From: a virus | Reading direction: 5' to 3' (one strand) | Length of the DNA: 64,000 nucleotides | Virus record (IMG/VR): IMGVR_UViG_3300025401_000021 | Location: 1 to 64,000 of that record | In this document: positions 1-64,000 of the stretch, piece after piece | Numbering within the stretch: position 1 is the first letter of the stretch | How the letters are laid out: each line of letters begins with the position of its first letter | Program-made: the position numbers and the translations under genes | Notes under the pieces: generated by a model | What the model saw: the letters and a program-made list of their open reading frames with translations, nothing else | What the model was told of the DNA's origin: nothing | Databases searched by the model: none

Positions 1-191
1 TCACTACCGTAAGGAACGTCAGCATCATCGGGAACGACAAACGATTCGCTGCGATAAGGAACATCGGCATCGTCTGCGATCTGGTAGGCTTTGGTTACAC
101 GGCTCTCGTACCGTTCTTCCCATTCACCATACTGCTTGTCCTCGGAATACGAGTGGACGCAATCCTCTTCATACTCAACTTTAATGCGCAT
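1..191 (-). CDS. Unrecognised small protein, 3' end outside window
   Basis: The reading frame starts with ATG at 191 and stays open to the window edge (63 codons). GGAG lies 9 bases upstream of the ATG, a good ribosome binding site. The visible protein is acidic and rich in Glu, Asp and Tyr. Its end carries two copies of a short motif, DDADVPY followed by R/G and S, about 17 residues apart, so a repeat may continue beyond the window. I do not recognise the family. It is divergent from the ADP-ribosyltransferase-like gene that starts 51 bases away on the other strand. Confidence 0.6.
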   Translation of the reverse strand, partial: MRIKVEYEEDCVHSYSEDKQYGEWEERYESRVTKAYQIADDADVPYRSESFVVPDDADVPYGS

Positions 192-241
192 TTTACCAAT
201 CTCCTTTGAATCTGTTTTGGGTATAGACTAAAGGAATTTGC

Positions 242-877
242 GTGTCAAGTGATTTTAGACTGGAGATAGATAAATACAAGATGCGAATATATGAACTTCT
301 TGAAAGTGCCATTGATAATGATGATCCTTTGTCTGGCAAAAGGCGCGGAAGACTGAGCCAATCACCTATTAGAAATGAAGGGGTCATTGGAGAACTTGAA
401 GATGCTCTTTGTTTGTGGGGTATGGGAGAGACCGAAAAAGCTACGCCAATTTTGATGGCACTCAAAAAAGAAGCATCAAGATTTCCGTGTTATCAGAAAG
501 TTTTATTTCGTGGAATAACTATTTCTCCCGAAAAAGTAGATGCTGAAGACTTAACAATACACACCGATCCATCTTTTCCCTTAGTCAGTTGGTCAACATC
601 AATTGAGGAAGTGATTGAGTTTATGCATGGATGGAATAGACCGTATGTAATTCTTTCTGCGCCCACTAAAGACTTGAATGTGTATATTGATTTAGTAGAA
701 TTTGATCGTGACGCTAAACCCGTCACTGAAATGACTAGTCAAAAAGAGGTTATAGTTTACATGCCTCAAACGATGGTATTCCCTAGACAAAACTGCGTGT
801 TTTTTACAGATATCGGAAGGCCAGCAAGCAAAGACGATGTTGAACTGTTAGATCACTTCATTTCTATAAATTACTGA
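242..877 (+). CDS. Putative mono-ADP-ribosyltransferase (R-S-E type)
   Basis: The 211-residue protein shows the three ordered motifs of R-S-E-clade ADP-ribosyltransferases: an arginine in LFRG (R90), an STS triplet in SWSTS (118-120), and a QxE motif in SQKEV (Q167, E169). Such enzymes move ADP-ribose from NAD+ to protein side chains; T4 uses Alt, ModA and ModB on host RNA polymerase and translation proteins. A QxE rather than ExE motif is typical of enzymes that modify residues other than arginine, so the target cannot be predicted. The start is GTG at 242, supported by AAGGA six bases upstream; the next ATG (about 281) would still keep all motifs. It is the only rightward gene in the first 34 kb and stops just before a convergent gene. 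The N-terminal 80 residues are unassigned. Confidence 0.6.
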   Translation: MSSDFRLEIDKYKMRIYELLESAIDNDDPLSGKRRGRLSQSPIRNEGVIGELEDALCLWGMGETEKATPILMALKKEASRFPCYQKVLFRGITISPEKVDAEDLTIHTDPSFPLVSWSTSIEEVIEFMHGWNRPYVILSAPTKDLNVYIDLVEFDRDAKPVTEMTSQKEVIVYMPQTMVFPRQNCVFFTDIGRPASKDDVELLDHFISINY

Positions 878-880
878 ATA

Positions 881-3751
881 TTAAGAAATCCAACAGTCAC
901 AGTTGCAAGTAGTCACATGATGAATTGCGTTGGCCACACTCGGTGATGCGGGAAGCAAAGTGCTGTTCGTAAAGTTTGGATCAAGATTCGGTGGAAGATT
1001 GGTTGGATTTTGATCAGAAGGAGGAGCAATAATTACTACAGAATTTGGTGGAGCAATAGTGGCAGTAGGACCTACTGGTACAGTAGAATTTACTACAGGA
1101 TTGCTGGTTCCATTTAGTATCTGAGTAATGTCTCCCGTAGTTACGCTACTTGTTGGCTGGAAACCAGTAGTAGGCTGGTATATTCCCAAAGGAGAAGGAC
1201 CAACCGTAACATCATTTTGCAAATTTGTTGCCCAAGATGGATTTGTATAAACATTTCCATTAGGGCTTGTAATGCCGGTAACTGCCCCTGCTATTGTTCC
1301 ATTTGTTATGAGAGTTTTAATCTGTGATGGACTCAAAGTTCCGGGTATATTATTATCTAAGTCAATGCCTACAGATTGCAATCTTGACTGGTTTCTTTCC
1401 TGTCTCATCATTGCGATAAGGCTTTGGCCACCTAATGTATTTAAATCACTGATTGCTTCAAGAGTCTGTGCACTCATGTGGGGTCCAGTATCTTGAGCCA
1501 TTGATGGCACAGAATCAACGAAAAAACCAAGTGACGATGGATAGGGGTTAAGGAAATTATTTTTAGGAATCTGAACTGGAACCAAATTCGTATATCTTGC
1601 TCGCTGTTCAATCAGAAGCTGAGAACCACACGTATTCCAGTAAGTTTGTAAATAAACAGATGTTTCGGGATTAGTTTGCTGAATGTTTGTAATTTCGGCA
1701 TTTGCCTGATCAATATATCCCTGAACTACGGTGTTCATGGTGGCCCATCCAGATGTTCCAGAAGCAGTATTTGTTCCCGATGTTGGAACACTTCCGTCTG
1801 AATTAATGGGAAGGGCGGCTGTTGGCGGAGCCTGAATTGTTGCAGTAGGAATGGTTGTGCCCGGTGTTCCTGCAATTCCAAATGTTATGGAGGTTACTCT
1901 TCCATAGGTGCCAGTGTCGTTTGACCCCGCATTAGTATCATTCGTATCTATAATGCACGTTGCAGTTGACCCATCAGAGATGGTAATTGATGGTGCTGGT
2001 GCTCCGCCTCTGCCGTATCCGCCGCCCGGAGCATTAATTATTACGCCTGTCGTAGTATAATACGTAGTGCCACCAATAACGCTGGTAGTATATTGCACCG
2101 TTGCGGTAGCCTGTTCCCATTCTACTGCTAATAACATCTGTTGATAGATATTGTATAATTTTGCGGTTTGAAGCTGTGTGATTCTCTGCTGTATTAGCTG
2201 CCATGAATAGGGTAGACCAGACATGCATCCGAAGAAATCCGACATGGTATAAGTCCCATTTGGTCCAGAACCTAATGCAGTGACACTGATGACCATATCG
2301 TTTGATGTTTGATCCGTTGGTTTACTTGTTCCCGCAACCAAAGGTAAGTCGGAAGTGTTTTCAATTCCTTTTACGACTTTAGCAAATTTTTGAATATTAC
2401 AATTCTTAATATTTCGTATTTGTTGCATAGAATATGAAAATGCACCAGCACTAAGTGCTTGATCGTATGGGATAATATTAACGAGATATGACGCAAATCC
2501 AGTTGGAAGTTGATTATAATTTGACGGGTTTAGGGTACTTGAAAATGTTGGCGGAATTCCTGCCGGAATGATTGTTCCCACATAGCTTTGAATGATGGGT
2601 GTGTCTATCGCAGGGTTTACTCCATCATTTATATATATTAAATAGTATGTCTTACTGTTCGTTGGTAATCCCATAACACCATTATAAATTGGAACTGTTA
2701 ATGATGAATAGCTAGTTGGAAATAGTTTTTTCACATTTAATAAATCAGCAAGTGTAGTTAATCCTTGTATTTTACACTGTAATGCGGCCAAAATTGTTTT
2801 TAGATTTTCCCCAGCAATAATCAGAAATGCACCATATATCATTTGCTCCTGACTAGCTATAACATTTGCAGATTTTCCAGAAACGATGTCTGATATTTCA
2901 GAAGTGCTCATTCCAGCAGATAATAATGCCAAATTCAAATCTGAGGTAATTGCTGAATTTTTACTCAAATTAACAAGCAAATTTGATGGTAATCCGAAAG
3001 TGGCGATGTTTTTTAAATCAAATGCATTACCCAAATTTATTAAATCTTCACCAAACGTTAAAGTTGATAAATTAACTCCAGAAACATCCGCACTGATCAA
3101 ATCGTTCATATTACTGTATGTGCCGTTCAGGAAGGTATTGGCATTGCTCGCTGCGGTTATGGATTTATTTGATGAATTCATTGTTCCATTCAATGTAATC
3201 AACGATGAGCAAAATTCTTTATAGTCTGGTATGGATTGAGTTACACTTGTCGCATTCCAATTAAACTCATTCCATGCTTGAAGCGCATGAAGTCTTATGT
3301 ATCCCCATTGAGTAACGGACATGTTCGGATTACTGGTGTCATACGGTAGCCATGTCGCGCTCTGTCCCTGTCCAGTATTACCAGAGATTCCATACCCAGA
3401 AGTTGCTTGGCCAGCCCATACACTTGCAGGATCATTTACTACATATGTGGGAGGAACTGAATTTCCTAAAGCAGGAATAGATGAACTTCCAATTGAAATT
3501 AAGTTGTTATATGTGGCATTGCTTAGGGTTGCATTACCGTTTGCAGGACCTCGGTTATATCCATCATTGATAGAAAATGTCAACAATCTCAATGCCGTAT
3601 CTGATATTATACTACCGAATTGATAGGAATCATTGGTTTTGCTTGATCCCATATAGCCTGATGCTACCGGATTAATAGTTAAACCAGTGTTGTTCAACAC
3701 TGACCCTAATACGTTTATCCCTAACGGGCTTTGATTACCTGAATCCGCCAT
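881..3751 (-). CDS. Large probable virion structural protein, unrecognised
   Basis: This 956-residue protein has a good start (ATG with AAAGGA upstream). It is rich in Asn, Ser, Thr and Gly, with Pro-rich stretches near the C-terminus, like phage structural proteins. It has no signal peptide and no obvious catalytic motif. The middle (roughly residues 540-680) has a Gly-rich insert resembling fibre or propeller linkers. It ends in an unusual cysteine cluster, CNCDC, three residues from the stop. It lies nine bases downstream of the PAAR spike-tip gene in the same direction, which suggests a tail or baseplate role. I do not recognise a family; the structural role is inferred from composition and position. 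Confidence 0.6.
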   Translation of the reverse strand: MADSGNQSPLGINVLGSVLNNTGLTINPVASGYMGSSKTNDSYQFGSIISDTALRLLTFSINDGYNRGPANGNATLSNATYNNLISIGSSSIPALGNSVPPTYVVNDPASVWAGQATSGYGISGNTGQGQSATWLPYDTSNPNMSVTQWGYIRLHALQAWNEFNWNATSVTQSIPDYKEFCSSLITLNGTMNSSNKSITAASNANTFLNGTYSNMNDLISADVSGVNLSTLTFGEDLINLGNAFDLKNIATFGLPSNLLVNLSKNSAITSDLNLALLSAGMSTSEISDIVSGKSANVIASQEQMIYGAFLIIAGENLKTILAALQCKIQGLTTLADLLNVKKLFPTSYSSLTVPIYNGVMGLPTNSKTYYLIYINDGVNPAIDTPIIQSYVGTIIPAGIPPTFSSTLNPSNYNQLPTGFASYLVNIIPYDQALSAGAFSYSMQQIRNIKNCNIQKFAKVVKGIENTSDLPLVAGTSKPTDQTSNDMVISVTALGSGPNGTYTMSDFFGCMSGLPYSWQLIQQRITQLQTAKLYNIYQQMLLAVEWEQATATVQYTTSVIGGTTYYTTTGVIINAPGGGYGRGGAPAPSITISDGSTATCIIDTNDTNAGSNDTGTYGRVTSITFGIAGTPGTTIPTATIQAPPTAALPINSDGSVPTSGTNTASGTSGWATMNTVVQGYIDQANAEITNIQQTNPETSVYLQTYWNTCGSQLLIEQRARYTNLVPVQIPKNNFLNPYPSSLGFFVDSVPSMAQDTGPHMSAQTLEAISDLNTLGGQSLIAMMRQERNQSRLQSVGIDLDNNIPGTLSPSQIKTLITNGTIAGAVTGITSPNGNVYTNPSWATNLQNDVTVGPSPLGIYQPTTGFQPTSSVTTGDITQILNGTSNPVVNSTVPVGPTATIAPPNSVVIIAPPSDQNPTNLPPNLDPNFTNSTLLPASPSVANAIHHVTTCNCDCWIS

Positions 3752-3760
3752 TTTATTCCT

Positions 3761-4027
3761 TTATGGGCAATTAACATTTGGGCTTCCTTGTGAAATAGAA
3801 TGTCCACAAGTATCTCCTGATCCAACACGCAATACGGCAACTCCTTCTGCAAAAACAGTCGGACTTCCGTCAGTAGTTTTTGCGGCAGCATGTGGCCCAT
3901 CACCGTGTGGTGTAATATCACTTACATGCAATCCAACGGCAATACCATTTGCGAACACGGTTGATGCTCCCTTAATAATTTTGCCGCCAGCCTGATTCTG
4001 GTCGCCCTTACGTGATAATTGCGCCAT
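3761..4027 (-). CDS. PAAR-domain spike tip protein
   Basis: The 88-residue protein is a PAAR-repeat protein, the cone that sharpens the membrane-piercing spike of contractile machines (T4 gp5.4 and the tip of VgrG spikes). The pattern seen is typical: GDQNQAGG, VFANGIAVGLHVSD, HAAAKTTDGSPTVFAEG and VLRVGSGDTCGHSISQGSPNV, with regularly spaced His and Cys (C78, H80, C87) that would bind the metal near the apex. It should cap the gene-5-like spike encoded at 46815-50939, on the other side of the window. AAGGAA precedes the ATG. The gene is packed between two other small leftward genes. Confidence 0.9.
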   Translation of the reverse strand: MAQLSRKGDQNQAGGKIIKGASTVFANGIAVGLHVSDITPHGDGPHAAAKTTDGSPTVFAEGVAVLRVGSGDTCGHSISQGSPNVNCP

Positions 4028-4036
4028 TATGTTTCC

Positions 4037-4348
4037 TTATCCGAGGATCAACTTTTTAGTATCGGGAATTACCAATCCTGTTGTAGCCTGAATATATTTA
4101 TTCTTTACTGATTCATCAGTAAGAGCATAAATCACAACGCTATTAAGATTGAGCTTTGTATCGGCCTTGGGGTCTGCTGTAAATAAACTTGGCACAAGCC
4201 CAATACCCTGTGCACCCGGTGCCACGCTTAGTGGATCGTGAATTAATACTTCACCATTCTGAATATCAAGAATTTTAGTAACCAATTCTTCTCCTGACGC
4301 AAGCTTGAGTGTTACCACGTGACCAATTAAATCTGATAAATGCTTCAT
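4037..4348 (-). CDS. Small unrecognised protein, possible Sm-like beta fold
   Basis: The 103-residue protein starts at an ATG with AAAGGA upstream. Its N-terminal half (GHVVTLKLASGEELVTKIL, then GEVLIHDPL) reads as short beta strands with a turn after LASGEE, as in Sm-like small barrels; similar small proteins occur in T4-like phages. This fold assignment is only an impression. The C-terminal part contains a polar, helix-prone segment (TDESVKNKYIQATTG). It sits between the glutaredoxin and PAAR genes, so it could belong to either the metabolic or the structural group. Confidence 0.6.
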   Translation of the reverse strand: MKHLSDLIGHVVTLKLASGEELVTKILDIQNGEVLIHDPLSVAPGAQGIGLVPSLFTADPKADTKLNLNSVVIYALTDESVKNKYIQATTGLVIPDTKKLILG

Positions 4349-4358
4349 TATTTTTCCT

Positions 4359-4589
4359 TTATAATACTTCTGTTAACTTATTGCGTAATTCTTTGAAGCC
4401 GCCCACATACTCACCGTCAATGAATATCTGCGGAATTGCTTGAGCGGCAGGAACGGCTTCCAGAAGGTCTTCTTTTGTATATCCCTCACCGATCTTACGT
4501 TCTTCAAATTCAATACCCTTTTGTGTCAAAAGCACCTTTGCCTGTGTGCAATAAGTGCAATTATCACGTGACCATACTACTGCTTTCAT
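4359..4589 (-). CDS. Glutaredoxin
   Basis: The 76-residue protein has the full glutaredoxin pattern: a thioredoxin-fold start (MKAVVWSRDNC), the redox motif C11-T-Y-C14, the cis-proline segment IPQIFIDG, and GGFKEL near the end. Glutaredoxins reduce disulfides using glutathione. In T4-like phages they are the electron donors for ribonucleotide reductase, whose two subunits are encoded just upstream in the same direction. Its ATG overlaps the stop codon of the sirtuin gene by four bases (ATGA), so the two are translationally coupled. Its own ribosome binding site (GGAGA) lies inside the sirtuin gene end. It is the likely counterpart of T4 nrdC, though shorter. Confidence 0.9.
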   Translation of the reverse strand: MKAVVWSRDNCTYCTQAKVLLTQKGIEFEERKIGEGYTKEDLLEAVPAAQAIPQIFIDGEYVGGFKELRNKLTEVL

Positions 4590-5377
4590 TCTATTTCTCC
4601 GTTAAATAATTTCATAACCACATCAATTCCATTCAATGCTCCGGTTGGCACTGACACATCAGAAGCACGATTAATGGCATAATCATGTGGGTTGATACGA
4701 ATTAATCTGTCTGTTCTTTCTTCACCCATCATTCTTATGCTTGGAACTGCCAAACCTGCACCGATTTCAATCCCGATAATTTTTTTCTTATCCTTTTCCC
4801 AGTTCAGATAATTGCGTTCCTGCTCATTGACCTTATAGGGAATAAACCATGGATCATTGAACATCATTACTAATGGTCGGTATACCGCAAGACAGCGTGG
4901 ACACGTTGGTATTTCATCTATGTGGGTTAGTTTTTGTGTAAATTTTGGCATAGGCTTAATATCTGCACAACATCCATGGCTACATTGAACATATTCTAAG
5001 TTTCCATGAATTTCATATAGTCTGTCACGATCATATCCTGCTTTGATAAAATGCCCATCCACATTACTAGTTATGACAAAAATATCTTTTGGCAATTTTA
5101 ATAATTCATAATACCCACGATGAGGTGAGAGTTCACTATACATAAGAAATCTGTTTATGTAAAAGTTCCAAGAGTCTAATGGGGCATTATGAAAACTGTC
5201 AGCAGTTGCATATTTGATGAATGCATCTTTCTCTGCTGTCCAGATTCCAGAGTTTCCCCTAAAATCTGGAATACCAGAATCTACGCCCATGCCTGCTCCT
5301 GCAAGAATCACAACACCATCCGCGTCTCGCAAATCCTCAATAATTGTATTGAGGATTACGCTGTTACCATTCTTCAT
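4586..5377 (-). CDS. Sir2-family NAD-dependent protein deacylase (sirtuin)
   Basis: The 263-residue protein carries the sirtuin signatures. The NAD-binding GAGMGVDSGIPDFRG lies at about residues 27-41, TSNVDG takes the place of the usual TQNID, and the catalytic His is in EIHG. Two Cys pairs (in CSHGCC and CPRC) form the structural zinc site, and GAGLAVPS is the second NAD motif. The TSNVDG and IEIGAG variants belong to a common bacterial single-domain Sir2 subgroup. Such enzymes remove acyl groups from lysine using NAD+; here the target could be host metabolic or transcription proteins, or NAD pools tied to defence. It starts with a strong AAGGAGA site and is coupled to glutaredoxin. Neither start nor end is truncated. 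Confidence 0.9.
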   Translation of the reverse strand: MKNGNSVILNTIIEDLRDADGVVILAGAGMGVDSGIPDFRGNSGIWTAEKDAFIKYATADSFHNAPLDSWNFYINRFLMYSELSPHRGYYELLKLPKDIFVITSNVDGHFIKAGYDRDRLYEIHGNLEYVQCSHGCCADIKPMPKFTQKLTHIDEIPTCPRCLAVYRPLVMMFNDPWFIPYKVNEQERNYLNWEKDKKKIIGIEIGAGLAVPSIRMMGEERTDRLIRINPHDYAINRASDVSVPTGALNGIDVVMKLFNGEIE

Positions 5378-5393
5378 AAATTCTCCTTAATTC

Positions 5394-5421
5394 ACATCAT
5401 ACCATATTTTTTGTATGATGT
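5394..5421 (-). other. Stem-loop between nrdB and the sirtuin gene
   Basis: A perfect 9-bp inverted repeat (ACATCATAC at 5394-5402, GTATGATGT at 5413-5421) flanks a 10-base A/T-rich loop. It lies directly after the nrdB stop codon. It has no T-tract downstream on the minus strand, so it is more likely an mRNA processing or stability hairpin, or a weak attenuator, than a full terminator. Confidence 0.5.
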
Positions 5422-5424
5422 CAA

Positions 5425-6558
5425 TCAAAGATCAGGAAGTTCGTCGTAGTCAAGAACGTCAGACATAATACCAATAACATATGATGTGCTTTCTGACTCT
5501 TGCAAGGCAGTTTGCTTTTTAGATGTGTCCATGTGCTTGTTAAACCATGGAATAGGTGTAGATTTTGGTGCCGGATTCCAGTATTTCATACCGATCTGTT
5601 TAAGAGCATCTACTGCATTATAATCAACAAAATCTACCATGATGCGTTCATTAAGTCCGATAACTGGACCCTTTTTGAAAAGATATTTTGCCCATTCTTT
5701 TTCTTCACGAATAACATCTTCGTAAATCTTTCGCACTTCCTGTTCGCACGTAGTCTTAGCAGTTACGAATCGCGGGTCTTCCTTGACAACCTGATTGATC
5801 ATCCAAGCAGTCCATTCTTTATGTAGAAGTTCATCCTGTAGGATCAAGCTGATGATGTTACCATTGCCCATGAAAATCTTATTCTCAACCATTGCCAGTG
5901 ATGTCGCAAATGATACCATGAAGCGGAATGCTTCAAGTGCATAGGAGGCATGAAGTGCCAACCAAATAGCATTAATGTGCTCTTGTTCAGGAACGGCCAT
6001 AGCATCTGCCCAAGCTTTATTGCCTCCTGTAAAGTTGTCTACCAGTTCCTTGCGGCAATTCAGCACATGTAAATCGTCATAATACTTACCTACACTAGCA
6101 GCCATATCAATGATTTCCTGAGTGTCATGGATAGTGTTGAATACTTCTTTCGGCACATTGTAGATATTGCGAATAATGTGTGAATACGAGCGACTGTGAA
6201 TATTTGTTTCGAATGATGACCATATTAAAACCAATGATTCCAGTTCTGGAATAGAACAAACAGGAGAGAATATTTGTACCGGGGCGCGGCCTTGAATACT
6301 ATCTAATGCAGTTTGTCTCAATAAGTTAGCAGTAAAGATATGACGTACAGTATCGCTGGAATCTTTAAAATCTCCGGCATCCTTAGATAAATTAACTTCT
6401 TCGGGAACCCAAAAAAATCCACGCTGCATTTCTTCAAACTTAGCAAGCTTGGGCTGACGATATTCTTCAAATCGCTGAACAGTCACTACACCATCCAAGA
6501 ACATCTTTCGTTTTAGATAGTTAGGAACGTTACTGATATTGTATTGATCTTTAGACAT
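5425..6558 (-). CDS. nrdB: Class I ribonucleotide reductase beta subunit (NrdB)
   Basis: The 377-residue protein is the radical-generating subunit of aerobic ribonucleotide reductase, which makes dNTPs for phage replication. The metal-ligand pattern is visible: Asp in LLRQTALDS, Glu/His in FETNIHSRSY, Glu in AMVENKIF, and ExxH in QDELLHKEW. The radical Tyr is Y125 in HSRSY. Odd point: Glu117 and His121 are separated by three residues (E-T-N-I-H), whereas E. coli NrdB has two (E115, H118). One extra residue thus sits between two iron ligands with the reading frame intact. The start overlaps the region after the homing endonuclease stop. The gene is separated from nrdA by that endonuclease, a common insertion pattern in T4-like phages. 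Confidence 0.95.
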   Translation of the reverse strand: MSKDQYNISNVPNYLKRKMFLDGVVTVQRFEEYRQPKLAKFEEMQRGFFWVPEEVNLSKDAGDFKDSSDTVRHIFTANLLRQTALDSIQGRAPVQIFSPVCSIPELESLVLIWSSFETNIHSRSYSHIIRNIYNVPKEVFNTIHDTQEIIDMAASVGKYYDDLHVLNCRKELVDNFTGGNKAWADAMAVPEQEHINAIWLALHASYALEAFRFMVSFATSLAMVENKIFMGNGNIISLILQDELLHKEWTAWMINQVVKEDPRFVTAKTTCEQEVRKIYEDVIREEKEWAKYLFKKGPVIGLNERIMVDFVDYNAVDALKQIGMKYWNPAPKSTPIPWFNKHMDTSKKQTALQESESTSYVIGIMSDVLDYDELPDL

Positions 6559-6561
6559 GAT

Positions 6562-7251
6562 TTACTTCTTTTCCTTACAGTTATCAAAATGCCATCTTGG
6601 CATTGCGATTGCGCCGCCCGTTTTGTTACAATGCGGACAAGTTACTTTTTCTCGTATCAAAAGCCTGTGCGTGTCTCCATTTTTCAACTTTGACTCTTCG
6701 CTGTGGTTCTTTGGTCCATTGCCCCCGTTTGCGAGTTGTGCTTTTCTAATGTTTTCTTTATGAGACACTGATTTTGGTTTTCTCATATTCTGTTTAGTTT
6801 CTTCTGTTTTCGGTTTTCCTTTTGATGACAAAGTTTTTCCGAATACACAATATGATGATTTGCCACTAGCGGTATTGAAGTATCGTTTGTTGATACATAG
6901 TGTGTCTGCTATATATTCTTTAATGATATTTTGTTCAAACTCAAAACAAAGTTCGGGATTTGAGTCCTTAAACAATATCACAGTTTCAAACGAACTGCTC
7001 CCTGTTTCTTGTATCAACTTTTTCACTTCTTTAGAAGATGAGAAATATGATGTCCAAAGATCATCTTCAGGCAATGTGCCTTTCTTTATATGATTATATC
7101 TGGAACCATAGTAAAACTTGCCAGTAGGTATATGTCTAATATAATAGACATAGGCAGGAATATTATCTAAATACATTTGCTGTAACTCCTCAGTGTTATA
7201 GAGCCGGTAGATATTATCAGTATCGTGATCGGCAACTGTATTTATCACCAT
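6562..7251 (-). CDS. GIY-YIG homing endonuclease between nrdA and nrdB
   Basis: The 229-residue protein has a GIY-YIG nuclease core: YVYYI at about residue 34 and KFYYGSR at 45-51. Next comes a basic linker with NUMOD-like DNA-binding motifs (GKPKTEETKQNMRK, SVSHKENIRKAQ). The C-terminal zinc-binding motif has CPHC near residue 206 and a MPRWHFDNC end. Such free-standing enzymes cut related genomes that lack them and so spread their own gene. The position between nrdA and nrdB is a classic homing site. It starts eight bases after the nrdA stop with AGAGG upstream and ends three bases before the nrdB ATG, so it lies inside the operon. The protein looks intact. Confidence 0.85.
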   Translation of the reverse strand: MVINTVADHDTDNIYRLYNTEELQQMYLDNIPAYVYYIRHIPTGKFYYGSRYNHIKKGTLPEDDLWTSYFSSSKEVKKLIQETGSSSFETVILFKDSNPELCFEFEQNIIKEYIADTLCINKRYFNTASGKSSYCVFGKTLSSKGKPKTEETKQNMRKPKSVSHKENIRKAQLANGGNGPKNHSEESKLKNGDTHRLLIREKVTCPHCNKTGGAIAMPRWHFDNCKEKK

Positions 7252-7259
7252 TCTAGCCT

Positions 7260-9581
7260 CTACAACTTACAACTCTCGCAATCCCCGTCATCATCAAAGT
7301 CAATAGGTTCTAACATGCCAGGTGCGTCATCGGCTTCTTCTTTGGACCCCCGCTTATCAATAAGACTATAATAATTTGTTTTTCCACCCCATTTGGCGAA
7401 TAGCATTAAATTTTTTGCAATAAGCGTAGTAGGAACCCTACGATCAGGAAAATGCTTAGGAGAATAAAAAGTATCAGTAGATATGGACTGATCTATGTAT
7501 GCAGCCAGTACCGCTGCTGTCTTTAGATATCCAACACAGTCCGTCTGTTCCCACATCAATTGATAGTTCTTACGAACCTTGGGTATATGATAATCGGGAA
7601 CTACCTGAACAAACGATCCTGCCTTTGATTCCTTGATGGATATTAAACTCATTGGCATTGCGATGCCATTGGTTGAATTAATAACAACCGATGATGATTC
7701 AACTGGTGCGATTGCTCCAACAGTAGTATTGCGAACGCCGTATTGCTTCATGTTTTCACGTAGGGTTTCCCAATCAAGTTCAGGTGTGAAATCGGCTAAT
7801 TCATTTACACCCTTTGCGCGAAGTTCCCATGGAAAAATTCCCTGACCATAACGAGTTTTATCAGAGTCAATACATTTACCGCGTTCTTTGGCAAGTTCAA
7901 CATTAGCTTCCATCAAATAATATGTTTGATGTTCAATCCAAGACTTGACTTCCTGTAACGCATCCTTTTCTCCATATTTCAATCCGCGCTTGGCATGCCA
8001 GTATGCAAGGTTGGTGATCCCGATGCCAATAGGCCGAATTTCATCATTGGAAAGTTTTGACTGGATAGATAGAAAGTCTTGATAGTCAAGAATGTTATTC
8101 AGACTACGCAGCAAAAGACGACATGCTCTACGCATATCTTCTGGATTTCTAAATGCTCCCCAATTTATACTACCAAGAGTGCAAAGGGAAATTCTGCCAT
8201 TTTCATCTTCAAGATTCTTAAATGGGCGTGATGGTAAGGTTATTTCTGCACAGAGATTGCTCTGATAGATACTGTGATATTCAGGATCAAATGGACCTTG
8301 ATTCATCACATTATCTATATTCATTAAATATATGCGACCAGTATCTGTACGCTCCTTGAGAAGGCCGCTCTTGAAGACTTCTTCGGCACTCATTACCTTC
8401 TTGCGTAAATCCTTACGCTTTTCATACTTTACGTAGAGTTCTTCAAATTTAGCAGTGTTTGAATAGAACGCCTCATAAAGGTCAGGAACTTCGTTAGGAT
8501 CAAAGAAGGTGATGTTCTCTTTGTTCTTAAATCTTCGCCAGAAGAAACCTGATAGAACCACTCCGTAATCCATGTGGCGGACTCGGGTCTCTTCTGTTCC
8601 CTGATTATTCTTAAGCACTATAAGATCGTCAAATTGATGATGCCAAATAGGAAACCAAACTGTGCATGAAGCATTACGAATGCCACCCTGTGAGCAAGAT
8701 CGTAAATCGCCAAACCATTTCTTAAGAAAGGGAATCATGCCAGTATGCATAATTTCGCCGCCACGAATAGGTGATCCAAGCGAGCGAAGTCTTCCAATTT
8801 CTAGTCCAATGCCAGCACGTTTACCGGCATACTTGGCCATCATTTGTCCTGAAGCAAAAATTGAGTCCAGATCGTCATCGCTACGAATAAGAACACAACT
8901 GCTGAATTGCTTTGTGGGAGTACCAAGACCAGCAAGAACAGGAGTAGCCAAAGTGAATAAACCATCAGAAGCAGCATTATAGTAATCTTTTACATAGCGC
9001 ATTCTTGCAGTGTTTGGCTCTTCTTTATGAAAGACCGTTGCTGCTGCAATAATATATCTGACTTGAGGCGTTTCATAAATTTCTTTAGTGGCTCTATTGC
9101 GAACAAGATATTTTTCAATAAGTTGCTCAACTGCCGCATATGAATACTGTTCGTCTTTTGAATGATCAATAATATCATTCATTTTGTTCCATTCATCCTC
9201 AGAATACCATTCTAGGAGTTCAGGCGTATAAAGTCCAACAGATATGTTTTTCTTTACAATATCATATAGGTGAGGAGGATCAAATTGTCCATAAACATCC
9301 TTGCGAAGCATAGACAATCTCTGTTTCCCGGCAACATACTGATAATTAGTGTGACCTACGTCAGGATTAGACTCTGCGTCAATCAAATCAACTACTGCTC
9401 TTAGTGTGATTTGGTCAATTTCTCTAGTAGTAATGCCATCAAAAAAGTTTGGTTGTGCTTTAATTTCTACCATTGACTGGCTTACATCTGCTATTCCTGC
9501 ACAAATTTTTGTAATCTGTGCTTGCCACTTTTCTAAGTCCAGTGGTACGACTTTTCCTGATCGTTTGGTTACGTTAATCAT
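7260..9581 (-). CDS. nrdA: Class I ribonucleotide reductase alpha subunit (NrdA)
   Basis: The 773-residue catalytic subunit reduces ribonucleoside diphosphates. An ATP-cone regulatory domain (VTKRSGKVVPLDLEKW) occupies the first ~95 residues. The active-site cysteines are seen in FSSC (about 229), in N-x-C-x-E of SNLCAEITLP (about 444), and in SLCTLGSINWG (about 467). The C-terminal CESCKL is the mobile CxxC pair that passes electrons from glutaredoxin. Length and order match the family. Its ATG overlaps the stop of the preceding gene by four bases, so it is translationally coupled to that unknown gene. With nrdB, glutaredoxin and the sirtuin it forms a leftward nucleotide/redox cluster. Confidence 0.97.
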   Translation of the reverse strand: MINVTKRSGKVVPLDLEKWQAQITKICAGIADVSQSMVEIKAQPNFFDGITTREIDQITLRAVVDLIDAESNPDVGHTNYQYVAGKQRLSMLRKDVYGQFDPPHLYDIVKKNISVGLYTPELLEWYSEDEWNKMNDIIDHSKDEQYSYAAVEQLIEKYLVRNRATKEIYETPQVRYIIAAATVFHKEEPNTARMRYVKDYYNAASDGLFTLATPVLAGLGTPTKQFSSCVLIRSDDDLDSIFASGQMMAKYAGKRAGIGLEIGRLRSLGSPIRGGEIMHTGMIPFLKKWFGDLRSCSQGGIRNASCTVWFPIWHHQFDDLIVLKNNQGTEETRVRHMDYGVVLSGFFWRRFKNKENITFFDPNEVPDLYEAFYSNTAKFEELYVKYEKRKDLRKKVMSAEEVFKSGLLKERTDTGRIYLMNIDNVMNQGPFDPEYHSIYQSNLCAEITLPSRPFKNLEDENGRISLCTLGSINWGAFRNPEDMRRACRLLLRSLNNILDYQDFLSIQSKLSNDEIRPIGIGITNLAYWHAKRGLKYGEKDALQEVKSWIEHQTYYLMEANVELAKERGKCIDSDKTRYGQGIFPWELRAKGVNELADFTPELDWETLRENMKQYGVRNTTVGAIAPVESSSVVINSTNGIAMPMSLISIKESKAGSFVQVVPDYHIPKVRKNYQLMWEQTDCVGYLKTAAVLAAYIDQSISTDTFYSPKHFPDRRVPTTLIAKNLMLFAKWGGKTNYYSLIDKRGSKEEADDAPGMLEPIDFDDDGDCESCKL

Positions 9582-10024
9582 TCTTTACCTGTTTTCTTTG
9601 TTAATGGTTTTATGTCAATAAATCTTGTGATTTTAAATTCAGTTAGGTCTATATTTAACACTGAGTTGGGGTAGTAGTTAAGCGCATATTTTGCGTCGTC
9701 AACTAAGACTAATACAGCATGTTCATCACAATAGTCTATTGCGTCCACTAAGTCAATGTTTTTGATACCCAAATGCAATAATGTGTAGATCATTCCGAGT
9801 GCTCTGCCATAGTGACAGTAGTCATTGTCTTTGAGCAATTCCCATGGATTTGGCCAATCTTCAATGTCTGCCGGGTGAAGATAGTGAGGTGTTATGGGGC
9901 ATCTTTGCCAGAAGTTGTCAACCTCAACGCATATAGTTTGTAAGTCCGCTTCTGTTAATTTTTCTTTAAGAGCGTGCCAAGATCGCAGCCGGGTATAAAA
10001 ATCCGATAAGAATACGTTAATCAT
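9578..10024 (-). CDS. Unrecognised protein coupled to nrdA
   Basis: The 148-residue acidic protein is not one I can assign. It is rich in aromatic residues, with WQRCPITPHYLHPADIEDW near residues 39-57, DNDYCHYGRALG near the middle, and a hydrophobic LVLVDDAKYALNYYP segment. The last 15 residues are basic. Its stop codon overlaps the nrdA start (ATGA), so it is translated with nrdA. That suggests a role in nucleotide metabolism, but this rests only on position. The start ATG at 10024 has only a weak ribosome binding site. Confidence 0.65.
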   Translation of the reverse strand: MINVFLSDFYTRLRSWHALKEKLTEADLQTICVEVDNFWQRCPITPHYLHPADIEDWPNPWELLKDNDYCHYGRALGMIYTLLHLGIKNIDLVDAIDYCDEHAVLVLVDDAKYALNYYPNSVLNIDLTEFKITRFIDIKPLTKKTGKE

Positions 10025-10042
10025 CTACTACTTATAGCAATT

Positions 10043-10372
10043 TTAAGTGGACGATGAATTATCTCTTTTCACATTTTCTTCAAAATCGGGAGTTGAATGT
10101 CTGTATATATTTAATATTTCGGTATCATCTTCCAGTGCCTCAACTTGATGTTTAAAACACTGAAAATGAACCAATTCAATAAAATCACCAGTTTCTCCGA
10201 TTATTTCTCCTGCCCAATCCTGAACACGCACTCTTATCTTCCCCTTGATAACTTTTATATCATGAAATGTTATGGGGTTATGTGTATGCATCGGTAACAT
10301 ATCGCCCACATGGTCAAACATGCAGCGCAGTTGATATTTTCCATTTTCTTTTTCCCAACACGTGTTCAGCAT
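10043..10372 (-). CDS. Small cupin-fold protein
   Basis: The 109-residue protein matches the single-domain cupin pattern. Motif 1 has GDMLPMHTHNPITFHDIKVIKGKIRV, with the metal-binding HTH at about 29-31 and a further His at 37. Motif 2 has GDFIELVHFQCFKHQVEALEDDTEIL, with a His near 79. Cupins of this size bind a metal and act as sugar or small-molecule enzymes or as sensors; the substrate is unknown. It starts two bases after the stop of the 502-residue propeller-like gene. Confidence 0.6.
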   Translation of the reverse strand: MLNTCWEKENGKYQLRCMFDHVGDMLPMHTHNPITFHDIKVIKGKIRVRVQDWAGEIIGETGDFIELVHFQCFKHQVEALEDDTEILNIYRHSTPDFEENVKRDNSSST

Positions 10373-10374
10373 TG

Positions 10375-11883
10375 TCAGGCGATTCCAGTAACTGTAGAAA
10401 AATAACTGTAGGCGGGAGAACTGTTCACTACCAGTGTATTTGCTGAAAATGACACCGTAGTGCTTGATGTGCTTGTATTGGCTGTTGCTATAGTAGCGTT
10501 AGATATTATAACTGGGGTTGGAATATATGTAGAGTTTGCGGTTTCTGATACCTTAAAGACGACATTTGCAGTAGTTGTTCCATTTTGTTTAGTGGTTACA
10601 GGTGCACTGTTTGCATAATAGTATGCATACGTGTTTGCGGCGGGTGGTCCTGAGGTAGACGCCAACGAGACAAAAGCAGTTGTAGTGCCATTGTTGTATG
10701 CGTCAGTATAATAATTTAAATACAATGTATTGGCGGCTTTTCCGCTTATGATCCGTGTTGGTGAGAAGCCGGGTGCCGAACAGCAAGCACCTGCAGCATA
10801 GGAATTGGTCTGAAATGCTGTCATTTGATAGTATGTTGGATTTATGAGAGTTGAGTTTAAGTGTGCAATCTGCAATCCAGAGGTATATTGGGGTAACGTT
10901 ATGGCCGCCGAAGTAAACGGAATATATCCTCCACCAGTTCCGTCTGGGTAAAAGAAATATCCAGTTAGTAGCCCCTGAGATAGCCGGGATATAGTAAACG
11001 ATGAGAGGTTAGTATCAGTTGATATTACTACTTGATAGTAGTTTTGAAAAGAGCTATAGTATGCAATTGACTGAATGAATAATACGTTTGCCACGCTATC
11101 ATAATTAAGTTTTACAATACTCTGATACCAATAAGATGAGTTGGTTTCATAGGGCGAGCCGGTGTATTTGCTTATTGCTTTAGATACAAGCAATGTTCCG
11201 GTGGATGAAAATTTACTTATGCATATTGGAATTGAACCCGAGACATAAGGAATATTTGGATTTCCTACTACTATATACACATTTCCGCTAGGATCAACTG
11301 CAATGTCAAACATATCCCCCAAACTCGAGGAAACGCCAGTATTATAATATGTGTTGTTAGTTGAAAATTGATAAGACCACTGTAATGTTCCTGATGAATT
11401 ATATTTATATAGCCCATTTGTCCAAAGCGCATACAAATTGCCATTGTCATCGCATGTAACCTTAGGTGTTATAGCATGCTGTGAAGATGTACTCAGAGCA
11501 ATACTCGGACTGGTCAAACTAAAAACTACACTTCCAGAAGAATTTAATAATGCCAACCCATATGTTGCTAATTGATTAGGATTCGTTCCCGTTACTGTAA
11601 CTGGACTGGAATATGCTATATAATTTCCGCTGGGAGATGCTGAAAAGTAATTTGTATAAGCATAGGGTACTTGGAACTGATTTTGCCATAATATAGTATC
11701 ACCCGTGTTATTTACTTTTGATATATATCCTCCTGTTGTCGTAGAAAAATATACATTTGAATTGGAGTCCGTCCCCAATAACTGGGGCTGGTAAAATGCA
11801 TTAGCAATACCGAAATAATAATTTGTCCAGTATGTTGTTAACGGATTTTGAATTAAATTCAAATTACTAAAAGTTACTGTCAT
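10375..11883 (-). CDS. Propeller-like tail or receptor-binding protein
   Basis: The 502-residue protein is built from repeating blades. Each has an 'SNGNVY / DNGNLYALW / DPSGNVYIVVG' type strand followed by 'ISKVNNTGDTILW', 'LYKYNSSGTLQW' or 'ISKFSSTGTLLVSK', as in PQQ- or NHL-type beta propellers. There is no signal peptide or catalytic motif. The last ~90 residues (from about NSAPVTTKQNG) are a Thr/Ser-rich beta domain. It lies in the host-recognition block with fibre proteins, so a tail-fibre-associated or adhesin role is inferred. The start has AAAGG ten bases upstream. Confidence 0.6.
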   Translation of the reverse strand: MTVTFSNLNLIQNPLTTYWTNYYFGIANAFYQPQLLGTDSNSNVYFSTTTGGYISKVNNTGDTILWQNQFQVPYAYTNYFSASPSGNYIAYSSPVTVTGTNPNQLATYGLALLNSSGSVVFSLTSPSIALSTSSQHAITPKVTCDDNGNLYALWTNGLYKYNSSGTLQWSYQFSTNNTYYNTGVSSSLGDMFDIAVDPSGNVYIVVGNPNIPYVSGSIPICISKFSSTGTLLVSKAISKYTGSPYETNSSYWYQSIVKLNYDSVANVLFIQSIAYYSSFQNYYQVVISTDTNLSSFTISRLSQGLLTGYFFYPDGTGGGYIPFTSAAITLPQYTSGLQIAHLNSTLINPTYYQMTAFQTNSYAAGACCSAPGFSPTRIISGKAANTLYLNYYTDAYNNGTTTAFVSLASTSGPPAANTYAYYYANSAPVTTKQNGTTTANVVFKVSETANSTYIPTPVIISNATIATANTSTSSTTVSFSANTLVVNSSPAYSYFSTVTGIA

Positions 11884-11923
11884 TATAAATTGCCTTTAAT
11901 CCGTACATACATAAAATAACACC

Positions 11924-12148
11924 TTAATCAATAGTTGCCGTAGACGTTTCTTCATCTAAAGTAAGGGTCCCATCACACACCATACTCCAATCATGTCCAG
12001 TTTTTTCTCCACGACAAGGAACATTAATTTTGACATGTTTGACTATCAAGTTTCTTCCTCCACCGATTACTCGCCAGACACTATCAACGTCTCCCCAATT
12101 TTGCTGTCCATGTCTTTTATTAAAGCGTATGTGATATTCCGCAATCAT
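11924..12148 (-). CDS. Small conserved-looking phage protein
   Basis: The 74-residue protein begins MIAEYHIRFNKRHGQQN and continues with VWRVIGGGRNLIVKHVKINVPC. This looks like a small all-beta protein found in several T4-like phage genomes without known function; the memory of relatives is not verified. The start has a strong site (GGAGGT) and overlaps the preceding oxygenase gene by four bases (ATGA coupling). Confidence 0.6.
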   Translation of the reverse strand: MIAEYHIRFNKRHGQQNWGDVDSVWRVIGGGRNLIVKHVKINVPCRGEKTGHDWSMVCDGTLTLDEETSTATID

Positions 12149-12804
12149 ATTACCTCCGGAGTTTCATTTGTATTTTTAGTAGGAACAGCGTGTATAATAA
12201 AATGGATAAACTCAAATGGCTCATCTGATGCATTAGGTTCAAATCCATGTGCTAACCAAGCATTAGTGAAAAATAAATCGCCAGCGTTGACATCAAAATT
12301 TACTTTGTCTGATCCATAGGTGGCAAGCGACCCATTTGTCTGTGGCAAATTTATTTGAATTTTTGCTGGTCTTGGATCAACGATGAATGGTCTGGTACTT
12401 TTTTCTGGAACATTTAAAAAATAAAAACCGACCAACTGTGCACCAAACCCATGAATATGTTCGTGTTGTTGTCCATGTTTTAATAATTTTTGTCCCCAAA
12501 AATCAGTGACGCTGGTATCATATAGTGACATGTCATATCCCTGAGATTCAAGAATGTTCCATCCAGTCTGTGCTATGTAATTCAGTAAATCCGCCAATTC
12601 TTCATCAAACATATGTGAAGTATGTGAAATTGGATAAATTTCGTTTACTTCTTCATTGCAGCAACTGAGGCTGTTTTTCATGACCTTTTTTGCAGATTCA
12701 ATGAATTCAGGTTTTTTTATCTTATAAATCCCAGATGGGAAGTAAAATTCACTAACAAGTATATTATCGTCTTCTTTAAGATCAGTCACAATTTCACATC
12801 CCAA
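12145..12804 (-). CDS. 2-oxoglutarate/Fe(II)-dependent oxygenase
   Basis: The protein (up to 219 residues) has the pattern of the phage 2OG-Fe(II) oxygenase family with a double-stranded beta helix. It has HEHIHGFGAQLVGFYFLNVP (metal His near 114-118), then VDPR, then GDLFFTNAWLAHGF with the distal His at 186, followed by EFIHFIIHA. These enzymes hydroxylate proteins or other substrates; T4-like marine phages often carry several, sometimes near fibres. Start choice is uncertain. No in-frame ATG precedes the conserved region, so TTG at 12804 or GTG at 12789 must be used, and neither has a clear ribosome binding site. A late-type TAAATA box lies 19 bases upstream of the TTG. Confidence 0.8.
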   Translation of the reverse strand: MGCEIVTDLKEDDNILVSEFYFPSGIYKIKKPEFIESAKKVMKNSLSCCNEEVNEIYPISHTSHMFDEELADLLNYIAQTGWNILESQGYDMSLYDTSVTDFWGQKLLKHGQQHEHIHGFGAQLVGFYFLNVPEKSTRPFIVDPRPAKIQINLPQTNGSLATYGSDKVNFDVNAGDLFFTNAWLAHGFEPNASDEPFEFIHFIIHAVPTKNTNETPEVI

Positions 12805-12822
12805 ATTTATATCATATGAAAG

Positions 12823-12828
12823 TATTTA
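12823..12828 (-). promoter_or_regulatory. Late-type promoter box (TAAATA)
   Basis: The minus strand reads ATAATAAATACT, close to the T4 late consensus TATAAATA. It lies 19 bases before the oxygenase start, in a gene-free gap. Confidence 0.5.
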
Positions 12829-12855
12829 TTATCTATATCTTAGCCTGTTAATAAG

Positions 12856-13737
12856 TTATGGTGCACCAACACAAGTTGATGGGAATTGTCTAGTCGTACC
12901 TGGCCAGACGATACGCACTGCACCACATGCTCCGTTTGAACCCGGAAGTGTAAAGCATCTAGAAGCACCGCCGCCGCCGCCGTAGGGCGCACCGCATGTC
13001 CCATATGTTCCTCCTGAGGCGTTGCCTCCACCAGAACCGCCTCGTCCAACACCACCACTTGTTCCCTGCCCTAATAACCCGACACCGCCGCCGCCATGAT
13101 AGAAACCATACCTACATCCACCACCCGCGCCTCCTCCTGTTGGTGCCGCAAAGTTCCCATTTCCCCCGTTTCCCGAATATCCTGCTGCGCCGCCACCTGT
13201 GACATTCAGTACACATCCACTATAACATCCGTTGCCGCCTTTGCCGCCATTACCGCCGCCAGTTCCTACATGAACACCACCGGTTCCGCCCGCTGCCGTA
13301 GTGCCACCACTACCACCACCACCTTTAACGAGAGATGTGCTTACAAAATAACTATCGCCGCCTGCATTACCATTTTTAAGAGGACTACCACAGCCTGCAG
13401 GACTGCCGCCAGTTCCTTTTGCTCCTACCACTACCCTGTAGTTTGATCCTGGGATTACGGTATAGTTGTTGTAATATCCTAATCCGCCGCCTCCGCCTCC
13501 GCCTCCGTCTACATAACAAAAACATCCGCCTATACATACTCTAGTTGGATTTGATCCACCACCGCCGCCGCCAACAGCAACTACTGATACAGATGTTACG
13601 CAAGCGGGAGCAGTCCAGCAATAAGAACCAGGAGTAGAATATGTGACTGAACCTGTAGCACCGCCACCAGAACTTACTTTAGCACCGAATCCATAACCTT
13701 TTGCGCTACCATTACCTAATGTACTAATTCTTGGCAT
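12856..13737 (-). CDS. Polyglycine-rich tail adhesin-like protein
   Basis: The 293-residue protein is dominated by glycine runs (such as GGGGGG and GGGGGGGG) separated by short Cys/Tyr/Asn segments. It has about fifteen cysteines and a conserved-looking end with GACGAVRIVWPGTTRQFPST. Polyglycine segments of this kind form packed polyproline-II bundles in gp38 adhesins that cap long tail fibres of T-even relatives. The 'AVRI.WPG..R.FPST' end is shared by many phage tail proteins I recall. It follows the 777-residue fibre gene by 14 bases, as gp38 follows gp37. The DNA is far richer in GC (GCC/CCG repeats) than its neighbours because of glycine codons. Confidence 0.7.
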   Translation of the reverse strand: MPRISTLGNGSAKGYGFGAKVSSGGGATGSVTYSTPGSYCWTAPACVTSVSVVAVGGGGGGSNPTRVCIGGCFCYVDGGGGGGGGLGYYNNYTVIPGSNYRVVVGAKGTGGSPAGCGSPLKNGNAGGDSYFVSTSLVKGGGGSGGTTAAGGTGGVHVGTGGGNGGKGGNGCYSGCVLNVTGGGAAGYSGNGGNGNFAAPTGGGAGGGCRYGFYHGGGGVGLLGQGTSGGVGRGGSGGGNASGGTYGTCGAPYGGGGGASRCFTLPGSNGACGAVRIVWPGTTRQFPSTCVGAP

Positions 13738-13751
13738 AACTATCTCACTTT

Positions 13752-16085
13752 TTAGAACTTAGTCTGAGATGCTAAGACAGTATAGGTTGGCGTTGCGGCA
13801 GTTTTAATGATAGTATATGTATAAACATCAATAACATTAGCGTTACCAGAAGTGGGTGCTGTACCACCTTGCCAATATGGAGTAACTGCCGTGCCATCAA
13901 TTTGAACTGCACTATTATAAAAAGCTGCTGCACCCTGTGTAGTAAGCAGCGCGAGAGTTACTGATTGTCCAACTGCTATAGCGTTAGCAAATGTTTGTGT
14001 TGATGAAAACGCAACGTTTAGTGTCCAGTTTGTAGTAGCATTTGCCGTGTAATACTGAACAGCACCGAGGTTTACATAGAAAGTTTGAGTTGCTGCCGGT
14101 GCTGCTGCCACAATATTGACAAGTTCAGCAGTGTTTGTCATAATAGCGGCAATAGCACTTGAAGTTCCCGGAAACGATACTGTTCCGTTCATTGTGGTAA
14201 TACTGTTTGCGTTTGCTACGTTAGAGCCAATGACAATAGTGGTATTTGAACCAGATAATCCAGCAGTGCCGATGTTAACTGTCTTTGTGTTGCCAGAGGC
14301 AGTAGCGCCATTGGCAATACTTACTGTTTGGTTTGCTGTTGACTGACCAACAGTGATTGCACCGGTACCAGTGGTACCACCAAAGGTAATCAAGCCGGTG
14401 GTTTGCCCCGTCGCCAAAATGCTCGTGGTGGTGCCGGTAAAGTTGACCCCGGTACCCATATTGACGGTACCGTCTAGTCTTACAAAACCATTGGAAACAA
14501 TGCTGTCTGCTCTGAGTGAAAACTTTTGACCAGCCGTGACGTTCGTGCCAGCAACTGGGTCAGCAAAATAAGCTCCAACAAGCGAGCTAACGGTAACGGA
14601 TGTATTGGCAGCCGCATAAGTCTGAGGGTTAAACACGCTCATGTAGGCGGTGGGGACCGTCCCGCTTGCTGCGGTGGTTGTATCAGTCCATGTTGCTGCG
14701 TTCTGTATTAGTGATACTCCATTTGTCGCCCACGCAATAGCATTACCACCAACTGGATTTAGAATGTGTTGCCCATAAATAGTTGTCACTGAGTTTGCAT
14801 TGACTACGTTAGAGCCAATAAAAATGGTAGTATTTGAACCAGATAATCCAGCAGTACCAATATTGACTGTTTTAGTGTTACCAGAAGTTGTAGCACCATT
14901 GGCAATATTTACAGTTTGGTTGGCTGTTGACTGTCCAAGTGTAATCGCACCAGTCTGTGTAGGTCCACCAAGGATAAGTGATCCTGTAGTCATAGTGTTG
15001 GCTGTGACGCTTGATGTAGTAGCGTTAAAGGTAACACCAAATCCTACGGTCAAAGAGTTATCAACCGTGACTTTGCCACTTACGCGCATACTATCTGCTC
15101 CGAGTGCATACGTGTTTAACGTTGATGTATTTGCGCCCCCAATAGGTGCTGCAAAATATGTTCCGTAAATATTGTTTAATGTAACAGTATTTGCAGAAGT
15201 ATATGTTTGCGGCGCGAAATAGTTCATGTACGCAGAACCAATAACAGTAGTCGCTGTAATAGCTATAGGGCTACCAGCACTACCTACTGTCTGACTTACA
15301 GATACAGTCCAAGTTGTACCACTACCGCCTGTGATAGTGGTACCAGTAGTAACACCAGCACCAGCAATCGTTTGACCAATAGCAAGAACACCACTCACTA
15401 CAGACGATACGGTAAGTGTTGTAGCAGCAATGTAGCCAGTAATAGATGCGCTGCCTGTTGAAGTATTATCTGTCCACGTTGCCGCAGATTGAATCAAACC
15501 AATACCATTAGTTGTCCAAGCAGTAGTAGAAATGCCGTTTGCGGATAATTTTACAGTTCCTGTACTTAACAATGTTAAATTGGCACCAGAGCCGTTGGAA
15601 GATAACAAGTATAACGTGTTTCCCGTGGCAGCGGTGATTCCGCTAGGACCATAGGTAGTAGACGAGGAAGCATTAGCAACAATTATAGAGGTTGTATTTG
15701 CTGTTAAATTTCCACTGATACTCACATTGTTTGATACTGTTAAATTATTGCCAGAAATATTACCGGTCACAGAAAGAGCATTGGTTGTCTGATTAAAGGT
15801 AAACGCAGATGAACCTGCGAAGTTTCCTGAGTTGTTGTATTGAACTTGTGTATTGGTGCCGCCCGCACTGACTGATGATGAAATTCCAGTTAACTGAGAA
15901 CCATTACCAATAAAGTAAGAAGCACTGACATTTCCTGTGGTGGAAATATTTCCACTAACATTTGCGTTATTAGCAACACTTAAATAATTTGCAATCACGT
16001 TTCCGTTGGCATCGGCTATAATACTCAGGTTAGCAGCATTGCCAACTGAAAATCCATATTCACCATTAAATTGTCTTGCTGCCAT
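13752..16085 (-). CDS. Tail fibre protein with duplicated internal module
   Basis: The 777-residue protein starts MAARQFNGEYGFSVG, the N-terminal motif shared with the next two fibre genes. It continues with 'SGNISTTGNVSASYFIGNGSQLTGI', the usual phage-fibre repeat. A module of about 190 residues occurs twice. Each copy contains ATWTD, a PQTY segment, GQSTANQTV, IANGAT, and NTKTVNIGTAGLSGSNTT followed by IGSNV. Only the first copy carries an inserted AATTLTVSSVVSGVLAIGQTI-type domain that recurs in many phage proteins. The C-terminus looks like a compact beta domain (VDVYTYTIIKTAATPTYTVLA). It is probably a distal host-binding or connector fibre. Confidence 0.75.
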   Translation of the reverse strand: MAARQFNGEYGFSVGNAANLSIIADANGNVIANYLSVANNANVSGNISTTGNVSASYFIGNGSQLTGISSSVSAGGTNTQVQYNNSGNFAGSSAFTFNQTTNALSVTGNISGNNLTVSNNVSISGNLTANTTSIIVANASSSTTYGPSGITAATGNTLYLLSSNGSGANLTLLSTGTVKLSANGISTTAWTTNGIGLIQSAATWTDNTSTGSASITGYIAATTLTVSSVVSGVLAIGQTIAGAGVTTGTTITGGSGTTWTVSVSQTVGSAGSPIAITATTVIGSAYMNYFAPQTYTSANTVTLNNIYGTYFAAPIGGANTSTLNTYALGADSMRVSGKVTVDNSLTVGFGVTFNATTSSVTANTMTTGSLILGGPTQTGAITLGQSTANQTVNIANGATTSGNTKTVNIGTAGLSGSNTTIFIGSNVVNANSVTTIYGQHILNPVGGNAIAWATNGVSLIQNAATWTDTTTAASGTVPTAYMSVFNPQTYAAANTSVTVSSLVGAYFADPVAGTNVTAGQKFSLRADSIVSNGFVRLDGTVNMGTGVNFTGTTTSILATGQTTGLITFGGTTGTGAITVGQSTANQTVSIANGATASGNTKTVNIGTAGLSGSNTTIVIGSNVANANSITTMNGTVSFPGTSSAIAAIMTNTAELVNIVAAAPAATQTFYVNLGAVQYYTANATTNWTLNVAFSSTQTFANAIAVGQSVTLALLTTQGAAAFYNSAVQIDGTAVTPYWQGGTAPTSGNANVIDVYTYTIIKTAATPTYTVLASQTKF

Positions 16086-16106
16086 TATTTACCTACACTC
16101 TGTGAT

Positions 16107-16112
16107 TATTTA
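16107..16112 (-). promoter_or_regulatory. Late-type promoter box (GATAAATA)
   Basis: The minus strand reads TGATAAATAATC 22 bases before the ATG of the 777-residue fibre gene, giving a leader of about 16 bases. Confidence 0.55.
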
Positions 16113-16122
16113 TCAGTTTAAA

Positions 16123-19100
16123 TTATAGGTATCTATATTGAGTAGTCCAAACCGTAGAGTTACTACTTGCTGGCGTTACTTGTAATTTTAGTAAGGAGCC
16201 AGATACGGCAACAGAAAATGACCCAGTATATCCACCTAACGAAACCCCACCAAACGCTGACCAATCGCTATTTACACCATCAGTCACTGCGTGAATTCCA
16301 GAAAAACTATACTTATTGGCGATACCATTTTGGTCAACACCTTTGACCAAGAACTCAACGCCAGTTATTCCAGTTACTGGAATACTTGCGATTGCTTGGT
16401 TAGCAGTAACTGACGTAGTTGTTACACTTCCCCAAGTAATTCCTGTAGTTGAGGTTGAGTTTCCTAATATGAGATTGTTAGAAATATTCGCACCAGTAAG
16501 ATTGGCGATGGATGCACTTAGATTTCCTACTCTTAAATTACCTGAAACATATGCTGTTCCAGTTACAGAAAGAGTATTGGTTGGTGATGTGTTACCAATA
16601 CCGATATTTCCATTTGCATCAATGCGCATGCGCTCATTTGATGCAAGACCGCCTCCAGTAAAGAAGTTGATATAATTTTGTCCACCACCTAATGATTGAG
16701 TACCAATAGATAGGTTTGTATTTCCAGTATAAATGTACGCGTCTGACGGATTATTGATAGTCCAATTGGCATTACTATAATTATTACCGAGAATACCAAT
16801 ATCAATGAAATTATTATTTGTACTTAAAGGACCAGTAGTATCATATATCGCAAAGTCTGCCGTCGCCTGTGTTCCTGTATTTGAGTTAAACATTGACACT
16901 GCAATATAATTATTTACGTTTCCAGCAAATTCGGCAACTGATAGGTTTGCACTATCATATCCAATAAATGCTCTACCAACGGTATTACCTGCGTATACTC
17001 CAGTGTTTGCAACTAAGTTGGCACCGGAAATATTACCAGAAGCACTGATGATATTTCCAGTTAATGTTCCTGTGATATTTGCATTGCTGGAAGTGGTATT
17101 TCCTGATACTACCAGTGATGTGAGATTACCAACTGATGTCAGACTTGATGTGACAACTGTTGATGAAAGAACGGTTCCACTTAAATTGGCAGCATTTGCC
17201 GTAATCGGAGTATTTGATGCAGCAGTCAATTGACCCTGTTGATTTACAGTGAATGATGCGACGCGATCACCCGTCCCGTAACTTCCAGAAGTTACAGAAG
17301 TATTGCTAATACTGAATACTGTTCCAGTTAATGTTAATCCGGTTCCGGCAGTATATGTACCAGCACCAGAGAACTGACTAAACGTAATATTTGTTGTACC
17401 AAGTGTAATTGGAGCCGGAGTAGTACATACCCAGCCCGTATTACCATTTGTAGTTCCGCCAGTAACAAACGTAAATGCACCCGGAATTTGGGCGCTTGGT
17501 GAATTTAGGTCGAAGTCGGTGGTACGAGTAAGAACATATGCCGATGTTGAGTTACCTGTATTAGATACCAAATAGATACCGTTATATGGCGCATTTGCAC
17601 CGGCTTCATTTTTGATCAACACACGAGCATTTGCGGTGACCGCAGTACTATCAATAGTTAATGTAGCATTTGCGGTGCCTGTTAGGGTCGCGCCGATTCC
17701 GCTTGATCCGTTGTTATACGTATAGGATGGAAGTATTCCGGCAGTTGCAAGAGTAACATTTTGCTTAACGTCCAAACCTTGTGCTGTAGTATCTACGTAA
17801 TTTTTTGTGGCAGCATCTTGAAGATTAATTGGATCGGACAGGTTATTAATATATCTATTGGCAACAGTGATATTACCATTTCCATTAGGAGAAAGATTGA
17901 TATTTCCGTTAGCACCAGTTGCGATTGTAATCGCGCCTGTGCTTAAAACGGAGTTGGATATAACATTCGAACCAGTAACGATATTACCAGAAGCATTTAT
18001 ATAACCTGCTGCGTTTACACCGGTTGCGGAAACTACCAATTGAGAGGTAGCGTTCCCACCAACATAGTGGTTAATATTACCGCCAGCAGCAATCGCCACA
18101 TTAGAACTGCCATTCTGAACAATTCCGGTATTAACGGAAGTTGAAAATACACCAGTTGCAGCGCCAATATTACCTGCATTAGCATTTCCTGATACGTTGA
18201 GTCCATTTGCAAAATAAACATTTCCATTTCCAACAAACAGTGCATATGGATTGGTAATAGTCATATTGCCAGTAGCAATAGGTGCACCCTGAATAAAGAA
18301 TGTTGCTGCGTTTGTTGCAACAATCGCAGTGTTTGCTGCCGCAAGTGTCGGCGCGGCAATCGCATGAATCGCGGCATTCGCTATAGTTGAACTTGGCGTT
18401 GCGATATTATCTATATATGTTGAAGATACTGAACGAATGCCAAAATTAGAAGTAACAATTTGAACATTGCTATTGCCAATTACTTGACCCGAAACGTTGA
18501 AATTGTTAGCAGTAACATAGCCATTCACACCGTTAGCAACTACGTTACCATTAAGACTACCCACGAACTGTGAAGCAGTAATTGAGTTATTTGCTAAATT
18601 AGCGTTAATGCCGGTTGACGTAACAGCACTGAACCAACCATTTGATCCAACAGTTACAAATGTAGGATATGCAGTGGTTGCCACTGAAGAGTTGGTGAGG
18701 AATGAGTTAGCAGCAGTGGCGTTTGACACCGAACCAACAACGTTTGAACCATTAATAGATGACAGTCCGGAACCATTTCCTGTGACCACGCCATTTACAT
18801 ATATTCCAGAAGCGGTAACAACAACTACGTTAGATGCACCTGCACTACTCATAGTGATGTTGCCACTATTGATTACTTGAATATTACTGGTTCCGCTATT
18901 CAGGCTGTTAGTGCTTATTGACGTAAATGACAGATTTCCTAAACCATCAGTGGTAATCACTTGTCCAGAGATACCACCACTAATTTTTACATTTCCAATC
19001 ACATTAAGATTTGCGAGGCCAGTTGTGGAAATGTTATTGGTAGTGACATCCCCGTTAGCCAGAATAACAGTCGAATACGGATATTCTCCTACTGAGAATC

Positions 19101-19131
19101 CTGCTACTGAATTTAAGGGTCTAACTGCCAT
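16123..19131 (-). CDS. Large tail fibre protein
   Basis: The 1,002-residue protein starts MAVRPLNSVAGFSVGEYPYST, related to its two neighbours. Its first half is 'NISGN/TGNI/NGSG' beta-strand repeats. The middle holds the widespread fibre domain that begins DAATKNYVDTTAQGLDVK and includes VLIKNEAG, NGIYLVSNTG, YVLTRTTDFD and ITFSQFSGAG, ending TGTVFSI. Later repeats lead to RMRIDANGNIGIGNTSPTNTLSV, a common pre-C-terminal fibre motif. The last ~100 residues form a beta domain shared in type with the 479-residue neighbour. There is no chaperone/peptidase end (no clear S74 motif). It has its own upstream late-type box and likely forms a trimeric long fibre. Confidence 0.8.
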   Translation of the reverse strand: MAVRPLNSVAGFSVGEYPYSTVILANGDVTTNNISTTGLANLNVIGNVKISGGISGQVITTDGLGNLSFTSISTNSLNSGTSNIQVINSGNITMSSAGASNVVVVTASGIYVNGVVTGNGSGLSSINGSNVVGSVSNATAANSFLTNSSVATTAYPTFVTVGSNGWFSAVTSTGINANLANNSITASQFVGSLNGNVVANGVNGYVTANNFNVSGQVIGNSNVQIVTSNFGIRSVSSTYIDNIATPSSTIANAAIHAIAAPTLAAANTAIVATNAATFFIQGAPIATGNMTITNPYALFVGNGNVYFANGLNVSGNANAGNIGAATGVFSTSVNTGIVQNGSSNVAIAAGGNINHYVGGNATSQLVVSATGVNAAGYINASGNIVTGSNVISNSVLSTGAITIATGANGNINLSPNGNGNITVANRYINNLSDPINLQDAATKNYVDTTAQGLDVKQNVTLATAGILPSYTYNNGSSGIGATLTGTANATLTIDSTAVTANARVLIKNEAGANAPYNGIYLVSNTGNSTSAYVLTRTTDFDLNSPSAQIPGAFTFVTGGTTNGNTGWVCTTPAPITLGTTNITFSQFSGAGTYTAGTGLTLTGTVFSISNTSVTSGSYGTGDRVASFTVNQQGQLTAASNTPITANAANLSGTVLSSTVVTSSLTSVGNLTSLVVSGNTTSSNANITGTLTGNIISASGNISGANLVANTGVYAGNTVGRAFIGYDSANLSVAEFAGNVNNYIAVSMFNSNTGTQATADFAIYDTTGPLSTNNNFIDIGILGNNYSNANWTINNPSDAYIYTGNTNLSIGTQSLGGGQNYINFFTGGGLASNERMRIDANGNIGIGNTSPTNTLSVTGTAYVSGNLRVGNLSASIANLTGANISNNLILGNSTSTTGITWGSVTTTSVTANQAIASIPVTGITGVEFLVKGVDQNGIANKYSFSGIHAVTDGVNSDWSAFGGVSLGGYTGSFSVAVSGSLLKLQVTPASSNSTVWTTQYRYL

Positions 19132-19154
19132 TTTTGCTTATTCCTTTATCTAAT

Positions 19155-19160
19155 TATTTA
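19155..19160 (-). promoter_or_regulatory. Late-type promoter box (GATAAATA)
   Basis: The minus strand reads AAGATAAATAATT 24 bases before the ATG of the 1,002-residue fibre gene. Confidence 0.55.
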
Positions 19161-19171
19161 TCTTTATGGTC

Positions 19172-20611
19172 TTATCCAGCATATACGGTGATTTGCATTC
19201 TATATACAATGGAGTTTGACGTATCTGGATTAACCAAAAGCTGCACGGCAGGGGGAGTTATAACATTTCCGGCATAATAAGTAACGTCAAATTGCCCAAC
19301 TCCGCCATTGATTTGTAAGCCTGCATATTCAGTATAAGATACCATTCCGGCGTAATATAAAGATGAAATTTTAGCTGACTGTCTTGTGTTGGCAATTGTA
19401 TCAGTAGCAATAATATGGAAATCTACACCAGATATGTTTTGTACCGGAATACTAAACAATACTTGATTGGGAGTTGTGCTAACAGTTGACGCAAAATAGA
19501 CCTCTGATGTTGAGAATTCATATACACCAGAACCAATTTGTAATGCATTTGCAATTAAGTTTCCACCAACGGTAAGAGCATGCGCAAAATTATCATATGT
19601 AAGATATGGGCTTCCACCAAACAATCCATTTGAATTGAACTGGACCTGTGAGTTTGACCCACCGGGAGAAGTGTTTCCCCCGCCGCCCCCGCCGCCGACT
19701 TCCCAACTTAAATTGCCTAATCCATCGGTAGTGAGAACATAGCCATTAAGACCACCAGAAATATGCAAATTTGAGATTGGACCGAGTGAAATATTTGGCG
19801 AGTTCGTAAAGTTTATCTGCCCAAGACCAATCGTAGTGCCGTTTAAGGTAGTATTATTGGTAACTACTAATGTTCCGGTCTGTGTCTGTCCACCCGTTTG
19901 GATATTTGCCGCACTCACATACTGTGAAGATATGATATTTCCTGAAACTGAAAGGTTTGTTAGCGTTCCAGTGCTGGTAATGTTTGGCTGGGAATTTGAT
20001 GTTACGTAATTTGCATATTGTGTTGTAATTCCAGTAAGTCCTGCCCCATTGCCAGAAAAATAGTTACTAACGATATTTCCGGTTGTGTTTATGTTTGTTG
20101 CAACAAGATTTGCTGCATTTATTATTCCTGTGACAGAAAGTGTGTTATTATTCGTATTATATGTGAACCCGGAAGCACCAGCAAATGCACCATTTTGATT
20201 AAACTGGACTTGTGTGTTAGAACCACCCGGTGATCCATTTCCTCCACTTCCTCCGAGAGACCATGTTAGATTTCCAGAACCATCAGTCTGTAAAAAATAG
20301 CCGTTAAGACCACCACCAATTGAAACATTAGATACGTTACCTAAACTTATTTTACTTCCATTCCACGTAACGCTTGGAATACCACCACTTATTCCATTAT
20401 TATTAAATTGAATCTGTGTATTTGAGCCTCCAGCAGGAGCCGAAAAGGGTGCACCATTTGCTAAAAAATAATCATTAGAATAGAAGGCACCAGCGGCAAC
20501 GTTTCCAGAAGTAAAGACGTTGGTAACAACATTTCCGTTGCCATCTACTATTCTTACTGGAGGAATTCCTGCTGTATAACCACTCAATGAGTTAAAGGGC
20601 TGTGATGTCAT
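19172..20611 (-). CDS. Tail fibre protein, short paralogue
   Basis: The 479-residue protein begins MTSQPFNSLSGYTAGIPPVR, the same N-terminal type as the two fibres downstream. It carries three copies of a 'GGSNTQ(I/V)QFN' unit (SGISGG, AFAGASGFTY and LFGGSPYLTY contexts) alternating with 'NISIGG.LNGY.L.TDG.GNL.W' units. The C-terminal ~110 residues (from TSEVYFASTVSTTPNQ) end in a YRMQITVYAG strand and resemble the C-terminal domain of the 1,002-residue fibre. It is probably a short fibre or a fibre segment. A late-type box lies 26 bases upstream. Confidence 0.75.
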   Translation of the reverse strand: MTSQPFNSLSGYTAGIPPVRIVDGNGNVVTNVFTSGNVAAGAFYSNDYFLANGAPFSAPAGGSNTQIQFNNNGISGGIPSVTWNGSKISLGNVSNVSIGGGLNGYFLQTDGSGNLTWSLGGSGGNGSPGGSNTQVQFNQNGAFAGASGFTYNTNNNTLSVTGIINAANLVATNINTTGNIVSNYFSGNGAGLTGITTQYANYVTSNSQPNITSTGTLTNLSVSGNIISSQYVSAANIQTGGQTQTGTLVVTNNTTLNGTTIGLGQINFTNSPNISLGPISNLHISGGLNGYVLTTDGLGNLSWEVGGGGGGGNTSPGGSNSQVQFNSNGLFGGSPYLTYDNFAHALTVGGNLIANALQIGSGVYEFSTSEVYFASTVSTTPNQVLFSIPVQNISGVDFHIIATDTIANTRQSAKISSLYYAGMVSYTEYAGLQINGGVGQFDVTYYAGNVITPPAVQLLVNPDTSNSIVYRMQITVYAG

Positions 20612-20636
20612 GTATTGCTTCCATTATCTTATACTG

Positions 20637-20642
20637 TATTTA
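20637..20642 (-). promoter_or_regulatory. Late-type promoter box (CTAAATAC)
   Basis: The minus strand reads GGCTAAATACAG 26 bases before the ATG of the 479-residue fibre gene; the same octamer is found before the tape-measure gene. Confidence 0.5.
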
Positions 20643-20687
20643 GCCTTAGTATAAATTTAAGGAAGTGCAAAGACAATCGCGAAACGG

Positions 20688-21257
20688 TTAGATAACTGGA
20701 TCAGTTATAACCAATATGTTTCCTCGCAGCATGATATTATCGTTGTGAATGTCTATGATTTCTTCTTTAAACCTGTTCCCAATCATATTACAGGCATATT
20801 TAATTCCGGGCTGTTCTTTTTCAATCTCGTCAATATCACTTATCAATTCGTCGGCATCAGATCGTATTCGCCCCGATTTGTTCTGTATCAGTTTAACATA
20901 TGCTGAAATCTTTTTTGCATATGATGCAGTATCTGGTGTATCGGGTAAAGGAGTCAATTTTTCCATACGAATCGCGTAGTATTCGTCCGTTATCTTCATC
21001 ATCTTGCCTTTAAACTTAGGAAAGTGCGGATTGGGATTACTCATTGCCATATAAACAAATTTCTGATATGCTTCGTCTTCGGAATCAAAAAGTTTGAGGA
21101 CACCATTTTCACCGGGCTTAGCATACACATTAGCAAATATTCCATAACCCAACATTTCATAGCCTGCATTCATAAGAATATTATGTGCTTCTGAACGTTT
21201 TGGTCGGCTTATTTCGTCCAATATCTCTGATTCTGTGAGGAGTTCTGTTATTTTCAT
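20688..21257 (-). CDS. Kinase-like protein with capsid-targeting-like N-terminus (copy 2)
   Basis: The chosen start is ATG at 21257 (MKITELLTES), one base after the stop of its paralogue; an upstream in-frame start would overlap that gene. The 189-residue protein has kinase-fold features: a Gly-rich loop (GYGIFANVYA), a lysine in VLKLF, a hinge-like RMEKLTPL, and DIHNDNIMLRGNILVITDP. The last follows the D-x-H-x-x-N ... D-P pattern of aminoglycoside-type and atypical protein kinases. It is about 60% similar by eye to the upstream gene over its full length, with an identical FPKFKGK segment. The first 15 residues, MKITELLTE then SEILDEI, include an L-x-E/S site like prohead protease sites. The substrate is unknown. 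I infer a protein or small-molecule kinase, possibly packaged in the head. Confidence 0.6.
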   Translation of the reverse strand: MKITELLTESEILDEISRPKRSEAHNILMNAGYEMLGYGIFANVYAKPGENGVLKLFDSEDEAYQKFVYMAMSNPNPHFPKFKGKMMKITDEYYAIRMEKLTPLPDTPDTASYAKKISAYVKLIQNKSGRIRSDADELISDIDEIEKEQPGIKYACNMIGNRFKEEIIDIHNDNIMLRGNILVITDPVI

Positions 21258-21258
21258 A

Positions 21259-21819
21259 TTAACATGCCACCGGATCAGTAATAACCAGAACATTTCCACG
21301 CATCATGAAGTTTCCACGGTGCATATCTAACGATCTTCCACGCGTGATGGTTGTTGCTATAGCCTCGCAAGCTTTAGTAATTCCCGGCTGCTTCTTTTCA
21401 ACTTCTTCCATGTTTGCTAAAGAAGCATCACTTGCCTTGCCACTATAGTAAATATCAGAGGTATAATTGTCAATTGCGTACATCATAGTACGCATTTCTA
21501 CATAGTCAATGGGAGATAATCTTTCCATTTGAATGGCGTAGTAATGATTTGTTATCTTCATCAACTTACCTTTAAACTTAGGAAAGTGCGGATTGGGATT
21601 ACTCATTGCAAGATTAATAAATTCAATATAGGCCGTGTCCTTTGCTACAAATAGTTTAAGACAATTTGGAGCATCCTGTTTAGCGTATACATATGCAAAG
21701 GTTCCGGAACCTAATTGTTTGTATCCGGCTCTTCTAAGAATATCTCTTGCATCCATTAAATGAGGACGACTGATTTCATCCAAGATTTCTGATTCTGTGA
21801 GGAGTTCTGATATACGCAT
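21259..21819 (-). CDS. Kinase-like protein with capsid-targeting-like N-terminus (copy 1)
   Basis: The 186-residue protein begins MRISELLTE, then SEILDEISRP. It has a Gly-rich loop (LGSGTFAYVYA), a lysine in CLKLF, a hinge-like QMERLSPI and the catalytic-type DMHRGNFMMRGNVLVITDP. This is the D-x-H-x-G-N pattern of aminoglycoside-phosphotransferase-like kinases, followed by a DP metal-binding aspartate. It is a tandem paralogue of the next gene. The N-terminal peptide is shared in form with three other nearby proteins and contains the L-x-E/S cleavage pattern. A TAAATA box, overlapping the stop codon of the GNAT gene, ends four bases before the ATG. Confidence 0.6.
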   Translation of the reverse strand: MRISELLTESEILDEISRPHLMDARDILRRAGYKQLGSGTFAYVYAKQDAPNCLKLFVAKDTAYIEFINLAMSNPNPHFPKFKGKLMKITNHYYAIQMERLSPIDYVEMRTMMYAIDNYTSDIYYSGKASDASLANMEEVEKKQPGITKACEAIATTITRGRSLDMHRGNFMMRGNVLVITDPVAC

Positions 21820-21823
21820 GATG

Positions 21824-21829
21824 TATTTA
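21824..21829 (-). promoter_or_regulatory. TAAATA box four bases before a start codon
   Basis: The minus strand reads GACTAAATACATC directly before the ATG of the first kinase-like gene. It could drive a nearly leaderless late transcript, but it overlaps the TAA stop of the upstream gene, so it may be partly coincidental. Confidence 0.3.
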
Positions 21830-22381
21830 GTCTATGTATGGCTCATATGCCTCCTTAACAAATCCACCACCATTATACATCGGCCAGTTAAACTCACCGT
21901 CATTTTCCAATACGAGACGCCATGGTGTGACCTCTACATAGCTATAAAATTTATCCAGTGTGTCTATACTAAAAGGCGCATTCTCTCCGGTATTCACATT
22001 GTGCCAGTATTTGTTAAAACGTGATAGTCCCTTGATAACTTCCTGCATATCCTTAGAATGAACACTACCCAAAATTAATGGTGAACGATTTAGTCTGGTC
22101 TTAAAAAACCACAATAACATTGACAAAATCTTCTTGCCTCTGTAATCTGGACTAACATAAACGTTATCTACGGTGTTCTCGTCTGTTAGCGAACAACATG
22201 CCACGAAAGCTGTATCATCCCACAATGAATAATAGTTACTACCATCATGTAAGACTTTAAAGTCTTCAATGTCTGCTACATGTTTACCATTTTTATACCA
22301 TTGGTCTTTATTGTTTTGTACAAATTGTTCTGCCTGTTTTGAGAGGTCTGGTCCTCTCATTGTCATTTCACTGATTTTCAT
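21827..22381 (-). CDS. GNAT-family acetyltransferase
   Basis: The 184-residue protein has the GNAT core: strand and acetyl-CoA loop in VDNVYVSPDYRGKKILSML (residues 71-89), where YRGKKI is the R/Q-x-x-G-x-G/A-like motif. It is preceded by a SLWDDTAFVACCSL strand and followed by an amphipathic helix (LWFFKTRLN). GNAT enzymes move acetyl from acetyl-CoA to amines on proteins, small molecules or antibiotics; the target is unknown. It begins MKISEMTMRG, sharing the N-terminal MKIxE form with neighbours. Its ATG overlaps the previous stop by one base (TAATG), so translation is coupled. Confidence 0.7.
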   Translation of the reverse strand: MKISEMTMRGPDLSKQAEQFVQNNKDQWYKNGKHVADIEDFKVLHDGSNYYSLWDDTAFVACCSLTDENTVDNVYVSPDYRGKKILSMLLWFFKTRLNRSPLILGSVHSKDMQEVIKGLSRFNKYWHNVNTGENAPFSIDTLDKFYSYVEVTPWRLVLENDGEFNWPMYNGGGFVKEAYEPYID

Positions 22382-22635
22382 TACTCATCTTCGGCTTCTG
22401 AATGGTTCAGAACTTCCTGTAGTAATTCATCCGTTGTCCAGCCAGACTGACTAAGGATTTGAATGGAACTTATAAAGAGAGTGAAAATTGATGAAGTATA
22501 GTCAAAGTTTGGAAGTACTCCTTCTTTCATGTGAAGTTCTTCAATTGCCTTTTCTGCTTCTCTGTTGCATACATCCAGATCAAAGTAATATACTGTTCCG
22601 TCTTCAAGGATTTCAACACACTCATTGTCTTTCAT
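22381..22635 (-). CDS. Small acidic unrecognised protein
   Basis: The chosen start is ATG at 22635 (MKDNECVEILEDG), with AGGA about nine bases upstream, giving 84 residues; a TTG 33 bases earlier has no ribosome binding site. The protein is acidic, with GTVYYFDLDVCNREAEKAIEELH and a helical C-terminus (WTTDELLQEVLNHSEAEDE). No family is recognised. It is translationally coupled to the acetyltransferase gene. Confidence 0.6.
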   Translation of the reverse strand: MKDNECVEILEDGTVYYFDLDVCNREAEKAIEELHMKEGVLPNFDYTSSIFTLFISSIQILSQSGWTTDELLQEVLNHSEAEDE

Positions 22636-22648
22636 TTCATCTTTTCCT

Positions 22649-22945
22649 TTAAATAAGTTGCGTAGCAAGTTGATTCAAATTGGCAATCATCTTTCTCACT
22701 TTATTTTGTAGCGCAATGATATCTGGGTCAGTAGGATCAAATGGGTTAGCATCAATGAAATCTTTGGCGCGGCTATTGAAGTGATCCATTAACTCATGTG
22801 CTATCTGATATTTGTTTCGGTGTTTAACCTTAAGTACTATTCGTGAGAAATTTTCTGCATTGTTATATTCTGTATCAAAGTCAAAGTCAAACTCCATAAG
22901 ATTTTTCCAAACCATATTCTTTTCAGTAATTTCATTGATCTTCAT
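22649..22945 (-). CDS. Small helical protein with MKINE N-terminus
   Basis: The 98-residue protein begins MKINEITEKN, again the short N-terminal motif of this block, and is otherwise helical and polar (YQIAHELMDHFNSRAKDF, IIALQNKVRKMIANLNQLATQL). No catalytic motif is visible and no family is recognised. Its start overlaps the preceding 54-codon gene by 14 bases. By position and N-terminus it may belong to the set of proposed head-packaged proteins. Confidence 0.55.
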   Translation of the reverse strand: MKINEITEKNMVWKNLMEFDFDFDTEYNNAENFSRIVLKVKHRNKYQIAHELMDHFNSRAKDFIDANPFDPTDPDIIALQNKVRKMIANLNQLATQLI

Positions 22946-23096
22946 CCGAAATTCCCAGTTCTTGATATAGTTCCTTAAGTGCTTGTGTAGATTTTTCTAT
23001 ATTTTCTTTTCCTCTCCGCACCAATTCTTCACAGAACTCTTTAGTGAGCATCTGTGGTTCCTTTTTATATTCGTTGATTGGCTCTTCTTCATTCAT
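22932..23096 (-). CDS. Small acidic protein (54 residues)
   Basis: This short frame starts at ATG 23096, two bases after the stop of the GIY-YIG endonuclease gene, with AAGGAC ten bases upstream, and ends inside the start of the next gene. The product, beginning MNEEEPINEYKKEPQ, is a charged single helix with a KEFCEELVRRGKENIEKS centre. Tight packing and the good ribosome binding site support it as real. Function is unknown. Confidence 0.55.
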   Translation of the reverse strand: MNEEEPINEYKKEPQMLTKEFCEELVRRGKENIEKSTQALKELYQELGISDEDQ

Positions 23097-23098
23097 AT

Positions 23099-23899
23099 TC
23101 ACTTGTCCTTATTGTTCTTACAGTTATCACCGTGCCAACGTTTATACATCCCAACACTCGCAGTTTTTCCACAATGTTCACAGGTTTTCTTTTGTTGTGA
23201 TGGATGTTTACCTTCGGCTAACATTTTAAGATTCGTGTCTGATCCAACAAGATTATGATTTCCTTCATCAATCCGTTTCTGATTCAACTCCGGACCAAGG
23301 AAATTATGACGACCTTCTTCAACTAACCTTTTATTAAGTTTTCCTTGGTAGTTTGGACTTTTACCATCTTGCCAATGGTGTGTCCCATTAGTAGCATTTA
23401 CGGTTGATGGGTTGTTAGTCAAGGTATTGTGTGTTCCACGTTCATATGCCAATTTGGCGTTTCTTCCATCTTTGTTTGGATTATCGTTTCCCAAAAAATT
23501 GTGACTCCCGTCTTTAACCCTATTAAGCTGTTGGTTCCTAAAATCTTCTTTTCTTTCCGGATTTCGCTTTAGCCAGTGATTATCTCCGGATATCTTTGCC
23601 GCTATCTCGGGATTTCGCATCGGATTATTATCACCGGAATCAAATCCAATGGGATCAATGTTATTATTCATGCAATTGGGTTTACCATAATGTTCTGTGA
23701 GATATTCGCCTTCACGTTTAACCAGCGTGTCAAAATCATCAACAAACTCCAATATTTCACGAGTCAGTGATGATTTATCTTTAATGGACAATGGCCATTT
23801 ACCTGACCCAACATAACCATCTTCTATGTTGTCGGTGCTATGTCTGCCAATATAGTATTTGCCGTTTTTGTGAGTTGTTTTGTAAATAAAATGTTTCAT
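23099..23899 (-). CDS. GIY-YIG homing endonuclease downstream of the capsid gene
   Basis: The start is chosen at ATG 23899 (MKHFIYKTTHKNG), which puts the GIY-YIG motif at the N-terminus as usual; two upstream ATGs lack support. The 266-residue protein has HFIYKTT and KYYIGRH (catalytic Tyr and Arg) and a Glu in KREGEYLTEHYG. A series of NUMOD-like repeats follows, with the recurring form 'GxHNxLG' (DGSHNFLG, RGTHNTLT, EGRHNFLG, EGNHNLVG). The protein ends with a zinc motif, TCEHCGKTASVGMYKRWHGDNC, nearly the same as in the nrd endonuclease. It lies between the capsid gene terminator and the accessory block. A TAAATA box ends five bases before the ATG, and there is no clear ribosome binding site. 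Confidence 0.85.
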   Translation of the reverse strand: MKHFIYKTTHKNGKYYIGRHSTDNIEDGYVGSGKWPLSIKDKSSLTREILEFVDDFDTLVKREGEYLTEHYGKPNCMNNNIDPIGFDSGDNNPMRNPEIAAKISGDNHWLKRNPERKEDFRNQQLNRVKDGSHNFLGNDNPNKDGRNAKLAYERGTHNTLTNNPSTVNATNGTHHWQDGKSPNYQGKLNKRLVEEGRHNFLGPELNQKRIDEGNHNLVGSDTNLKMLAEGKHPSQQKKTCEHCGKTASVGMYKRWHGDNCKNNKDK

Positions 23900-23904
23900 A
23901 CTTT

Positions 23905-23910
23905 TATTTA
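23905..23910 (-). promoter_or_regulatory. Late-type promoter box five bases before the endonuclease start
   Basis: The minus strand reads GATAAATA, then AAAGT, then ATG. With T4-like spacing the transcript would begin at the ATG itself. This would restrict the endonuclease to late expression. Confidence 0.45.
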
Positions 23911-23946
23911 TCATAGTCAGCAGCATTTGTCAATTATAAACAAAAG

Positions 23947-23974
23947 AAAAGGAGAGAATTTCTTCTCTCCTTTT
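23947..23974 (-). terminator. Terminator after the major capsid gene
   Basis: A perfect 12-bp stem (AAAAGGAGAGAA paired with TTCTCTCCTTTT) closes a 4-base loop, 40 bases past the capsid gene stop. On the minus strand the A/T-rich end of the stem runs into CTTTTGTTT, giving a U-rich tail typical of intrinsic terminators. Confidence 0.8.
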
Positions 23975-24014
23975 CCATTTTTTTGCTTTACTTTCGTAAT
24001 AAGTTGTGTTAAAC

Positions 24015-25211
24015 TTATTGGAACGTCAAATTTTGGACCGCAATTTCTCCAACGTAATCCGCAGCATTCCCAAAACTTGAGGCAGTGTTGGTAAGCTCGA
24101 TATATCCGTAGCGCGTCATAAAGCTTACGACTGGTTCGAAAGTTGACGGATCAAGGACAACGCCAGATGACATCAACGGAATGTATGGGCAATAGAACGC
24201 TGCTGCGTCAGTTTCAGATGAACCCTTATAACCAACCAATACTGGCTGAGTGTCAGGTGCATATGAGTTAACGAATACGCGCATTGCACCATTCAAAGTA
24301 CCAACGAACTTGGTGTTAGTTGGAGCTTCAAATGTACCTTCTGTTGTACGTGCAAATGCAGAAGTAGTTGCTGATTGAAGAACAGTCAATGATGCTGGTG
24401 AAACAACAGCCCAATTACCTGCACCGCGACGAGTGCGCTGTGCGATCAAGTTTGCAACGCGGTTGATAAGAACAGCAAGAGCAGCATGTTCGTCACCAAC
24501 GTAAGTAGCAGTACCTGAAACAGTTGCTTGGTTGAAGGTGTATTCAGTTGATGCAAGAGTTGCCAATGAAAGCAAGATTTCCTGATCGATTTCAGCAGTA
24601 ATTTCCTGTGCAAGTGCTGCCATGATTTCTGCTTCAACGTCAATCCCGTGTTGTGATTGAGCGTCCTGAGCAGCTTCAAAAGTCCAACGTGCTTGCAATT
24701 TACGTGACTTGGCTTCAACAGCCTGTCTGAGGATTTGTACGCTGATCTGCTTACCACCGTCGCCTTCAAGTGAAGCAGTGTCCGCACCAGTGTAATAATT
24801 AGTGCTTGTAGTTGCTGCTGGTACGCGGGAATATGCCTGCGCGATCTTGAATGGTGAAAGTGCTTCTTCACCAGCAACGACCGAAGTCTGTGCTGCTGAG
24901 TTGTCAGTCAATGACTGAGCGTAACGAACACGAAGAGTGTGAATCTGTCCAACTGGACCAGTCATTGGCTGAACGCCTACGAGTTCGTTTGCAATAACAG
25001 TTGGCATAACACGGCGAATAACTGGAAGAATAACGCGGTTTAGAGTTGCGATATTACCAGCAGTAGTCGTGCCAGCAGAAGATTCTGCAAGCAACTGCTT
25101 TTTAGTATTTTCAAGGATAACACCCATTGTTGAGCGACGATTGCCCTTTAAGCCTTCAAGCAGAGCATCTTTTGTTTCGCCCCAACGGCTTTCTAATAGT
25201 ACTTTTGACAT
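24015..25211 (-). CDS. 23: Major capsid protein (gp23-like)
   Basis: The 398-residue protein is in the T4 gene 23 position (last of the head cluster, before a terminator). It has the expected layout: a charged N-terminal delta region, then SAGTTTAGNIATLNRVILPVIRRVMPTVIANELVGVQPM, a hallmark of T4-like capsids. The likely prohead protease cut is LLAE/SSAG (after residue 43), matching the (I/L)-x-E/(S,A,G) rule. It is shorter than T4 gp23 (521 residues) and lacks the large insertion domain, as in many environmental relatives. The start is strong (AGGAGA). A TATAATA box about 25 bases upstream may be a promoter, but it differs from the TAAATA type. Confidence 0.95.
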   Translation of the reverse strand: MSKVLLESRWGETKDALLEGLKGNRRSTMGVILENTKKQLLAESSAGTTTAGNIATLNRVILPVIRRVMPTVIANELVGVQPMTGPVGQIHTLRVRYAQSLTDNSAAQTSVVAGEEALSPFKIAQAYSRVPAATTSTNYYTGADTASLEGDGGKQISVQILRQAVEAKSRKLQARWTFEAAQDAQSQHGIDVEAEIMAALAQEITAEIDQEILLSLATLASTEYTFNQATVSGTATYVGDEHAALAVLINRVANLIAQRTRRGAGNWAVVSPASLTVLQSATTSAFARTTEGTFEAPTNTKFVGTLNGAMRVFVNSYAPDTQPVLVGYKGSSETDAAAFYCPYIPLMSSGVVLDPSTFEPVVSFMTRYGYIELTNTASSFGNAADYVGEIAVQNLTFQ

Positions 25212-25236
25212 GTTTATATCTCCTAATATGTCTTTA

Positions 25237-26343
25237 TTATAGCCCTGCCAGGCGCTTAAGATCGATTACGTTATCTTTTTCGTATGTATCAATCTCAATT
25301 GGTTTCTGGACAGTTTTATTACCAGTTGCCTCTGCAATAACGGATTCAGTCAATGAGGTCTTTTGGGCCTTTTGTGTTGAACCGGTATTAAGTACCGCTG
25401 GTAAATATTTGTCGAATGCGTTCTTCAATTTAGGTGTCTGAACGCTTTCAAGTAAACTTCTCATTACTGAGGCTTTTTCGTCATTGAGAGTTGACAATAG
25501 GTCTTCCATTGTCTTCTCACGTTGAGTTGATTCCTTAATAATGCGAACTTCACGTTCCTTGCTTTCAACGATCTTAGCTGCTTTCTGCAACTGAGATTTG
25601 GCTTCTGCAAGTTGACGGTCTTTTGCTACAAGAGCATTCATTACCTTGCGAGTTTCAGCCTTATCATTTAGATAAGTTACTGAGAATTCACTTGCGAAGG
25701 ATTCGAAAATCTTGCGACCGAAATTGTTTTCTCTTGCGATTTTAATGTCTTCTTTTAGTTGTGATAGTTCACCCTTGAGGTGATTTCCAACCATGGTGCT
25801 GACTTTCTTGGCACTTTCAGTAACGAATTTGTCCTTAAGTGCTTCAATTTGTTGGCGACCTTCAGCAACGAGCTTGACTTTTGCTTCAACAACTGCTTCT
25901 CTATCAATAGCAAATTCTTTGATTTCACGAGCCAAAGCATGAACAATAAATTGTTCCAACTTCTTCTGATTTTCCATCTGAACTTTACGATCTGAACGAA
26001 GTTCACGAATTTCTTCGGCTAATTTAGTAACCATGAAATCATTGAACTTAGTTGCACTTTCACGCAGTTTAATTTGATTTTTTACTCTGTCTTCATTCAT
26101 TGCTGCTCTCTCAGATGCGAATTCTGAAATTTCATCTGCGAGATGAGCGGTAATCATCTTATCAAGGGATTCTACCATAACCATTCTATCGTGTTCATAG
26201 CGTTGTGCAAATTCTTCATGAAGTTCTGCACGAACTTGATTACGGGCTTCATTCAACTTAGATTCCCAGGCTTCGTTTAATTCTCTGCCTACGTCTTCGT
26301 TGATAAGACCGCTTTCTAGTAATGGCTTTATGGCATCTAGCAT
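25237..26343 (-). CDS. 22: Prohead core scaffold protein (gp22-like)
   Basis: The 368-residue protein is almost wholly helical and charged. It contains three ~45-residue coiled-coil repeats of the form 'LAxEI.EF..(D/E)R' (HLADEISEFASERAAM, KLAEEIRELRSDRKVQ, ALAREIKEFAIDREAV). It lies between protease 21 and capsid 23 as in T4. The T4 homologue forms the internal scaffold and is digested after assembly. Candidate protease sites are seen near the end (SLTE/S and VIAE/A). The start has AAAGGGGA upstream. Confidence 0.9.
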   Translation of the reverse strand: MLDAIKPLLESGLINEDVGRELNEAWESKLNEARNQVRAELHEEFAQRYEHDRMVMVESLDKMITAHLADEISEFASERAAMNEDRVKNQIKLRESATKFNDFMVTKLAEEIRELRSDRKVQMENQKKLEQFIVHALAREIKEFAIDREAVVEAKVKLVAEGRQQIEALKDKFVTESAKKVSTMVGNHLKGELSQLKEDIKIARENNFGRKIFESFASEFSVTYLNDKAETRKVMNALVAKDRQLAEAKSQLQKAAKIVESKEREVRIIKESTQREKTMEDLLSTLNDEKASVMRSLLESVQTPKLKNAFDKYLPAVLNTGSTQKAQKTSLTESVIAEATGNKTVQKPIEIDTYEKDNVIDLKRLAGL

Positions 26344-26355
26344 GCTTAGTCCCCT

Positions 26356-26997
26356 TTATAATTTAAGATCATTGATGAGGCGTTTTACTTCCTCAGCAAG
26401 GTATCTCTGTACTTGTTTGTTGCCTTGTGCTTCTTTGGCAATCTCAAGTGCCTTATGTCCGTACTTCATATTCAGAAGTCCTTCATAAATTGCCTTGGGA
26501 TATGCGTTTGGAGCACTTGGTTGTGCAACAATATCTACAGTGATTATTTCAAAATCACTGACGCGGCCATCCATGTCGCTTACGTTACCCGAACCACGAC
26601 TTGATACACCTAGCTTGACACCCGACTCCAACATTGTCTTGACAAGATCACCCATTGGAGTTGGGAGAATTTTTAATTTACCTACGCCGTTTGGTCCATC
26701 CATATCCATAGTGGTAATGCAGTGACTAACGCGGTCTAGGTTAATTTTAAGATCATCAGGATGGTCAACTTCACCTAAAACAGAATATCCATTGGTTATT
26801 TGTTCGTTTAGTGTTCTGACTGCTCTGTTGATTTCTTCAACTGGATATATTCTTTCATTTGCGTTCTTGACGTTTCCCTGAATGAATATACCCTTCATGT
26901 ATAAATTTTTTCCGTTACCTGTATCAACCGATTCAATTATCGTGTTTGATGCTAACGGTGACAAGAATTCTTGTAATATTTTTCTATTAGGAATCAT
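26356..26997 (-). CDS. 21: Prohead core protease (gp21-like)
   Basis: The chosen start is ATG 26997 (MIPNRKILQEFLSP) with AAAGGA upstream; the longer frame reads through the palindrome and has no ribosome binding site. The 213-residue protein has the serine protease pattern of herpes/T4 assemblins: His79 in GEVDHPDDL, Ser132 in KLGVSSRGSGNV, and FEIITVDIVAQPSAPNA near the C-terminus. In T4 the enzyme cleaves scaffold, core and capsid proteins after (I/L)-x-E. Targets in this window would include gp23 (LLAE/S), gp22 and perhaps the kinase-like proteins (LLTE/S). Confidence 0.93.
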   Translation of the reverse strand: MIPNRKILQEFLSPLASNTIIESVDTGNGKNLYMKGIFIQGNVKNANERIYPVEEINRAVRTLNEQITNGYSVLGEVDHPDDLKINLDRVSHCITTMDMDGPNGVGKLKILPTPMGDLVKTMLESGVKLGVSSRGSGNVSDMDGRVSDFEIITVDIVAQPSAPNAYPKAIYEGLLNMKYGHKALEIAKEAQGNKQVQRYLAEEVKRLINDLKL

Positions 26998-27033
26998 TGT
27001 AAATTTCCTTTGATTTCTGATCAGATAGAGCAT

Positions 27034-27059
27034 ATGGGTCCGTATTAATACGGACCCAT
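27034..27059 (-). other. Perfect 26-base palindrome before the protease gene
   Basis: ATGGGTCCGTATT is followed at once by its exact reverse complement, so it can form a 12-bp hairpin with a tight loop, or bind a dimeric protein. It lies in the gap between the acidic core gene and the protease gene, 37 bases before the protease ATG. There is no U-tract, so an mRNA processing or attenuation role is more likely than full termination. Confidence 0.6.
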
Positions 27060-27141
27060 TCACTCGTAAACAGCCCCGACTTAGCGGTTGTCTGTTTCTC
27101 ATTTCTCTGATACAGCAAAGCCATCTGCTTTCAGATTCCTA

Positions 27142-27987
27142 TTAACGCTGTGGTCTACGAGTAGGAGCACGATTACGTGATTCTGCTACTGGACTACGGA
27201 AGTTTGATCCATCATCACCATGCTTTGGCTTAGGTGCAGTGTCGCCCTTTTCTTTGAAATTATTCTTTCCCGGTACGTTTTTGAAATTTCCTGCGCCCGG
27301 AAGATTTCCTTCGCCTTTGGTCAAGTAATCACTTGGCTTCTTAGGGCTGGTAGGGACTGATTCTGCATCGCCAGAGAACTTAACTGGACGACTGTCCATT
27401 CCTGATTGGCCTGAGTTAAATGCTACAGTAGACTTGGTGTTTTGACCGTTGTCGCCGTGAGTTACTGAAACTTTATGAAGATTGACGTTTTCCATCATTG
27501 GTTCTTCTTCGTCGTTACCAAAGTCCTGATCATCGTCTCCCATGTCAGCATCTTCGTCTTCATCATCCATGTGGTCCATTTTGTCGCCGCCCATGATGTC
27601 TTCAAATTCAGCCATCAACTGGTCAAGTTTGTCTTCAATGCGAATTACGGCATCTTCAATTTCTTCATGTTCCATGTGTCCCATGTCGTCTTCGTGTTCA
27701 TCATCCATATCAATGCCGTCCATGTCGTCCATGTCGTCCATTTCCATGTCCTGATCAAAGTCAATATCTTCTTCTTCGGTGACACCTGCTTCTTCGGCAT
27801 TAATTTCGTCAAGCATATCGCCAACTTGTCCACCCATACCTTCGTCCATCATGTCTTCGTCAGCCATGATTGATTCAAAGATTTCGCGTGATTTTTCAAC
27901 TACGATTTCGTGGAAAAGTGCGTCTGCTGCTGCTTGGTCTTCGTTGATAACTAAATTGATCAACTTTTCGTATTTTCTAATATCCAT
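27142..27987 (-). CDS. 67: Acidic prohead core protein (gp67-like, extended)
   Basis: The start is set at ATG 27987 (MDIRKYEKLINLVI), preceded by AGGAGA; the longer frame has no signal. The 281-residue protein has a helical N-terminus (NLVINEDQAAADALFHEIVVEKS) like T4 gp67. A long Asp/Glu/Met-rich tract follows (about residues 45-165, with repeated DMDD units), then a Gly/Pro/Lys-rich tail ending SRNRAPTRRPQR. T4 gp67 is an 80-residue acidic core protein; this one is over three times longer. The position between portal and protease matches. A TTAAATA box lies 36 bases upstream. Confidence 0.75.
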   Translation of the reverse strand: MDIRKYEKLINLVINEDQAAADALFHEIVVEKSREIFESIMADEDMMDEGMGGQVGDMLDEINAEEAGVTEEEDIDFDQDMEMDDMDDMDGIDMDDEHEDDMGHMEHEEIEDAVIRIEDKLDQLMAEFEDIMGGDKMDHMDDEDEDADMGDDDQDFGNDEEEPMMENVNLHKVSVTHGDNGQNTKSTVAFNSGQSGMDSRPVKFSGDAESVPTSPKKPSDYLTKGEGNLPGAGNFKNVPGKNNFKEKGDTAPKPKHGDDGSNFRSPVAESRNRAPTRRPQR

Positions 27988-28022
27988 TAAATTGTCTCCT
28001 GATACAAATGGCTTTGTGAATA

Positions 28023-28028
28023 TATTTA
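28023..28028 (-). promoter_or_regulatory. Late-type promoter box (TTAAATAT)
   Basis: The minus strand reads GGTTAAATATATTC 36 bases before the acidic core gene start. Confidence 0.45.
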
Positions 28029-28080
28029 ACCCATATGCAAGAAAACAACTCAATAAGTGTGTGTTTTTTGATTTTTATGA

Positions 28081-28323
28081 TTATGCAATTGCTGGAGGAG
28101 CCATACTTGCTCCGACTTCTGGCTTAGCACCATATTGTTTACGCACTTTTTCTAAGTGTTTTTTACGCTCGTAATTTCTTAAATCTAACATACGGCGTAG
28201 TTTACGTATTTGCGTTAATGTTAATTTAGTTTTACGGGATGTTCTCCACGCGGGTCTGCTATTGTCAGAGTTGACATCCTGTAAACCATTTATTGGTGGT
28301 GCAAACATTTCATTTAGTTTCAT
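28081..28323 (-). CDS. Small basic protein in the head cluster
   Basis: The 80-residue protein starts MKLNEMFAPPING, the same MK(I/L)xE form as the accessory proteins near the capsid gene, and has a strongly basic centre (RTSRKTKLTLTQIRKLRRMLDLRNYERKKHLEKVRKQYG). It lies between portal and the acidic core gene, where T4 has small core genes (67/68), and may be a core protein binding the acidic partner or DNA. A late-type box ends five bases before the ATG. Confidence 0.65.
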   Translation of the reverse strand: MKLNEMFAPPINGLQDVNSDNSRPAWRTSRKTKLTLTQIRKLRRMLDLRNYERKKHLEKVRKQYGAKPEVGASMAPPAIA

Positions 28324-28328
28324 ATAAC

Positions 28329-28334
28329 TATTTA
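28329..28334 (-). promoter_or_regulatory. Late-type box five bases before a start codon
   Basis: The minus strand reads GGATAAATA, then GTTAT, then ATG. It lies in the short gap after the portal gene and would give a leaderless mRNA for the small basic protein if used. Confidence 0.4.
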
Positions 28335-28341
28335 TCCCTGA

Positions 28342-30138
28342 TTAACTATTCCCCAATGGACCAGCGGCTGCGCCGCCGCCTGCGGCAACTGCACCACCAA
28401 CATCGGACGCAACTGGCCCAGCTACTCCCATTTCACTTTCTGGTCCTTGTTGCGATGCTTGGTCAATCTGATCTGCCGTATCTGAATCTGCTTGGAAATC
28501 ACCAGTAGATATACCAATGTTTCTCAAATCAGAACCTTGTGGTTCATTAAGCATATCATCAGCATTTTCTTCATTCCACATCTTTTCATTTTTCTTAATT
28601 TCTTCTTCGGTAAGACCTAAGAATCTTTCAAGAGCAAAGCGTTTTGATATATACGGAAAGGATTCCATTGTTGCAAAAGTTGAAACGCGAGCACTATCCA
28701 TTTCTGATTGACGATATGACGCAAAATTTTGTGGTGCGTTAAATTTAATACCAAATAAACCGGGATCAATATTAAATCCTCTCCAACGGAGGAAAAGTTT
28801 AAACTCTTCATCCAATTTCAAACAAATATAATTTTGCAGTCGTTCACAGTATTGGTTAAATCTAAATTCCTGAATCATCGCTGTGCCAACACGCCCGTCA
28901 TTCATTGGAGTAGTATTATCATCGGGTCCAGTTGGTAGATATGAGCTTGGAACACGGAGACCACGCGCAAGACGATTATTAAAATATTTCAAGTCATCAA
29001 TTTCACCAAGATTCTGTCCACCCGGAAGAATATCAACAGTTGAACCGCGACCTTCTGCTGTAACTGGAAAGAAATAATCTTCGTTCATTGAGAGTGGATT
29101 ATAACTTGCGTCAACTACAGATGATCCACCATAAACAGAAGGAATACGTCTTTGGTGAATTTCATTCTTGACGCGATCAACAAATGCCATTGCCATGTGT
29201 GATGGCATATTACCTACGTCAATTTTAAATACTCTTCGTTCTGGTGCTCTTTGAACACGATAGATAAGGACTGCATCTTCAAGCAGTTCTTTTTGCTTGT
29301 AAACCTTGAAGATGTTTTCAAGAATAGACTGCCCAAATGGCCAGAAACGATCAAGTCCTTCTGTCAATGATAGGTGAACTACGTGCTTAGCATCAATTGC
29401 CGATTCAGACTGTCCAAGAGTAAATCTTGATCCAGAGGTATTGTAAGGCATTGCTGGAACAGTATATGGAGTATTGGTTCCTCCACCAGAACCACCAAGA
29501 CCAGTTGCGGGATTAGCAGCAAAGTCAGTATTAGTCTTCTGTGCCGCGCTGAGGTTTTGTAAATTGATATTGATGTCTTTAATTACATATTGTTCTGGTT
29601 TCTTACCTTCGGATTCATTAACAATGACCTTGATAACCTTAACCATGTCAATCCAAAATAATTTAAATGTTTCTGGGTCACGCACGAAAACCTGATCGCC
29701 ATACTTTACCACGTTTCTGAATACCTTGAACATGCGAACGTCAAATTCATTTAGTTTTGACCACTGTTGCAACTGTTTAGTAAGCAATTCTACTTCGTGG
29801 GGAGTTGGATCATCTTTAAATTCAATTTCAAATGGAGTCTTGTTATGTTCATTGCGCTGAGTAGAAAATTCAGCAAGAATGTCTAAACAGGCGTTGATTT
29901 CAGCATCAACATCCATCATTTCATACTGATTGTAACGTTCAACTCTATTTGGGTGACCTGTGTAGACTTCTGGAAGCCTAGACATGTAGTTCTTATACCC
30001 AAAGTCATCGTTGTTCCAGCCACCAGTTGGCATTCCGTTTTGACCGGGCGAGCCATTCCAAGCGCCTGCATTACTGTTTGCACCAGAGATTGGCGAAGAA
30101 ACCCCGCTCTTATTTACAAATTTCTTTTTATATGCCAT
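28342..30138 (-). CDS. 20: Portal protein (gp20-like)
   Basis: The 598-residue protein forms the dodecameric DNA entry channel of the head. T4 portal features seen include SRLPEVYTGHPNRVERYNQYEMMDVDAEINACLDILAEFS, YGDQVFVRDPE, RAPERRVFKIDVGNMP, RVKNEIHQRRIP, DILPGGQNLGEIDDLKYF and LPTGPDD. The C-terminus is a long Gly/Ala-rich tail (AAGGGAAAGPLGNS) of low complexity. Length is slightly above T4 gp20 (524). It is the first gene of the head cluster and has a late-type box 26 bases upstream. Confidence 0.96.
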   Translation of the reverse strand: MAYKKKFVNKSGVSSPISGANSNAGAWNGSPGQNGMPTGGWNNDDFGYKNYMSRLPEVYTGHPNRVERYNQYEMMDVDAEINACLDILAEFSTQRNEHNKTPFEIEFKDDPTPHEVELLTKQLQQWSKLNEFDVRMFKVFRNVVKYGDQVFVRDPETFKLFWIDMVKVIKVIVNESEGKKPEQYVIKDININLQNLSAAQKTNTDFAANPATGLGGSGGGTNTPYTVPAMPYNTSGSRFTLGQSESAIDAKHVVHLSLTEGLDRFWPFGQSILENIFKVYKQKELLEDAVLIYRVQRAPERRVFKIDVGNMPSHMAMAFVDRVKNEIHQRRIPSVYGGSSVVDASYNPLSMNEDYFFPVTAEGRGSTVDILPGGQNLGEIDDLKYFNNRLARGLRVPSSYLPTGPDDNTTPMNDGRVGTAMIQEFRFNQYCERLQNYICLKLDEEFKLFLRWRGFNIDPGLFGIKFNAPQNFASYRQSEMDSARVSTFATMESFPYISKRFALERFLGLTEEEIKKNEKMWNEENADDMLNEPQGSDLRNIGISTGDFQADSDTADQIDQASQQGPESEMGVAGPVASDVGGAVAAGGGAAAGPLGNS

Positions 30139-30163
30139 GAACCTATTTCTCTTAGTTATAGAC

Positions 30164-30169
30164 TATTTA
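30164..30169 (-). promoter_or_regulatory. Late-type promoter box (ACTAAATA)
   Basis: The minus strand reads ATACTAAATAGTC 26 bases before the portal ATG, overlapping the end of the tape-measure-like gene. Confidence 0.5.
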
Positions 30170-30172
30170 GTA

Positions 30173-33100
30173 TCACTCACGTATATGACGATATATTGCA
30201 GCTAAGTGATTATTAGTTTCCTGTTGCGCTCGGTGTAGATAATCTATCTTAGCAGACTGTGATTCCATTGTTCCATTAAGTTTTTCAAAATGTCTTGAAG
30301 TTTCATTATTTTGTTGATTTTGTACATACTCCTGAGGACGATGCTGTTCAATATTATGTGGAGTATTTTGTTCCCTACCGATTTTACTAGACGTATTGGC
30401 AGGGCTATATGAATTTATAGAATTATCAAAAGATGGCGTTGCAACAGCCAATTGAAGTCTGGGCTGACGTTGTATTTTGAAATCTCTAATATATTCAGAA
30501 TTTTCTTCATGCTTTATTGGATGCTTTATTGGATGCACTGTAGCTTTTTTCTTAGCATCATCCTTTACCATATAATCAGCGAGTAGTTTGCCGCCCTTTT
30601 CTCCTAGCCAACTACCTATTGCACCACCGGCAGTAGCGCCAAGTACGGTGCCAACAGGTCCAATCAATGATCCAAGTGTCCCGCCTGCTAATTCACCAAT
30701 GCCTGCACCCACTGCCGCACCTGTTCCAACTGTGCCAGCTTTTTTGAGTGAAGTTTTAGTTGAATTACCTTTCTTTTTATCAGCAGAATATTCTTCGTAT
30801 CCCGAGAAAATACCAGATATTCCGCCAGCAAGTCCGCCGCCAGCTTTCGCTACTAACTTCCCGACAGGTCCTGTTATTTTACTAGCCATTCGGGTTATGG
30901 GTTCAAATGCTTTACTTGCTGCTAAGCTTACGCTTTCTCCCGCGCCAGATAATCTTGCAAATGAGGTTTTTGTTAATGTACTAATTCTTTCAGCTAATTT
31001 AGGTAAAAGCCCTTTTGATTCTTCTGCTTCTTTTTGTAATAATGCCTTGCCTAATGGACTATTAGGAGTTGCTTCTGCTCTAAATCCTCCACCAACACGA
31101 ACACCATCTATTACTCTTCCTTCTGCCGGGATAGGCTTGATAGTTTTTCCAAAAAGCATTTCGCTCAGGGAACCTAATTTAGATTTAGCAGCAGAAAAAA
31201 CTTTACCAGTAGCAGAGGAAATTTTACTGAGAAACGGGCTGAGCAATTTAGTACCTAGATATGCAGCAGGACCTGCTCTCGTTGGATGCCGTTCAAAATA
31301 GCCTTTTCCAGATTTATTTTTGCTACCTGTAGATTTACTTTTTTTAGATGCTTTTTCAGTTGCATTTTTGTTAGTAATACCGTGCATTTTGTTGATGCCG
31401 TCTCGTATTTCTTTAAGAAGATTGTTATCATCAGTAGCTAATCTTAGATTTCTATCTGCGGCTGGATCATAAATCTGTGTTCCGCCCTGACCTGAAACAG
31501 ATGAATTCCTATTCATCAAATCTTTCATCTGTCTTGTCGTGTCAGGATCAGCAACTTTACTAAATTGCTTTAATGTTTCCGATTTAGTGTAATTGTTAAG
31601 TTCTTCTAGTTTGCTACCTGCCCTATGCTGAGCATTGTCTACTGGAACAATCATTTCTGTGCCGTGTAATAGTGCGGGATAACCAGAGTCTGGACCAGAG
31701 AACAAACCACCGTTAGCTGCTTGTAAAGCAAAGTGTACGGGATCACCTCTTACTGTTTGATATAAGCCCGCAGAATGTAACGCATTTAATGCAGCAGGAT
31801 TATTGTACTCAGCAATATCCACGGCAGAACCTCTCACGTGAGGTGAATTTGGATTAGGAGGCGCAACTGGATTTGGATTATTAGCTCTATTGTCCCATAA
31901 ACGCTGTTGATCCTGAAGTGAGCGCGCGCCGCTGTTTAGTGTTAGTTTTCTACCTGTTTGTTGATAATACTGCTGCGCTGCTCTTATTAGTGCAGCTTTT
32001 ACATTTGGTTGGAGTCCATTAAGGTTTTGCAGTCCACCTGATGCCCCACTAAAATTAATATATTGTGCAGCATTTGCGGGGTCTATGTTATATTCTGAAC
32101 CAAATCCTCCTCCGATTCCGGGCAGACCACCAAACAATCCGCCAAAATTTGTTTGTTTAGTATCTGTATTTTGTGCAAGAGCTTGGGCATTAGCAATTCT
32201 TTTAGCATCATCCTGTCCTGCCGCACCTTCATATAAACGAGTAACTATTGACGCTGCATCATTTACATTTGATGCTTGTTTTAATCTATCCCCTGCTGCC
32301 TTACGATTTCCATTTGTTAGCTCGTATTGTACATATTTCAGTTGGTCTTCAAAGCTAGAACCATATATTGATTTACCATAAATTTTCTCAAATTCTTTTC
32401 TTCTGGAAGTATCCCATTGAGCAATACCATACATACCAATACTATTACTAATGTTTGGATCAAGATTGGCACCAGATTCTTGCTGTAGATTTCCTACTAT
32501 CCCAGCAGCTTGATTTTTTGTCCATCCTTGTCCAATAAAAAATTTCATTGCTTCGGCTGCATTTGCACTGTTACCGGCTGGTGTTCCTCCTCCTGCTCCT
32601 CCTCCTCCTCCTCCTCCTTCTTCTTCGGTTTTATCTTGTCCATACCGCTCTGACAGCGTATCTACGCTTTGTGTGAGACGATTTATAGACTCATTCAAAC
32701 GTCTGAATGCTGCTATCAGTCCTCCTCCACTGGTATTTTGCATTCTTGCGTCTATAGCGGATTGATCAACACTCCCTCCACTATCTTGGTTATCGTTATC
32801 ACGTGTTATATCGGGGGTTTGAGGAGTTTCTTGATCTGATGTGGATGCCGTTGTTGGTTGTGCTGATGAATTATCGCCACTTCCTGTTAGCCAATTATAT
32901 GCCATTAATCCAGCACCACCAAGCATCATGCCCGCACCCAGAATATTCATTCCTATCCCAACTGGTGCCCCAACACCAGTGGCATCTGCGGCAACACCAC
33001 CTGCTTCCATTTCTGCACCAGATGCTAATAATCCTGCTCCACCGATCCCCTCTGCTGCTCCACCGATCCCCTCTGCTGCTCCACCGATCCCCTCTGCTGC

Positions 33101-34774
33101 GCCTGCGGCTTTTACGCCCATATTACCAAAAAGTCTATTACCAATACTTCCAAACAATCCACCGCGACCAATGCCCAACACCGCTGCGCCACTAAGTCCC
33201 CACAATGCGGCTGTAGCCGCTAAAGTTGCTCCCGTTAAGCCAAGAGGACCTAATAAGTGTATCAATTTTTCCAATCCCTCTTGATAAGAAGATTGTAAAT
33301 TTCTTTCGCGCCTCTTTAAATCTTCATCACCAGATGCCATTGGGTTTTTATTTGTATCAGTTATTAATTTTACGCGATCATCGTATTCTTTTTTCGTCTG
33401 CTCAGCATTTTTATCACTTAAGCCAATATTGGATTTCTTAAGTGTATCTAAATCAAAACCTAAATTTTCCGGATTATCCCCGTACATTACACCAGGATTG
33501 TATGCAAATCTATTTTCAGCAGCATTTCTTGCATTTACTGCTGCTGAATCAAACTGATCCGGAGACAATTGACCAGATTTAGCACGATCTATGGCTGTTA
33601 ATACTTCCGGAGAGCCAACTACTTGTGATGCATTATTTTTACTGATGCCTTGATACATATATTCACCAAGAGCAGCAGCCTGTTTTGCGCCAAATCTATC
33701 AGACAATGAACTCAACATTTTTTCGTGATCATTGACTTCTTTTAATTTATCTTGATATGCCTGTGATTTAATTCCTTGAGTCTTACCTATTTCTTGTAAA
33801 TCAAGCATTTCTCGGCGGCGTCCCAATTGCACTGCTTGGGTGGAAGCAAGAGAATCTCGGTCGGATTGTAATTTATCAGCACTTTCACCAGTTAGTGATG
33901 ACATTCGCGCTAAATTTTCTACGTATTCTAATGACTGTTTCTGTAATTGTCCCATTGTCATGTGCTGCAATGCATATGCGGAACCCGATTTACCCTGCAA
34001 ATCTATATATTTGGATTGCATGTCTATTAAGCGTTCTTGTGAGATGCCCATCATACCAAATCGTTTACGGGTTTCGTCAGCATCTTTGCCCAATGAGGCC
34101 ATTTTCATAAATTGGGTGGCACCCTGATCGGCAGAACCACCTAACGCAGTAAGACTTGTTCCTAGACCACTGGTAGCTTTCTGAAGAATAGCCATTCTTT
34201 CTCCAGAAAATTTCGCTTCCCGTGAGAATCGGTCAATATTTTCTAAAGAGGTAGTAACAACACCAGTAGATTTTGCTAATTCGTCTCTAAAATTTGTAGT
34301 TTGATCTACTAATTTTAACGCATCAGCGCCAAATTTAGTAAGTGCTTGGATAGCTAAGCCAACTGCTGTGCCTAGTAGTCCAAAGTTTTCAGCAATCTTA
34401 GATGCAGCAACTCCGGCATTAGTTAATGATCCAGAATATTTTTCTAACCCTTCTTTACCACTGAGTGCCGCACTACCAAACCCTAATAATCCAGTGGATG
34501 CATACCTAAATGAAAGTTCAAGATTAGCTTGTGCCTCTTTTATCTTTCTTGCAGAATACTCTTCAGCATTTGCCAAGTCTTGTGCTGCCTGTGATGCGTT
34601 ATTATTGGCAGTAGTATTTTTTTGCGTAGCATTTGTACTGTCAGATGTAGATGATGTAAGATCATTAAGACTCTTTAAATACGAAGACATAACAGAATTA
34701 TTCTGTCCCATAAGGTCAGTCATCTGTCGCAATTGCTCATTGAAATCTTCCAACAAATTTGGATCAATATCCAT
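30173..34774 (-). CDS. Tape-measure-like tail protein with two peptidoglycan hydrolase domains
   Basis: The 1,533-residue protein has a helical N-terminal half typical of tape measures. A Gly/Ala-rich hydrophobic stretch with a triple AEGIGGA repeat follows (about 560-590), then a Gly run. Residues ~735-865 match phage tail lysozymes (FFIGQGWTKNQAAGIVGNLQQESG, GIAQWDTSRRKEF). Residues ~920-1018 match an M15/VanY-like peptidase (LNSGARSLQDQQRLWDNR, PHVRGSAVDI, GDPVHFALQ: His, Asp, His). A glycine-zipper segment (GAGIGELAGGTLGSLIGPVG) near 1350-1395 could insert in membrane. It would set tail length and cut the cell wall on DNA entry. It is divergent from gene 26, with symmetric late-type boxes between. 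Confidence 0.8.
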   Translation of the reverse strand: MDIDPNLLEDFNEQLRQMTDLMGQNNSVMSSYLKSLNDLTSSTSDSTNATQKNTTANNNASQAAQDLANAEEYSARKIKEAQANLELSFRYASTGLLGFGSAALSGKEGLEKYSGSLTNAGVAASKIAENFGLLGTAVGLAIQALTKFGADALKLVDQTTNFRDELAKSTGVVTTSLENIDRFSREAKFSGERMAILQKATSGLGTSLTALGGSADQGATQFMKMASLGKDADETRKRFGMMGISQERLIDMQSKYIDLQGKSGSAYALQHMTMGQLQKQSLEYVENLARMSSLTGESADKLQSDRDSLASTQAVQLGRRREMLDLQEIGKTQGIKSQAYQDKLKEVNDHEKMLSSLSDRFGAKQAAALGEYMYQGISKNNASQVVGSPEVLTAIDRAKSGQLSPDQFDSAAVNARNAAENRFAYNPGVMYGDNPENLGFDLDTLKKSNIGLSDKNAEQTKKEYDDRVKLITDTNKNPMASGDEDLKRRERNLQSSYQEGLEKLIHLLGPLGLTGATLAATAALWGLSGAAVLGIGRGGLFGSIGNRLFGNMGVKAAGAAEGIGGAAEGIGGAAEGIGGAGLLASGAEMEAGGVAADATGVGAPVGIGMNILGAGMMLGGAGLMAYNWLTGSGDNSSAQPTTASTSDQETPQTPDITRDNDNQDSGGSVDQSAIDARMQNTSGGGLIAAFRRLNESINRLTQSVDTLSERYGQDKTEEEGGGGGGGAGGGTPAGNSANAAEAMKFFIGQGWTKNQAAGIVGNLQQESGANLDPNISNSIGMYGIAQWDTSRRKEFEKIYGKSIYGSSFEDQLKYVQYELTNGNRKAAGDRLKQASNVNDAASIVTRLYEGAAGQDDAKRIANAQALAQNTDTKQTNFGGLFGGLPGIGGGFGSEYNIDPANAAQYINFSGASGGLQNLNGLQPNVKAALIRAAQQYYQQTGRKLTLNSGARSLQDQQRLWDNRANNPNPVAPPNPNSPHVRGSAVDIAEYNNPAALNALHSAGLYQTVRGDPVHFALQAANGGLFSGPDSGYPALLHGTEMIVPVDNAQHRAGSKLEELNNYTKSETLKQFSKVADPDTTRQMKDLMNRNSSVSGQGGTQIYDPAADRNLRLATDDNNLLKEIRDGINKMHGITNKNATEKASKKSKSTGSKNKSGKGYFERHPTRAGPAAYLGTKLLSPFLSKISSATGKVFSAAKSKLGSLSEMLFGKTIKPIPAEGRVIDGVRVGGGFRAEATPNSPLGKALLQKEAEESKGLLPKLAERISTLTKTSFARLSGAGESVSLAASKAFEPITRMASKITGPVGKLVAKAGGGLAGGISGIFSGYEEYSADKKKGNSTKTSLKKAGTVGTGAAVGAGIGELAGGTLGSLIGPVGTVLGATAGGAIGSWLGEKGGKLLADYMVKDDAKKKATVHPIKHPIKHEENSEYIRDFKIQRQPRLQLAVATPSFDNSINSYSPANTSSKIGREQNTPHNIEQHRPQEYVQNQQNNETSRHFEKLNGTMESQSAKIDYLHRAQQETNNHLAAIYRHIRE
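33036..33098. repeat. Three exact 21-bp tandem repeats
   Basis: The unit GCTCCACCGATCCCCTCTGCT occurs three times without change, encoding AEGIGGA repeats (minus strand) in the hydrophobic part of the tape-measure-like protein. Exact identity indicates recent slippage and a length-variable site; each unit changes the protein by seven residues. Confidence 0.9.
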
Positions 34775-34811
34775 TATCTCAACCTAAATATATTTTGGTA
34801 TTTTTGTACAA

Positions 34812-34817
34812 TAAATA
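34812..34817 (+). promoter_or_regulatory. Late-type promoter box for the 26/51 unit
   Basis: The plus strand reads CAATAAATACTC about 52 bases before the ATG of the gene 26 homologue. It is in the short divergent gap, paired with a similar box on the other strand at almost the same distance from its gene. Confidence 0.5.
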
Positions 34818-34825
34818 CTCTTATG

Positions 34826-34831
34826 TATTTA
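34826..34831 (-). promoter_or_regulatory. Late-type promoter box for the tape-measure-like gene
   Basis: The minus strand reads GCTAAATACATA about 52 bases before the ATG at 34774, the same octamer as before the 479-residue fibre gene. The two divergent boxes face away across each other, so the promoters overlap. Confidence 0.5.
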
Positions 34832-34868
34832 GCATTTCTAAAACCATCATTTTGAGGAAATTAAAAAA

Positions 34869-35852
34869 ATGGACAATAACATTCCTATTCCACCTACCCA
34901 GAATACAAATATGGGAATCCCAGTAGCCGGATTCACTCCAATTTATAATGATCTACCTACAAACACAACAGATCAATTTGTAAATTCACCTATACCACAG
35001 ACGATGAATCCAACACAAGTACCACCATCAGATGTTAACCCACTTCGTCAATATTTTAGAAGACCAACTGTTCATATTAAATTACCGAGTGGTGGCATAG
35101 GGTATCCTGTTGGTGCAATTGATATGCCAGAAACGGGAGAACTTCCAGTATACCCAATGACTGCAATTGACGAGATTACGGCAAGAACACCTGATGCATT
35201 GTTTAACGGTTCTGCCGTTGCGGAATTGATTAGAAGTTGTATTCCAAATATCAAGGACCCATGGTCAGTTACTAATGTTGATTTGGATGCAATTTTAATT
35301 GGTATTAAAGCAGCGGGTAGTTCAGGAGACATGGAAATTGAAACTACTTGTCCCGGATGCGACGAAGAAACCAAATTTGGCGTAAATCTCATGGGAATGT
35401 TATCAACTCTTGGTGTGTCAGATTATAACACATTGTATGATACGGGAGACCTAAATGTAAAGTTTAGACCACTCACGTATAGAGAAATAAACGATGTTTC
35501 ATTGAAGCAATTTGAAATTCAGAGAGAGTTTTCAAGTATTACCATGATTGAAGACGCAAAAGAAAGAGACGAAAAAAGTCATGCTGCGCTAGAAAAAATT
35601 ACAACATTAACTCTTGAACTATTATCATCTACTATTGAGTATATTCAAACTCCTGCTACAAAGGTAACAGATAAAACTTTCATTCTTGATTTTTTAAAAA
35701 ATTGTGATAGAAATTTATTTGTTAAACTTAGAGATTATAATGCTTCACTGAAGGAAGCAGGAGAAATTAAACCTCTCAACATGCAATGCCCACAATGTAA
35801 CCATGAATACACTCAACCATTTACTTTAAATCCATCAGATTTTTTCGTGTAA
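34869..35852 (+). CDS. 26: Baseplate hub protein (gp26-like)
   Basis: The 327-residue protein matches the T4-like baseplate hub family. After a variable Pro/Asn/Thr-rich N-terminus of ~60 residues it has LRQYFRRPTVHIKLPSGG, PMTAIDEITARTPDALFNGSAVAELIRSCIPNIKDPW and DLDAILIGIKAA. It has a Cys pair in CPGC and a second in CPQC near the C-terminus, probably one zinc site. The stop codon is preceded by a T TTT TTC slippery heptamer, so part of the product should be extended by the 51-like frame. T4 gp26 and gp51 help assemble the central hub. Confidence 0.85.
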   Translation: MDNNIPIPPTQNTNMGIPVAGFTPIYNDLPTNTTDQFVNSPIPQTMNPTQVPPSDVNPLRQYFRRPTVHIKLPSGGIGYPVGAIDMPETGELPVYPMTAIDEITARTPDALFNGSAVAELIRSCIPNIKDPWSVTNVDLDAILIGIKAAGSSGDMEIETTCPGCDEETKFGVNLMGMLSTLGVSDYNTLYDTGDLNVKFRPLTYREINDVSLKQFEIQREFSSITMIEDAKERDEKSHAALEKITTLTLELLSSTIEYIQTPATKVTDKTFILDFLKNCDRNLFVKLRDYNASLKEAGEIKPLNMQCPQCNHEYTQPFTLNPSDFFV

Positions 35853-35871
35853 GGCTTCTAAACTCTAAGCC
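35840..35871 (+). promoter_or_regulatory. Programmed -1 frameshift site
   Basis: The codons GAT TTT TTC GTG TAA end gene 26, giving the slippery heptamer T TTT TTC at 35840-35846. After a -1 slip both codons are TTT and pair with the same Phe tRNA. Six bases downstream lies a short hairpin (GGCTT 35853-35857, AAGCC 35867-35871), at the spacing usual for a stimulatory stem. The -1 frame is open from 35807 to the TAA at 36074. Confidence 0.75.
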
Positions 35872-36076
35872 CGAAGAGATTAGAAAGCTGCTAGAAGGAT
35901 ATGAAAAGGATGTCGCGGCAGTAAAGAAATCAGCATTAACGCTGTCTTGGTATATGCGTGGTGGGGTATCATACGAAGATATTCTCAATATGTCTGAATC
36001 TGAGAGGGGTGCAATACAAGAAGTAATTGATGGCAATCTCGAAGTTACTAAAAAAACTCAAATGCCATTCTTCTAA
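35846..36076 (+). CDS. 51: Gene 51-like C-terminal extension made by -1 frameshift
   Basis: These 76 codons in the -1 frame continue directly after the slippery site and would give a 402-residue 26-51 fusion. The frame encodes RVRLLNSKPEEIRKLLEG and then LSWYMRGGVSYEDILNMSESE, ending EVTKKTQMPFF. The Trp-Tyr-Met-Arg-Gly-Gly and TTKK..LPFF pattern is that of the small T4-like hub assembly factor (51-like). There is no ATG, GTG or TTG in this frame before the ATG at 35954, which lies inside the conserved motif, so independent initiation looks unlikely. It resembles the tail-assembly chaperone frameshift of lambda-like phages in logic but involves hub genes. Confidence 0.7.
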   Translation, partial: RVRLLNSKPEEIRKLLEGYEKDVAAVKKSALTLSWYMRGGVSYEDILNMSESERGAIQEVIDGNLEVTKKTQMPFF

Positions 36077-36099
36077 TTATTTCTATCCGGAATCCATAA

Positions 36100-36137
36100 G
36101 AAGTTCATCAATTGTTTCAATATGATTGATGAACTTC
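36100..36137 (+). terminator. Stem-loop after the 26/51 unit
   Basis: A perfect 13-bp stem (GAAGTTCATCAAT paired with ATTGATGAACTTC) with a 12-base loop lies 24 bases after the stop codon. It could end or stabilise the 26/51 message. There is no immediate U-tract, so termination is not certain. Confidence 0.45.
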
Positions 36138-36243
36138 GTTCATCTGAAAACTCACTTTGTTCGTTTTCATTTCTTTCAGAATTGATTTTTTTAGATTATT
36201 TTTTATTATTCTTAAGAAGAGTAATGATCATTTAGGTGCTTCT

Positions 36244-36249
36244 TAAATA
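36244..36249 (+). promoter_or_regulatory. Late-type promoter box before the RNA candidate
   Basis: The plus strand reads CTTAAATAGC, with the TAAATA core seen before late genes. With T4-like spacing transcription would start at the G of GCCGG (36255), just where the base composition turns GC-rich. Confidence 0.4.
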
Positions 36250-36254
36250 GCATT

Positions 36255-36720
36255 GCCGGTTTGAAGACATAGTAGTGCTTCCGTAAGAAAGCACTACTAA
36301 TTTACAACTTGCCATGGCCGTCATTCATTATTATCTCTCTCCCGGTCAACTAGCCTTTTAATCGCTGTTGACCGCCACCGGTTGCCCTGTAAGGTATTTA
36401 TGGAGGTGTAGTGAGGCTATCGGTCTTTCCGACCCCTCGGCAACGCATGTTCTGTTCCCACGAGATAAACAGGGTACAGACTCATTCAGGGTTCGTCTAC
36501 TAACGATTGCCCTGTCGGTATTCCTAAACACAAATCAACACACCAATTGATGTGTAGTGTTTTGCGGTTGATATTACTATCAACATCCACCAGACTATGT
36601 TGAATCTGGCACTGACCTCTCGGTCAGGCATACTCCAGAATCCGGACTACAGGGGGTTTAAATCCTGCTTCCTCAAGGAGGGTCTACGAACGTACACCAG
36701 ACATCAATGTGGGGTTGGTT
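36255..36720 (+). ncRNA. Candidate large structured RNA of unknown class
   Basis: This ~465-base segment between convergent genes has no credible protein frame but many perfect hairpins. These are 10 bp at 36271-36298, 8 bp at 36343-36374 (CGGTCAAC/GTTGACCG), CGG/CCG nested in GAGG/CCTC at 36413-36438, 7 bp with a 4-base loop at 36567-36584, and 6 bp with a 4-base loop at 36612-36627 nested in TCTGG/CCAGA. There is also a T-loop-like GGTTTAAATCC near 36655. Counted by hand, 60-base lines within it contain 31-33 G/C, against 12 just upstream. In an AT-rich phage this contrast is a known sign of structured RNA. The strand is inferred from the promoter-like box and is not certain. It may belong to a known large phage RNA class (GOLLD, ROOL) or be new. 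Confidence 0.55.
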
Positions 36721-36752
36721 TTGTGTTAGGTTTAAATGGGCTAGATATTAGA

Positions 36753-37322
36753 TTAAATGTTTAGGGTGAGAATATTAGATGGGGGTTCTGACATGGTGTC
36801 TGCGGTGCTGGATGTTGAGCTTGAATATGATTTAAATAAGTCTTTGTTGTTTTTAAAAAAATGGTCAAATTCAATGAATATCCAATCACCTACTGTAGGT
36901 GAACTATAGTAAGTGAAATAATCGGTTATCCATGTATACTTAGCTTGAACGGCTACATAACGACCTTTACGATTAAACTTCATGAATAGAATGTTACAAT
37001 CGCCTTCGTCTGCCACTGCCATAAGCTGTTCAATCCAAGTATCAAATACTTTGCAATTGCCAGTTAATAACTGATGAAATGGGAAATCTGCATAAGATTT
37101 GCATTCTGCGTTGAATTTTGTAAAAGACTGTCCCGGCACGATATCACCCTTGAAACTGCGAACCTGTCCCTCATGAAGGAACTCCTTACGAGCTTGATTC
37201 TTGCCGCCCACATACGCACCTGAACCCGGCGCTCTGATAAAACTTTCGTTGTATGTTTCGGATAAGAATTTTGCTACTTCGCGTTCAAATGAAGAGCCTT
37301 TTGCTTTCTGTGGTGATGTCAT
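36753..37322 (-). CDS. PD-(D/E)XK nuclease, possibly a Holliday junction resolvase
   Basis: The start is taken as ATG 37322 (MTSPQKAKGSSFEREV); a TTG 24 bases earlier is possible. The 189-residue protein shows the PD-(D/E)XK core: Glu in SSFEREVAKFL, Asp60 in FKGDIVPG, and E-x-K (E73, K75) in NAECKSY. Basic and Gly-rich residues between (APGSGAYVGGKNQARKE) are typical of resolvase-like members. The C-terminus is Ser/Thr-rich and probably disordered. It lies downstream of recombination gene 46, so a role in recombination or branch cutting (like T4 gp49, but of another fold) is inferred. Confidence 0.75.
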   Translation of the reverse strand: MTSPQKAKGSSFEREVAKFLSETYNESFIRAPGSGAYVGGKNQARKEFLHEGQVRSFKGDIVPGQSFTKFNAECKSYADFPFHQLLTGNCKVFDTWIEQLMAVADEGDCNILFMKFNRKGRYVAVQAKYTWITDYFTYYSSPTVGDWIFIEFDHFFKNNKDLFKSYSSSTSSTADTMSEPPSNILTLNI

Positions 37323-37360
37323 ATACTGATTTATCTCTTTTACCAACGCACGTATTTTTT

Positions 37361-39448
37361 TTATTCTATATCGGTTGATGTGGAATATGAGGTGAACCCA
37401 GCCTCCTTGACAACCTTGAGAACACTTGGAACACGCCCTGCAAGTTCTTCTCTGTGTGAAACGAGCCAGATTGACTTGTTGCGGTTACGAGACATTTCTT
37501 TGAGAACAGCCATTGCGTTTTCAACTCCTATAGAGTCTAAGCCCGAGTCAATCAATTCGTCAATGAACAAAGTATTAATAGGACGATACAAGTTTTCCCA
37601 CACATCTCTAAATGCAAACGAAAGACCAAGAATCAGTCGGTTCCGCTCACCGCGTGATAAATTATCAAAATCCAACTCACGCCCGAGTTCAGTAATTTCA
37701 ACCGACAAGTCATTCTTGAAGATAACAGTATGGGGCAGTCCCATTTTATCCAGATAATGAGTAAGTCTTGCGTTTAAATAGGACAAGTTTTGATCAATGA
37801 TCTTCTTACGAATAAATGAGTCTTTACTGGTCAATAGGTCCATGAGAAACTTCAAGTGATCACCATAACGTGACAACTCGTTGATCTTTTCAAAATCAAT
37901 TTCTTGTAATGCTTTAGATTCCATTTCAATAACCTGCTCAGCATAGGGATCAACTTCTGCTACCTTACGTTCAATCTGTTGCAGCAGGTTATGCACGGTT
38001 GATCTATGTTCAATCGCCTGCGCTTCAGTATCGTATATAGTCTTTGGAACGGGTCCGAGGGCTTCTAAGGTATCATTTTCTGTAATTTGCTCAGCATAGG
38101 GATCGGTCTCATGGTTTTTAGAAGCAATTTTATTTTGAATGTTTTCAAGTTCGGAACTGTGTTTGATCGCCTCGGATTCAGTCTTATAATGAGTGGATGG
38201 CTGTTTACCCAAATTCAAATCATTTAATGCATTTTTTATTTTTTCTAAATCATTTTGGTTTTGGGTAAGATCGTTCTGTGCAGAAGCAAGCAATGCCTTT
38301 TTATCGTCCAAAACGGTTACATGATTTTCATCATGAAAATCTTGACCACATGCATAGCACCTGTTACTTTCCAAAGTTGCAATTTCTTCTGAAAGTTTCT
38401 TGATGATTCCGGTTTCGCGAATAATATTCTTTTCTAGATTCGCCTTTGTCAAGTTGAACTTATCGGCATCAGCCTTTTTATGCTTCCATTCGGCAACGGA
38501 CTTGTGGGCTTGTAATTCCGCATCAATATCAATATGACTCAGAGCATCATATGTGCTTTGAAGAGCAGCAATATCCTTGGACTGCTTTTGCTTCCATGCT
38601 ACTTGTCTAGCGACGAGCGCACTGATTGCATCTTGCTTTTTCTTTTTTTCTTGATATACAGAGAAGTCTTTATGAGATTGTAATTCCGCCTCAATATCAA
38701 TCTTGCTTAGTTCATCATAGTCTGTTACAAGACTATTTAAATCTGCCTCATGTTTCTTGATCCACAAAGACTGTCTACGTTTTAGGCTTTCAATTTGTTC
38801 CTGAACTCTTTTGTTTGCTTCTTCAATAGCCTTGACCTTGAATTCTTCTTGCTGGATATTATCTTTATTGACATTCAGTTTATCCTTTATGGCTTTAGCC
38901 TTTTCGGACAACAAGGTAATACCAAGCAACTGTTCAATAATATCTCTTTGTGGTCCTGAACCAAGGGCAAGGAATGGCTCTGAATACGTATTCAAAGCAA
39001 CAATATGCTTGAACATATCGGATGACATACCGATAGCGCGCTCAATTGCAGCCTGAGTTTCCTTGTTTTCACCTTGAGCGGAATCGTCTTTATGCTCTTG
39101 TAAACTATTATTCACGAAGAACCTAAGGATGTTTGGTTTTCTTCCTCGTTCAATCTTATAGTCAATCCCATTAGCACTAAATTCAAGAGTAGCCATCATA
39201 CCTTTACCATTGGTGCGGTTGATAAGGTTATCTTTACGAATGCTATTAATTGGTGAACCAAATAGAACATAAGCCAGCCCTTGTATCAGAGTGGTTTTGC
39301 CCGTTCCATTTCTTGCACCATCTCCTCCAAGGTCTAAATTTTGACCCATGATAAGAGTTAATTCTTTGCTGTCAAAATTTACTGCTTGGGTAACTGCTCC
39401 AATTGAAAGGAAGTTACGAAGGGTTATATTTTTGAGAATGATTGACAT
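37361..39448 (-). CDS. 46: Recombination nuclease ATPase subunit (gp46/SbcC/Rad50-like)
   Basis: The start is ATG 39448 (MSIILKNITLRNFLSIG), where the ATPase domain begins. The 695-residue protein has a Walker A site (GARNGTGKTT, ~44-53) and long coiled coils with a zinc hook (RCYACGQ, ~366). The ABC signature (LSRGERNRL, ~600) and Walker B (LFIDELIDSGLD, ~627) follow. With gp47 it forms the Mre11/Rad50-type complex that resects DNA ends for recombination-dependent replication and degrades host DNA in T4. The order 55-47-46 matches T4. The 46 and 47 genes are separated by a GIY-YIG remnant. Confidence 0.95.
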   Translation of the reverse strand: MSIILKNITLRNFLSIGAVTQAVNFDSKELTLIMGQNLDLGGDGARNGTGKTTLIQGLAYVLFGSPINSIRKDNLINRTNGKGMMATLEFSANGIDYKIERGRKPNILRFFVNNSLQEHKDDSAQGENKETQAAIERAIGMSSDMFKHIVALNTYSEPFLALGSGPQRDIIEQLLGITLLSEKAKAIKDKLNVNKDNIQQEEFKVKAIEEANKRVQEQIESLKRRQSLWIKKHEADLNSLVTDYDELSKIDIEAELQSHKDFSVYQEKKKKQDAISALVARQVAWKQKQSKDIAALQSTYDALSHIDIDAELQAHKSVAEWKHKKADADKFNLTKANLEKNIIRETGIIKKLSEEIATLESNRCYACGQDFHDENHVTVLDDKKALLASAQNDLTQNQNDLEKIKNALNDLNLGKQPSTHYKTESEAIKHSSELENIQNKIASKNHETDPYAEQITENDTLEALGPVPKTIYDTEAQAIEHRSTVHNLLQQIERKVAEVDPYAEQVIEMESKALQEIDFEKINELSRYGDHLKFLMDLLTSKDSFIRKKIIDQNLSYLNARLTHYLDKMGLPHTVIFKNDLSVEITELGRELDFDNLSRGERNRLILGLSFAFRDVWENLYRPINTLFIDELIDSGLDSIGVENAMAVLKEMSRNRNKSIWLVSHREELAGRVPSVLKVVKEAGFTSYSTSTDIE

Positions 39449-39499
39449 GATAGTATTATAACATCCTGTTAGGTATAAATCAATGGTTTTTGTTAAATA

Positions 39500-39507
39500 T
39501 ATAAATA
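39500..39507 (+). promoter_or_regulatory. Perfect T4-type late promoter (TATAAATA)
   Basis: This exact late consensus lies 62 bases before the GIY-YIG remnant, pointing rightward, against the direction of genes 46 and 47. In T4, homing endonuclease genes often have their own late promoters. Confidence 0.6.
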
Positions 39508-39544
39508 AATGTGAGTCACGGGACTGCAATCCCCACCCACTCTA

Positions 39545-39570
39545 ATTGCTAAGAAGGAGCTATCAGCAAT
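39545..39570 (+). promoter_or_regulatory. Hairpin around the ribosome binding site of the endonuclease remnant
   Basis: ATTGCT (39545-39550) pairs with AGCAAT (39565-39570), placing AAGGAG in the loop and the AT of the start codon in the stem. Such structures limit translation of homing endonucleases in T4. Confidence 0.5.
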
Positions 39571-39688
39571 GAATATTTATTACGTTTATGCATACCTGCG
39601 TAAATCTGATCTTACCCCATATTATATCGGTAAAGGAAAGAGAAATCGCGCATACGGATGGAAACTAAAGAATCATATTGACTCATAA
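39569..39688 (+). pseudogene. Truncated GIY-YIG homing endonuclease remnant
   Basis: ATG at 39569 with AAGGAG nine bases upstream begins a 39-residue frame reading MNIYYVYAYLRKSDLTPYYI and then GKGKRNRAYGWK. This is the first part of a GIY-YIG nuclease (YVY and YIG motifs and the following basic residues). It stops at 39688, inside the end of gene 47 on the other strand. The catalytic Arg/Glu region and DNA-binding part are absent, so it is most likely a remnant of a homing endonuclease that once sat between genes 46 and 47. It retains promoter and ribosome binding site. Expression of a short peptide cannot be excluded. Confidence 0.75.
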
Positions 39689-40689
39689 ATAGCCAACAGA
39701 AGTTTAGAATCATAGAAATCGCTCTCTATGGCGGTAATTTGGTCAACAATTATTTGATCAACTGATTCAAACTTAAGTTCACCTGTTTCTAAATCTTGAA
39801 TGTGCTCGCTATTCTTTATTGGAATGAGCGACATTTCACGAAGATTATGTGTTGGTATCAGAGTTTCTCTAATGAAGTTCGCCTCTTCATATGAAATGTC
39901 AATGTCAAGATGGACACGAACGTTTGTCTTAGGAAGAAGTAACCCATCAGGATTGTCCAGAACGTCACTGAGTTTGTATACTCTGAATAGCGGCTGTTGT
40001 GGCCATGCATGAAACTCAGGCTCTTCTCCCCACTCAAGTACCATCATTCCTCTGGCATCGTCACCAGCGTCCGCATAGTTATGGGGAAACGCGTTTCCAA
40101 TGTACCATACGTTCCTTCTTGCCTGTCTCTTATGAAAGTGACCGGAGAATACTTTATCAAATTGCTGAATATGGTCTAAGTTAAGTTCTCCATGATCAGG
40201 CATTTGAACCATTGCGTTCATGTAGAAGTTTGGCAGTTCAAAGTGCCCAAACATATATTTGCCTTTTAATTTTGGTAACTTCTTATAATCATCACCAACA
40301 AGCCATGGCGCAATGACAACATTCCCTTCACAAAACCAATCATTAACGATTGTGATATTGGGAAGATGTGATGCCCACTCTACCGAGTGAATGTCTCTGC
40401 GATCACGGTAATAAAGATCATGGTTTCCCGGAATGAATAAAACACGCTCAAATGCATTGTTTAATTTTTCTAAAGCACGTAACCCAAATTGAAGGGTGTG
40501 AATGTTTATACTTGCTCTATGATGATTCCAATCACCAAGAAACAAACATGTTTCACACCCCTCCTCTTTTGCCTTTGATATAAACCAATCAACGAAATCT
40601 GCGCAATCTTGATTGTGCTGTAGGCTGTTACTCTTTAGTCCGAAATGTATATCAGTGAACACTGCTGCTTTTTTGAATAGGTTTTTCAT
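39673..40689 (-). CDS. 47: Recombination nuclease subunit (gp47/SbcD/Mre11-like)
   Basis: The 338-residue protein has the calcineurin-like phosphoesterase motifs in order: FTDIHFG (~11), FLGDWNHHR (~50), IPGNHD (~85), FGHFELP (~148) and SGHFHKRQ (~181). It is the nuclease partner of the gp46-like ATPase. Its 3' end overlaps the truncated endonuclease frame on the opposite strand by 16 bases, consistent with insertion and later decay of a mobile gene at this junction. Length matches T4 gp47 (339 residues). Confidence 0.95.
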   Translation of the reverse strand: MKNLFKKAAVFTDIHFGLKSNSLQHNQDCADFVDWFISKAKEEGCETCLFLGDWNHHRASINIHTLQFGLRALEKLNNAFERVLFIPGNHDLYYRDRRDIHSVEWASHLPNITIVNDWFCEGNVVIAPWLVGDDYKKLPKLKGKYMFGHFELPNFYMNAMVQMPDHGELNLDHIQQFDKVFSGHFHKRQARRNVWYIGNAFPHNYADAGDDARGMMVLEWGEEPEFHAWPQQPLFRVYKLSDVLDNPDGLLLPKTNVRVHLDIDISYEEANFIRETLIPTHNLREMSLIPIKNSEHIQDLETGELKFESVDQIIVDQITAIESDFYDSKLLLAIYESI

Positions 40690-40740
40690 ATGTTCTAACT
40701 ATACTATAAGTCATTGAAAAAAGCAAACATTATCATTCAC

Positions 40741-41646
40741 TTAGTCCAAAACTGTTGTTTTATTTTCCCTCATCTGTCGCGAGAACGAAGGGTTCAGCCC
40801 ATTAATTTCCAAGATGTCATCGCGGATATTTTGGTTACGCTTTTCGGTGTTTAGCACTCGGCAGAAACTATTTGTGATAGCAGCGGTATAATAAGCAAAT
40901 GGATTAGCTGATTTCGCTTCGTTAAATCTGAGTCCAACATAAGTCAATTGTAGGACCGCACTGGCTTTCATTTCATCGTTGTATGTATATCCACGCCAGT
41001 TAAACTTCATTGCATACTTTTCACATAGCATCATATACATTCTCGCCAGTTTATTGGTGATGTTGCCATGATCCTTTGAGAAATGTCCATTCTCCAACCC
41101 ATCAACCCAATGAGACTTACCTACACATCTGAACGTATTTGTTTCATCAAGTTTAAAATGTTGGAATGGTGGAAAGTTTACTTTGACATGAACCATGTCG
41201 TCTACTTCACCTTTAGTGGTCTTATCTTCTAAATCAGAGAAATCTTCGCCTTCATCTTCATCAAATACAATGATATCTTTTGCAGTTTTCTTTCGGTTTG
41301 TTTTTCTTGGTTGCTTCTGTGAAACAGGAATGTGGTCCCAAGTCATCACACGAAATACTAAATCCTCTGTTGGAATTGATTCAGGGAGAATTTTTTCACC
41401 CGACTCTAATGTTAATCTTGCCGCTCGTGATGTCTTTGCGGACTGAACCTGTTCGGGCTTTAATGCATACTCAAGAGCAAATTCAATTGAACTTTCAGGA
41501 GCATCAATGATCAGATCATATGCATGATATTCTGGATCAGTGAAATAGCAATAGGTAGTCTTGCTTTTGTGTATTTCTTTAAGAATGTCGCGATTGTTTA
41601 GATAATTTACCTTCTTAGTCGGTTTTGTGATTGGTGTTGTTGCCAC
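40741..41646 (-). CDS. 55: Late-transcription sigma factor (gp55-like)
   Basis: The 301-residue protein starts at GTG 41646 with AAAGGAA upstream. The C-terminal half matches T4-like gp55 sigma factors: NITNKLARMYMMLCEKYA, YTYNDEMKASAVLQLTYVGLRF, ANPFAYYTAAITNSFCRVLNTEKRNQNIRDDIL. The N-terminal half (to about residue 150) is longer than in T4 gp55 (185 residues in all). It holds an acidic patch (FDEDEGEDFSDLED) and basic stretches. gp55 directs host RNA polymerase to TATAAATA-type promoters together with the sliding clamp. Many TAAATA boxes in this window fit that role. It is adjacent to 47 as in T4. Confidence 0.85.
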   Translation of the reverse strand: MATTPITKPTKKVNYLNNRDILKEIHKSKTTYCYFTDPEYHAYDLIIDAPESSIEFALEYALKPEQVQSAKTSRAARLTLESGEKILPESIPTEDLVFRVMTWDHIPVSQKQPRKTNRKKTAKDIIVFDEDEGEDFSDLEDKTTKGEVDDMVHVKVNFPPFQHFKLDETNTFRCVGKSHWVDGLENGHFSKDHGNITNKLARMYMMLCEKYAMKFNWRGYTYNDEMKASAVLQLTYVGLRFNEAKSANPFAYYTAAITNSFCRVLNTEKRNQNIRDDILEINGLNPSFSRQMRENKTTVLD

Positions 41647-41735
41647 GTGTGTTCCTTTACGTTAACAATAATTATACCACAATATGTTGCATTAATGCAA
41701 CAGTTATGGGTAAAAAATCGGGTATTTTTGTGCGA

Positions 41736-41741
41736 TAAATA
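41736..41741 (+). promoter_or_regulatory. Late-type promoter box for the baseplate operon (GATAAATA)
   Basis: The plus strand reads GCGATAAATACAAT 37 bases before the ATG at 41773, in the divergent gap with the gp55-like gene. It probably starts the long rightward baseplate transcript. Confidence 0.6.
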
Positions 41742-41772
41742 CAATTAGGAAAGTATTTATCAAAGGAAAATT

Positions 41773-43749
41773 ATGCCAACTGCAACCAGATATATAACCC
41801 CAACAGCGACTATAACTGGCACAACTCCAGACCCTGATTCTGCACCAACTACATATGCAGTAACAATTAATGGACAAACCATATCTGGTCTTTCTGAAAA
41901 TGATATATCAAATATAACTGTTACCAATCCCCCGGACAGTACCACTGGTATAAGCAGTGCCACATCAACAATACAAATCGGACAATCCATTATAAATCTC
42001 CCAAAAGAGCAAGCCTTATCTGTTATTTCAAATTTAGGTATAGCTGCTCAATCTGTAAATAAATCCATAATAACACAAGCAACGTCCGGTACTGATCCAA
42101 ATTCACTGTCTTCATCTGGTAATCCACCACAATTAATTGAGGCGCAAACAACTAACATCCCACCAGATCAGATAGACGGACTTGCCAATTATCAGAAAGT
42201 AAATCCTGATACAGGTCAAATCTATTACGGCGCGCCACCGATCGATCCCAAAGAATTAGATGCTTACAACACAAGCAGAGTCGGAAACAGTAATGTTGAA
42301 GCGCAACAAACAATCGCACAAGATGAAATAGCTAATCAAACTTCTATAGTCAAGGTATTAACATTAACCGATTCGTCCATGTTACCAGGCCCAGCAATAA
42401 TTTCTGAACCGGTGCCATGGAATCCTGATGAAGGCGGAGCACCTAATCCGGATAATTCCATCATTCAAACACCAATAGGACAAATCAATGATGCTGCACT
42501 CAATATTAATAATGATTTAACAAAAACACCAGAACCCGTAGTAACCATAGCTGAATCAACACCAATAGGACAAATCAATGATGCTGCACTCAATATTAAT
42601 AATGATTTAACAAAAACACCAGAACCCGTAGTAACCATAGCTGAATCAACACCAATAGGACAAATCAATGATGCTGCATTGAGTGATCCACCGCCTCCAC
42701 CTATTCAGGAACCACAAAATATACCTTTACCGCTAGGTAATGATATTTCAGATATATATGATCCAAATTTAACACCGGAACAAGTAGCATCTTTGAGTCC
42801 GGGAGATCAGCGAGCACGTGCAGATCAATTAGGATATACGTATACCGGGCCAGGAAATGCAGCGACAACAAACCCAGATGGTTCCTTGACAGTAACTGCG
42901 CCTACGGGACTTAAGGCCACCACACAGGGACAAGCAACGGCACAAGTCCAAAGCAATTATACATCAGCAGTAGATTGGCGAGTACGTCTTACTTTAGCAT
43001 CAGATGCTGACTACTTGTATATGGCTTCTGAACCGGGTATATTAGAACCCTTAGTACAAACAAACGGAGTTATATTTCCGTATACACCAGGTATTAGTGT
43101 AAATTATGCAGCAGACTATCAACCACAAACACTGACACACAGTAACTATAGAATATATCAATACAAAAGTAGCTACGTTGATTCTATAAATATAACTGCA
43201 GAGTTTACTGCACAAGACACATTTGAAGCCAATTATTTGTTGGCGGTTATTCATTTTTTTAAATCAGTTACTAAAATGTTTTATGGACAGGATGATAATC
43301 CGAAAAATGGAACTCCTCCCCCATTGTGCTATCTACACGGTTTCGGTGGCTGGCAGTTTGATAATCATCCATTAGCAATACAGTCATTTGGGTACGTTTT
43401 GCCACCAGATGTGGATTACATCATGACAACTGCGCCTTCTGCCGCAGGAATTCCTGAATCTATCGTAAATAATAAAAGAACAACCGGGGGTGGAAGTCAG
43501 AGTGCAAGTCGCCTTCCTGCAAATGTCAGTAAAGGGGGTATTGGTGCACCTCCAGTATTTCCTGCTACACCAAAAACGGCAAATGTTCCTACCACTTGGG
43601 TACCGACAAAAATACAAATGCAAATCATCGCTGTTCCCATGGTCAGTAGAAATGATATTTCAAACAAATTTAGTCTCAGGGATTATTCAAGTGGAAGATT
43701 GTTTCCATCCATTAATGAGCAAAATAGTATCAATACGGGAATTTGGTAA
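41773..43749 (+). CDS. Baseplate or tail-tube-junction structural protein
   Basis: The 658-residue protein has a low-complexity Pro/Thr/Asn-rich N-terminal ~400 residues that include 2.3 copies of an exact 30-residue repeat. The C-terminal ~250-residue domain (DWRVRLTLASDADYLYM, GVIFPYTPGISVNYAADY, SINITAEFTAQDTFEANYLLAVIHFFKSVTKMFYGQD, PPPLCYLHGFGGWQFDNHPL) is of a kind found in T4-like baseplate operons. It reads like a tube-initiator fold, perhaps the counterpart of gp48 or gp54, but I cannot confirm that. It is first in the operon. AAAGG lies six bases before the ATG. Confidence 0.7.
   Translation: MPTATRYITPTATITGTTPDPDSAPTTYAVTINGQTISGLSENDISNITVTNPPDSTTGISSATSTIQIGQSIINLPKEQALSVISNLGIAAQSVNKSIITQATSGTDPNSLSSSGNPPQLIEAQTTNIPPDQIDGLANYQKVNPDTGQIYYGAPPIDPKELDAYNTSRVGNSNVEAQQTIAQDEIANQTSIVKVLTLTDSSMLPGPAIISEPVPWNPDEGGAPNPDNSIIQTPIGQINDAALNINNDLTKTPEPVVTIAESTPIGQINDAALNINNDLTKTPEPVVTIAESTPIGQINDAALSDPPPPPIQEPQNIPLPLGNDISDIYDPNLTPEQVASLSPGDQRARADQLGYTYTGPGNAATTNPDGSLTVTAPTGLKATTQGQATAQVQSNYTSAVDWRVRLTLASDADYLYMASEPGILEPLVQTNGVIFPYTPGISVNYAADYQPQTLTHSNYRIYQYKSSYVDSINITAEFTAQDTFEANYLLAVIHFFKSVTKMFYGQDDNPKNGTPPPLCYLHGFGGWQFDNHPLAIQSFGYVLPPDVDYIMTTAPSAAGIPESIVNNKRTTGGGSQSASRLPANVSKGGIGAPPVFPATPKTANVPTTWVPTKIQMQIIAVPMVSRNDISNKFSLRDYSSGRLFPSINEQNSINTGIW
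42469..42678. repeat. 90-bp exact tandem repeat (2.3 copies)
   Basis: The 90-base unit beginning ACACCAATAGGACAAATC starts at about 42469, 42559 and 42649. The third copy diverges after ~30 bases (GCACTCAAT becomes GCATTGAGT). Copies are identical at the DNA level, including synonymous sites, so the duplication is recent. It keeps the frame and adds 30 residues per copy. Confidence 0.95.
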
Positions 43750-44078
43750 TGAGTTCTACAAAATCATCTAATCAGGTAATATACCCTGCTTCAAGCCCTT
43801 ACTATAATACAGATATAATTAATAATAAATATTTGGATTTACTGGTATATAGGACTATTCCACTGAATCCTACGGACGTATATATGATTATAACTCAAAC
43901 ATATGAATATAGACCTGATTTATTAGCATATGATTTGTATAACGATTCAAAACTTTGGTGGGTGTTTGCTGGGAGAAATCCTAATACCTTAGGACCCGAT
44001 CCATACTTTAAATTTACAGCAGGCACGGGGATATATATACCTACTCTGGCTACATTGAGAGAAGTTTTGGGAGTATAA
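43749..44078 (+). CDS. 53: Baseplate wedge protein (gp53-like)
   Basis: The start is ATG 43749, overlapping the upstream TAA by one base; two extra N-terminal codons in the open frame are not needed. The 109-residue protein has YLDLLVYRTIPLNPTDVYMIITQTYEYRPDLLAYDLYNDSKLWWVFAGRNP and a C-terminal GTGIYIPTLATLREVLGV. This is the small LysM-like wedge protein pattern of T4 gp53, which clamps wedges to the hub. It lacks the larger T4 C-terminal part. Confidence 0.8.
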   Translation: MSSTKSSNQVIYPASSPYYNTDIINNKYLDLLVYRTIPLNPTDVYMIITQTYEYRPDLLAYDLYNDSKLWWVFAGRNPNTLGPDPYFKFTAGTGIYIPTLATLREVLGV

Positions 44079-44079
44079 A

Positions 44080-46809
44080 ATGGCAAGTAATACTGTAACA
44101 GTAGGCAATACTTATATCAGATATTCAGTAGATTCTTCCGGATCAATTACGATAACAGTGGCTGATAGTTCCACTGGACAAACGTTTGCTTCTGTTTTTG
44201 AACCATCTGGATACAATACTGGTGCTGCGTTAAGCGAAGCACAGGATCAGTTAAACAGAAAAATTAGAGACGCGCAAAGAGTCATTAACAATCCAGCATC
44301 TACTCCAGAACAAATACAATCAGCACAGCAAATTTTGGCCGCCGCAACTGATGCTAGTAATTATCTAACCAGTAATGGTAACAGTGATTTACGAGCATTG
44401 ATTGACCAAACACAAACTCTAAAACCCGCACCTTTAGTGCCCCCAATGGAAACACCACTCGCGCCTCCTCCTCCATCCGCGACCGGTTCAGTAAATGATG
44501 ACAGTGGTGACATTTCATCAAATCCTGCCGGTACTATTCCAGACGCAAATGGACCAATTATACCTCCAACGGATGTTCCAGCATTGCCAAGAGATGAAGA
44601 ATTACTACCAGAATTCAACTATAGCAATGCTGAAAATGTCACGACAGTAAACAATAATGGAAGCGATAATACTTTACCGGGTAAAAGATTGCAAAATCCA
44701 TTAGGACAATTTTCAAGTTATAACTACATACTAAGTTTATATATATTAAGTCCGGATGCATATACCGCATTCGTAAAGAGTGGGAATAAGAATGTAAATG
44801 CACTAAGAGATGCAGTAAATAATAGTTCAAATCCGGATAACCCAAATCTCAAGGACAATCAGGGGGCATTTTTATTAGCTCAGTCTGGAGGAGTTAATAA
44901 TCAAAACGCTACTCGCGCTCCATATTTTGATCTTGATTATTATATTGATAATTTAAAGATAGAGAGTATTATTAGCTCAAAAGGTACTGGAGCATCAGCA
45001 CAGGAACACACAATAACTTTTGACATTGTTGAACCATATGGATTTTCTTTTGGTACTAAGTTAAGAAAGACTTGCGAAACACTAGGCAAACAGGCTAAGA
45101 AGAACTCAAAATCTGGCATATCATTACCTAACAATGCATTAAGATTTCACTATGTGTTGGGAATTGAATTCATAGGATATGATGCTAATGGGAACATAAT
45201 GCTAAGTAATTCCCCTTTTGATGGTGGTATACTTGACCCAAGTGGAGTAAATGCCGATCCAGTGGATACTTTTCAATATTATATTGATTTAACTATTAAT
45301 CGTATGAAATTCACCTTGGATGGTAGCCCTGCACGATATCATTTCGCAGCCACGCCAACTGGACACAGTGTGGGATTAGGTACTGCCAATGGCACTACAC
45401 TCGATACTCAGTCAATAACAGCAAACACGGTCTCCGATGCGATAAACCAATTGATGGCCAATCAAACAAAAGCACATAAAAAACAAGTAAAAAATAACAG
45501 CAGAACGATTGGAAACAATTATTCCATCAGATGGGAACCGGGAACAGAAAGAATTCAGAATGCAACTATTGTTTCTCCTGCTGACTTGGATAAATCAAAA
45601 TGGGCCGGTAGTGGTGCAACTAGTACAAAAGCATCTAATCCTAAAACTGCAGCTAAAGCTAAACCAAACAACAAATCCAGAACAATTCATATTGGACATG
45701 GGATGGCATTGTTGCAAGGAATCAACAATATTATTCAACAAAGCAGTTATTTAAGAGATGCACTAAAGGTTATTTATGATAGTGATATCCAAGCTAATCC
45801 TGACAAAGGCGATTTAAATCAGCAGCCCGGAGGGAACAATCCACAAATAAGTTGGTTTAATGTTACTCCTCAAGTAACAAATCCTCAATGGGATAATAAA
45901 ACGAAATCATGGGCGTATGATATATGCTATGTAATTACGGAGTATGATACTCCAGTAAATGATAGTATATATGCAAATAAGAAAACTGGAACAACTTATC
46001 CAGGTCCATATAAACGATATAAATACTGGTATACTGGTAAAAACACAGAAGTAAAAGAATTTTCATTGGCATTTGATAATGATTATATTCAGACTGTTAC
46101 TCAAATTCCAGATGAGACGGATAAAACAAAACAAAATAGTGATGGTACTAGTTCACCGGATATTAGTGATCCTACCGATACTCCTCGGGTGCCGGGAAAA
46201 CAAACCAGCGAATCTAGAACAGGCGGGAAAGGACCGGCGCTAGAATCGCAAAATGATTATATTACGTCTTTAAATAATTCTGGTGCATATACTAAAGCAC
46301 ATCTAAAAATTTTTGGTGATCCTGATTTCTTGATAAATCCGAATGCGAACTCCCCAGATGCTGTATATTCAAAGTATTATCAATCAAAAAAACATCAAAT
46401 TAATTCACAAGCATCTCAGGTAATAATTGAAGTGGATATAGTAGAAGCTATTGATTATGATAATACGTCTGGCACAATGAGTTTAAATGATAGTATATAT
46501 TTCTTTCCTATTCCCAAAGAACTTGCACAAGCTACCGATGTTTATGGAAATCCCTTAATACAAGGCATGCCATACTATGTAACATCTGTTACTAGCATGT
46601 TTAATAATGGTGTATTTGAACAAGAAATTCAAATGAACGGTGCCACTAATTTGGCGGAGTTAATTGGAGCTAACAAAACGGGTAAAGCACCTAAAAAAAC
46701 AAAATCTACAACTAAGACTACTGGAACCGTAAAAGACCCTCCACAAAACATACCTTCTAATTCTGACATACTTACTGGTGGATTCGGTGGTGCTGGAGCA
46801 TATGGATAA
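44080..46809 (+). CDS. Baseplate hub-like structural protein
   Basis: The 909-residue protein begins one base after the gp53-like stop. The first ~200 residues are polar and Pro-rich. From ~205 a folded part begins with NPLGQFSSYNYILSLYILSPDAYTAF, then YFDLDYYIDNLKIESIISSKGTG and HTITFDIVEPYGFSFGTKLRKTCETLGKQA. A second part ends SLNDSIYFFPIP, then GMPYYVTSVTSMFNNGVFEQEIQMNGATNLAEL. The 'YYVT.V...F.NG.F.Q.I' type end recalls gp27/gpD-like hub proteins that hold the spike. It directly precedes the spike gene. The hub role is inferred. Confidence 0.65.
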   Translation: MASNTVTVGNTYIRYSVDSSGSITITVADSSTGQTFASVFEPSGYNTGAALSEAQDQLNRKIRDAQRVINNPASTPEQIQSAQQILAAATDASNYLTSNGNSDLRALIDQTQTLKPAPLVPPMETPLAPPPPSATGSVNDDSGDISSNPAGTIPDANGPIIPPTDVPALPRDEELLPEFNYSNAENVTTVNNNGSDNTLPGKRLQNPLGQFSSYNYILSLYILSPDAYTAFVKSGNKNVNALRDAVNNSSNPDNPNLKDNQGAFLLAQSGGVNNQNATRAPYFDLDYYIDNLKIESIISSKGTGASAQEHTITFDIVEPYGFSFGTKLRKTCETLGKQAKKNSKSGISLPNNALRFHYVLGIEFIGYDANGNIMLSNSPFDGGILDPSGVNADPVDTFQYYIDLTINRMKFTLDGSPARYHFAATPTGHSVGLGTANGTTLDTQSITANTVSDAINQLMANQTKAHKKQVKNNSRTIGNNYSIRWEPGTERIQNATIVSPADLDKSKWAGSGATSTKASNPKTAAKAKPNNKSRTIHIGHGMALLQGINNIIQQSSYLRDALKVIYDSDIQANPDKGDLNQQPGGNNPQISWFNVTPQVTNPQWDNKTKSWAYDICYVITEYDTPVNDSIYANKKTGTTYPGPYKRYKYWYTGKNTEVKEFSLAFDNDYIQTVTQIPDETDKTKQNSDGTSSPDISDPTDTPRVPGKQTSESRTGGKGPALESQNDYITSLNNSGAYTKAHLKIFGDPDFLINPNANSPDAVYSKYYQSKKHQINSQASQVIIEVDIVEAIDYDNTSGTMSLNDSIYFFPIPKELAQATDVYGNPLIQGMPYYVTSVTSMFNNGVFEQEIQMNGATNLAELIGANKTGKAPKKTKSTTKTTGTVKDPPQNIPSNSDILTGGFGGAGAYG

Positions 46810-46814
46810 AAAAT

Positions 46815-49800
46815 ATGGCACAAAATATTTCAAAATTAAAAGGTAAACTAAAATCAGCTAATCCAAGTGTGGGTGGTGGTGACACCAAAATGTATCCTAT
46901 CCTTGCAACGGTTAAGGATAATATTGATCCAAATAATTCAGGAAGAATCAGAGTTCTTCTCGGTGACAAAACGCCAGAAGACTCGGATGATTCATCAAAT
47001 TGGCTAACAGTAAGTTACCTGAGTCCATTTGGCGGAACTACAGGAGCATCCGGGGGTAATACGGGGACGGGTTCATATAAAAATAACCCTAGTTCATTTG
47101 GTCAAACAAATTCTCCTCCTGAAATCGGCAGTAAAGTCGTCGTAATTTTTATTAATGGCGACGTAAATTATGGATATTACATTGGAGTTGCTCATGACGC
47201 AGAGGCGATGCACTCCATCCCATCAATTGGTACATCAGATAATATTGTTGCCAATAATGGTGAAGCAAACAGTTTAGGCGGTTCTACTCGTCTACCCGTG
47301 ACTAATATGAATACCAATGACGCTGCAACAACTGATAGTGCAGAATTTAATTCCACACCCAGACCAGTTCATAGCTATTCAGCAGCGATCCATACGCAAC
47401 AGGGAACAGTAAGAGACACAGTGCGCGGACCAAAATCATCAAGTGCTTCTCGCGAGTCTCCCAGTCGTGTTGGGTGGGGTGTTAATTCGCCCGGTAGACC
47501 AATTTATAGTGGAGGGTATGATGACGCTACTCTACCACAAAATTTAGCAACTGCAAACCCACAGCAACTACAAGTAGTGTCTCGGAGAACGGGACATAGC
47601 ATTACAATGGACGATGGTGACGTTGTTGGAAAAGACCAAGGTATACATATACGGACATCTTTGGGTCATCAATTGATGATGAGTGATGATGGTCAAACAT
47701 TAATGTTATTACATTCAAATGGACAATCATATATTGAATTGGGTAAAGAAGGAACAGTAGATATATTTACCACAAACTCTGTTAATATGAGAACACAGGG
47801 TGATATCAACCTTCACGCCGACCGCGATGTTAATATTCAGGCAATGGAAAATTTTAGAGTACAAGCTAAAAATATACAATTCAACTCTGAAGAAAAAACT
47901 AAATTTCGTTCAGGTCAAGACTTTCTGATAACTTCTTTGCAAAAGTTTACAGCTAAAATAAAGGATGCAATTGCATTTAGTTCTGGCGCAGAAGCCTCGC
48001 TAGTCGGCGCTGGTGATACATATATTAATGGGTCAAAGGTTAATTTAAACAGCGGTTCACCAAGTACAAATCCAGAAGAAGTTCCAATTATTCCGCTAAT
48101 TGCTCAGACTGATACATTACATGATCCAGATAAAGGTTTCGCCGCCGCCCCCGGTAAGCTATTAACTATTGCTTCGCGAGCACCATCCCATGCCCCATGG
48201 GCAAATGCCGGTCAAGGAGTTGATATAAAGAATAGTATGGATGCAGGATCAAATCTCCCATCATCACCGAATCCATCTGTTCAACAAACCAATCAAGCAG
48301 CACTATCAGGCGGTGGACAAGGAGGAACTCCCGGACTCACCAGTAATACCCCAGCATTAGCAGGCGATCCTCCGGCAGCAAAACCACCAAATATAGCAAC
48401 AATATCTTCTGCGCCATCAGTAAATGCAATCTCAGGTGCAATTGATTCTGATACCACTAATGCAATGATTGCCGCTGTAGCAACGGCAGCATCAAACGGC
48501 CCATTAAATTCTGCTGTAACACTTGGTTCTGCTGTAGTTGCCACAGATAGCGGAAATGTCGCCGCAATAGGTTCATTTGCTCTTACACCATCCCAATTGG
48601 CAAGTGCAGGAATAATAAAACCAGGATCAGATACGTTAATTAATAGTCTCGTAAATTCTGGAGCCAATATTACACAGGCAATGCCATCATCAATATTTAC
48701 TGGCACATCCGGTGCAGAAAATTTGATAAACTTGGTATCAAACCCAACCGCACAGGCTTCAGCGGTAGTCACTACCATGCAACAAGCACAAACAGCACTG
48801 GGTATGGCCGGTGTAATATCTGGCACCGAGTCTGCTACTCAAGTAGCAGGCTTAGTGCAAGCAGGGTCTACCGTTGGAATAGATGCCACCTTGGCAGCAA
48901 TTCAACAGGTAACTGGAAAAACGGGAACTGCACTAACATCATTAAATGGAGCATCCAGCGCGCTGTCAGGGGTATCCAACGCATTATCAGGTGCCGCAGG
49001 GTCAATAAGTGGTACGGCTTCTGGTGCAGTTAACAGTGCTAGTGGAGCAATCTACGGATCAGTGAATCAAGTACAGAGTGCATTAAGCGCAATAGGTTCT
49101 GGTGGTGCAGCCGCAGTTTTTGCATCAACGGCTATCGGTGGGTTAGGTGGTATAGCGAGCGCACTAACTGCGATGGGTAATTCTCCTAACTTGTCCGGAT
49201 TATTAAGTTTGGCAGATGGAGTATCAGCATCAGCATTTAAAGCCATTGTAAATTCATTCACTCCATTACAAGCAAATATACCACAAAATTTAAATGCCAT
49301 AGCCAAAGCAAATGCAGCTAAAGTAGCTACGGTTGCAAGCCAATCTACTCAACTGGGAGGATCATTACTGAGTGGATTAGCTGGTATACCATCGCAGTCA
49401 GGATTATCCACATTAAGTTCTATTGCCGGGAATGTTACGGGACTATCTCCTAATAACCCTTCACCATCATCCTTAGCGAATGCGCTAGGATCAGTGAATG
49501 CTGTATCCGGATTAATTAATAATAGCATTGCTGGGGTGACAGGATCAATTAATCAAGTAAATAATGCCTTATCAACGTCTGCTTCATTGACTGGATTGAG
49601 TTCAAGTTCTATTACTACCACCATTGGGGGTATTACTGCAATTGCAAACACAATTTCTGGCAACATAACCAAACGATCAACAATTTCGTCACCATTAAAT
49701 CCGACAATTGGAGGAGTTACTTCCGCAATTAATACTATTAGTAGTCTTGCAGGGGCATCATCATCAAATTCAAGCGATTATAATTCTCTATCATCATCGG

Positions 49801-50939
49801 CGTCAATAATACAACAAGGATCATCAGCATCACTTTCCGCTGCCACTGCCTCCGGAGTATCCAATTTGCCGGGAGGCATCAATACAGTAGCATCAGTCCT
49901 GAATCGTGCAAAGGGAGTAATAAACTCTATACCGGGAACAGGACAATTAACCAGCTTGATTAATCAAGCACAGTCTGCCGCAATGGGCATGAATTTGCCG
50001 TCAAGCGGAATATCTTCTTTAGTCTCAAGTTTACAATCACAGGCCAATGGACTGACAGCACTTGCAAGCGCAGGACTGTCGGTTGGCGCTATAGCACAAC
50101 TACAATCAGCTATTTCAAGTATAGCTGGTGGGACATCATCAATAAAACTACCGTCAGTAGGATTTAACACTACCGACCGCAGTACAATAACTGCACAAAT
50201 GACAAATATTCTTGGTGATAATGGTATACCGCCACCCAGCTTGGTTGGTGAGATTCCATCTGGGGCAGAAGATGCTTATCAGCAAATTGTTGATCAGGCA
50301 GATTCTGCCTATAAAATTCAAGATCAAGTAACGCAATATCAGGTTAAAATTCAAGATGCTTTGGATGCATATTACAAAGTTGAGCAAAATCTACCCGATG
50401 GCGATCCTGCTATTGAACAGGCATATCAAGCATATATAACACTAGTCAATGACTCTGCGTATAAATCATCGTTAGATCAACTTGATGCACTAACAAATGC
50501 TAATAATGCACTTGATGCTACTAGTGTTGCAACTACAACAGCATCTGACGCAACACAATCTATATCATCAACGCTTGGGAGTGTTTTAAATTCTGTTACT
50601 GGACAATCATATAATAATTCCTTATCAAAATCGCTGGATGTTATTAGTAATACTAATAAGTTATTCATCGGTTCAACGGCGCAATCTGTTGCACCGGACT
50701 TGACATCAAGTAGCATCGGAAGTTCAATTAATTCAACAGTAAGTGATTTAAAATCACTTACATATGATGCTCAGGGTATTTCGGTAGCTACTATAAATCA
50801 AACTGCGAAATCATTGACTTCAGACTCGTTGTTAGCATTACAGTCATCAGTAACGCCTAATGAGGCTGATATTAATAATTCGCTATCTGGAATTACGGGA
50901 CCAAATATATTATCACCGCCAGATATTACTAGTTCGTGA
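46815..50939 (+). CDS. 5: Baseplate spike protein (gp5-like, OB fold plus beta helix, long extension)
   Basis: The 1,374-residue protein starts with a VgrG/gp5-type OB fold (MYPILATVKDNIDPNNSGRIRVLLGDK, WLTVSYLSPFGG, PPEIGSKVVVIFINGDVNYGYYIGVAHD). Residues ~275-415 hold the needle with short repeating strands (GHQLMMSDDG, SYIELGKEGTVDIFTTNSVNMRTQGDINLHADRDVNIQA, AEASLVGAGDTYINGSKVNLNSG). There is no lysozyme domain, unlike T4 gp5; the tape-measure-like protein carries one instead. The remaining ~900 residues are Ala/Ser/Gly/Asn-rich, low in aromatic residues, with irregular repeats. Such a long tail after the needle is unusual. The PAAR protein should cap the needle. Confidence 0.85.
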   Translation: MAQNISKLKGKLKSANPSVGGGDTKMYPILATVKDNIDPNNSGRIRVLLGDKTPEDSDDSSNWLTVSYLSPFGGTTGASGGNTGTGSYKNNPSSFGQTNSPPEIGSKVVVIFINGDVNYGYYIGVAHDAEAMHSIPSIGTSDNIVANNGEANSLGGSTRLPVTNMNTNDAATTDSAEFNSTPRPVHSYSAAIHTQQGTVRDTVRGPKSSSASRESPSRVGWGVNSPGRPIYSGGYDDATLPQNLATANPQQLQVVSRRTGHSITMDDGDVVGKDQGIHIRTSLGHQLMMSDDGQTLMLLHSNGQSYIELGKEGTVDIFTTNSVNMRTQGDINLHADRDVNIQAMENFRVQAKNIQFNSEEKTKFRSGQDFLITSLQKFTAKIKDAIAFSSGAEASLVGAGDTYINGSKVNLNSGSPSTNPEEVPIIPLIAQTDTLHDPDKGFAAAPGKLLTIASRAPSHAPWANAGQGVDIKNSMDAGSNLPSSPNPSVQQTNQAALSGGGQGGTPGLTSNTPALAGDPPAAKPPNIATISSAPSVNAISGAIDSDTTNAMIAAVATAASNGPLNSAVTLGSAVVATDSGNVAAIGSFALTPSQLASAGIIKPGSDTLINSLVNSGANITQAMPSSIFTGTSGAENLINLVSNPTAQASAVVTTMQQAQTALGMAGVISGTESATQVAGLVQAGSTVGIDATLAAIQQVTGKTGTALTSLNGASSALSGVSNALSGAAGSISGTASGAVNSASGAIYGSVNQVQSALSAIGSGGAAAVFASTAIGGLGGIASALTAMGNSPNLSGLLSLADGVSASAFKAIVNSFTPLQANIPQNLNAIAKANAAKVATVASQSTQLGGSLLSGLAGIPSQSGLSTLSSIAGNVTGLSPNNPSPSSLANALGSVNAVSGLINNSIAGVTGSINQVNNALSTSASLTGLSSSSITTTIGGITAIANTISGNITKRSTISSPLNPTIGGVTSAINTISSLAGASSSNSSDYNSLSSSASIIQQGSSASLSAATASGVSNLPGGINTVASVLNRAKGVINSIPGTGQLTSLINQAQSAAMGMNLPSSGISSLVSSLQSQANGLTALASAGLSVGAIAQLQSAISSIAGGTSSIKLPSVGFNTTDRSTITAQMTNILGDNGIPPPSLVGEIPSGAEDAYQQIVDQADSAYKIQDQVTQYQVKIQDALDAYYKVEQNLPDGDPAIEQAYQAYITLVNDSAYKSSLDQLDALTNANNALDATSVATTTASDATQSISSTLGSVLNSVTGQSYNNSLSKSLDVISNTNKLFIGSTAQSVAPDLTSSSIGSSINSTVSDLKSLTYDAQGISVATINQTAKSLTSDSLLALQSSVTPNEADINNSLSGITGPNILSPPDITSS

Positions 50940-50944
50940 GGAGA

Positions 50945-50950
50945 TAAATA
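50945..50950 (+). promoter_or_regulatory. Late-type box five bases before the gene 25 start
   Basis: The plus strand reads GATAAATA, then ATACC, then ATG, and overlaps a GAGGAG ribosome binding site. A transcript from the operon would use the site; one from this box would be leaderless. Confidence 0.4.
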
Positions 50951-50955
50951 ATACC

Positions 50956-51405
50956 ATGTCAACTTATATCGGATATAGCTCAATTAATGCAAACAGACCA
51001 CAAACCACTAATGTTCCAAATGGGGCAGATAACGGGACTGGCTCATTTCTTCGTCCCTTGGTTTCAGGAAAGAAATTTGTATTGTATGACGAGCAGCTTG
51101 TAGTTCAAGATTTACTGAATGCACTTAATATACGAAAGGGATCAAAAGTCGGTCAACCTGCATATGGAACAAACATTTGGGATTTCATATTTGAACCAAA
51201 TAGTTCAAATACACAACAAGCTATATTGAATGAAATCAGAAGGGTCGCGAGCTTAGACCCAAGAATGATTATTAATAGTATACAGGCTTACCCATCTGAA
51301 AATGGAATCCTACTAGAAGTAATGTTAGCCATTACTCCGTTCAATAATCCCCAGAACTTGACAATTTTTTTCAATCAAAATACCAATTCTGCATATCAAC
51401 AATAA
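50956..51405 (+). CDS. 25: Baseplate wedge protein (gp25-like)
   Basis: The start is ATG 50956 (MSTYIGYSSINANRP); the longer open frame overlaps the spike gene without need. The 149-residue protein has the GPW/gp25 pattern: VLYDEQLVVQDLLNALNIRKGSKVGQPAYGTNIWDFIFEP, then AILNEIRRVASLDPRMIINSIQAYPSENGILLEVML. gp25 nucleates the sheath and belongs to the core wedge with gp6, gp7 and gp53. The order 25 then 6 follows other T4-like environmental phages. Confidence 0.95.
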   Translation: MSTYIGYSSINANRPQTTNVPNGADNGTGSFLRPLVSGKKFVLYDEQLVVQDLLNALNIRKGSKVGQPAYGTNIWDFIFEPNSSNTQQAILNEIRRVASLDPRMIINSIQAYPSENGILLEVMLAITPFNNPQNLTIFFNQNTNSAYQQ

Positions 51406-51428
51406 CAAAACCCTCTTTTTATCAATGA

Positions 51429-51434
51429 TAAATA
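51429..51434 (+). promoter_or_regulatory. Late-type promoter box for gene 6 (GATAAATA)
   Basis: The plus strand reads ATGATAAATATATTTATAAAG 22 bases or fewer before the ATG of the gp6-like gene, followed by AGAGAG as the ribosome binding site. Confidence 0.55.
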
Positions 51435-51455
51435 TATTTATAAAGAGAGTTAATA

Positions 51456-54400
51456 ATGGCAACTAGTTCAAGAAAATCTGCATTGTTTGGAGCGAATGAT
51501 TGGCAATCATTATATCAGACATTCAACCAAGCTGACTTTAAAAGTTATGACTATGAAACCTTACGTAAGAGTTTCATAGATTATTTGCAGGTATACTATC
51601 CGGAAACATTCAATGATTATATTGAATCTTCGGAATTCATTGCATTATTGGACGTCATGGCATTTATGGGTCAGGGTCTTGCGTTTAGGTCTGATCTAAA
51701 CGCGCGCGAAAATTTTATTGATACCGCACAGCGTCGAGATTCTGTAATTAAATTGGCCAACTTAGTTAATTATGTACCAAAACGTAATCTAGCCGGTCAG
51801 GGGTATTTGAAGGTTGTTAGTGTATCTACGACGCAAAATATCACTGATATTGACGGTATGAACTTGAGCAACGTTCCAGTTTTATGGAACGATCCGGCGA
51901 ACCCTAATTGGTTAAACCAAATGAACACGATATTCAACGCGACATTGATTCCAGTACAAAGTATCGGCAAACCGGGAAATGTAAAAAATATTCTCGGTGT
52001 CACTACTAGCGAATATGCAATACAGATAACACCAACATCTCTTCCAATAATTCCCTTTACGTCATCCGTAAATGGACAAAACACAAATTTTGAATTAGTG
52101 AGTGTCACTTCATTAAACGAAGATTATATTTATGAAATTCCACCAGCACCATCTGGACAGTTCAATATGTTATATCGAAATGACATGCGAGGATATGGCA
52201 GTCCAAATACTGGTTTTTTCTTCTATTTTAAACAGGGAACTATACAAAATTTTGATTTTAATTTATCTCAAGCAATTTCAAACCAAATTGTCCCAATAGG
52301 ATCAATTGAAAATATCAATAATACAGACACTTGGTTGTATCAGTTTAACAATAATGGCACAAGAACTCCATGGATTCAAGTAGAAAACGTATATGCTAAT
52401 GCACATTTACAAACAGAATCATCTAAACGTCTTATTTTTTCGGTTCAGTCTGGAACAAATGATGCTGTTAGTTATGTATTTGGTGACGGTGTATTTTCTA
52501 ATATTCCGGTCGGCAACTTCCGAGCATATGTACGTTATGGGAATGCGCTAACATATACAATTGATCCAAGTGAAATGTCAGGCATATCGGTAGCCTTCAC
52601 TTATATTGACAATACAGGTACGCCACAAACTCTTACCGTAGGGTTAGCACTTACCACAACGGTTACCAATGCACAAGCGCGCGAAACATTAAATGATATT
52701 AAACAGCGCGCCCCACTTCGTTACTATAGTCAAAATCGTATGGTTAATGGTGAAGACTATAGCAATTTCCCATATACACTGTATAGTTCGATTATTAAAT
52801 CAACCGCAATCAACAGATCATCAGTTGGTGTATCAAAGAATTTAGATTTACTTGATCCAACTGGAAAATACTCTAGTATAAATTCTTACGGGTCGGATGG
52901 CGCATTGTATCAAGATGATAGTAATGGTTTCTTATCCCTTGTTGTGAGTAACACCAGTGACATTATTACCTTCTTCACAAATAGCTTAGCAAATGTTTTA
53001 AGGCTAAATGAAGCAAACCAATATTATATTCAGAATTGTACTAGATATGCAATCAATTCTTCCACAAATGATGGAACTGTTTATTGGAATGCAAGTACAG
53101 TTAACGCCGGATCAGAAACTGGATATTTATATAATTACATCAATGGAGTAAGCGCAGTAAATCCATTGTCAATTGGTGTATATTCTTCAACAAACGTAAA
53201 GTATGTCACTACCGGTGCTATCTGTCGATTTGATTCACCACCGGGTTACTATTTTGATCATAATGCTCGTTTGGTCGCGGGGATACCTGGTTCTGGGGAT
53301 AGCACGTATATCTGGGCAACTATTCTTAATGTAATCGGTGATGGCAGCAATAATGGTATTGGTAATTTTGCTAACGGAGCAGGACCGGTAACACTAAGTG
53401 GATATGTTCCAAATGGTGCTATCCTAACATCAGTAATACCAGTGTTTGGTAATATCATACCAACTACAATCATTCAAGAATGTATCATCAGAATGGAATT
53501 AAAACAGAATTTTACTTTAGTGTTTAATAATTCGCTTCTGATTAACCAAGAAAGATGGTCAATTTCAACTTACAATGATCCAAATGCATTCGTGCAGTTT
53601 ACTGCTGATGCTAACACTAACACATATAGTATTACATATAAATCATTAGCATATTATTTTGGATCAGTATCAGATACCAGATTTACATTTGATACTAATT
53701 CTGTAATATATGACCCATATTCCGGCAAGATTCTTCAAGATTTTATTAATGTTTTAGGGATTAATGCTGGCTTTAATTCTAGCCAGCCCTTAGGGCAGAA
53801 TACGCCAATCAATGTCACTGGACAGCCAGTTCAAAGTGATGGATATATCAATGATTTTCAAGTAAGGGTCTCTGCTACAGATATTAATAATGGCAATCTC
53901 ATACTTAATCCAGATTTTTTCAATAAAATAACTGGATATTCAAATGGCAGTTCTAACATCGGAGTATATACTTTTTTTGAAACAGTCATTGACCCACTCA
54001 ACTTAACGGTTAAGTATATTATTCCATCGTCGTCTGTGGTATATCAATACCCAACTCTTTCTCAAATTGAAGTTGTTAAATATCAATACCCTCAGGGACA
54101 GTTGTTCTACGCATATTCTGAGAATAATTTTTATAAATCATACCAAGACCCAACAGTTCTGACACAATTTTATACAATGGTTCCTCAGGTTCAATATTCA
54201 ATGCTACCGGGTCGTCAAGGTTTGGCGTTTCAATATAGACACAATTCAAATAATACTACTAGAATTGATCCTGTAACTACTAATATCATTGATCTATACG
54301 TAGTTACGCAGGATTATTATACTTCGTATACCAATTGGATTCAGGATACAACAAACACTATTCCAAAACCACCATTGCCTACTATAAACGAATTGTCACA

Positions 54401-54842
54401 AAATTATCCAAAATTGCAAGATTATAAAATGCTATCTGATTCTGTAATACTCAATAGTGTTGTTTTTAAGCCACTGTTTGGACCAAAAGCCGAACCAGCC
54501 CTGCAGGGAACTATTAATGTAGTACCGGCGTCAAACACCAGTGCAAGCAACAGTGAAATAAGAAGTGCTGTATTAACGGCAATAAATAATTATTTTGATA
54601 TTAATAATTGGAATTTTGGAGCTACTTTCTATTTTTCAGAATTGAGCGCATATCTGCATGCACAGTGTGGTGATTTAATCAGTTCTGCGGTGTTAGTCTC
54701 AAATGATCCATCTAAGCCATTCGGATATCTATATGAAATAACTTGTTTACCATATGAAATTTTCACAAATGCTGCAATTGCTAATTCAATACAAGTTGTG
54801 CCCGCATTAAGCCCATCATTATTACAAATAGGATACCTATAA
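51456..54842 (+). CDS. 6: Baseplate wedge protein (gp6-like)
   Basis: The 1,128-residue protein has the gp6 N-terminal signature: DFKSYDYETLRKSFIDYLQVYYPETFNDYIESSEFIALLDVMAFMGQGLAFRSDLNARENFIDTAQRRDSVIKLANLVNYVPKRN. Its J-like core has YVFGDGVFSNIPVGNFRAYVRYGN and RAPLRYYSQNRMVNGEDYSNFPYTLY. It is much longer than T4 gp6 (660 residues), with insertions of beta-rich sequence in the second half. The end (FYFSELSAYLHAQCGDLISSAVLVSNDP) matches gpJ/gp6-type C-termini. gp6 links wedges into the baseplate ring. Confidence 0.95.
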   Translation: MATSSRKSALFGANDWQSLYQTFNQADFKSYDYETLRKSFIDYLQVYYPETFNDYIESSEFIALLDVMAFMGQGLAFRSDLNARENFIDTAQRRDSVIKLANLVNYVPKRNLAGQGYLKVVSVSTTQNITDIDGMNLSNVPVLWNDPANPNWLNQMNTIFNATLIPVQSIGKPGNVKNILGVTTSEYAIQITPTSLPIIPFTSSVNGQNTNFELVSVTSLNEDYIYEIPPAPSGQFNMLYRNDMRGYGSPNTGFFFYFKQGTIQNFDFNLSQAISNQIVPIGSIENINNTDTWLYQFNNNGTRTPWIQVENVYANAHLQTESSKRLIFSVQSGTNDAVSYVFGDGVFSNIPVGNFRAYVRYGNALTYTIDPSEMSGISVAFTYIDNTGTPQTLTVGLALTTTVTNAQARETLNDIKQRAPLRYYSQNRMVNGEDYSNFPYTLYSSIIKSTAINRSSVGVSKNLDLLDPTGKYSSINSYGSDGALYQDDSNGFLSLVVSNTSDIITFFTNSLANVLRLNEANQYYIQNCTRYAINSSTNDGTVYWNASTVNAGSETGYLYNYINGVSAVNPLSIGVYSSTNVKYVTTGAICRFDSPPGYYFDHNARLVAGIPGSGDSTYIWATILNVIGDGSNNGIGNFANGAGPVTLSGYVPNGAILTSVIPVFGNIIPTTIIQECIIRMELKQNFTLVFNNSLLINQERWSISTYNDPNAFVQFTADANTNTYSITYKSLAYYFGSVSDTRFTFDTNSVIYDPYSGKILQDFINVLGINAGFNSSQPLGQNTPINVTGQPVQSDGYINDFQVRVSATDINNGNLILNPDFFNKITGYSNGSSNIGVYTFFETVIDPLNLTVKYIIPSSSVVYQYPTLSQIEVVKYQYPQGQLFYAYSENNFYKSYQDPTVLTQFYTMVPQVQYSMLPGRQGLAFQYRHNSNNTTRIDPVTTNIIDLYVVTQDYYTSYTNWIQDTTNTIPKPPLPTINELSQNYPKLQDYKMLSDSVILNSVVFKPLFGPKAEPALQGTINVVPASNTSASNSEIRSAVLTAINNYFDINNWNFGATFYFSELSAYLHAQCGDLISSAVLVSNDPSKPFGYLYEITCLPYEIFTNAAIANSIQVVPALSPSLLQIGYL

Positions 54843-57800
54843 ATGGCAAAAATTAGAACTCTTAATTTTCTACCAGAATATTTTCAAACACCGACAAATG
54901 CTCAATTTCTGGCGGCGACGTTAGATCAGATAGTTAATCCTCCTAGCTTAATGAAAATGCAAGGATATGTCGGTAGTAAATTTGGATACGGTATCAATGC
55001 CACGGATAATTATATTCCAGAAACCACAGCAACTCGTAGTAATTATCAATTAGCACCAGGTGTCGTCTTAACGGCCCCGAACACTTCCATAACGTCAACG
55101 TCCGGAACAGCAACCGACTTTATCACTTATCCCGGCATGATTGATGCTCTTAAATTGGCAGATGGTGTAACCGATGACAACAGTAAGTTGTTCACTAGTC
55201 AATTTTACTCATGGGATTCTTTTACTGATCTTGATAAACTTATAAATTATACTCAATATTATTGGTTACCTGAAGGCCCTCCTCCGGTGACAGTCGCTGC
55301 TGCAACAGTATACACCGTGCAAGACTACAATGTAACATATCTCCAAAATGGATATGAAATTTCTGCTGGAATTTCTAATGTAGGATCAATTAATCCACAG
55401 ATCACGTTGCTTAGAGGTGGAACATATACTTTTAAAGTCAATCAAGAATCAAATTTTTGGATTCAGGGACAACCGGGTGTAACGGGATATTCTCCCACAC
55501 AGCCAACACTTTATACGCGTAATGTTTATGGCGTTGAGAATAATGGAGCAAGTAATGGATATGTTATCTTTACTGTTCCACAGGCGAATGCTCAAGACCA
55601 GTACGTTTTTTCAAATAGCACTAGTGTTGACTTAGTAAGCAATCTGTCATTCAGCCAAGTTGAGGGACAGTTGGTTAAAAATTTTGCTGGAATTGACGGA
55701 GTAACTTCTCTAGAGGGACTTACAGTATTATTCTATAACCCATCAATCACTAATGAAATTGGCTATACATCAGAATATTATGATGAAACCCTTTATGATG
55801 ATAATACTGGGACTGATCCTAGATTGGTAGTGCCTCCTGTTACGCTTCAAATCGCATCATGTGATAACACATCCTTTACTTTAGCGACTGGCAGCACCAG
55901 TATGCTAACGGTTAATAATACAGTAACTTTCTCTACCTCAGGCAGTTTTCCCATTTTTGGTGGAGTAACTGCTGGTCAGGTATATTATGTGAACTCAATT
56001 TTAAATTCTACGCAGTTTACCATAACCGATAAGATTGGAGGCAATAACATCACGTTAACTCCAGCGGCTGGTCAGATGACATTGAATGTAAATCAGGGGC
56101 TATGGGAAGAAGGCTTCTACTCAAACGTACCCCAAAACTTCTATACTATAAATTATGTCGGTGATCCAAATAATCCATTGATTCGCTTATTCCCGACCTC
56201 TACGGTGCCATTGAACACTAACATTGTTCCAAAATATGGTAAAGAATATACTAACGTTCCTTTTTATCGGAGCGTTGATTCTAACAATATAAGTTATATT
56301 AATCCAGTACCATATGTCACCGCGCCACTCAGTACATTGTATTATCAGGACGGTACCAATCCAAATGATGTTGGTGTTATTAAAATTATTGATGCGAACT
56401 TAAATGCAACAATTGACGTAACTACAGATATTATTGGTCAAAAGACTTATACTTCTCCAAATGGAGTAGTATTTACTAACGGACTATTAGTTAATTTTAA
56501 TGGAAATGTTATTCCAACAAATTACCTGCAAGGACAGTACTATGTTCAAGGAGTTGGTACTGCTATTGAACTAATACCGTTTAATCAATTAGTATGTCCA
56601 GAAAGTTTTACTCAAGAAGAATATATTCCATTTGATTCAGATGGATTTGATGATCTTAATTATGACGGCGAATTAAATGTCCCCGCTCTTCAAGATTACA
56701 TCACGATTGCTCGTGGCTCAATCAGTAGAAATGCTTGGTCACGAAGCAATCGTTGGTTTCACACTGACGTAATTAGTGCGGCTGCAAAATACAATAATGA
56801 TTCAAATATCATTACCACTTATGCTAATTCTACCAATAGAGCAAAACGTCCTATCATTGAATTTTATCCAAATCTTAAATTATTTAATTCAGGGATCGTA
56901 GGAAAGTCGGCAGTTGACTACATTGACACCAGAGTGACTAATGCCTTTACTCAGGTTGCAAATACATATAACTATTATCCAGATATTCAGACGTATAGTT
57001 CATATAGTGCCACCATCGCTGCAGTAACTGCCGCAACGTCAACAACAATTACTGTTCCAGCTAGTGCTGTTACTGGATCATTAATTGATTTAATGTTTAT
57101 TGCAGACTCATCGGGACTGTTACCAGTAAATTCTCAAATCACTAACATTACTGGCACGACAACACTGACGTTGACAGTTACATGGGAATTCCCACAGAAT
57201 GTTTCTGCCGGATCAAATGTGTCAATTTTTGCATCAGAACTTGACGTAAGTAATTATGCATTATTCCCCAATGCTCGTGTTATTTTCGCAAATGACGCTG
57301 ATCCACAGGTCAGAAATAAAATTTACGTAGCAGAGTTTTCACAAATTTCCCAAGGTTCCAGACCCGTAATTACATTAACCGTTGCAGAAGATGGTGTCTG
57401 CTTAGCAGAAGAGCAAACAGTAATTTCGCGCGGCTACTATAACCATGGCTTAACTTATGTGTATAACGGTAACACATGGGATCAGGGACAACAAAAGATA
57501 TACGTAAATCAGCCACCACTTTTTGACATTTTTGATAAGAACGGAATTTCACTTAGTGATCCGACCATTTATCCGGGAACTTCTTTTGCAGGGTGTAAAC
57601 TTTTTGCATATGGAATTGGGTCCGGTTCCAATGATGCAATACTTGGATTCCCAGTAAGATACAGTAACATTAATAATATTGGTGACATCAGCTTTGATGT
57701 GTCATTGAACAATGACACATTTTCGTATATTAATGGCACTACCCCAATTACAGAAAAGGTAAATATTGGTTACGTATATAATTATACTGATATTGCCATG

Positions 57801-60800
57801 GAAGTAAAACAGCTAGGTTGGCAAACTGCAATCGCTGACAGTGTGCAGTATCAAGTATTTAATTACAATTTTGATCCATTGGTTAACACAACTACATCAT
57901 TTGTATGTGATGTTGCTGCTCTCAGTGAACCAACATCAGATAATCCCGGTTGGCCAACGATCAAAGTATACATAAATAACACATATGTAAACCCAAACAA
58001 CTATACTGTTAGTGTTGGTCCTACTACAACTACTATAACACTTGCAAATGTTCCGACTGCAAAAACTGTAATACAAATTCTGGTACTTAGTGACCAAGTA
58101 AGTAACTTGGCTTATTATGATATACCAATCAACTTAAATAATAATCCATTTAACGAAGATTTAGCCATCGTTAATATGGGTGATATTCGCGACCAATATC
58201 AAGACATATACATTAATGCCCCAAACACAACGGGTCCAATTTTTGGAGCCAACAATTACAGAGATTTAGGTAATCTTTTGCCATATGGAACGAAGATTAT
58301 TCAGAATTCTGCCTCTCTTGTCTTGCCGGGAGCATTCCTTCGCTCACCTAGATATAATATATTTGATGCTCTTCTGTATAACAGCCGTGAATACATTACA
58401 TATAAACAGTTGATTGTTAATACCGTTCAGAACACTGACTATGTACAGCGTTATACGCCTTCACAAATTTTAGATGTGGCATTGCAAAAAATCACTGCTG
58501 CAAAAACCCGCGACCAGTCATTCTTTTGGTCAGACATGCTGCCGTCTCAGACGCCATACGTGTCAAATACATACACATTTAATAATTTGTCAAGTAGTAC
58601 ATTTTATCCACTAAGTCAAATATATAATTTTGCAACTGCGAACTATAATGGAGTATTGGTTTATCATATTACCAATATTACTGGCGTTACCGTTGAAAAG
58701 CAATTGTTGTCTGGCGTCGATTACGTAATTAATACGGATTCACCATCATTAGAAGTGTTGATTAACCTACAGGCAGGGGATCAAATTATTATTAAAGAGT
58801 ATAATCAAACATATGGATCATATGCGCCAAATACTCCTACAAAACTGGGACTATACCCTGCATTTCAGCCTGCCATTGTATTGGACTCTAATTACACAAA
58901 TCCGACATGGTTCATAAAGGGACACGATGGATCATATACTAAACTTTATGGAACTTATGATCAGATTCTGGGTGTACTCACCGATTTCAGAGATCAGGCA
59001 TTATTTGAATTTGAAAACAGAGTGTTTAATAATTTGAAATTAAGCACCAAGATTCCAATTTCAAAATTTGAAATCGTACCCGGTTTCTTTAGAAATCCAA
59101 CATATAGCTATAAAGACTTCATGTCTATCTATAGTCCATTGTTCCTAAATTGGGTTGGACAGAATCGTTTAGATTACAAGACGCAATATTATAATAGCAG
59201 TAATACTCTAACATATAATTATACTAATTCAGCAAATAGACTGAATAATGCTCCTATTCAACAAGGATATTGGAGAGGAGTGTATGAATACTTTTACGAT
59301 ACAACAACTCCTGATCAAACTCCTTGGGAAATGCTCGGATTTGCCAATGAACCAACATGGTGGACAACGCGCTATGGTCCACTACCATATACAAGCGATA
59401 ATGGTATTCTTTGGGGTGATCTTGAAGCAGGTTATATATGGAACAATGGCAATCCGTATATCAATACGGAATTTGCCCGCCCCGGACTGTCAAAAATAAT
59501 TCCAGTTGACACGAATGGCACATTGCTTTCACCATTTCAATCAATTATTGGAAACTACAACCCAAGCACTTTCCAAAAAGACTGGGCTGTAGGAGATGAT
59601 GCTCCAACAGAATTTTCATATCGTCGCAGTTCAACTTATCCATTTGACCTTATGAAAATTTACGCTCTGACTCGTCCTGCTGAATTTTTCAACTTGGGAG
59701 TCGACTTGGACAACTACCAATATAATTCTGATTTTAACCAATATCTCGTTAATAACAGAAGTCACTTAGTACTATCCAATATTGAAATATATGGTAATGG
59801 TACTGCTAAAACAAGTTATATTAACTGGATTGTAGATTATCAGAAGCAGCAGGGAATTGATGCTACTGCTGACACTACTACGTTGCTGAATAATTTGGAT
59901 GTAAGACTGGTTTATCGTTTAGCCGGATTTAGTGATAAAAATTTACTACAGTTTTATGTAGAAAAAGGATCACCTAACAGTAACAATTCGTCATTATTAA
60001 TTCCAGACGAAAGTTACAAAATTCTACTGTACAATAATCAACCGTCAGACAGAATAATGTATAGTGGCGTCATAGTGCAGCAGAATGATGGGTACTGGAC
60101 AGTATATGGGAATTCACAACTTTATGCTTATTTTACCATTGCGAATCCATTGATAGGAAAAGGAACAACTAATCTTACAGTTCAAAATATTTCCGTAAAT
60201 TTATATAGAAATTATTCTGCCACTCAAACAGATATCGTCCCATATGGGACAAAATTCTACAATGCACAAGACCTTGCGCAATTTTTAATGTGTTATGGTA
60301 AATATCTTGAAACACAAGGAATGTTATTTAATGACATTCAGAATGGCATACAAGTAACTTGGACGCAAATGATCCAAGAGTTTCTTTATTGGGCACAGAC
60401 TGGATGGAATATTGGCAGCATTATTACATTGAATCCTGCAGCAGGCTTATTGGAAATTAGTCCACAGAATCTACTGGTTCAACCGTTGACCATTCAGGAC
60501 CAAAATTTCATCCTGAATCAAAATCTTTATCCTATTGAAAATAAAGATTTAGCAATATTTCGTAATAACAATTTGTTTAGTGTTAAAACACAAAATGTTG
60601 GCGATGCTATGGCATACGGACAATTTGATATCAGTAACTTTGAGCACGGTATTGTGTTTAATAATTTTACATTATTCAATGACGTAATCTATAACTTAGT
60701 GACCGGACTAAGACAAGACCGCATTTTCCTTCGTGGAGAAAAATCGGCTGAATGGAACGGGACAATGTATGCTGGTGGATTTATTCTCAATCAGGATAAT

Positions 60801-63800
60801 GTGCAAGAATGGGACCCAGCAGTGAAATATACGCGGGGTTCGGTAGTGCTTTATAAGAACAATTATTATCAGGCACAAGTTGTGGTAAATCCTGCAACTC
60901 AATTTAATCCATCTCAGTGGAAATTGACCAATTACGAAGCAATCCAAATTGGCATGCTTTCAAATCCATCAACGAGGGCATATGAAAGCACATTATTTTA
61001 TGATATCAATCAAGCAAACCTTCATGATGATGCCGACACACTTGGGTATTCACTGATTGGCTACCGACCAAGAGATTATTTGGCATTGCTTGATTTAACT
61101 AATGTTGCTCAAGTTCAGGTTTATCAGAATCTGATTATTAATAAAGGAACTTTAAATTCAGTAAGTGCATTTGAAGGTGCAAATTTACCAACTGGTGGCA
61201 TCAACTATTCAGTCAATGAAATATGGTCAATACTGTCCGGAAAATTTGGCGGAACTCTAAATAATAATTTTATTGATTTTTCCATCAATGCTCGTGACAT
61301 GACGGGAGACCCATCAATTGTAAGTTTAACAGACGGAACCATTAATACTAACGGCGCAATGCAAGAGATTCCATTGAATACGCTGTACAACTATGGTACT
61401 CCTATTTCCTCTCCTAATTTTTTGCCTGTAACCTCTAATCCTTCAGTGAATAACACATACCCAAATGCTGGGTTTGTAAACTTCAACGATATAACACTAG
61501 CATCTTACTATTATGCAGGTCTTCCCCGTGCAACCAATTCCAGTGGCGCTATAGTGCCAATTCAGAATTTTTATGTCGGACAATATGCATGGTTGGCAAA
61601 CTTTATGCAGGATTGGGGAGTTTATTCTTGGGAGGTTGTCGGACAGATATTACAGGTTCGTAATAATAACAATTCTACCGTAACATTAACTTTTAGTGCT
61701 CCTCACAATTTGGCTAGATTGCAGTCTTTGTCTATTGTGAATTTTGCATCTAACGTAAATGGTTATTATATTGTCATTGATGTTCCAAGTATATATGAAG
61801 CGGTAATTAATTTAAACCTTAATAATACTACACAAAATTCAATTCAGGGATTAGGTATCGGGTTGACATTTAAGTCACATCGTGTAACTAATCCATCCGA
61901 TATTGGAAATCTAAATCTCACTCAGGCAGACTTCATTGATAATTTGGTATGGGTAGATAACAATGTTGATGGTAATTGGGCGGTATTGCTTAAAGCTAAC
62001 AACTATGTTATGCAGAACACACTTCTTAATCAACCGGTATCAACCTCCACATTTGGTTCAGCAGTTGCCTACACTCCTGATATCGGATATCTTGTTGGCG
62101 ATGCTGCCGCAGGAAATGTCTATAGATATGTACTCAATTCATTAACTCAAGAATATGAAATTTACCAGACAATTACTAACGGAACATCATTTGGTTCTGA
62201 AATTTCGTATTCCGCATCAAACGATATCTATGTCGTATCTCAGCCCACAGGAACGCCTGAGGTATTCATTTATACACTTAATAATAGTCCATTAGGTGAC
62301 AACCTGATTCAATATCAGAGTGCCATCACAGCGCCGGGTGGGGTAACCAACTGGGGCAGTGCAGTAGCAATTTCTGGTGATGCAAACTGGATTTACATTT
62401 CCGATATTACAAACAACAACATCTACGTTTATCGTAGAGACAATATTCCTTTGCAGGCTGGATATTTTAATACAGGCCAGACTTATGTAATTACCGAACT
62501 TGGTTCAACAGATTTCACGGCAATTGGCGCTTCATATAATGCGGTCGGAATCACCTTTATTGCCACTGGAGCGGGCACTGGATCAGGTACCGCAACTCAA
62601 GTAACATATCGCTATGCAAGTGAAATCACTGGATCAACCTATGGGTATACTTCGGGGGATAATTTCAGCGCCTCTCTTTCAACCAATCAAGACGGTAGCA
62701 TATTGATTGCTGGAGCGCCACTCAAAAATTATAGCATGACTATTGAAGATTGGGGACAAGTGTCTGTATTGAATCGCACTGAACAGAATTTCCAAGTGCA
62801 ATCAGGTCAAGTTCCTAACCAGACATCAGTGTTCCCGTTGGCTTGGACTCCTGTCGCGACCGCTACTATTACTGCTAGTGCTACAAACTCATCCAATGAT
62901 ACAATCACATGCAGCACGAGCATGAGTGCATATGCCGTAAATACCCCAATAGCCTTCACTGGTGCGTCATTGGCTGGAACTGGTATCAATGCCGCGCGAG
63001 TATACTACATCGCTTCTATATCAGGTAACAATATTACGATAAAAACAAGCCGTATTACCACAACTGTAGTAGATTTAAATAGTGTGTCATTAACTGGCGT
63101 AAATGTTTATGTTCAAGTGACACCACTGTATGTATCTGTTAACGGCACGATTGTTGATGATAGTAACTATGCAATAATTGGCACCAACTTATATTATTAT
63201 AGTAATTTAAATGCTGGTGATATTTTAAATGTCAATGACAGTAAGTTTTTCTTAGCTCAGACATTTAATTCCAATTATCATGACCGAACAGGAATTCACT
63301 TTGGTTATGCTGTCGCAAATGCTAATAGCGGTTCTGATATTCTTGTTGGATCGCCATTTGAAATAAGTGACATTAATGGTCAAGAAGGAGCAGTTTATAA
63401 GTTTTCAAATGGTGGTGCCAAGTATGGTGTTGTCGTTGGGACTACTGGATGTAATATTGTTTCTTCAACAACAGTTCTGATCAACGGATATGCGGTAAAT
63501 CTTTCTTCTGGATGGACGGCAATTCAGGTTGCTAATGCAATTAATACCTCAGGTTTGATTAATATTCAGGCTGCTGCCACTAGTAATAATAATATTATTA
63601 TTCAGTGCATTGATAGTGCAATTGCGCCAGTTAATAAAAAGTTAGTAATCACTGCATTTAATACTACTGCATTTTCTGAATTGGGCTTCCAGCCATACAC
63701 AGAAACACAAGTACTACAGTGTCCATATGCTTCTGGTCCAACACAATTTGGTACTAGTATTAAAATTGACGCGTTCAATAATATGGTGGTTTCAGCACCA

Positions 63801-64000
63801 ACTGACACTCGTTACGAAGGCACGTTATTTGATTTTGTAGATGCTTTTAATTTAAGCAACGATACCGTATTTGATAATAATGCAACTCAATTTGTTGATT
63901 CATATCCAAATGCAGGCGCAGTCTATCTCTTCCAGTATCTTGCTGATTATAATGAAAGCTTGACAACACCGGGACAATATGTGTACGCTCAGAGTGTCAA
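54843..64000 (+). CDS. Giant baseplate-associated structural protein, 3' end outside window
   Basis: ATG at 54843 follows the gp6 stop with no gap, and the frame stays open to the window end (more than 3,050 codons). It begins MAKIRTLNFLPEYFQTPTNAQFLAATLDQIVNPP. Most of it is Asn/Thr/Tyr-rich beta sequence. A CBM5/12-like unit lies at ~1989-2031 (WDPAVKYTRGSVVLYKNNYYQAQ, FNPSQWKL), and a recurrent phage module at ~2542-2586 (FNTGQTYVITELGSTDF, GATGSGTAT type). The last ~640 residues are FG-GAP-like blades (WIYISDITNNNIYVYRR, ILIAGAPL, HFGYAVANANSGSDILVGSP, MVVSAPT). The position after gene 6 is where T4 has wedge gene 7. It may combine wedge and adhesin roles. Confidence 0.85.
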   Translation, partial: MAKIRTLNFLPEYFQTPTNAQFLAATLDQIVNPPSLMKMQGYVGSKFGYGINATDNYIPETTATRSNYQLAPGVVLTAPNTSITSTSGTATDFITYPGMIDALKLADGVTDDNSKLFTSQFYSWDSFTDLDKLINYTQYYWLPEGPPPVTVAAATVYTVQDYNVTYLQNGYEISAGISNVGSINPQITLLRGGTYTFKVNQESNFWIQGQPGVTGYSPTQPTLYTRNVYGVENNGASNGYVIFTVPQANAQDQYVFSNSTSVDLVSNLSFSQVEGQLVKNFAGIDGVTSLEGLTVLFYNPSITNEIGYTSEYYDETLYDDNTGTDPRLVVPPVTLQIASCDNTSFTLATGSTSMLTVNNTVTFSTSGSFPIFGGVTAGQVYYVNSILNSTQFTITDKIGGNNITLTPAAGQMTLNVNQGLWEEGFYSNVPQNFYTINYVGDPNNPLIRLFPTSTVPLNTNIVPKYGKEYTNVPFYRSVDSNNISYINPVPYVTAPLSTLYYQDGTNPNDVGVIKIIDANLNATIDVTTDIIGQKTYTSPNGVVFTNGLLVNFNGNVIPTNYLQGQYYVQGVGTAIELIPFNQLVCPESFTQEEYIPFDSDGFDDLNYDGELNVPALQDYITIARGSISRNAWSRSNRWFHTDVISAAAKYNNDSNIITTYANSTNRAKRPIIEFYPNLKLFNSGIVGKSAVDYIDTRVTNAFTQVANTYNYYPDIQTYSSYSATIAAVTAATSTTITVPASAVTGSLIDLMFIADSSGLLPVNSQITNITGTTTLTLTVTWEFPQNVSAGSNVSIFASELDVSNYALFPNARVIFANDADPQVRNKIYVAEFSQISQGSRPVITLTVAEDGVCLAEEQTVISRGYYNHGLTYVYNGNTWDQGQQKIYVNQPPLFDIFDKNGISLSDPTIYPGTSFAGCKLFAYGIGSGSNDAILGFPVRYSNINNIGDISFDVSLNNDTFSYINGTTPITEKVNIGYVYNYTDIAMEVKQLGWQTAIADSVQYQVFNYNFDPLVNTTTSFVCDVAALSEPTSDNPGWPTIKVYINNTYVNPNNYTVSVGPTTTTITLANVPTAKTVIQILVLSDQVSNLAYYDIPINLNNNPFNEDLAIVNMGDIRDQYQDIYINAPNTTGPIFGANNYRDLGNLLPYGTKIIQNSASLVLPGAFLRSPRYNIFDALLYNSREYITYKQLIVNTVQNTDYVQRYTPSQILDVALQKITAAKTRDQSFFWSDMLPSQTPYVSNTYTFNNLSSSTFYPLSQIYNFATANYNGVLVYHITNITGVTVEKQLLSGVDYVINTDSPSLEVLINLQAGDQIIIKEYNQTYGSYAPNTPTKLGLYPAFQPAIVLDSNYTNPTWFIKGHDGSYTKLYGTYDQILGVLTDFRDQALFEFENRVFNNLKLSTKIPISKFEIVPGFFRNPTYSYKDFMSIYSPLFLNWVGQNRLDYKTQYYNSSNTLTYNYTNSANRLNNAPIQQGYWRGVYEYFYDTTTPDQTPWEMLGFANEPTWWTTRYGPLPYTSDNGILWGDLEAGYIWNNGNPYINTEFARPGLSKIIPVDTNGTLLSPFQSIIGNYNPSTFQKDWAVGDDAPTEFSYRRSSTYPFDLMKIYALTRPAEFFNLGVDLDNYQYNSDFNQYLVNNRSHLVLSNIEIYGNGTAKTSYINWIVDYQKQQGIDATADTTTLLNNLDVRLVYRLAGFSDKNLLQFYVEKGSPNSNNSSLLIPDESYKILLYNNQPSDRIMYSGVIVQQNDGYWTVYGNSQLYAYFTIANPLIGKGTTNLTVQNISVNLYRNYSATQTDIVPYGTKFYNAQDLAQFLMCYGKYLETQGMLFNDIQNGIQVTWTQMIQEFLYWAQTGWNIGSIITLNPAAGLLEISPQNLLVQPLTIQDQNFILNQNLYPIENKDLAIFRNNNLFSVKTQNVGDAMAYGQFDISNFEHGIVFNNFTLFNDVIYNLVTGLRQDRIFLRGEKSAEWNGTMYAGGFILNQDNVQEWDPAVKYTRGSVVLYKNNYYQAQVVVNPATQFNPSQWKLTNYEAIQIGMLSNPSTRAYESTLFYDINQANLHDDADTLGYSLIGYRPRDYLALLDLTNVAQVQVYQNLIINKGTLNSVSAFEGANLPTGGINYSVNEIWSILSGKFGGTLNNNFIDFSINARDMTGDPSIVSLTDGTINTNGAMQEIPLNTLYNYGTPISSPNFLPVTSNPSVNNTYPNAGFVNFNDITLASYYYAGLPRATNSSGAIVPIQNFYVGQYAWLANFMQDWGVYSWEVVGQILQVRNNNNSTVTLTFSAPHNLARLQSLSIVNFASNVNGYYIVIDVPSIYEAVINLNLNNTTQNSIQGLGIGLTFKSHRVTNPSDIGNLNLTQADFIDNLVWVDNNVDGNWAVLLKANNYVMQNTLLNQPVSTSTFGSAVAYTPDIGYLVGDAAAGNVYRYVLNSLTQEYEIYQTITNGTSFGSEISYSASNDIYVVSQPTGTPEVFIYTLNNSPLGDNLIQYQSAITAPGGVTNWGSAVAISGDANWIYISDITNNNIYVYRRDNIPLQAGYFNTGQTYVITELGSTDFTAIGASYNAVGITFIATGAGTGSGTATQVTYRYASEITGSTYGYTSGDNFSASLSTNQDGSILIAGAPLKNYSMTIEDWGQVSVLNRTEQNFQVQSGQVPNQTSVFPLAWTPVATATITASATNSSNDTITCSTSMSAYAVNTPIAFTGASLAGTGINAARVYYIASISGNNITIKTSRITTTVVDLNSVSLTGVNVYVQVTPLYVSVNGTIVDDSNYAIIGTNLYYYSNLNAGDILNVNDSKFFLAQTFNSNYHDRTGIHFGYAVANANSGSDILVGSPFEISDINGQEGAVYKFSNGGAKYGVVVGTTGCNIVSSTTVLINGYAVNLSSGWTAIQVANAINTSGLINIQAAATSNNNIIIQCIDSAIAPVNKKLVITAFNTTAFSELGFQPYTETQVLQCPYASGPTQFGTSIKIDAFNNMVVSAPTDTRYEGTLFDFVDAFNLSNDTVFDNNATQFVDSYPNAGAVYLFQYLADYNESLTTPGQYVYAQSV

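Follow-up and report, generated by a model that had tools for sequence, protein, structure and literature searches.

Sirtuins consume NAD+. Their canonical members carry a TQN motif and a GTS or GSS loop, both seen too in Sir2Af1, and a YxxR motif in the acyl pocket is the signature of class III. Class M sirtuins are described as devoid of deacylase activity: they have QG for HG, a Gln-to-His substitution abolished the activity of SpySirTM, and their pyrophosphate loop reads GVGx[NT]TP (PMC4518038).

Sirtuins are already on record in phages. RNA repair was predicted by Iyer et al. for one phage sirtuin clade, of T5/V5/BF type (PMC9503650), and the T5-like member lies near genes annotated as RNA repair. 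The KVP40-like Vibrio phages phiGrn1 and phiSt2 encode a highly divergent Sir2/CobB protein, which shows a high transcript level 20 min after infection and is discussed together with NAD+ and nucleotide metabolism; linkage to a ribonucleotide reductase (RNR) operon is not stated in the part of that source available to us, and the comparison is with the published description (PMC5107563). Nor was a phage sirtuin in an RNR operon described in the literature searched (subscription journals and preprints lay outside the search). The locus reported here encodes such a protein.

The sirtuin gene and its operon

The window, i.e. the whole stretch of 64,000 nucleotides that was analysed, is part of a virus record of 81,600 bases. 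The source is probably a jumbo phage of which this is a fragment, since its capsid protein shares 66–67% identity with its counterparts in PA5oct-like Pseudomonas phages and in Vibrio phage 2.275.O (284–349 kb), and two related contigs measure 333 and 361 kb. The genes of interest follow one another on the minus strand: nrdA, the large subunit of a class Ia RNR (7260–9581, 773 aa), a SegE-type GIY-YIG homing endonuclease sitting in the nrdA|nrdB slot (6562–7251), nrdB, the small subunit (5425–6558, 377 aa), the sirtuin (4586–5377, 263 aa), grx, a dithiol glutaredoxin of 76 aa with the motif CTYC (4359–4589), p103 (4037–4348; phrog_527, function unknown) and a PAAR-motif protein (3761–4027), the last identified by scanning the copy of a 100%-identical relative. 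Both p103 and the PAAR gene are conserved markers of the locus in relatives. The sirtuin and grx are thus immediately downstream of the two RNR genes, with 47 bp between nrdB and the sirtuin. NrdA passed the class Ia equivalog model of NCBIfam (821.2 bits for a cut-off of 813), NrdB fell short of its own (301.1 versus 346 bits) and matched a class Ia beta subunit of the PDB (E 2.3e-70), and the CxxC-containing glutaredoxin matched PF00462 (E 4.5e-12, 46.4 bits, cut-off 22.9). On the plus strand, an ORF of 211 aa (242–877) faces the conserved locus. If this is the NAD-using ADP-ribosyltransferase candidate mentioned in the original prediction, the suggestion found no backing, as the ORF had no Pfam, PHROG or PADLOC match.

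The SIR2 gene is intact and its predicted product retains the catalytic His, the four zinc cysteines and the YxxR motif, in keeping with the earlier description of a full-length Sir2 protein with NAD motifs and a zinc site. It matched PF02146 (E 2e-17, 64.1 bits, cut-off 24) and phrog_2162 (E 4.9e-38) and remained below every cut-off of the NCBIfam deacylase models (119.9 bits versus 243 for the best one, 106.6 versus 320 for CobB). The recognised motifs are G27-A28-G29, D38F39R40, Y73xxR76, T103-S-N-V-D107 and H124-G125, followed by a zinc site made of Cys 132, 136, 159 and 162 (one CX3C and one CX2C pair) and by a C-terminal loop, E204-x-G206-A-G208xxxP212. The GAG and DFR motifs, N105, D107, H124 and the four zinc cysteines are found in all 25 aligned family members, Y73 in 23 and R76 in 24 of them. 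What distinguishes this GAG-type family is that TSNVD replaces the canonical TQN, with Ser where Gln stands, and that an E-x-GAG-xxx-P loop replaces the GTS/GSS loop.

An AlphaFold model built from 12 sequences (pLDDT 82.8, under 50 in the cofactor loop 29–44) matched sirtuins at VIA Z scores of about 19–21, consistent with a Sir2 fold. The gene is clearly under purifying selection: in the 15 pairwise comparisons of six sirtuins, pN was 0.12–0.32 and pS 0.66–0.97, a ratio to be taken as a rough estimate because pS is near saturation. The low pN against a nearly saturated pS indicates that the protein is maintained.

The sirtuin stop and the grx start share an ATGA at 4586–4589, as originally noted, and a Shine-Dalgarno-like GGAG for grx lies within the 3' end of the sirtuin gene. 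The further idea that this overlap marks a functional sirtuin–glutaredoxin pair was not supported. The grx gene starts at an [A/G]TGA in 77 of 81 relatives, mostly without a sirtuin and whatever gene precedes, which rules out translational coupling as functional evidence; besides, in two related contigs (L207 and L211) the sirtuin lies between nrdA and nrdB. Similarly, nrdB ends with ATGA in 13 of the 32 loci with an nrdB–grx gap of at least 60 bp and in one of the 48 with smaller gaps, an excess expected if the start codons of cargo genes were fused onto nrdB. These counts show that ATGA junctions are usual in this operon. The ATGA between the sirtuin and grx comes with the start of grx itself and is probably incidental, which makes the coupling reading weak.

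The gap between nrdB and the sirtuin also contains a sigma70-like promoter sequence (5396–5424, minus strand; TTGACA-N17-TATGAT with a TG before the -10), and an AAGGAG separates it from the sirtuin ATG. The site is a consensus match and suggestive only: two sites of this kind occur in the 64-kb window versus 0.45 expected, and 7 of 100 shuffles gave at least as many. If used, it would mean that the sirtuin need not depend on read-through from nrdB. A TTGACA was likewise seen by eye upstream of the sirtuin of one relative (L003), with a poorer -10.

Sirtuin class and predicted chemistry

The closest solved structures belong to the ADP-ribosylating class M, as near ties with Sir2Af1 and SIRT5. 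When the C-terminal half of a bacterial family member was searched against the PDB, SpySirTM came first, aligned through the GAG/GVG loop; it ranked behind Sir2Af1 and ahead of SIRT5 with the family profile. Foldseek placed a class M SirTM at rank 1 for the model, with an E value tied with that of Sir2Af1, and VIA-align gave Z scores of 20.7 for Mfs1 (8rsn), 20.5 for SpySirTM (5a3a), 19.7 for Sir2Af1 and 19.3 for SIRT5; margins within about 1 Z unit make the class ranking a matter of near ties. A tree also grouped class M with the GAG family, a placement on which we do not lean because the class M rows are partial and have long branches, and the tree program itself flagged that such branches meet.

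The window sirtuin shares with class M a TxNxD motif without Gln, an E-x-G-[AV]-G loop and a zinc site starting as QC...C. It differs from it by the HG motif, with His in all 25 aligned members where class M has QG, by its GAGLAVP loop, which occupies the equivalent position and falls outside the class M consensus, and by its surroundings: none of the nine window proteins scanned is a macrodomain partner (the relatives' neighbours were scanned in part). With class III, as represented by Sir2Af1 and SIRT5, it shares the YxxR motif and high profile and structure scores, while their GTS loop and TQN motif correspond to GAG and TSN. Since HG is kept here and replaced by QG in class M, the window sirtuin is, judging from its motifs, most plausibly a deacylase, with ADP-ribosyl transfer as a live alternative.

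Two versions of this alternative may be considered, a class M-like ADP-ribosyltransferase or a KptA-like healer of RNA ends as proposed for other phage sirtuins, and taken together we find them doubtful. The former draws on the rankings just described and on the resemblance of E-x-G-A-G-x-x-x-P to the class M pyrophosphate loop, yet the structural margins are slight and the residue conserved throughout the family is precisely the His that inactivated SpySirTM. The latter draws on the RNA-repair prediction made for a phage sirtuin clade; however, the NAD loop of T5-type sirtuins is different. Indeed, the T5-like protein, although also a phage Sir2 and a member of phrog_2162, matches this family far better than the window sirtuin does (E 1.6e-105 versus 4.9e-38) and is devoid of the GAG loop and of the four zinc cysteines. 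In addition, no lipoylation, 2H, Nudix, cREC, PIN, RNA ligase or HAD gene was found among the nine proteins scanned next to the sirtuin.

Distribution of the sirtuin and cargo of the RNR operon

The GAG-motif type of sirtuin is widespread in bacteria. At least 587 relatives of the window sirtuin were confirmed in GTDB genomes, and among the ORFs drawn from the best 80 of them, 74 of 78 combine TSNVD, HG and ExGAG. These chromosomal proteins are up to about 40% identical to the window sirtuin, and the phage clade is separate from them (SH-aLRT 100). In seven of the ten bacterial genomes searched, at least one further sirtuin scores much better against the SIR2 family; the other three contain no sirtuin of that kind. 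The 80 bacterial loci (the best of at least 587) revealed no common neighbour beyond small minorities, their larger neighbourhood clusters consisting of the sirtuin itself and of out-of-frame ORFs overlying it; WYL-type regulators (nine loci) and a 5'-nucleotidase-like ORF (three loci), named by eye and not always adjacent, recurred weakly.

The 50,697 records of isolate phages yielded 25 matches at 1e-5, each with less than 34% identity (another 627 weak matches, from a looser search at E values of up to 10, were kept out of the counts). Phages Paride, PA5oct and X1 have no related sirtuin, and Vibrio phage 2.275.O gave a weak match only. In another jumbo phage, a GAG-type sirtuin has, some 3 kb upstream, an ORF that by eye resembles a macrodomain (L019, 4430–4948).

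Close relatives of the window sirtuin (51–100% identity) are carried by 17 viral contigs and form one clade apart from the bacterial members. The survey of synteny proposed with the original prediction showed that the pairing recurs and that the RNR neighbourhood is not unique to the window: in 11 of these 17 contigs, the sirtuin adjoins RNR genes or the glutaredoxin gene of the operon. It lies between nrdB and grx in the contigs of the window type (L001, L204 and L005, the last of which ends inside the sirtuin), in L004 and in L092/L206, before grx in L003/L205, where nrdB is off the contig, between nrdA and nrdB in L207 and L211, and after the large subunit of a different RNR, whose nrdB' is 23% identical, in L208–L210 (52 bp from the Pfam match of the large subunit in L209). 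L008 shows no visible flank, and the sister branch with 51% identity (L212–L216) carries the sirtuin away from RNR. Thus, if the 51% branch is set aside, each of the seven lineages of the clade with a visible context has the gene within an RNR operon, at one of two positions and next to one of two unrelated RNRs. By eye, the unrelated large subunit gene of L208 and L209 looks split (ORFs L209, 4067–5044 and 5031–6026) by an insert that resembles an intein and contains an HNH-type ORF, and its counterpart in L210 (3819–5555) looks uninterrupted.

In the sister branch, neither an RNR large subunit nor NrdD was found in the five records of L212–L216, and no class I small subunit in the four records of L212–L215 (119–310 kb); all of these records may be fragments. 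The jumbo-phage records of L212, L213 and L215 encode, some 97 kb from the first sirtuin, another one that matches weakly. Conversely, eight large sirtuin-less relatives all possess nrdB, and a scan of their whole records gave no related sirtuin. The 80-locus set of relatives contains some near-duplicates. The loci were collapsed to a sample of 92 distinct nrdB sequences, which the best 80 of 417 relatives entered and which includes L208 and L210: a sirtuin is on the locus for seven of them and absent for the other 85. On a tree of nrdB (88 rows, L208, L210 and two rows under 300 aa having been left out), the sirtuin state needs five changes, at least four of which are forced by starred branches, and the carriers do not cluster.

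The gaps in which the sirtuin resides are a hotspot for optional metabolic cargo. Of the gaps visible for the 92 distinct nrdB sequences, those measuring at least 150 bp make up 43 of 68 at nrdA|nrdB and 29 of 89 at nrdB|grx. Their contents comprise Aldolase_II (22 loci), HNH-type endonucleases (9), SGNH-like proteins (7), the sirtuin (5), PGDYG (4), SHMT (3), antisense GIY-YIG endonucleases (3), isocitrate lyase, SOD and others, the SGNH-like and HNH cargo being identified by eye and the other names coming from Pfam. Both slots are used by the SGNH-like, sirtuin and PGDYG families and by two further ones, and in Xanthomonas phage X1 a zinc-finger gene occupies the nrdB|grx slot. Individual instances are an isocitrate lyase (PF00463; L223, 1580–2785), a SHMT (PF00464; L025, 4188–5372), a class II aldolase (PF00596; L084, 198–863), a Fe/Mn SOD (L087, 4599–5156) and, in the nrdB|grx slot of L028 (3580–4095), a cargo protein of 171 aa with no Pfam or PHROG match. 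Similar antisense GIY-YIG endonucleases are present in the nrdB|grx region of L003 (before 516, minus strand), L047 (7074–7844, minus strand) and L075. The one in L003 is directly upstream of the sirtuin, and these endonucleases are a possible vehicle for cargo turnover.

Role of the sirtuin

We give about even chances to the sirtuin being an optional NAD-dependent deacylase, an auxiliary gene housed in the RNR-operon hotspot of a jumbo phage. A catalytically intact GAG-type sirtuin would be made from a cargo gap of the class Ia RNR operon and would remove acyl groups from lysines in an NAD+-dependent manner; its YxxR motif suggests acidic acyl groups, for instance succinyl. It may in this way reset the acylation of host or phage metabolic enzymes during phage dNTP synthesis, its place in the operon presumably ensuring co-expression with RNR and its putative promoter possibly boosting it. 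The invariance of the catalytic and zinc residues, the purifying selection and the scatter of the carriers over the nrdB tree argue for such an optional gene. The presence of all seven lineages in RNR operons, the proximity of class M by fold and sequence and the Ser that stands for the canonical Gln of TQN argue against a deacylase that is hotspot cargo.

It is possible that RNR itself is the substrate, in which case the sirtuin would be a dedicated deacylase that keeps phage NrdA, NrdB or Grx free of inhibitory acylation and so sustains dNTP synthesis. The occurrence of seven lineages in RNR operons, either at nrdB|grx or immediately behind nrdA, and beside two unrelated RNRs is more than purely random cargo would predict, the sirtuin still following the large subunit in L208–L210 although the RNR is of another type. 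Cargo entering at random with no preference for RNR was not accepted outright, since 11 of the 17 contigs have RNR or grx beside the sirtuin, against five that do not and one with no visible flank. There are also precedents: SIRT2 deacetylates human RRM2 at K95, sustaining RNR activity (PMC6642173), and CobB restores acetylated E. coli OPRTase (PMC10087573). However, the rarity of the gene next to nrdB, the unrelated cargo found in both slots and the sister branch with no detectable RNR speak against this dedicated role in dNTP synthesis, which we consider unlikely. As to the RRM2 analogy, a rough residue count places K95 near Glu42/Glu43 of the window NrdB, so that the lysine looks unconserved. 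Overall, the observation behind the original prediction is confirmed and its interpretation partly supported.

Also improbable, to a similar degree, is that the protein represents a phage lineage devoted to RNR, akin to class M but with the His kept, that enters RNR operons repeatedly and controls RNR or its reductant by deacylation or ADP-ribosylation, thereby linking the NAD+ state to the supply of dNTPs. A much poorer candidate is a counter-defence or NAD-pool enzyme directed against NAD-based host immunity: the fold consumes NAD and genes of NAD metabolism do occur in phages (PMC5107563), but there was no PADLOC match, Pfam and PHROG recognised no other NAD gene beside the sirtuin, and sirtuins use up NAD+ rather than restore it. 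Least probable of all is a selfish or neutral cargo of no benefit to the phage, delivered by the GIY-YIG and HNH homing endonucleases that occupy the same slots and, in L003, adjoin the sirtuin, given the clear purifying selection and the fully conserved active site.

The link of one phage sirtuin clade to RNR operons provides testable partners, namely NrdA, NrdB and Grx. The GAG-type motifs, which stand between those of deacylases and those of class M, make the family a good place to study the switch in sirtuin chemistry. Finally, the RNR operon as a metabolic cargo hotspot, with isocitrate lyase, SHMT, aldolase, SOD and the sirtuin as tenants, should be useful for mining phage auxiliary genes.
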